IMG/VR virus record: IMGVR_UViG_3300013372_003487
Location: 1 to 35,586 of that record
Strand: one strand, 5' to 3'
Source: a virus
DNA: 35,586 bases
The notes under the pieces are model-generated. The model did not search any database. It was given only the letters and a program-made list of their open reading frames with translations, and was not told the origin of the DNA. Positions 1-35,586 of this stretch are shown piece after piece (position 1 is the stretch's first letter; every line of letters begins with the position of its first letter). A program made the translations under genes and the position numbers.

Positions 1-657
1 ATTCTTTCCTGTTCCTGATTCGCCAGCAGAAGCAATAGTGATACCTGTTCTTGCTCTCTTTATTTGATTACCATATTTCCCTTCAGCCGAAATCGTTCCT
101 GAGGGCGTCACATCAGTTTCTCCCTGACATTCGGTAGTCAACTGACTATCACCGTTCTTTGTAACACCACCATTTCCTCTGACCAACCAATTTCCGTGAC
201 GGTGACCGGGGTCGTTTACGGTATGGGTATGTGCTGGTATTACAGCATCAGGTGAACCGCCGTTTTGATTTACGGTATAAGAATCTCCTGCTCCAACTAT
301 AAACTTATTAAGCAAGTTTGGTGTGGTGTAACCAAAAACTACTCTTCCATCACACAAAGCCCATCCTGCGGGTATAGAACTTGCTAGTCCATACCACATA
401 ATAATACCACCGAATGGAAACCCTTCAGTCCACACAGGAGGAAGTCCTGAACCTTGAGAGGTGAGAACTTGCTGTGAAGTTCCAGGCGTGTTATTTACAA
501 TAGAACCAACACGAAGAGGGCCAAGAACTTTAATTTCACCAGAACTTGTCACTTCAAACTGTTCGGTTCCAACAGAGTCCTGAACCACAACTCCAGGAGT
601 TATTACAATCTTTGTGGCTAGTGCTGGACTAATTGTATCTACTTTTAATTCTGACAT
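1..657 (-). CDS. Short tail fibre / tail collar protein, gp12-like (3' end cut by window edge)
   Basis: The visible 219 residues open with MSELKVDTISP, a start common in marine phage fibre proteins, and stay open to base 1. Residues about 99-118 (GGIIMWYGLASSIPAGWALC followed by DG) match the tail-collar / microcystin-dependent fold. Next come a TPNLLNKFIVGAG segment (about 129-141) and a histidine-rich stretch with HTHT (about 162-165) and GHRHG (about 170-174). In T4 gp12 such HxH pairs bind metal inside the receptor-binding trimer, so receptor contact at the end of the baseplate is the likely role. The start is ATG at 657 with a GAGGT ribosome site that overlaps the TGA stop of the upstream fibre gene, which suggests translational coupling. 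The C-terminus, where receptor specificity usually lies, is outside the window. Family assignment is firm; equivalence to gp12 itself is inferred. Confidence 0.88.
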   Translation of the reverse strand, partial: MSELKVDTISPALATKIVITPGVVVQDSVGTEQFEVTSSGEIKVLGPLRVGSIVNNTPGTSQQVLTSQGSGLPPVWTEGFPFGGIIMWYGLASSIPAGWALCDGRVVFGYTTPNLLNKFIVGAGDSYTVNQNGGSPDAVIPAHTHTVNDPGHRHGNWLVRGNGGVTKNGDSQLTTECQGETDVTPSGTISAEGKYGNQIKRARTGITIASAGESGTGKN

Positions 658-665
658 GGTTTACC

Positions 666-6180
<5,515 letters not shown>

Positions 6181-6184
<4 letters not shown>

Positions 6185-9100
6185 GTGGCTATCACTCTCA
6201 TGGATTGAACAACTGGAACCACATTACCTAGCGAAGAATACATCACTAGTTTGATTGCAAAAGTTGAGAATTTATCCTTATCAGTCAACTCTAAGGTGTA
6301 TCTGACTTCTTGGAATTCGCCTTCTGCCGTATTTGCATCGGTGGAAGCCGTCATCTTTTGATAACCACGAGTCTCGAAATAAGTGTTTGAATCCGACTCG
6401 TCAGGCAGGGTTCTAGCAAACACTTCAATTGAGGACGGGGTTGGATTGCTGATGGTTAGGAACACATCCAAACGAGTAGCCGGATAATCCAAATTTACTT
6501 TCTTGCTAATATAGCGAGACTTAGACCTTACCGAAGAGTCTACACTTCTGTTATCTGAACTAATTTCGCCGTTATCATTCTGAGAACCAACCTTGTTGTT
6601 GTTTACCAAATTCTCAACAGAAACTATGCAACCACGATCTATATCAATCATCGGAGACACATATTTGTTTTCTGTGCTCATGTAACAGAACACAGAGGTA
6701 AATTTAGTATTTGGATTCAAGTCGGTGGTATCTCTTCTATTGATATTCTTGTTTAGAAGAACATCTGTAGCACCACTAGGCTTCATAATACCTTCTTCTT
6801 GCACAGTTACCGAAGTTCCTGGTGGGGTTACAGCAGGAATTTGAAATCTTACGACCGCCGGGTTTATGAGCGAAGACCCATAATATGTGTTTGGAATGTT
6901 CGATAGACGAAGAACCGAAGTTCCTGAAGTTTCAAATTCACAGATGTTTAGAGCAAACTTCAAATCTTCATTATCAATCTTGGTTAGCGTATTCTGTCCC
7001 TGTGCAGAATAGAGAGAACCAACACCAGGCTGATTAGTTGAAGAATATATCGGTGAACTTTCACTAGAACGATATAAAGTGTCTCCAATCTTGGCTGTGT
7101 GAACCGAGAACTTATCACTGCTTGTTTTTAACGAGAAGCAGTATTCGTATCCTGGTGCCAGATATACAGGAGATGAGAATTTAAACTTGGTTTCGGAATC
7201 TGTCGCATAATCGCTAACAGTTATTGAGTTTGAATAAACTGTTGATGTCGCTAAAGGTAGAACTTTAGATGGGTGCGGATAGCCCCCGCTCATCGGTTTA
7301 ATTGACATTGTAATTGGAACATTATAAGCCGAGTCAACCGTCTTAAACCACAAAGAAACGCTGTTTGCAAACACCCCATAAGGATATAAAACAGGATCAA
7401 TATAGAAGGATTGTGATAATGGATCCACCTTTCCAACACTTGATGCAGAATTTGAAGTGTTCTTCGTGAACACATTAGATTCTATGTTTGGTGAATTTAC
7501 GCTTACTCTGTAAGAAACTGGCTTACGAGTGCTAATTATACCTGCATCAAAATCCTTGGATTCGTTACTGCCGTCAGCATTAAAGATTTTATCTGCTGCG
7601 GTTGTGATTGCAGTTATATCGTTTGTGCTACTATCGCACAAGCGAATTAGTTTAGCACCAGTCTTTACTTTACCAGTTTCGTTTAACAGTATTGCATAAT
7701 TGGTTGCAGTTGCCCCAACTCCAATTGAGCCCGAAGGAGATGTGGTTATTGAAGCAGCCGTAGCACCTATGTTGTAAACTCCTGCTGTAAATCCTGGAGT
7801 TACTTGGTAGATTGTAGATGGGGTTGTGCTGCCATCAACAAATGCCCAAACTTTGGTTGAGGGTTTCAATTCTTCAGCAACAATAAGTGTGTAGATGTTT
7901 CTTGCGTAAAAATCTACATCCTTGTTTGCTTTACTTCCCAACTTCTTGTTAACAATTGATTCTGGTGTTATTGACTTTGGTGACAAGATGCCAGAGAATC
8001 TAGCAAAATTTGCATTTACCGACATTTCATCGGTTTGCTTGTTAGCCAAAGTTTGACTTGTTTCGTCTGTATATGCTTTCCCGAACCAGTTTGTTTCCCA
8101 GTCATTCCATTGTGTTCCAAATCCTCCAATTTGACCGGGGCCTGTGCCTCCTTCAGCACCCAAACTTCCTCTTACAGAATACGACCAGTTATCGTTTTCT
8201 CCCGAAACATTAACACGAACAGATGGAGATTGTGTATCTGCCATCCAAAAGTCTGAATCAGGATAAGTTTTTAGTGAACCCATGAAGTTAAAGATGCCGT
8301 ATGGGTTTACTTGACGAGAAGATGTTGCCAACGGTTGATTTACTCCAGCAACCTCATTGTTGATGCTGATAGTATAAATTCTATCAGCAGTAGGGCCTGG
8401 AAGGGCTGACGGTGAAATTAGAGAGGATGCTGGCAAACGAGTGTCGATATCCACTCTATAAATTTTGCTTCTAAATGCGGGGCGAAGCACGGTAGTTTCT
8501 GGATCAATTGCCGCATTAAACATCTTACTCTTAACATCTGCAATATTGTGACCACGGAAGGTGTCTACAAGAATTCCCTTCTTGGGAACAACATTACCGT
8601 CTACATCCTCTATAACAGTATTTTTTGCTTCTTGTTCTAGCAAATTCAAAGATGTGTAGTATTCTACAGCATCAATTCGCTTCTCTAAAATACCAATGTC
8701 TTCCATTGTGTAACGCTTGTTATTTTGAATTCTTACCGAAACATCATCCTTGGTGTTTGTATAAGGAGAATAATTCAAAGTGTAAAGCGTCATTGCATTA
8801 GCGTCATCTGGTGGTGTTGGAGCAGAAATATCAGCAATACCAGACACCAACTTGAATTCTTTGTTTCTTGTCAGAACAATCTTATCTGTTCTAGGTAAGT
8901 ATCTCTTAACATTCAAATAATTTACGCTGTTGTCTGACGGCAAAATGTTTGGCATAAATGTGTCATCGGGCATTTTGTCTGGACGGAAATCTATTACATC
9001 AGAAAGTTTGTAGGACTTTCCTGTGTCAGGACTGCTGTATGATGGAATTTGCTCTAGCGGCAAGTTGTAAGAATTTACAGTAAACGGAGCGGAGGTTGCT

Positions 9101-11268
9101 CCGGCTACAGGACGAGCAAAGTAAAGCATATTCACGGTTAGTCCTGAAGTTATTCCACCAGGAACTGAGCCTGCGGTGTAACCAGGTGCTAGCACCAACT
9201 TAGACCAATCGTAATAGTTGTCTCGCTGCCCCGTATCCAAAACAAAGTAATTACTTACATCTCCTGAAGCACTCGTAATACCAGATACACTTACAACATC
9301 AACATATTTGTTTAGGTAAACAAATTGTCTTCCATTAAATGTGGAGCCTGTTGGGCCAACTTCGTATTCAATTGGGCCTGTTACTGTTATTGCGGAAGAA
9401 GTTAAGGTTTTTGCTCGGTAAAGATAACTACCACCTATCCCCTTTAGGGCAACTTCAAAGTTTACTGTTGCAGTTACCCCTGTTGGGCCAGCAGTTAGGT
9501 AAAGAACCCCATATGTGCTGCTATCGCCTTCAGCCAAAACATTAGAAACTGAATTGCCTGATAGACTTATAACAGAGAGTGTGTTATCTGGCGAGTAAAC
9601 TCCTGAAGCGTAATCAAAATACGCTTTTGCTGGATCCGCACCAAAACCAATTGAACTTATAGAAATTTGAGCAGAACCTGTTGCACTAAATTCTACCTGT
9701 TTGCTCATTCTAACTTTATAGTCCACATCGCTTATGTCATAGGTTCCAATTCCTGCGGTGTGTGGATACAGTAAGGTATTGGTAAAGTCTTTTAGTTCCG
9801 AACCGCCTGTTGGAGAATAGGTTTCAAAGAGTTGTTGTCCTGTTCCAGTTTTACCAGGCACATAAAGACTCTTTGTGTCGGCAAATACGCTTGTCCCGCT
9901 CATTGAAACATCAAACAAATCTACACGCCAACGCTGACCTGTTGGGCCGCCCTTGAATTCGATGCCTCTAACCTTTGCTGTTCCGATAGGAGCATATGCT
10001 CCTGTTGATGATTTGTTTGAACCGAGAATAACGGTTGGGATTTTGTTTAAGTTAAATCCTGTTAATCCAAGGCTTGGGAAAGATGCATTTGGGTTTAGTT
10101 CCGCCAAAACATATGGACCAACAACAGAAGAGATGCGAGCATCTTCAAATTCTCGTGTGGCTCTAGCCTTGGGCAGATCAATTTTAGTTACGCCTTGTGT
10201 TTCAAATTCATAACCAAAAATATACGCTTTGCCTGCACCGATTTCAGCGACTAGTGTTGCTCCTGTTGCCCCATAAACTCCTTCGCTTATAGAGATTGAA
10301 AACGGATCAACAATATAGTTTCCAGATTCATCATAAGTTCTTCTCGCTAGTGTGTCTCCCAACACAGCATATGATGGATATTTTTCTTTCTTGATTGTTG
10401 TTCCATCAACAATTCTTATAAATTCAACAAAATCTCGTCTTGAAAAATTATCTGTTGAAGAAGTGTTGGTTGGATTAAACTGATATTGCGTTATAGTCAT
10501 TCCAATCTTATAACGATCTGCGCCAGGAGCAGAGTAGTTATAGAATCCGAATGATGGATCCTTTAGAGTTTCGTCTTCTTCACTAGTAATAAATTCACGA
10601 CTTACATTAAATCCAACCCGTGATGTTGGGTTATTGTAGAGGCGAACTTGAGATCCTGTAGATCCGGTTAGTGAATACGCTCCAATTGTTTGTAGATCGT
10701 TTGCAACAAAGAATCCATCAACATAACGAACTCCTGATCCAGCATTGATAAGAATTGCATTACCTAAAGCGTAACCAGTCAAACTTCCTGAAGTTACTCC
10801 AGAGATAACCATAGAAACGCTGCTTCCGTTTGGAGCAGTTCCGCCTACCGCTAATCCGTTTGAAAATGCTGTTCCGCCTGAAGTATACTCAAAGAATATG
10901 ACAGGCATATTGTCTACCGTGCTTGACGACAGACCACTTTCTGCGTGAACGATTTTAGCGTTTGCTCTGCCTGATACTGTTAAAACTGATCCGATAGTGT
11001 CGGTTATACTCAAAGTTCCCGTTAATCCGGTAACACGAGCATATTTTACACGGTTTTCAACAACCTCTCCACCTAAAACAATTGATCCTTCTTCAAAAAT
11101 ATTGTCTCCAAATTTCGAGATTTGATTCTGAAGAATGGATTGAAGTTGTGTGAGTTCACGAGCCTGAATTGCATATCCCGGTCTAAACAACATTCTAAGA
11201 AACTTTTTGTTCTGATCGTAATCATCGTAATAAGGATCAACATTAAAGATGGTTGGATCGTATGTCAT
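6181..11268 (-). CDS. DUF4815-type baseplate/tail structural protein (1695 aa)
   Basis: The N-terminus is the hallmark of DUF4815 virion proteins of T4-like marine phages: YDPTIFNVDPYYDDYDQNKK, then FLRMLFRPGYAIQARELTQL and LQNQISKFGDNIFEEGS within the first 65 residues. The C-terminus (KFSTFAIKLVMYSSLG, then QSMRVIAT) also fits that family. The middle is beta-rich and full of short G/T/S loops. Position after gp8 and before the fibres matches where T4 has gp9 and gp10, so a baseplate periphery or fibre-attachment role is likely, but no sequence match to gp10 is claimed. The ATG at 11268 follows AAGGAAA at a good distance, and the gap to the upstream stop is 15 bases. Fifty to seventy residues of high family similarity anchor the start. 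Confidence 0.87.
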
Positions 11269-11283
11269 ATGGTTTCCTTAGGC

Positions 11284-13758
11284 TCAGAACTGGAAGAGAA
11301 CCTTGATTTCCTCTCTCTGTTCAATATTTCTCTTGATTGGTTGCGTATTCTGTATGTAGATAAGTTCACCGGAGCGATACAGGAGTTCTTCTTCGTGAAC
11401 CACCGAGTTTACGAGACAATTTGCGGAACTTGACGCAGAATCTTTAAATTCTATCTGTGTTCCGGTGAATGTTCCTTTGACACCTGAAAGTCTCAAGGTT
11501 CCTGTTGTTGCTCCCACAGGGGAGAAAGACCACTCAACAACAAGTCCAGTTCCTTGGGTGGTTGCTCCTGTTATTCCCCGAACAGCAAAATCACTCGGGA
11601 AAGAAATTGTGGAGAATGGTTTAGCCTCAGTTGTAACAACCGTTAAAGTTGTGGTTTGATCGTATACTGAAACAGATTCTCGTGTAATTTCTCCAATATC
11701 CACAACTTTCGCTGTGGCTGAAACTCCTGTCGGGCCACCCAAAGTTGGGCGCATGTAGTAATCAGATTCCACCAAGTATTCAAACCGATTTGGATATTTT
11801 GTTGGATCTTCAACATATAGAGTTCCCAATGCATTATTGCCTGGAGCGGTTTCCCACTTATTGATTATTCCCGTGAAACGAGAATTTGAAATATTATTCT
11901 GTCTGTTACCGATAGAATTTACCCACAAGCCTGGACGGAAATCTGAGCCGTCCATTCGGAACTCTGCGCCCGAAGCACCTGAAGCAGGCGAAATCTTTAG
12001 ACGAAGAATTTCGCGTCCTTCGGTTCCAGCAACTGTTCTGCGATTTATATCCAAGATTGTAAAGTTTCCGCTACTTGCTGCTCCTGTTGAAGAAGCAACA
12101 ATTCCTCCACAAACAAATGCTCCTGATGTTATCGACTCAACAACAAGTTCGGATGTTCCGTTGTAACCACTAACCCCATCATTCCAAGAAACTATTCTTG
12201 CCGTTGCTGCGCTTAACCCTGTAGCACCATCAGCACCAGTTTTACCTTGTATTAGTGTTGCTCCACCTATAAAAGATCCAGACAAGCCCCATTGCTCTAG
12301 TCTAAATCTGGTTTGAGGTTTCTTTAATAGTGGGTTTTTTATAATACCAAATTGGCGGTAGTCATTATTAACAGATAGTTTTTTTCGTTCATCTTGACTA
12401 AAATCAATCACAACCATTAACGCGGCCGCGCCCAATTCTTTTATGGCATTACTTCCATGCCCGCCCGGAGGAGACAGAACAATATTTGCAACATCGTTAA
12501 TGTTTCCTGTTCCTGTGAATCCTGCTGCAAAGGTTAATCCCTTTACAGATATAAAATTTGCTCTACTATATCCAGCACCAGTGTCAACCATTTCGAACGA
12601 ATCAATCAAGGTCTGATTGTAAATGTTCGTTAGATTGCAGTTATCTCTAGAAGAAGTTACACCAGGCCCAAATTTAACGGTAATATCTGCCTCTTTAAAT
12701 TTGTTTAGGTATGTTTCTCGTGAATTGCCGTCGCCTTCTATTCTGATGTTTGGAACAATCGAAAACTTGCTAGAGTTTGCAGACAAACCAACAGTTAGAG
12801 GCTCATCTAAAGTAATTGTTCCGTAGTTACCTATGGCGGTGTAATTGTAGGTTTTGATTACACGGCGTTGCCCTTCACCAGGACCAGAATCTACCGAGAA
12901 AACTAGATCGTTATAAAAGTCATTTAGACCAATCAGATAAGGACTGTAAATTCTTATTGATCCTGTATATCCGTTTGAATAGTTTTGAGAAATTGAGTTA
13001 GAATTGTTTGGAGTTACACAATTTACAGCGGTTAGATATGGTCTATATTCTGCTCGAAGTTCTGTGAAAGCAATTTCTCCATCAATAGCACTTTGTTGAA
13101 CATTCCATTGCAGTGATCGTTCTTCATCAACTAGGCGAAGATAATCCACATACTCAACCGGAATGTATCCTTGAACTACAACTCTTTGAAATGCTGCGGT
13201 TGAACTTGAAGTTTCATCGTATACAGTCTTTGTGATAAACTTTCTTTTGCTCTCTGGAATCATATACATGAATTTCCAGCGATATCCATCAGAAAGTTTA
13301 CGAATTTCAGGATCAGTGTGTGTTGGTGCAACTGTAGATGCAGAGTTGTAATAGTTGTCTATGCACTTATAGACTCGCGTTTCATCAACAACCACATAAA
13401 ATCTAACAGGATTTATTGGATCAAAAACATCAGAATCATAGCGATAAGGCTCGTAAACAGATCCCAATTTCCAATCAAATCTTGGTATCACTAAAGAGGC
13501 GTTATCTTGGGTTAGCCGCTTTACAGCAACAACATTTTCCCAAAATTCAGTTTCTGTATCATCTGTATCGTTTGATAATGGAACAGAACTAGCATATGAG
13601 CCTGATGCTCCATTAGAAATTTCTTCAGTTTTCCAAGGATTTACTCTACCTATACTTAAGAAATAATTATTTTCGGATGAAATTGAAAGATCCGAAAGCA
13701 CCATTTCTGAAAGGTGTCTTCTAAAATTTTGCCGTATTGGTGAACAGGATGATGACAT
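11284..13758 (-). CDS. gp8: Baseplate wedge subunit gp8-like, enlarged (824 aa)
   Basis: T4 gp8 is a 334-residue dimeric wedge protein that joins gp6, gp7 and gp10. The landmarks are here at both ends. Residues 30-42 read NNYFLSIGRVNPW. At about 89-96 is LVIPRFDW, at 157-167 DGYRWKFMYMI, and the C-terminus reads RSGELIYIQNTQPIKR, then EEIKVLFQF, closely following the T4 C-terminal pattern. The extra length is central, roughly residues 240-785: beta-rich with a collagen-like GKTGADGATG at 505-514. The start is ATG 13758, 17 bases after the previous stop; only a weak AGGT ribosome site is visible, so coupling may help. The identification is strong; what the insertion does is unknown. Confidence 0.92.
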   Translation of the reverse strand: MSSSCSPIRQNFRRHLSEMVLSDLSISSENNYFLSIGRVNPWKTEEISNGASGSYASSVPLSNDTDDTETEFWENVVAVKRLTQDNASLVIPRFDWKLGSVYEPYRYDSDVFDPINPVRFYVVVDETRVYKCIDNYYNSASTVAPTHTDPEIRKLSDGYRWKFMYMIPESKRKFITKTVYDETSSSTAAFQRVVVQGYIPVEYVDYLRLVDEERSLQWNVQQSAIDGEIAFTELRAEYRPYLTAVNCVTPNNSNSISQNYSNGYTGSIRIYSPYLIGLNDFYNDLVFSVDSGPGEGQRRVIKTYNYTAIGNYGTITLDEPLTVGLSANSSKFSIVPNIRIEGDGNSRETYLNKFKEADITVKFGPGVTSSRDNCNLTNIYNQTLIDSFEMVDTGAGYSRANFISVKGLTFAAGFTGTGNINDVANIVLSPPGGHGSNAIKELGAAALMVVIDFSQDERKKLSVNNDYRQFGIIKNPLLKKPQTRFRLEQWGLSGSFIGGATLIQGKTGADGATGLSAATARIVSWNDGVSGYNGTSELVVESITSGAFVCGGIVASSTGAASSGNFTILDINRRTVAGTEGREILRLKISPASGASGAEFRMDGSDFRPGLWVNSIGNRQNNISNSRFTGIINKWETAPGNNALGTLYVEDPTKYPNRFEYLVESDYYMRPTLGGPTGVSATAKVVDIGEITRESVSVYDQTTTLTVVTTEAKPFSTISFPSDFAVRGITGATTQGTGLVVEWSFSPVGATTGTLRLSGVKGTFTGTQIEFKDSASSSANCLVNSVVHEEELLYRSGELIYIQNTQPIKRNIEQREEIKVLFQF

Positions 13759-13775
13759 ATTACCTATTATCTATA

Positions 13776-16700
13776 TTAGGTTAATTGGTAATTAAATTCC
13801 TTGACGGTTTCGCTGCCTGGAATAATGGCATTTGAAACATTTCGGAAGTATAGTTTAAGTCGATATACGCAATTTGTGTTTGGATACTGATTTCCTCTCC
13901 AACTAAATGGACTTCCTACGGTTCCTCTACCCAAAGTTATTGCACCAGGCTCGCTGTTCGGATTGTCGGGATTTACGAACGGATATAGGATGTTTATGCT
14001 GTTGGCAGAGGTTGGGAAAGGTCCCACCGAAGCCATCTGATATTCCTTGCCGGTTTCATCCACCACAGACAAATCTGCCCAAAGACTTATTGCCGAGTAA
14101 TACGAGAGGTATAGCAAGGTTGAAAGACCTGTCAATTCACCCGAAGAAATCAGAACACCATCAAGTTGAATGTTCATGGATCGGCTACCAGGTTCACTAT
14201 CAACCACATATTGGGTATCTGTGCTCCAATCTGGCGTGTTTACTGGCTTTCCGTTCAGGGCAATCACCTTAACTTGAGGAACAGGAGGAGCCAAAACTTC
14301 TTGATTTTTACAATTAAATTCAGGACCAACTGGCATTTCTAGGAATGAACGAAGAGTTATCTTTCTGAATTCTGAATAATCTACTCTAGAACCCGGAGTT
14401 GTTAGTGCGAGTATTGGGCCGCTATCTCCAGTTTCTCCTGAGGTCGAGCCGGTTTGACCCAATTCACAGTTACAAGTTTCAACACAATATATGTGATTTA
14501 GTCTGTAGTCAGCAGAACAATCTATAGGCAGACATTGCCCGCAATTTTCATATGCTTGTTCTGTTGGGCAATCAACACAAGAAGCACATCCTTGTCCAAC
14601 ACAACCGTTTGCAACACAAACAGAGCAATCAATAGAAGGGACACATTCGCAATCTCTACAGAAACCATAATTTATGCTATACTGATTATCACAATCGGAT
14701 GGTGTGCATTGCGAACAGTCTGTATAAGAAATTTCACAACCACAATCAATACAGAATTGGTGATTTATAGAAGTTGAATTATCACAATCTCCTTGTAGAC
14801 ACTGATTGCAATTTGTATATCTTGCAGGGCCGTCATATATACACTCTTCACATTCTGTTCTGCAACGAACACCGTTGCAATCATTTTGAACACATTCATC
14901 ACAAAGAACTGTTGTTGGCACACAACCACAAGTGTTTCGGCAGAATTTTGTGTTAACTGTTATTGCATCGCAATCTAGTTGAGTGCATTGATTGCAATTG
15001 GTGTAACTTGTTCCACAACCACATTCAAGACAGAAAGCATAATTTCTAGTTCCAGGAGTGCAATCAGCCGGAGTGCAGTCTGAACACTTGGTATATTTCT
15101 TGCAACCTGTGCAATTATGACAACCCGAGCATCCTTGGCAATCATAACTTCCCGTAATTGTAAAACATTCAAATATTGGTGAGCAGCATTCACAGCCTGT
15201 GCATCCAGAACTCGTTTGACCTGGAGGTGGGCAACCTGTGCAACTGTGACAGCCCGAGCATCCTGCACAATCGTATAGACCACTAACAATATTATAACAA
15301 GGCAATCCTTCCCAAGTGCTGCATGCTCCACAACCAGTTGGGCCAGCAGACGCTCCTGTTAACGAGCAGCCCGTGCAACCGCCAAATCCTGAGCAACCAA
15401 GACAATCGTAAATTCCTAAGAAAGTGTTCCAACAAGCAAATCCATTGGCTGTAGTTCCACAGCATAGAGCACCAGAGCAGGTTGGACCTGTTACAGGGCA
15501 ACCTGTGCATTGCCAACAACCTGAGCAACCTTCACAGTCATACGCTGTTGGTATGTTCATTGTGTAGCAAGGATTTACTTCAGAACAACGAGCGCATCCT
15601 GTGGCTGGTGCTGTTATTCCACAACCCGTGAAACCAAAGCAACCCGAGCATCCTTCACAATCCTTCAATCCTGTTATACGATTGAATCCGCCAGTCATGC
15701 AACAATCGCATCCAACACATCCACCTGTTACAGGACATCCTGTGCATGAGAAGCACCCCGAGCATCCCTCGCAGTCATATAGACCTGTTACAATGTTGTA
15801 GCAACCGCCTGTTACGCTTGTTGAGCAGCATCCGCAGCCTGTGCAAGAAGTTGCTCCTGTGATAGAGCAGCCTATACATCCGTGGCAGCCAGAGCATCCT
15901 TGGCAATCGTAAATACCTTCAACAGTAAAACACGGGAAATCTACACTACAAAGAGCGCAGCCAGTAAGTGCTCCGGTAACTCCGCATCCTGTGCAAGAGA
16001 AGCAGCCAGAGCATCCTTGGCAATCATAAATGCCCGTTACAATATTAAAACATGGGCCTGTTGTGCTTGAAGAACAGCAGCCGCAACCTGTGCATGAAGT
16101 TGCTCCTGTAATTCCGCATCCTGTGCATCCCCAACATCCTGAACATCCTTGACAATCGTAAATGCCTTCAATAGTAAAACAAGTATTAAATTGACTGCAA
16201 AGATCACACCCCGTGAGCGGTGCGGTAATGCCGCATCCTGTGCAACCATTATAACCAGAACAACCAACACAATCATAAAGTCCTGTTACAAGATTATAGC
16301 AAAGATTACCACTTGCTACTGTTCCGCAACAAGCCGTTCCTCCTGCTCCTGTGCAACCAGTTGAGCCACTTGTTCCGGTTCCGCCGCTAATTCCGCATCC
16401 TGTGCAACTCCAGCATCCTGAACATCCTTCACAGTCATAAAGTCCTGTTACCATATTGAAGCAAGTAGCCACAGGATCACAAACTGCACAAGGATTGGTT
16501 GGTATAGTTGTGCATCCTGTGCAACCAAAACAACCAGAGCAACCGTCGCAATCGTAAATACCGTCTAGTTTCCAACAAGGAAGATCTGACCGACAAAGAT
16601 TGCATCCCGAAACTCCTGTTGGGCCCTGAGGACATCCTGTGCAACTATAGCATCCTGAACATCCTTCGCAGTCGTAGAGTCCTGTTACTATGCTAAAACA

Positions 16701-18596
16701 TGGTGTTGTCTGATTGCATGAATCGCATGGGTTTGCTGGTATACTTGTGCATCCTTGACAACCAAAGCAGCCCGAGCAACCTTCACAATCGTAAATTCCT
16801 GCAAGAGTAAAACAAGGAAGATCTGATCGGCAAAGATTGCATCCTGATATTCCTGTTGGGCCTCGAGGACATCCTGTGCAACCAAAGCAACCTGAGCAAC
16901 CCACACAATCGTAAATACCGTCAACAGTATGGCAAAGGTTTACAGAACTGCATAGAGCACATCCTGTTGCAGGAGCAGTTATTCCACATCCTGTGCAACC
17001 AAAGCAACCTGAGCATCCTTCGCAATCAAGCAGTCCTGTCATTATGTTTAGACACGGGATACCAGGATGGCATGAATCGCAAGGATCTTGAGGGACAGAT
17101 GGGCATCCAGTGCATCCACCAAATCCTGAGCAGCCTTCACAATCATAGACTCCAATAAATGTGTTCCAACATTGATTTCCACCAGTGATTGTTCCACAAC
17201 AATTTGCGCCACTACATGTTGGGCCTGTTGCTGGACATCCTGTGCAGCCTGGACAACCCGAGCATCCCGCACAATCGTATAGACCGCCTAGTGTGAAGCA
17301 ACCAAACTGGCAACAATCGCAGCCTGTGCATGCTGTTGGGCCAGGATCTCCACCAAAAATATAAGCCCTGTCAATAGGGTCGTAAACCACGGGAACATAA
17401 CCCATATCAATCAACTTTTTGATTTCTGCACCGCGAGCAACATCTCTTTCGTGCGCTCGTGTTGGATCTCCACCAAATCCTCGTAAAGCAGGATCGTTTG
17501 ATGAATACCAATTGCAACCAACCCAAGTTTCGTGATCTGGCGAAAGATAATTTGCTATTCCAAAAGATGAATCGACAATTTTATTTTTACTGCTATTATC
17601 AAACAGATCAATAAATGTTGGATCTCTTCTGTGCAGATAATCCGCATTTCTAGCCTCTGTAATATACTTGATTGTTCCTTCATACTTACCCAAATAAGTG
17701 TCTCTATGAATTTGTGCTTTTTCTGGAGACACTTCATTTGGAGCATTGCTTGGATGCCAAGCATCCAGACCTATCATTCCTTTGTTAACTCCTCTAGAAT
17801 TAACGGTCATGTTTGCAACTTTGTCTAATTGGCTTTCAAGCAAGGCTTCATCAAAAACTGAACTACCAAACGGATAAAGTGCTCCACCAAAACCAGTTTG
17901 ATGCTTTAGCGCATTGCCAAACCAAAATCCTACTCGTTTATCGTCATCAAGCGCATCTATCATGTTCTTGAATAAAGTCAATCCAGCATCCATGTTGTTT
18001 TGGATTGAGAATGTTGCGCCAGATGGAGTTATCCAAATTCTGTCAGGCTCATCCCAATGAGAAATAGTTCTGGTTACATAATTTCCGTTAACTCCCGCGC
18101 CACTAGCCGCCCAAATCATAACACGATCCCAACCTCGGGTTTCTATTTGATCTTTAACATAATTGACAGGACCAGACATACCAACAACATTAGGATACCC
18201 ACCAGATTGAAGATATTTTGTGGTTTCTTTATTCCAACCATAAGCATTTGCTGTTGGACTCGAAATATCAACCTGATCTTCGTAAGCCAAAACTACACCA
18301 CGGACAGGTCTATAGTCTGGTATATACGCTTGCGGATAATAAGTATCAAGATAATTTCGATAACTAGACAGAGTTTCAAAAGTAGCAGCATCCAAAAGAA
18401 TATTTGGTGCTCCTGGATCTACTACTTGTTGTTCGTTGCCTCCAACTTCCTCAAAGCCTATATCAACAGTTCTATTTCTATCGTTAGAAACTAGCCCTGC
18501 TAATATGTTAACATCACTTCTAGGCAGTTTATTAAACTTATAAACTACTTTAAATACTCTTGTTTCACCTGGTGCTAGTTTGGCTGTGCTACCCAT
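13776..18596 (-). CDS. Baseplate-locus protein: barrel-like domain plus giant cysteine-rich repeat array (1606 aa)
   Basis: I know no family matching the whole protein. Residues 1-80 are beta-rich. Residues about 85-415 have alternating short hydrophobic strands and helices (GVVLAYEDQVD, DRVMIWAASGAG, KRVGFWFG, KGMIGLDAWHP, YVPVVYDP), as in glycoside-hydrolase-type TIM barrels. Residues 421-1165 hold 18 units of about 40 residues built around YDCxGCSGCxGCTGC. Residues 1167-1378 hold seven units of a second type, YTNCNQCxxxDCD...FCxxCGC. Residues 1385-1606 are ordinary beta-rich sequence. By hand count about 194 of residues 401-1400 are cysteine, against three in the rest of the protein. It lies between a polysaccharide lyase and gp8, so a virion appendage is likely. 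ATG 18596 follows AAAGG; the gap to the upstream stop is 11 bases. Confidence 0.82.
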   Translation of the reverse strand: MGSTAKLAPGETRVFKVVYKFNKLPRSDVNILAGLVSNDRNRTVDIGFEEVGGNEQQVVDPGAPNILLDAATFETLSSYRNYLDTYYPQAYIPDYRPVRGVVLAYEDQVDISSPTANAYGWNKETTKYLQSGGYPNVVGMSGPVNYVKDQIETRGWDRVMIWAASGAGVNGNYVTRTISHWDEPDRIWITPSGATFSIQNNMDAGLTLFKNMIDALDDDKRVGFWFGNALKHQTGFGGALYPFGSSVFDEALLESQLDKVANMTVNSRGVNKGMIGLDAWHPSNAPNEVSPEKAQIHRDTYLGKYEGTIKYITEARNADYLHRRDPTFIDLFDNSSKNKIVDSSFGIANYLSPDHETWVGCNWYSSNDPALRGFGGDPTRAHERDVARGAEIKKLIDMGYVPVVYDPIDRAYIFGGDPGPTACTGCDCCQFGCFTLGGLYDCAGCSGCPGCTGCPATGPTCSGANCCGTITGGNQCWNTFIGVYDCEGCSGFGGCTGCPSVPQDPCDSCHPGIPCLNIMTGLLDCEGCSGCFGCTGCGITAPATGCALCSSVNLCHTVDGIYDCVGCSGCFGCTGCPRGPTGISGCNLCRSDLPCFTLAGIYDCEGCSGCFGCQGCTSIPANPCDSCNQTTPCFSIVTGLYDCEGCSGCYSCTGCPQGPTGVSGCNLCRSDLPCWKLDGIYDCDGCSGCFGCTGCTTIPTNPCAVCDPVATCFNMVTGLYDCEGCSGCWSCTGCGISGGTGTSGSTGCTGAGGTACCGTVASGNLCYNLVTGLYDCVGCSGYNGCTGCGITAPLTGCDLCSQFNTCFTIEGIYDCQGCSGCWGCTGCGITGATSCTGCGCCSSSTTGPCFNIVTGIYDCQGCSGCFSCTGCGVTGALTGCALCSVDFPCFTVEGIYDCQGCSGCHGCIGCSITGATSCTGCGCCSTSVTGGCYNIVTGLYDCEGCSGCFSCTGCPVTGGCVGCDCCMTGGFNRITGLKDCEGCSGCFGFTGCGITAPATGCARCSEVNPCYTMNIPTAYDCEGCSGCWQCTGCPVTGPTCSGALCCGTTANGFACWNTFLGIYDCLGCSGFGGCTGCSLTGASAGPTGCGACSTWEGLPCYNIVSGLYDCAGCSGCHSCTGCPPPGQTSSGCTGCECCSPIFECFTITGSYDCQGCSGCHNCTGCKKYTKCSDCTPADCTPGTRNYAFCLECGCGTSYTNCNQCTQLDCDAITVNTKFCRNTCGCVPTTVLCDECVQNDCNGVRCRTECEECIYDGPARYTNCNQCLQGDCDNSTSINHQFCIDCGCEISYTDCSQCTPSDCDNQYSINYGFCRDCECVPSIDCSVCVANGCVGQGCASCVDCPTEQAYENCGQCLPIDCSADYRLNHIYCVETCNCELGQTGSTSGETGDSGPILALTTPGSRVDYSEFRKITLRSFLEMPVGPEFNCKNQEVLAPPVPQVKVIALNGKPVNTPDWSTDTQYVVDSEPGSRSMNIQLDGVLISSGELTGLSTLLYLSYYSAISLWADLSVVDETGKEYQMASVGPFPTSANSINILYPFVNPDNPNSEPGAITLGRGTVGSPFSWRGNQYPNTNCVYRLKLYFRNVSNAIIPGSETVKEFNYQLT
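14463..15098 (-). repeat. Second-type cysteine-rich coding repeat (CNQC/DCD/CGC units)
   Basis: Codes residues 1167-1378. Five full units of about 30 residues (starting near 1167, 1198, 1260, 1291 and 1349) follow YTxCxQCxxxDCDxxxxxNxxFCxxCxC. Two shorter units (near 1231 and 1322) lack the middle loop. A unit of the same style opens the collagen-like fibre at 666-5960 (residues 7-29), so the module is shared between two proteins. Confidence 0.85.
15102..17333 (-). repeat. 18-copy cysteine-rich G-C-X coding repeat
   Basis: Codes residues 422-1165. Each unit of 38-54 residues reads C..C, spacer, C(F/Y/W) plus a hydrophobic strand, G(I/L)YDC, then GCSGCxGCTGC. The DC core starts at residues 441, 485, 524, 563, 603, 642, 682, 721, 775, 814, 858, 897, 941, 979, 1020, 1064, 1109 and 1152. 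Two unit types tend to alternate (CFTLxGIYDC and CFNIVTGLYDC), so there is a higher-order period of about 79-83 residues, for example C586 and C665 both start CNLCRSDLPC. DNA copies are imperfect. Confidence 0.9.
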
Positions 18597-18607
18597 CTAT
18601 TAAACCT

Positions 18608-21262
18608 TTATATTGTTGTGCCTGTTGCCGAACCCACTCCATTGAAATCCCAAACGCCAGAAGATCCTCTAACAAGCCTTGCAGAGCCAGGAATTTTAAA
18701 AGAAACGCTTCCATATTGTCCCCAACTAGGAAAACTTTGTTGTTTAACATACTGTCCTGTGGCATCGCTCGCTATAACCAAACCTGAATTTTCACTAGTA
18801 ATTATACTGTAAGTTGGCCCCGTAACATCAAGTGCTTCAATTTTATATCCCTGTGCAGGTAGCCCCGCCGGATCAATTAGAAGTGTATAGTTATTTAATC
18901 CTGTTGCTCCTGAAAAAGTTGTTACTGTGTTAAAATAACTTCGTGTTTCAAGATTTATTATATCGTTGATAGAACCTGTTACAGATACATTTCCTGTTAT
19001 AGACTTTGTTCCAACCTTGAGTGTTGACCCGTCTACAAGATATAACCACTGATTGTTGCCTGTTGGAGAAGCAGTTTCTGTTAAATGACCAAAGGAACCC
19101 ATAAAATTTATACGACCATCAACTAGAGAATTACTAGTCAACGATTCTCCCGACATTATGGTATCGGTTCTTCCGTTGGTCAATACTACTTTAAACGCCA
19201 CAACATCAGTGCTTGTTCCTGTTAGAGACGATACGCTTTGAACTTTAGCGGTTCCTGTTTTATTGATTGGGTGATGAACTGCAATGTAAACACTTTCTGA
19301 GGCATCTCTTCTAGCACATACAAAAGGTGCATTTCCTACTATACGCATTGCTGGAGCCTGCGCTTCTATAACATTTGTTGCGGTTGCTCCTAAAACATAA
19401 CTGTTAAGTATCCATTTTTCCGAGGCTAGTGTTGGAGTAAATACCACAGACCATCCAGAATCGGTTGTTGCGCCTTTAACTCTATCTGGTTTGTCCAATC
19501 CCTCTGTTGAAGTTCCAGAGGTATACAATTTACCAGAATAAGTTTCCATGCTCGGAGAAATAGTAAAAGCCGCTGTATGTGGTTGATGCAAACAACTATG
19601 CAACATATAATCGTATGAGGTTCCACCTTTTATTCTGAATATGTCAGCAACATAACAATCATTATCATCAATTTTTACAAGAGCAACAGTTCTACGATAT
19701 TTTGTTATACCCGAAACAACACCATCATACGCTGATGGGCCGTCTGCTTCTATAACTTTAACAGAATCAAATTCGGTGTTAAATAAACGCAATTTACCGT
19801 GATCTGTTGCTGCCTGACTTAAAGTCCATCTCCACTGCCAGTCAGGAGTTTCTTTAATTGCGTCTAAAGGACTTGTTGTTGAAAGTCTTCTGTTGTTTAC
19901 AAAAGTTCCTGTAGGAAATTGATTTATTTTGTTTACAGTTACAGTAACATGTGCTGGTGTGGATGTGTTCCATTCTCTAGTTGTGTTACCAACCCCCCTA
20001 TATTCAGTTTCACTAATAACTTCTTGACCCTTCGACCAAACATTCAAATTTAAAGTGTCTCTATGAGAATGTGAAGAATATGGGCCATAATGAAGTGTAA
20101 CCATTGTTTCATTTCCAGTTCCACCCAAACATAAAGTTCCTTGTCCAACAGAACCAAATAGTCTTGAGGATGCTGGTGTTAATCTAGGAGGAACTGGATT
20201 TGATGCAGAAGTTCTCGAACTTAAATGATCCGGAATATTGTAAATACTGTCTCCAACCGCGATATTATATCCATTTGGAAATCTATAACTGCTTACTGAA
20301 CTTGCTAAATCATAGTATGTTTTCATCAAGTTACTAATGCTTTCCCCATCATATCTTTTTCCGTCTACAGAATTTGTGTAATATTGTAAATCGGTATAAG
20401 ACAAAGGAAAATCATCAGATAGCCATTTTAAACCACCCAACAAATCTCCGTGATATGCGGGAGCACCCTCATACCACCAACCATCTCGATAAAACATATT
20501 TCGATACAAATTTTTTAGGTGGCGAATTCCCTCGTGAAGATAATCGTAATCTGGCAAAAGCAAACCAAAATGTATTTTGCCTCTTATTGTAAAAGCGTCT
20601 TGGTTACTATAATCGGGCTGATTATTGTATCCTTCTTCTCTCCATTTTATGACATTTTTAAAACGCTCAAACATTGTTAACATCTTGCTTTTTTCTGCGA
20701 GACAAGAAGGATGATCTCGTATTAAAACCCATGCTTCAAGCAAAGGTAAAGCCAGAACAAGATCTTCGTATATCCATTTGCCCCATATGCCCGCTGAATA
20801 TTCGCTTTGGTAAGAGGCTTTAACTAAAGGATTGTTTGCTGTCCTGTTTGCGTATGTTTCATAATATGGATTCCATATAGGCCACGATAAAATTTTTACA
20901 GCAAATTCATTTAAAAGAATACTTGCTGCAATCACCGAATCATCACTATGGGGATTTAAATATCCTAGTTGAGCAAAATGCAAGCATGCATCTTTTATAT
21001 CAGAATTTATAGAGTCTTTACTACCATCATTAGTAATTTGATTTGCTAATAATGATGCTGAAAATCCGGTATATTTTAAATAATCTTTGGCTGTTAAAGC
21101 GGCTGACGCCATTCTAACTGCTTCTGTTTTATAGGTGTTATCAGTTTTTCCGCTGTTAAACCATTTTGCTATAAACGCAGCAAGTTCACGATCATATCTA
21201 CGAACATAAAGTCGTCTTTCCGATTCCACACTTAGATAATAATTTTCTAGTTGAGTAGGCAT
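18608..21262 (-). CDS. Heparinase II/III-like polysaccharide lyase, virion-associated (884 aa)
   Basis: The layout matches the alpha/alpha-toroid plus beta-sandwich lyases (heparinase II/III and related alginate or glycosaminoglycan lyases), which cleave uronic-acid polysaccharides by beta-elimination. Residues 1-340 are helical. WWYEGAPAYHGDLL at 262-275 resembles the conserved W-x-E-G-xP-x-YH segment carrying catalytic Tyr/His. HYGPYSSHSHRDTLNL at 391-406 is the family's H-x-H-x-D motif. TREWNTSTPAHVTVTVN at 428-444 matches the following T-x-AHNTV-type strand. At 524-541 is RTVALVKIDDNDCYVADI. Residues about 560-884 look like extra beta domains. There is no signal peptide, as expected for a virion enzyme rather than a secreted one. 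Six bases separate it from the giant wedge protein upstream. Substrate is unknown. ATG 21262 has AGGT upstream. Confidence 0.88.
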   Translation of the reverse strand: MPTQLENYYLSVESERRLYVRRYDRELAAFIAKWFNSGKTDNTYKTEAVRMASAALTAKDYLKYTGFSASLLANQITNDGSKDSINSDIKDACLHFAQLGYLNPHSDDSVIAASILLNEFAVKILSWPIWNPYYETYANRTANNPLVKASYQSEYSAGIWGKWIYEDLVLALPLLEAWVLIRDHPSCLAEKSKMLTMFERFKNVIKWREEGYNNQPDYSNQDAFTIRGKIHFGLLLPDYDYLHEGIRHLKNLYRNMFYRDGWWYEGAPAYHGDLLGGLKWLSDDFPLSYTDLQYYTNSVDGKRYDGESISNLMKTYYDLASSVSSYRFPNGYNIAVGDSIYNIPDHLSSRTSASNPVPPRLTPASSRLFGSVGQGTLCLGGTGNETMVTLHYGPYSSHSHRDTLNLNVWSKGQEVISETEYRGVGNTTREWNTSTPAHVTVTVNKINQFPTGTFVNNRRLSTTSPLDAIKETPDWQWRWTLSQAATDHGKLRLFNTEFDSVKVIEADGPSAYDGVVSGITKYRRTVALVKIDDNDCYVADIFRIKGGTSYDYMLHSCLHQPHTAAFTISPSMETYSGKLYTSGTSTEGLDKPDRVKGATTDSGWSVVFTPTLASEKWILNSYVLGATATNVIEAQAPAMRIVGNAPFVCARRDASESVYIAVHHPINKTGTAKVQSVSSLTGTSTDVVAFKVVLTNGRTDTIMSGESLTSNSLVDGRINFMGSFGHLTETASPTGNNQWLYLVDGSTLKVGTKSITGNVSVTGSINDIINLETRSYFNTVTTFSGATGLNNYTLLIDPAGLPAQGYKIEALDVTGPTYSIITSENSGLVIASDATGQYVKQQSFPSWGQYGSVSFKIPGSARLVRGSSGVWDFNGVGSATGTTI

Positions 21263-21268
21263 GTTTTA

Positions 21269-24200
21269 TTAACCTGACAATCCTTTAATGTAGTTATATC
21301 GTCCAGACAACCATGTAGAATCTCCTGAATCTGAATTTCTTGAAGAATAAGGTTGTGCTGGATCTGCTGACGGGAACAATTGAGATTCTGCAACTGTAGC
21401 AAATTGGAAACCGTATTTATCGGTATAGGCTTTATACCTAGAATTTATAGGTGTTCCGGTGTTCAATCGTATAAACAAAGTCTTACTTAGCGGATCGTAA
21501 TTGCTCTTTTGAATTGCTGTGCAGTTTGCTCCTGTTAGTAACCAAACACCAACTTCCGCTGAACCTAACTGATATTTTTCTCCATAGAGATCAATAATGC
21601 TAACCAAATTTCTATTAACAGAGACTCGGAACAAGTTTTGATTGTTATTGTTTGTTTTGCAGCCACTTACTAAAAATTCTGTATTATAAACAAATCTTTC
21701 ATTAGAAGAACTTAAAGTGTCAACCACCTGTTGATTAGTCATATTGTTAAAATCGTTTAAAGTGTCGTGCATATACTTGTCATCGTTTTGCGTAGTAGAT
21801 GAAGGGTTCCAATAAAGTATTAATTCTGGATTATGTAAAAGCGTATGAAACACATTTTCTCGCCAGTATTGATCGTGTAGTGAAACATCCCCGCCAAATG
21901 CTGGCATTCCAGAATATCCGTAATTTTTAACACTAGCAATCCAAGGCTGCAAAGATTTATTTTTTGCTTCTGCAATTCGATTTCTATCTACTGCTCTCAA
22001 GTGCTGCTGATCCACTAAAAGCGCATTCCAAGGGGTGGCTCCAAACGGCTTGGTGGTTCCTGGTTTATATTCAAGAATTTTTTGATCTGGTGTGTATACT
22101 TCATATACGGTTGCAAGAGAGCCAGTTCCAATTTCTCCATACAAATGTGGAGAAACTGCATTTCCAACATCCATATTGTAGTATGCTCTATGACCATTAG
22201 ATTCACTAACATAATCGCTTCTTTGAATTATACTGTTATCCCAATTAGTTATTTTGGCAGACGGGTATAGAGTTTTTATCGGTGGAGAGAAAAACTCGTT
22301 TACATAATAGTTGCCCATTCCCATCATTACAGAATTCCACAATTTATATAACCCTTCTTCAGGGCCAGCACCGGTCACAGTTAGTTGTGCGGCAAAATTG
22401 CTAAACTGTCCTGCGGTATATCCACTACTAATTTTTAACTGTTGCTTCAAACTACCACGAATTGGTGCATTTCCTGCGGTTAAACTGTCTGCACGAGGAT
22501 CATTCAGAATGTAATTCATATGACGAATCATCTTAGATGAAGTTCCATCTGAAACTTCTTTTCGCATGTAATTTGACCATATCGAGCAAACATTTTCTGC
22601 ACCATCAGTATCAAGAATAAAGTATTGCGCGGAGCCACCTACAGCAGAGAATCCTGTCAACCAAGAATTCCATGCTTGTTTGTATCTTGCTGTTGTATTG
22701 TCTAACCAAGGAGAAATATATCTTTGAGTTCCAGCATATGCAGGAGAATAAGTCTTACCTTCAGTTTCTCTTGGATCGTTTATATCTTCTTCTATAAAGT
22801 TGCCGCTACTGTTACGACAAGCATCGCCTGTCATATAAGTGTTTGATAGAGTTAGTCCTGTGCTTCTCCACCAATCGTCCACAGCAAAAGTGTTGAACGG
22901 GAACGGCATTATTGCTCGTTTTTGTGGGGGAACAGAGTCTAAGAAAGTTTTTGCTGAAGCCGCTGAGGATAAAGTTACATCTAGTGCGGGATTAGGAGAA
23001 ACCCTTCCCGTTAATCTGAATGCTGTGGTTATATGAGTTGATCCTGTTGGGCCGTTATTATATGTTGGAGTGCTCCACGAAGAAGCCCATTTTGAGGTTG
23101 TTGTTGTTTCTGAAGGTGCTACTTTATCGTAAACTTCAGAATCACGAACCACAACCGACTCGGTTCCTCCCAACACAACAGACGGATAATCTTGCGGAGG
23201 TGTAACAACAAGACTCACATCATTTCCGTAAACTTCAGGTCTCCATTCCATAAGTGAAGCACTAACAGCAAAATTATTGTCTATGCAACAATCGCCTTCA
23301 AATTTTGTTCTTGCCAAGTGAACTGGAGAATACGCAACATTTGGATAATTAACGCTGTATATCGGATAATTTCTATCGTATTCTCTGAATGCACCAATAC
23401 CTCCTGTGGGGCCATATACACGAGTATCGTAATACTCCACTTTATCTCCCAAGTTTAAAGGAGGAACATCAGGCCACTCCATATCCTTTTCAACACTACA
23501 AGTATTTGTGTAGGTGTATGTGATTTCCATAGTTGCGTCGGTATTATTAGTTACCACGGATATGTTGGGCTTAACAGAGGAATCTGAGCAATTTAAAGTT
23601 CCAGGTTTTTCGGGCTTCCAACTATTAATAATAATTCTGTCTCCAGGCCCGTAAGCAAACCACGAATTGGTTATAGCATTAAATTCAAACCCAAAATCTG
23701 TAGTTCTTACTGGATTATATAAATTATCCCAGTAATCAACTGCGGCTTGTATTTGATCTTGACTAATTCTGTCTATCAACGCAAAAACTGTGTCAATCTC
23801 TCCTCTTGTGCTGCGTCTAAAATCACCAGTAACATAACTTGTTGCAACCAATTCAAAGGTTGCGCCTCTTGCTCCAAAACTTATAATGTCTCCAGGAAAT
23901 CCTAGATTGGTAAATTTTGGTCTTTGATTAAATGTGCTTGGATCGTTTTGTGCTCCCATTGATATAATGCTTGCTGGCCCAAACGGATTACTTGCATCTG
24001 TTGCGCCGCAGCAATGTCTTGTGTGGGGGCCGGTTATTCCAATGTTTGAAACTCCGTTTCCGCTAGTAACACCATGAGTAATGCCATCAACTAGAGTTGA
24101 ACCATAGTGAGGATAACCACTCGGAATACCAGTTGGATAACCTGGAACATTACTCCAAATAACTGAGTCTTGTCTTGGATCTGAGGTATAAAATGGTTGT

Positions 24201-27200
24201 CCAACAAAAAAGAAGGGTTCAACAACAACTTCTGCCGTTGTTGCGTCTAGATCTCTAACCGATTTAACATAACCTATTCGATCTGCGGTATTCCATCCCC
24301 TATCTTTATAAGATCTGCCGTCAGGATAAGAGAAAATAGTTGAGGAGCCGGTTAGGGAATTAAACAGCGGATTTGAAATTATATCACCGGTTATGCCAAG
24401 CCCGTCTCTTTGTCTGATAGGTCTGTATGTGCCAGTAGGATTGGATGGGCTTGTTACACCAGTATCAAATTTAACACCTCTATAGTTGAATGCAAAAGTT
24501 GTGCCTGGAGCCATACCCATTGGAAGCGTGTGTGTTCCATCAGCAGAAGTTTTTCTTACATGAAACACATAACCTTTTAACCGCGACGAATCTGGTAGAT
24601 CAGTTCCAGGTTGGAACCATGTTGGGAATTTATCCTTTAAATATCCGTATTTGTGTGGCTTATCAAAAACATATTGAGAAGCAGTTTGTCCTGTCATTCC
24701 ATCCAAATATGCTTGATACGCAAGCAAGTTTTGACGGAAGTGATATAGAGTTGAATTTACTTCTAAACGCTGACAACCACTTCCATCGGCTGCTTGTGCG
24801 GTGGGCCAACCTGGAGCACGATTTCCGCCCCACCAAGGATTGTTTCCGTATCCTCCACCAGCAACCAACCAAGAAACTCTCGGCTTACCGTTACTTCCTA
24901 TAACATTAGGGCCAGTTGGTGCGTGCGGTCTTAATGCTTCTCCTCCGCAAAAATCCCAATACGATTCCCAACCGTAAGCAATAGTTGTGGGTTCCAACTG
25001 CCAATTTACAACATTGCCGTCTGCATCTTTAACTTCAACCTGTCTAGGATTTTTTAATCCTAACGCCAAGCCTTGTTTTGCAACATATGTTTCATCTCCC
25101 GTCCAAATATAAAACCCATTAACAGAGCCTTTTTCGTTGCCGCTTAGACTTGGAGCAATATAATTGTCAACAAACTCTTGCGGTGTAAGTAAAGATGAAT
25201 CTTGAATTGATGGTGCTTTAGGGCCAAATCCGCCAGAGCCTGTGAATACCGTGTAATACTTGTTTGATATGAACGGTATTATTAGTTTATCGTCGTAACC
25301 AAGTTCGTCTCGTAGTTCTTTTCTAATTTTTACGAGTTCATTAATTGTTAAAGCCTGTAATGATCTTTCTTCTTGTAAATTTTCGGTTGCTATGTAGAAT
25401 GAAGGCATCCAAACTTGCACATTTCGGCAGTAGTTATACCATTTTTCTCTCCAAAGTTTTATTGCATGATTTCTGGATGCTATGTTTCCACCACCACCCA
25501 GACTTACAATATGAGTGTTATTAACTTTTCTTGATTCTGGTTCTCTAGTATCCAAAACTGTTCTACCATCCCAACGACAGTCTGGACAAGTTGCAGACGG
25601 CAAATAACTTCTATATTTGTCTCCTATATTACCACCAGCAACCGCTTGAGTTTGGGGAGTAACTGGAAGTTCTTCATATTTTGAACTTTGAGCATTAGCA
25701 CTAAATCCGCCGTGTTTTGTGTAAACCGGAATATAATTTGGAAGAGAACTTGGATGCCCGTAATTGCCAAAATTAATATTAGGATAGATGTCTCGCAATC
25801 CAGGAAACCGCTTCCCGTCTGCTCCTGTTCCGCCTACAAATTGAGGAACAAAAATTTTGTTGATAATAAAATTACCTACGGAATTCGGATCTTCTATATC
25901 CTCAATACCTATACTTCGTGCTAAAAGAGAGTCCCAACTTTCAGTATTCATTGATATAAATCCGAAATCGCCTGGAAAGTATCGAGAATCTCCGTAACGA
26001 TAGCCTGCTCCGCCAGAAGTTCCGTTCCAATCCATAGCAACATCACCAGAAAGACTTCTAGCAAACTTATCCATTGCTGCCCAAGAAGTGTTTGTTAACC
26101 CGTTGATGCCTCTATGACCAGTTTCAACCTCTGGCCCACCAGGAACAAGTCGAACTTTAGTTTTATATAAAGTTTGATACATGTTATCCCACGAAGTAAA
26201 GGAATTAAACTTAGCAATCGGTGCGGGAGTGGCACTTTTTGCGTTCAGTGTTTGAACGCTGGTGTCATTTCCTTTATTAAGATCAGCGTCGCTTAAAGTG
26301 GGAACATTTTCTGAAAAAGAAGTTTCATCTATTGAAACAAATTGTCCTGTATCCGAAACAACTATTCCGTTGCTTACTGAGGCTTGTTTTGTTTGTAATG
26401 TTGGTTCATTTTTCTTATCTAAAGGAGAATTTAAACTTTTAGCATTTGTTGTGGTTATTGCCTCAAGGTTTTTAAGTCCTTCATATGTGAAAACATTCTC
26501 GATATAAATCTGAGGTAAAAATTTGCTACTAGTTAAAGAACTTTTAAGTGTGGTTAAACTAGAAGTTTCTGGTGGTTGAGGTTCATAATAAACTTGAGTA
26601 TATGGTTTAACTGGATTGTAATTCAGAGTTACATATCGCTCACCTGAAGTGAATCCTGTCGCCCAATCTGTTCGGTTTGCGGTGCTACCCTCTGTCCACT
26701 CTGCCCAATAGCCAGTATAACCGCTATTATTAGAAGAAATTCCAAAAGGAAACTCTCTGCCTGCTCCCAAATCATTCAAGAATTCGTTTTTTAGATCATA
26801 AGGAATTCTAGCCGTAACAGAACCGCGAATTTTGCGATTCGGGTGCTGATACACAATCCAGAAAGGATCTGCGTTTTGGAAGTTTGCTGTTCTTAGAGCA
26901 ACTAGTGGATTTTGAAATGCTCGGTTAAATGATACAGGATTGCCGATGGAATTTAGATATTCTTTGCTGCTTATTCCTTCCAATCCTGCCAACGCAACAT
27001 CACCGAAATCTATTATCCCGTTTTCATCAAGATCATTTCTTATAATAGCATCATGCTGCGTTGGATCATAGCCTGCAAGTAATCCTGTGTTTGGATCGGT
27101 AAACCAGTTTGAAAGATCGTCGTAAGTTTTGAATGTATACGGTGCGTAATGCCCGATTATTGGCACTTCGTATTCCACCAAAGATGTGCTGTTTTGCAAG

Positions 27201-28348
27201 TCTGCTACAGCACACCGCTTAATCTGAACTTTACCGAAGAACGCAAGACCTGCTGGATTTAGAAGTCTCTTTAGAACATCGCGGTAACGATCAACAGTAA
27301 CTTCGCTTAAAATAACATATGAAAAATTTTGATAGTAATGATTATCTTGAATTACTTTATTGGTGCTTAATCTGCCGTCATTATTAGCATAGTAGCCTTG
27401 ATATTCCGCCATTCCACTAACAGTAACAGAACCAATAAATCCGGTTCCTGCTTCAGATTCAATTCTTATTGTTGGTGCAACTTTATAGTTTACGCCGTAA
27501 TTGTCAATAAGAATTTTTCGAATTCTGCCAGAAGCATCAACTTCGGCAACACGAGCAGTCGCTTTAACGCCAGTATCTCCTTCAGCAGGCGTAAACACAA
27601 CACGATCTCCGGCTTTATATCCACTTCCGCCATTTGTTATCGTTAGTTTTCCAATAACAGAGAAAACTCGATTTTCTCTACGCAAAACGCCAGTTTTATC
27701 TGTAAATTCTATTCCGTCATACCCTGATGCAAATTGTCCATTTACTCCACCCAAAAACAGTTCAGCAATATCATTAGTTCCAACTCGATATGTGCTGACT
27801 TCAATTACTCGACCACTTGCAGTGATATCTCCGTTTGTATCTCTTTGAACTACTGTTGCACCAACAGAATCAAAAATAGTATTTCCTATATTATTGCTGA
27901 CTTTTATAGAGCGACGAACAACCCACTTTCCGTCTGAAAGTTTCATAATATCATTTTTAGGATAGTAGAATTCTACGGAAGTGTCGAACAAAATTCTAAA
28001 CAAGAAGTCGTATGTTTTCTCAGTTCCTTTTGCTCGGTAAAATCCTTTGATGTTCTTCATCAATTTTACAGGATCCACAGGCTTTTTAGTTGTTTCTGAT
28101 ACTGCTAGTTTTTCTGGAAACCCAAGAAGATATTCATTCTTAAAATACGAAATAAACTCTTCTAGCGTAGTATCAACATCAATAACGCTAGCAAGTTTCT
28201 TAGGTGAACGAAGGTAAGTGTTATCAGAATCTAACCACTCGTAGTAAGCCGTAAGAAAAGCAACCAGAGTTGGATGGTCAACCCTTACAAATTCTGGTAA
28301 TTGTCCTGCTATGAATGGTGATGTAGGATTAAAGTTTTTGTCTGTCAT
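21269..28348 (-). CDS. Giant baseplate-wedge protein in the gp7 position with barrel-like domains (2359 aa)
   Basis: Residues 1-145 match a T4-like baseplate protein type: PFIAGQLPEFVRVDHPTLVA, AYYEWLDSD, KNIKGFYRAKGTEKTYDFLF, EFYYPKNDIMKLSDGKW. Its place right after gp6 suggests the gp7 role, but I see no direct T4 gp7 signature. Residues about 230-380 are beta-rich (GGSGYKAGDRVVF). Residues 439-450 (DLDENGIIDFGD) form a dockerin or EF-hand-like calcium loop. Residues about 720-1180 and 1800-2190 show the strand-helix alternation of glycoside-hydrolase-type barrels (DFGFISMNTESWDSLL, VQVWMPSFY, VNGFYIWTGDETY; RAIMPFPFNTFAVDDWW, AQYFILDTDGAENVC, PELILYWNPSS). An Ig-like stretch lies at about 1585-1640. 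At more than twice the T4 gp7 length it is probably structure plus enzyme. The ribosome site of ATG 28348 is weak; the gap is 8 bases. Confidence 0.82.
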   Translation of the reverse strand: MTDKNFNPTSPFIAGQLPEFVRVDHPTLVAFLTAYYEWLDSDNTYLRSPKKLASVIDVDTTLEEFISYFKNEYLLGFPEKLAVSETTKKPVDPVKLMKNIKGFYRAKGTEKTYDFLFRILFDTSVEFYYPKNDIMKLSDGKWVVRRSIKVSNNIGNTIFDSVGATVVQRDTNGDITASGRVIEVSTYRVGTNDIAELFLGGVNGQFASGYDGIEFTDKTGVLRRENRVFSVIGKLTITNGGSGYKAGDRVVFTPAEGDTGVKATARVAEVDASGRIRKILIDNYGVNYKVAPTIRIESEAGTGFIGSVTVSGMAEYQGYYANNDGRLSTNKVIQDNHYYQNFSYVILSEVTVDRYRDVLKRLLNPAGLAFFGKVQIKRCAVADLQNSTSLVEYEVPIIGHYAPYTFKTYDDLSNWFTDPNTGLLAGYDPTQHDAIIRNDLDENGIIDFGDVALAGLEGISSKEYLNSIGNPVSFNRAFQNPLVALRTANFQNADPFWIVYQHPNRKIRGSVTARIPYDLKNEFLNDLGAGREFPFGISSNNSGYTGYWAEWTEGSTANRTDWATGFTSGERYVTLNYNPVKPYTQVYYEPQPPETSSLTTLKSSLTSSKFLPQIYIENVFTYEGLKNLEAITTTNAKSLNSPLDKKNEPTLQTKQASVSNGIVVSDTGQFVSIDETSFSENVPTLSDADLNKGNDTSVQTLNAKSATPAPIAKFNSFTSWDNMYQTLYKTKVRLVPGGPEVETGHRGINGLTNTSWAAMDKFARSLSGDVAMDWNGTSGGAGYRYGDSRYFPGDFGFISMNTESWDSLLARSIGIEDIEDPNSVGNFIINKIFVPQFVGGTGADGKRFPGLRDIYPNINFGNYGHPSSLPNYIPVYTKHGGFSANAQSSKYEELPVTPQTQAVAGGNIGDKYRSYLPSATCPDCRWDGRTVLDTREPESRKVNNTHIVSLGGGGNIASRNHAIKLWREKWYNYCRNVQVWMPSFYIATENLQEERSLQALTINELVKIRKELRDELGYDDKLIIPFISNKYYTVFTGSGGFGPKAPSIQDSSLLTPQEFVDNYIAPSLSGNEKGSVNGFYIWTGDETYVAKQGLALGLKNPRQVEVKDADGNVVNWQLEPTTIAYGWESYWDFCGGEALRPHAPTGPNVIGSNGKPRVSWLVAGGGYGNNPWWGGNRAPGWPTAQAADGSGCQRLEVNSTLYHFRQNLLAYQAYLDGMTGQTASQYVFDKPHKYGYLKDKFPTWFQPGTDLPDSSRLKGYVFHVRKTSADGTHTLPMGMAPGTTFAFNYRGVKFDTGVTSPSNPTGTYRPIRQRDGLGITGDIISNPLFNSLTGSSTIFSYPDGRSYKDRGWNTADRIGYVKSVRDLDATTAEVVVEPFFFVGQPFYTSDPRQDSVIWSNVPGYPTGIPSGYPHYGSTLVDGITHGVTSGNGVSNIGITGPHTRHCCGATDASNPFGPASIISMGAQNDPSTFNQRPKFTNLGFPGDIISFGARGATFELVATSYVTGDFRRSTRGEIDTVFALIDRISQDQIQAAVDYWDNLYNPVRTTDFGFEFNAITNSWFAYGPGDRIIINSWKPEKPGTLNCSDSSVKPNISVVTNNTDATMEITYTYTNTCSVEKDMEWPDVPPLNLGDKVEYYDTRVYGPTGGIGAFREYDRNYPIYSVNYPNVAYSPVHLARTKFEGDCCIDNNFAVSASLMEWRPEVYGNDVSLVVTPPQDYPSVVLGGTESVVVRDSEVYDKVAPSETTTTSKWASSWSTPTYNNGPTGSTHITTAFRLTGRVSPNPALDVTLSSAASAKTFLDSVPPQKRAIMPFPFNTFAVDDWWRSTGLTLSNTYMTGDACRNSSGNFIEEDINDPRETEGKTYSPAYAGTQRYISPWLDNTTARYKQAWNSWLTGFSAVGGSAQYFILDTDGAENVCSIWSNYMRKEVSDGTSSKMIRHMNYILNDPRADSLTAGNAPIRGSLKQQLKISSGYTAGQFSNFAAQLTVTGAGPEEGLYKLWNSVMMGMGNYYVNEFFSPPIKTLYPSAKITNWDNSIIQRSDYVSESNGHRAYYNMDVGNAVSPHLYGEIGTGSLATVYEVYTPDQKILEYKPGTTKPFGATPWNALLVDQQHLRAVDRNRIAEAKNKSLQPWIASVKNYGYSGMPAFGGDVSLHDQYWRENVFHTLLHNPELILYWNPSSTTQNDDKYMHDTLNDFNNMTNQQVVDTLSSSNERFVYNTEFLVSGCKTNNNNQNLFRVSVNRNLVSIIDLYGEKYQLGSAEVGVWLLTGANCTAIQKSNYDPLSKTLFIRLNTGTPINSRYKAYTDKYGFQFATVAESQLFPSADPAQPYSSRNSDSGDSTWLSGRYNYIKGLSG
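26999..27034 (-). other. Dockerin/EF-hand-like calcium-binding loop in the giant wedge protein
   Basis: Codes DLDENGIIDFGD, residues 439-450. Asp439, Asp441, Asn443, the following Gly444, Asp447 and Asp450 fit the D-x-D-x-N-G-x-I-x-x-x-D calcium loop seen in dockerins and EF hands. Only one loop is clear. The following residues (VALAGLEGISSKEYL) could form the partner helix. Calcium binding is inferred. Confidence 0.6.
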
Positions 28349-28356
28349 GTCTCATG

Positions 28357-30309
28357 TCAATAGGGAAATGGTGCGCCAGTTTGTTCGTTAATAGTAGCAA
28401 TTGAATCAAGTTCCACATTAAAATTTGATTTGCTATAATCCAAAACTATAATTTGGTTACGCAAAGACTGTATATCGGATTTTTGGGGAATAACGGTTAT
28501 TTTTATTTCAGAATCGGTTCTTGGTTCAATATATTGCGGATTAAAGTTATTTAGTGTGATGATACCAGTATTATAATTTATCTTTCCTATTTTGGTGTTG
28601 ATATACACCTTGGTGGTTCCTTCAATTTTATAAATTCTGATATTCCCGTAACCGTCGTCATCAAGATAAGCATCAACAACTGGCTTTACTACCGCTGCGT
28701 TTGTTTGATCTTGGTATCCAAAAGCAGATGAAGAGACAATAGGAGTAAATCCGTCTATAGGATGAAGTAAAGGATTATTGAAACGAATAGTGTATGGAGA
28801 AGGTTTGCCTAAAAATGGCTCAATTCTTTTTTGTAGGCGAACCGAAATATTGGTCCCCGCGATAGATTTATTTGAGTTGTCTACCAAAGAAGACAGTTTG
28901 GATGCCTTGAAATTTCTACCAAACTTGTCTAAATTTGCGGTTTCAAACGATTCAACCGTCAGTTTGATCTGAGCAGCAAGTCCTGCGGGACTTAAATTTG
29001 TTCTAGACGGATCATAAGCCGAAATTGAATCAATTTCCAGATAAATGTAATCAGGGTCAACAATTTCTGGTTGAATTGTAACTAGATTTCTTTTACCCAA
29101 CACACTCTTTTGAATGGCTAGTTTTTCAAGAATTCCTATCTTGTTTCCATTTTTGGGCTTTATTGATATGAAAACTTTGCCGTATTGTGGAGGATCGTTT
29201 TCTTCTCCGCCCCACACAAAGAATGAATCTACACCTTCACTGAACTCTTTGACTAATATGGTTTTATAATCTTCAACTGTTACTGCTCGTTCTTGAGCCT
29301 GATAGTTTCTTGGTGCGTAATACTTGATTGATTCAATACTCTCTGGTAGAGTTCCCCCATAAGATACGGTTGGATTTCCGTCTGGATCTGAGATGGTGGA
29401 TACGCCATACGATGGTGATCCGGTTGAATCGACCTTTTGAACATACGGTGCTAGCACTCCAGAAACATACGAGAAAGTTCTGCAATTGTTTGCAAGTTCG
29501 CCGTTCGTAAGAAGATACTCCACGCTTATCACATTTCCATTTTCTAGGGCTTTTCCTACTATTCCATCTCCGAAATAAATTTCAAAATTTCCATCTTCAG
29601 TTTCTTGCAAGAAATATACTAGCGAATTCGAGTTTAACCCGTTCACATCGGTGGCTTTATTCCATATGTTTATCAGTCCTGTTGTGTCTGTTACTGACTT
29701 TTGGATTCGGACTCTTAGAGTATCCACATCAATATTATTACTTGGAAGAATGAATCGTTGGGTTGGGTCAAAAGAATTTACAACAAAGGTGTATGTTCTG
29801 AGAGTTCCCTCATAAGCCTTAACATTCTTAACTGTAGCAATTCCACCAATCATATCCACTTTGTAATCATCCAAAACAACAAAGTTAAAGAAACGATTTC
29901 CTGGCAGGGTTGCTCGGAAAATATCACCTCGGTTAACAAAGGCATTACCTTTTCTTACACGATCCTCGACCGTTTCTCCATTGGTGTTTGTTATAGTTTG
30001 TGTTCCAAATTTAACATCCAAAAATATCTTGGAGGCTTTAACTGACCTTGGTGTATAACCTAGTTGTTTGGCAATAGAAACCGTGCTTGAACGAAGAGCG
30101 GACGAATCCAAAAAGGCTTCATTCGCAACCATGTTTGCGTAGAATGCCTGATAGTGTGTATTGTAGGCAAGAAGATCTAGTATAATGTTCATGCCTGATC
30201 CTTCAAAATCAAAATCTTTAAACTGATCTTGAGAACGAAGATAGGTTTTAAGGTTTGACTTTATTGCATCAAAGTCTAAGCCGTCAATTCTTAGGTTGGT
30301 GTTGCTCAT
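28357..30309 (-). CDS. gp6: Baseplate wedge subunit gp6-like (650 aa)
   Basis: gp6 forms the continuous ring of the T4 baseplate wedge and belongs to the baseplate J-like family. Length (650 against 660 in T4) and N-terminal pattern agree: DFDFEGSGMNIILDLLAYNT at residues 37-56 against DYDFEGSRLNVLCDLLAYNT in T4, followed by the ALRSSTVSIAKQLGYTPRS segment. Further family marks are ENFxIYFGDGI-like FEIYFGDGIVGK, APRNYQAQERAVTVEDYKTI near residue 335, and FISIKPKNG. The gene overlaps gp25 upstream by four bases (ATGA), as is usual for a coupled wedge operon, and it is followed after 8 bases by the giant wedge protein. Confidence 0.96.
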   Translation of the reverse strand: MSNTNLRIDGLDFDAIKSNLKTYLRSQDQFKDFDFEGSGMNIILDLLAYNTHYQAFYANMVANEAFLDSSALRSSTVSIAKQLGYTPRSVKASKIFLDVKFGTQTITNTNGETVEDRVRKGNAFVNRGDIFRATLPGNRFFNFVVLDDYKVDMIGGIATVKNVKAYEGTLRTYTFVVNSFDPTQRFILPSNNIDVDTLRVRIQKSVTDTTGLINIWNKATDVNGLNSNSLVYFLQETEDGNFEIYFGDGIVGKALENGNVISVEYLLTNGELANNCRTFSYVSGVLAPYVQKVDSTGSPSYGVSTISDPDGNPTVSYGGTLPESIESIKYYAPRNYQAQERAVTVEDYKTILVKEFSEGVDSFFVWGGEENDPPQYGKVFISIKPKNGNKIGILEKLAIQKSVLGKRNLVTIQPEIVDPDYIYLEIDSISAYDPSRTNLSPAGLAAQIKLTVESFETANLDKFGRNFKASKLSSLVDNSNKSIAGTNISVRLQKRIEPFLGKPSPYTIRFNNPLLHPIDGFTPIVSSSAFGYQDQTNAAVVKPVVDAYLDDDGYGNIRIYKIEGTTKVYINTKIGKINYNTGIITLNNFNPQYIEPRTDSEIKITVIPQKSDIQSLRNQIIVLDYSKSNFNVELDSIATINEQTGAPFPY

Positions 30310-30695
30310 CGTGTCCTCTCTAACAGTATATTGGTTTCCAAAACTTGGGGTCTATTTGCGATGGTAAACTTGATGTTTAAGGTAACTGAGTTTTTGTCGG
30401 GTTCCGCATAAAAACCAACTGCTAGATTGTTTACCCGAGGTTCATATTTTCGTATTAATTCTTCAATTTGTCCTTGCAATACACTATAAACAACGGGGCT
30501 AGGATTTTCAAATAATAAATCTTGAATACCTGAAGATACTTCAGGATGAAATGGCTTTTCGAATCTACGAAGCAAAATCAAATTTCTAAGACTTCTTTTA
30601 ACCGCGTCTTCATTGATTTTGATGGTTACATCTCGATCAATATAATTTGGCTGAAAGTTCAGGTCTAAATCAATGAAATAGTTTTTACTTGCCAT
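30306..30695 (-). CDS. gp25: Baseplate wedge subunit gp25-like (129 aa)
   Basis: gp25 is the sheath-initiating wedge protein conserved in contractile tails and type VI secretion systems. The family motif is clear: LRNLILLRRFEKPFHPEVSS followed by GIQDLLFE (about residues 36-63), then the EPRV signature at 85-88. Length is typical. The gene overlaps the membrane/GAF-like gene upstream by 11 bases and gp6 downstream by 4. An AAGGA lies about 7 bases before ATG 30695. In T4 gene 25 is in a separate cluster, whereas here it sits directly before gp6, as in many other contractile-tail phages. Confidence 0.96.
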   Translation of the reverse strand: MASKNYFIDLDLNFQPNYIDRDVTIKINEDAVKRSLRNLILLRRFEKPFHPEVSSGIQDLLFENPSPVVYSVLQGQIEELIRKYEPRVNNLAVGFYAEPDKNSVTLNIKFTIANRPQVLETNILLERTR

Positions 30696-31353
30696 TGTTT
30701 TTCCTTAACATTTCTAGTTCTATAAAAGAACGATATTGTTCCATTAGTCGTTTAGCATCATCTGGATCATCAGGCAACATCATTATGTCATTCCATTCTA
30801 ATCGTATAAATCCAACATACAGTTCACCTTTTCGTATTGGCAGAACAGAGAACGCCTGAATGTTTTTTGAATCATTATAAGTTTTTAAAGCACTTTCAAC
30901 AGGCAGAGATCTGGTGAATCTTATCTTTGAATCATTTTGCTTTAGCATTTGAATCATATCACTAAACAAGGTGGTTAAAACTGCTTGAAGAAACGGATAC
31001 TCCATTGATACGCCAGGATTGCAAGTTTCGTGCGTAACACTAAACCGCTTCATTGGAGATCCCTCCAAGAATTTTCCTCCGTTATGAAACTGCGCGATTT
31101 GTGCTCGATCTGCGCTCATTTGAATTCTTAAAGACACCAACATATCGTAAATGTTGTTGTGTTTAATTTCGCTAGGAGACACTACATCAAGATTTTCTTC
31201 TTCAGTTTTCATTTTGGCATACTTATTTTTAATGTAGGTTACACCCATCATTATGCCACCCATAACGGCAGCAATGCCTACACCCACATTTGTCCAAAAT
31301 TCTAAATTTACCGCTGAAAGAATCACTACTTTACCCTCCTCCACAGTAAACAT
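30685..31353 (-). CDS. Single-membrane-segment protein with GAF-like domain (222 aa)
   Basis: Residues 19-41 (FWTNVGVGIAAVMGGIMMGV plus TYI) form one clear membrane helix with charged KNKYAKMK after it. Residues about 55-215 look like a GAF-type sensory fold: ADRAQIAQFHNGGKFLEGSP, then FSVTHE, a helix, and AFSVLPIRKGELYVGFIRLEW. I do not know an established function for this kind of protein in phages. It sits between PAAR and gp25. Options are a membrane-anchored assembly factor, a holin-like or lysis-timing protein, or a superinfection factor. I chose ATG 31353 because AAGAGGAAG precedes it by five bases; a GTG at 31383 would add ten residues. It overlaps the PAAR gene by 23 bases. Confidence 0.75.
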   Translation of the reverse strand: MFTVEEGKVVILSAVNLEFWTNVGVGIAAVMGGIMMGVTYIKNKYAKMKTEEENLDVVSPSEIKHNNIYDMLVSLRIQMSADRAQIAQFHNGGKFLEGSPMKRFSVTHETCNPGVSMEYPFLQAVLTTLFSDMIQMLKQNDSKIRFTRSLPVESALKTYNDSKNIQAFSVLPIRKGELYVGFIRLEWNDIMMLPDDPDDAKRLMEQYRSFIELEMLRKNNGK

Positions 31354-31633
31354 TACTGCTTCCTCTTGCCATTGCGGAACCACAACCCACAGGGTCGCCT
31401 ATACGCATTCCCTGACGACTATTCACAAAAACTTGAGAAGATCCTTTTACACTGATGGAAATATGAATGGGATGATCGTCATCGCATCCGTGGGCATGGG
31501 GCCCTAATCCATCGTATTGACGATGCCAACCTTTGCTGTTTACAAATACATTGTTCGACCAAGCGATAACTTGGCGTGGTGGGTGGCAATCGTGCCCGCT
31601 ACAAATATCCCCTCGTGTGCTTACTCCAGGCAT
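31331..31633 (-). CDS. PAAR-domain baseplate spike tip protein, T4 gp5.4-like (100 aa)
   Basis: PAAR proteins cap the central spike of contractile injection systems with a sharp zinc-stabilised cone; T4 gp5.4 is the phage example. Here MPGVSTRGDICSGHDCHPPR opens the protein, SNNVFVNSKGWHR and SSQVFVNSRQGMRIGDPVGC are the two repeated V-F-V-N strands, and GSAMARGSSNVYCGGG closes it. His14, His17, the His46-His48 pair, His54 and Cys residues 84 and 97 are candidate metal ligands. Length about 100 is typical. It shares one base with the upstream stop (TAATG) and has the strong ribosome site AAGGAGAGGA. Order gp5, one gene, PAAR, gp6 region matches T4. Confidence 0.93.
   Translation of the reverse strand: MPGVSTRGDICSGHDCHPPRQVIAWSNNVFVNSKGWHRQYDGLGPHAHGCDDDHPIHISISVKGSSQVFVNSRQGMRIGDPVGCGSAMARGSSNVYCGGG
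31359..31367 (-). promoter_or_regulatory. Ribosome binding site fixing the start of the membrane/GAF-like gene
   Basis: The minus-strand sequence AAGAGGAAG ends five bases before ATG 31353, an ideal Shine-Dalgarno spacing. It lies inside the 3' end of the PAAR gene. The upstream in-frame GTG at 31383 has no comparable site. Confidence 0.7.
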
Positions 31634-32631
31634 TAGTCGAAATATCCTCTCCTTTTCATACCCAAAAGGTATTCTCGGTTTGTAACGGGTTTCCCGTCTA
31701 AAAAGAATTGATTATCAATATTTAGGATCAAACGATCACGATCCGAAGACCAGTTGTTTGTTATAGTCATAGTGAATTCTCGGTCATTGAAAACTCTAGG
31801 ATCACGGGCGTTAAATGCTCTTATTGTGAACCTAACCGTATTAGTTGCAGGTATTCCGTTTGAAAATGAAGATGAAGATCCAAAGGTTGCGTAGTTTTTT
31901 TCTGTAATTCTAAAGTCAGGCGGTAGTCTCCACCTCTCTATAAAGTAGTCTTTACTGTTTGGATCACCCGGATTATCAGGCAAATCCATCTCAGAAATAA
32001 AACCAGAAGCAACGCCAGTTTCCATATCAAGCACTAAATCCGGAGGAAATTCTCCTCCAACTACCATGTATTTGATGTCACAGCATTCATTGCAGGTATA
32101 TCTCATCTCATACCTAGACGCATAAACTCCAATTATGGATGTGGTTGCGGGGCCAGGTGAAGGATAAGCATAAAATGCAACCCTCTTACTTTCCTCCGAT
32201 ATGGTTTGCAATTCTCGAAACGAACCAAGATTTGAATTAACATTTGCGAACGGAAAACTGCTTACTCCGTTTGCTCCTCCAAATAAAATCAAACATCCTG
32301 CTCCAGAATAAGATTGAGAAGTGCTTGTGACAAGTTCGCCTCCTGCACCACCCGAAGCCCCGTAGGTGGTAAATCCGGTAACTCCAACAGCACGACACCC
32401 CGTGCCCTCTTGTATCTTAACTCCATCTATAGAATATGGGCCATTTGGATAGTAAAATTCGGGAGGTCTCATTCCTTTATGGTTGTATTTCCCAAGCCAA
32501 CCTGTCCATTCCACAGAACCTGTATTACTGTAAGATTCAGAGCCATCACTAATATGACATTCCGCAGGAACCGAGTAGATTAAATTGTATGGGCTTTGTG
32601 TGTAAGCACTAACAGATCTAAATCTTGGCAT
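31633..32631 (-). CDS. Unrecognised structural protein with Ig/cadherin-like C-terminal region (332 aa)
   Basis: No family recognised for the whole protein. The N-terminal half is G/S/Y-rich with scattered cysteines (CNECCDIKYMVVGGEFPPDL near residue 180). From there PPDLVLDMETGVASGFISEM resembles the L-P-x-x-L-x-L-D-x-x-T-G-x-x-S-G core of He_PIG / cadherin-like Ig domains, and VRFTIRAFNARDP plus REFTMTITN fit its later strands. The C-terminus (FFLDGKPVTNREYLLGMKRR) is basic. There is no signal peptide or membrane segment. Its place between the needle and the spike tip, with one-base overlaps on both sides, suggests a baseplate hub or needle-associated part. ATG 32631 has GGAG seven bases upstream. 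Confidence 0.7.
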   Translation of the reverse strand: MPRFRSVSAYTQSPYNLIYSVPAECHISDGSESYSNTGSVEWTGWLGKYNHKGMRPPEFYYPNGPYSIDGVKIQEGTGCRAVGVTGFTTYGASGGAGGELVTSTSQSYSGAGCLILFGGANGVSSFPFANVNSNLGSFRELQTISEESKRVAFYAYPSPGPATTSIIGVYASRYEMRYTCNECCDIKYMVVGGEFPPDLVLDMETGVASGFISEMDLPDNPGDPNSKDYFIERWRLPPDFRITEKNYATFGSSSSFSNGIPATNTVRFTIRAFNARDPRVFNDREFTMTITNNWSSDRDRLILNIDNQFFLDGKPVTNREYLLGMKRRGYFD

Positions 32632-34865
32632 CAGAACTCTCCACCATCAACTTCTGTTATTGGTGTGGGCTTCATTGATGGGAATTGGGTTTCAAATGTG
32701 ATTATTGGGATTGCAGGAATTGCTTTTCCTGTGGCACTATTTTCTGCCGCTCTACCAGGATATCCTGATATTACTGTAGCCGTTCCACCAGGAACAGCAT
32801 ACAAAGATTCTGTTGGCAAACCAGGAGCCCCTATGTTTACAAGATTTGTGTCTGTTATTGTTTGACCTGCAATGCCCGCAGATACAGGCGGAAGAGGTGT
32901 TGCACTAAGATTAGTTATGCCTTCAGGAGTAACATTCAAATAAGATGCTGGAGAGGGAACTGTAGCCGTCGAGACATTTGCAGCGATGTTGACTGCTTGA
33001 GATGCCAAAGCCGGATTAACAAAAGCCAATGCTCCTGCAAAGGCTCCACCAACAACAGTTCCTACAGGACCTAAAGCCCCGCCAAGAAGTGCTCCGCTAG
33101 CAATTCCTCCAAGTCCACCCAAATCCAATCCTTCAGGAAGAACTGCTTGAACTCCTTCAATTGCTCCACCTACTGCCTCACCAATTCCACCCAAGAAGCC
33201 GCCAACTTCATCTTGTAGTAGTGGGAACTCAACTCCTTCGCCTGCTCCTCCTTGAACAGCCCCAGGAGATACACCTAAATCTGTTCCAGAGACCACGGCT
33301 TGTGTGGGTTGTGTTTGTGCCACAGTTTGTGATAGTTGTTGATTTTGTTGCGATAGATTTGCTTGCGTTTGTTGAATTTGTGCATCGTCAATTTGAGCAA
33401 TTGTGTTTTGTCTTACTGTTTCTTGTGCACTTTCCGACATCAAAGATTTGTTGTTTTCCGCAATCTCTTGTTCGCTTGGAATCATTTCTTGCGGCATTTT
33501 TTCCGTCTTAACGACTGTGCCATCAGGAAGAGTAGATGGTATGGCGGCTTTAGCCTCACTCGCAGGAACATCTTTCCACCATTGATCCCCCTTAACGGGA
33601 ACATTCTGTGTTAAAGTCGCTTTGCCTGTTTGATCCCACGGAATAGTGGATGCGTTAGGAGACGCGCTTTCATAATAAGATTTGAAAGCATCCAGTCCAA
33701 CAGGCATGTCTTTAGGTCTAAGGTGAAGTTTCTTGAAGTAATCGGTTGACAGATATTTGTCTTTTTGTCCTTGAAGAATCTGATTCAAAGGCAATGCTCT
33801 ACCAGGAAATATGGTTGCATCTTGCAAAAGGGGTGCAGGATTTTTGCCTGTTGCTAGTCCTGGAGATGATGCTAAATTTACAGCAACTCCTTCAGGATTA
33901 AAATCAATTCTCGGTGCGACAAAACTCATGTTACCATCGCTGGCAACAGTATAAGTTCCGTGAACTCTGTGCTCAAAGTTCTTACCTGTTTCCATGACAA
34001 CATTACCACGAGCAAGCATTCTCAAATCACCATTTATTTCAATGTAAAAATCTTTGCCTGTTTTTAGAGTTGTTATAGGCCCGTCAATATTCATAAAGCA
34101 GTTGCCTTGAACAAGAAGTTTCTTGTCAGACATTGCTACTTCATAATCGTCTCCTCGAATTCGCTCAACCTTTGATCCATCAGGATGAAGTTCAATCCAA
34201 GTTCCGGCTTTATGGTAAACGCTTATTCTTTCTTTATCGGGAGTATCGTCAAGTTCAATAACATGACCAGACTCGGTTTCCATCACATGGTTTTTAGGAT
34301 ATTTGGGATCGTAATCTGTTACTTTTTCATCCCATGTTAACCAAGGGTGCAGAGCGGTTTGCACTCCAACCTTTGCTTCCTCTCGTTTTTTTTGAACTAT
34401 TGTTTTTTCAATCTTTTCGTTTCGGGTTAAACGATTTGTATCGGCTTCGCCACCATACTCTTTGCTGGGCCATTTGCCTTCAGGATCATTGAATCCTAAA
34501 GAGGGATCTGAGTATTGACCAGTGGTTCCTTCTATAGGATCTGGCTTACCAACAAAGGATCCCAAAACTACAGGATCTTGGCAGTTAACACCGTCTCGGA
34601 AAAACCCAATAACCCACGAGCCTTGTAAAAGTCCTGTTGGAGAAATTCCTTTTCCACTTACAGAAGCACTAGTTACGGGAAGCAGGGGAGTTGCCCAAGG
34701 CAAATCTTGAGTGGGCAACAATTCTTTGTCCGCATTGTGAAATTCAAAACAACGAACACGAACACGACCCATTTTTAATGGATCGTTAATGTCTTCTACA
34801 ACTCCGTGAAACCACACGAAGCCGTTCTTGCCCATTTGATCGTGAACTGTTATGGTGTCTAGCAT
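32631..34865 (-). CDS. gp5: Baseplate central needle/hub protein gp5-like, without lysozyme domain (744 aa)
   Basis: The central spike protein of T4-like tails. Residues 14-107 form the gp5/VgrG OB-fold: FVWFHGVVEDINDPLKMGRV, LPWATPLLP, GSWVIGFFRDG, DPVVLGSF. Residues about 195-330 give the beta-helix-type run (VMETESGHVIELDDTPDKER, GTWIELHPDGS, FYIEINGDLRMLARGN). T4 gp5 has a lysozyme domain between the two; here residues 108-194 contain none that I can see. After the helix come about 400 residues absent from T4: a Q-rich stretch (about 478-520) and a glycine-rich hydrophobic stretch (555-622). The start at ATG 34865 lies one base after the hub stop; only a weak AGAG ribosome site is seen. 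Confidence 0.88.
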   Translation of the reverse strand: MLDTITVHDQMGKNGFVWFHGVVEDINDPLKMGRVRVRCFEFHNADKELLPTQDLPWATPLLPVTSASVSGKGISPTGLLQGSWVIGFFRDGVNCQDPVVLGSFVGKPDPIEGTTGQYSDPSLGFNDPEGKWPSKEYGGEADTNRLTRNEKIEKTIVQKKREEAKVGVQTALHPWLTWDEKVTDYDPKYPKNHVMETESGHVIELDDTPDKERISVYHKAGTWIELHPDGSKVERIRGDDYEVAMSDKKLLVQGNCFMNIDGPITTLKTGKDFYIEINGDLRMLARGNVVMETGKNFEHRVHGTYTVASDGNMSFVAPRIDFNPEGVAVNLASSPGLATGKNPAPLLQDATIFPGRALPLNQILQGQKDKYLSTDYFKKLHLRPKDMPVGLDAFKSYYESASPNASTIPWDQTGKATLTQNVPVKGDQWWKDVPASEAKAAIPSTLPDGTVVKTEKMPQEMIPSEQEIAENNKSLMSESAQETVRQNTIAQIDDAQIQQTQANLSQQNQQLSQTVAQTQPTQAVVSGTDLGVSPGAVQGGAGEGVEFPLLQDEVGGFLGGIGEAVGGAIEGVQAVLPEGLDLGGLGGIASGALLGGALGPVGTVVGGAFAGALAFVNPALASQAVNIAANVSTATVPSPASYLNVTPEGITNLSATPLPPVSAGIAGQTITDTNLVNIGAPGLPTESLYAVPGGTATVISGYPGRAAENSATGKAIPAIPIITFETQFPSMKPTPITEVDGGEF

Positions 34866-34866
34866 A

Positions 34867-35586
34867 TTAAACTCTAGATTCTCTTATGGTTGGATTGTAA
34901 ATGCCAGTATCAGCAGTATCTTTATAGTCAGGAACTGGAGCACGATAACTGTCTTTGCTTACTGTCATAACAAGTTCGTAATCTTGATGTCCTATTGAAT
35001 GATTTATTTTTGTTACAAGGTAGTTGCCTGCAAGATACTTATCGCTACCATCATTGTTTACTCCTTTTCCTTTTCCATTTAACGATTCGGGAGAAGGAAT
35101 GTCCAAGTAAATCACATCTCCAACTCGTCTTCTGGAATCTCCTTTAACCTTTATCTGAAGGGTAATGCAGTTCAATTGGTTCATTTGGCTTTGGCGAAGC
35201 AGAGCATATTTTTCATGCTCTTCATTATCTTCAATTCCATCATACTTATAAGAGTTTTTTGGCAACACTTTAATGTATGACAAAATAGCGTCACTAAACC
35301 TATCCAAAGAGTGTGGAACCAAAGGATATTGATCTGTGTGTTGTGTTTCCACAAACTTCTCTTTATAACGATAAAAGTCCCCACCTATTTTTTTCTTGTT
35401 TATGTCAAAAGTATTCAATACTGAACTATAAACTCCTGTTGAAACATCTTGCAGTTTATTGTTTAGAGAAACTATAGTAATTTCATTGATATTATCAAAT
35501 TCTTCTGCATCTCTTTGTTTGTTGGCAAACGCATGTCGGTATCTTGCAACCGGTGCTTGTGCCTTGAAATACGAAACAGGAGCAAA
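34867..35586 (-). CDS. Baseplate hub protein, gp27-like, C-terminal part (5' end cut by window edge)
   Basis: The frame is open to base 35586, giving 239 visible residues, so the true start is outside the window. Visible sequence runs FAPVSYFKAQAPVARYRHAF, later NEITIVSLNNKLQDVSTGVY, and ends with a hub-type barrel: NCITLQIKVKGDSRRRVGDV, IYLDIPSPES, KYLAGNYLVTKINHSIGHQD, YELVMTVSKDSYR. This pattern (soluble beta strand, R-x-GD-x-I-x-L, L-x-G-x-Y-L-V-T-x-x-x-H) is shared by gp27 and VgrG-like hub proteins, which form the torus on which the needle sits. It is directly followed by gp5, its physical partner in T4. A TTG at 35418 could be mistaken for a start but the frame continues upstream. Confidence 0.78.
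   Translation of the reverse strand, partial: FAPVSYFKAQAPVARYRHAFANKQRDAEEFDNINEITIVSLNNKLQDVSTGVYSSVLNTFDINKKKIGGDFYRYKEKFVETQHTDQYPLVPHSLDRFSDAILSYIKVLPKNSYKYDGIEDNEEHEKYALLRQSQMNQLNCITLQIKVKGDSRRRVGDVIYLDIPSPESLNGKGKGVNNDGSDKYLAGNYLVTKINHSIGHQDYELVMTVSKDSYRAPVPDYKDTADTGIYNPTIRESRV

Follow-up and report, generated by a model that had tools for sequence, protein, structure and literature searches.

The cysteine-rich array encoded in this viral DNA (IMG/VR record IMGVR_UViG_3300013372_003487, 35,586 nucleotides, hereafter the window) is probably a string of disulfide-stapled small domains that forms the extended arm of a giant gp7-type (BW3) baseplate wedge protein, judged from sequence comparison. 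The array is borne by a 1606 aa minus-strand ORF (Table 1). The plus frame across the repeat coordinates is rich in stop codons, and the repeat reads on the minus strand.

The motif DCxGCSG was counted exactly 18 times, which bears out the number of copies given in an earlier note on this DNA. That note had placed the array at 15102-17333, approximately 745 residues; its location was correct, and the end was moved to 17342 (747 aa). Copies are spaced 38-54 aa apart, and units of 36-54 residues end in DCxGCSGCxxCTGC. Region composition alone gives an expected count of approximately 0.004 (our own arithmetic) against the 18 observed, which excludes chance. For repeat comparisons without synonymous saturation, dN/dS was 0.06-0.17, indicating purifying selection and hence that the array ORF is translated. 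A chance or low-complexity artefact was ruled out by the 18 precise copies together with dN/dS well below 1. At 15736-16245 a tandem duplication of 249 bp, comprising two units, can still be recognised, and the number of units is 18 in the window versus 14 in relatives.

Cysteine accounts for 152 of the 747 array residues (20%) and for 197 residues (12.3%) of the whole ORF. The approximately 190 thiols noted earlier are thus those of the whole protein and not of the repeat alone. Other virion genes in the window are of ordinary cysteine content, most below 1%. Each unit of the window array contains 8 or 10 cysteines. All five cysteines that had been ascribed to the core of each unit are present in 14 of 18; the third is missing from units 2, 9 and 16 (SGF or SGY instead) and the fourth from unit 14 (GFTGC). 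The strict G-C-X period that had been described was found over approximately 13 residues per unit and extends no further than four triplets.

Table 1. Features of the window discussed in the text (all on the minus strand).
Feature	Position	Strand	Remarks
Bead unit (CTGCGCC...) in the tail fibre protein 666-5960	1611..1712	-	
gp8 baseplate wedge, downstream neighbour	11284..13758	-	PF09215, E=2e-13; phrog_438
Cysteine-rich ORF, 1606 aa	13776..18596	-	Predicted to be the C-terminal half of a giant wedge protein of the baseplate, here split; T4 gp7 position
C-terminal conserved domain, aa 1408-1606	13779..14375	-	From alignment; found only in the four relatives
Second cysteine-rich array, aa 1166-1377	14466..15101	-	Seven units of six cysteines
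18-unit cysteine array, aa 419-1165	15102..17342	-	Units of 8 or 10 cysteines
Unit 14, without e and C4 (TGGF ... GCFGFTGC)	15621..15734	-	
Unit 2, without b and C3 (CSGANCC ... GCSGFGGC)	17103..17234	-	Units 9 and 16 alike
N-terminal region without cysteine repeats, aa 1-418	17343..18596	-	Helix/strand alternation
Heparinase II/III-like ORF between the gene halves, 884 aa	18608..21262	-	PF07940, E=1.6e-9
gp7-like baseplate wedge N-terminal ORF, 2359 aa	21269..28348	-	PF23786 (Baseplate_wedge), E=2e-11, over the cut-off; phrog_17744, E=4e-59
gp6 baseplate wedge, upstream neighbour	28357..30309	-	phrog_219, E=4e-172; PF21379

Cysteine covariation was assessed in 66 complete units, comprising 18 from the window array, one from the window fibre protein, 14, 14, 14 and three from four relatives, and two from contigs L014 and L023. 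The units come from the window phage and from six related contigs, L023 and L011 being one and the same contig; all belong to one small clade. In the fullest form, CxxCxCC(n)C...DCxGCSGCxxCTGC, the cysteines were named a, b, c, d, e and C1-C5. Five states were found: 19 units had all ten cysteines, 28 lacked a and c, 13 lacked b and C3, four lacked e and C4, and two lacked a, c, e and C4. The pairs a-c, b-C3 and e-C4 were each jointly present or jointly absent in 66 of 66 units (r=1.00). Other pairs of variable cysteines gave r from -0.45 to -0.08, none in full agreement. Cysteines d, C1, C2 and C5 were invariant (66/66). The number of cysteines was even (6, 8 or 10) in 65 units, the exception being unit 1 of L011, which has 11 owing to one extra upstream cysteine. 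An even count in 65 of 66 was never reached in 100,000 shuffles of core versus upstream counts (maximum 53), and the window alone gave 18 of 18 (P about 3e-4); since the units are related by descent, these parity statistics serve as guides only.

Because of this relatedness, the cysteine columns were left out when a unit tree was built (31 columns), and cysteine changes were mapped onto its branches. Seven changes were reconstructed (four of a-c, one of b-C3 and two of e-C4), a modest number from a single small clade; in all seven both partners changed on the same branch, and unpaired changes numbered zero. In orthologous stretches cysteine columns were kept at 117/117 in L009, 117/117 in L010 and 115/117 in L011. 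The two losses in L011 are e and C4 of one unit, unit 4, which reads ...NLCHTV...HGCTGC in L009 versus ...NLGYTV...HGFTGC in L011. Well over ten residues separate b from C3, and likewise e from C4, a distance that rules out one small deletion as the cause of their paired loss. The assignment of a-c is a choice of register made by matching d-e loop lengths between 8- and 10-cysteine units; the joint loss of two cysteines holds whatever register is chosen.

Conserved cysteines, paired loss and even counts were thus all found, as for a disulfide-rich domain. Correlated mutations have been used for the prediction of disulfide connectivity (PMC3548674). As an orphan thiol would be harmful and a missing bond tolerable, paired loss leads us to infer strongly that the array cysteines form disulfides, three to five per unit. 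Predicted bonds are b-C3, e-C4 and a-c, and two further bonds would join d, C1, C2 and C5. The disulfide-locked part of one option in the earlier note is thereby strongly supported, by the pairwise loss of cysteine across 66 units and on the tree.

The rest of that option, the bundle of polyproline-II (PPII) helices, and the note's other option, a metal-binding rod, fared less well. An AlphaFold model of three units was of low to moderate confidence (mean pLDDT 65, pTM 0.35). In it every unit takes up one and the same short element, a turn plus a hairpin; the G-C-X core is mostly coil and the linkers are at pLDDT <50. A Foldseek search with this model against the PDB gave no fold match. A continuous PPII/polyglycine-II or collagen-like rod with cysteine-locked strands, of the snow-flea antifreeze or gp38 kind, would account for glycine at each third residue of the GCSGCxGCTGC core and is compatible with the modelled coil. 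T-even gp38 adhesins are an established case of a polyglycine-II sandwich that carries receptor loops (PMC12892980). Such a rod is nonetheless very improbable here, given a period of only four triplets per unit, linkers of variable length, replacement of the third cysteine in three of 18 units and the low-confidence breaks between units. Beads on a string would suit the AlphaFold model better than a continuous rod. A collagen triple helix was rejected separately: the longest G-x-x run is seven triplets, versus 25 and 17 in the neighbouring fibre protein, and Pfam Collagen matches that fibre protein and not the array protein.

An arm binding zinc or iron-sulfur, or metallothionein-like, for stability or as cargo (such as iron delivery of the Ferrojan Horse type), is considered quite unlikely, and metal binding is disfavoured as the main role. 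The CxxC pairs b-d and C1-C2 resemble zinc knuckles, the exactly four invariant cysteines (d, C1, C2 and C5) would fit one Zn(Cys)4 site, and sequence searches of the PDB returned nothing but ArfGAP zinc-finger proteins, well short of significance (E 0.12 and 0.21). The other six cysteines, however, vary two by two, which would leave a Cys4 site half empty, and histidine is scarce (5 of 747 array residues). Metallothionein-like clusters follow no parity rule, and from a site with four metal ligands one would expect cysteines to be lost four at a time. Phage tails are known to contain metal sites: lambda gpL has a 4Fe-4S domain (PMC11101478), and the Milano spike probably holds an Fe ion (PMC10811340). 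A redox-gated lock, in which reduction at the cell surface frees the arm or wedge and helps to trigger tail contraction, would be compatible with the disulfide reading and shares its position with the cross-linked BW3/gp7 wedge protein of Milano, in which contraction requires the bonds to break (PMC10811340). It is improbable in the present case, as pairing within a unit staples beads and does not cross-link subunits, and the sequence gives no evidence of inter-chain bonds.

Read from right to left, the window constitutes a T4-type tail module in the order gp5-like hub/lysozyme, gp25, gp6, cysteine-array locus, gp8, DUF4815 protein and collagen-like collar-domain fibre. The order gp25-gp6-[locus]-gp8-DUF4815 is that of Caulobacter phage Cr30. 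Up to gp8 it is also that of Synechococcus phage S-WAM2, and the middle gene in these phages is gp7-like. In the window the gp7-like N-terminus and the cysteine arrays are two separate ORFs; the best PDB sequence match of the former is T4 gp7, a weak one (E=0.019). In the related IMG/VR contigs L009, L010 and L011, the gp7-like N-terminus, with its wedge-core homology, and the cysteine arrays form a single ORF of 3120 to >3488 aa, L010 being incomplete at both ends. By gene order and homology, the cysteine-array ORF is assigned as part of a T4 gp7/BW3-type baseplate wedge protein. The giant gene is split in the window by the heparinase-like ORF, which has its own start (junction ...AESQLF / STAKLAPGETRVFKV...). 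This ORF gave no match in the relatives or among phage records and looks like a polysaccharide lyase gene captured by the baseplate operon. Also within the operon is a 100 aa ORF of 5% cysteine (31331-31633, minus strand).

The N-terminal region of the array protein (aa 1-418) gave no PDB sequence match, and an AlphaFold model of it (four sequences) was discarded at pLDDT 35. The second cysteine-rich array directly follows the 18-unit array and is mostly of the pattern CxxCx4CxnCx2-3CxC. Its cysteine columns were kept 42/42 in each of three relatives, and six cysteines were present in all seven units in five of five proteins. A pattern scan with this second array returned the same relatives only, plus chance matches.

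Only four contigs among 2.9 million viral contigs were found to carry the array. Cysteine arrays were absent from 50,697 phage records (tblastn, E<=1e-5), and the one match in GTDB genomes, in a Streptomyces reading frame of 316 aa, was due to chance. A second, looser pattern scan added only chance matches beside the known loci. Pfam, NCBIfam and the PDB held no curated-family match for the array. In PHROGs one weak match was obtained, phrog_36982, which was judged compositional, as it also matches collagen-like and CSGC proteins. The earlier statement that no described phage protein is alike stands within these databases and the phage records, with that weak match. Confinement of the array to few contigs, together with the cysteine-poor gp7-like proteins of Cr30 and S-WAM2, argues that the arrays are an addition to the gp7 protein within a small clade. 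Metagenome project numbers give the impression of a freshwater habitat for this clade.

The window, L014 and L023 each also have a single unit of the bead family in their collar-domain fibre protein. The window fibre protein (666-5960, minus strand) is collagen-like, with 46 cysteines in 1764 aa, a cysteine-rich N-terminus, several more cysteine-rich patches and the one bead unit. In a relative, L098, a fibre-like protein (2946-6428, minus strand) has a cysteine-rich N-terminus followed by what appear by eye to be RCC1-like repeats.

In the stapled arm, a full unit of ten cysteines would hold five disulfides, the common unit of eight four, and the smallest unit of six three. The beads would be joined by linkers rich in Gly, Thr and Pro, and the arm would become longer or shorter as units are duplicated or lost. 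The thiols are presumably still free while the chain is synthesised and incorporated into the wedge in the reducing host cytosol; lysis would then expose the virion and the thiols would presumably oxidise. Oxidation after lysis may be the simplest answer to the question, raised earlier, of how so many thiols are kept soluble. For that question the cross-linked baseplate of phage Milano, which the earlier note does not mention, offers a precedent (PMC10811340). The oxidised arm could serve as a spacer or adhesin stalk resistant to chemical and proteolytic attack, holding the C-terminal domains out from the baseplate towards the cell surface. We infer the beads-on-a-string shape, the timing of oxidation and the spacer or adhesion role indirectly. 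If the protein is present at six copies per virion, which we take to be the number for T4 gp7, close to 1200 such cysteines would be carried by each virion. A stronger proposal, which is possible yet unlikely, is that a new disulfide fold has been tandemly amplified in the baseplate and that, at six copies, just under 600 disulfides form outside the cell after lysis in a redox-controlled arm. If true, the phage would use the oxidising exterior as an assembly or arming signal. A connectivity open to test (b-C3, e-C4, a-c) follows from the sequence itself, and the system allows one to ask concretely when and how the virions of phages become oxidised and what part the bonds play in infection. The unit is a compact, apparently new disulfide module with possible use as a scaffold.

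Agrobacterium phage Milano is alike in having a myophage wedge protein at the gp7 position and abundant virion disulfides, which are predicted in the present case. Milano baseplate proteins, including the gp7 homologue BW3, are disulfide cross-linked, and reduction of disulfides was proposed as the contraction trigger (PMC10811340). Milano and its relative 7-7-1 indicate that myophage virions can bear dense disulfide networks (PMC10811340, PMC12796354). In Milano, cysteine makes up approximately 2% of structural proteins and bonds form both between and within subunits (PMC10811340), whereas here the small units of the array have 20% cysteine, with bonds predicted within units, and the other baseplate genes are ordinary in cysteine. 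The 3446 aa protein of the T4-like cyanophage S-WAM2 shares the gp6-gp8 locus, a similar size and N-terminal homology, but has 8 cysteines and zero CxxC. Caulobacter phage Cr30 has at the same place a gp7-like protein of 767 aa with no cysteine.

The T-even gp38 adhesin is likewise a phage adhesion protein with glycine-rich segments of period three (PMC12892980). By the searches run it has no homology to the array. We know of no comparable cysteine array in T-even gp38. The CSGCSDC phage proteins returned by the first DNA pattern were set apart as the family phrog_15341, with CSGCSDCSRC... runs in L032, L048, L049 and approximately 40 other viral contigs. They have cysteine at each third residue with G, S or D, but are of about 200-300 aa, lack a 40-residue unit and form a separate family. 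Tandem small disulfide beads forming an extended arm are found in the EGF-like and TNFR modules of eukaryotic extracellular repeats, which differ from the array in cysteine spacing, the array itself having no Pfam or PDB match to them. Arrays of disulfide-rich beads are characteristic of secreted proteins of eukaryotes; to find one of 18 copies in a T4-like phage, in a wedge protein presumably assembled in a reducing cytosol, is unexpected.
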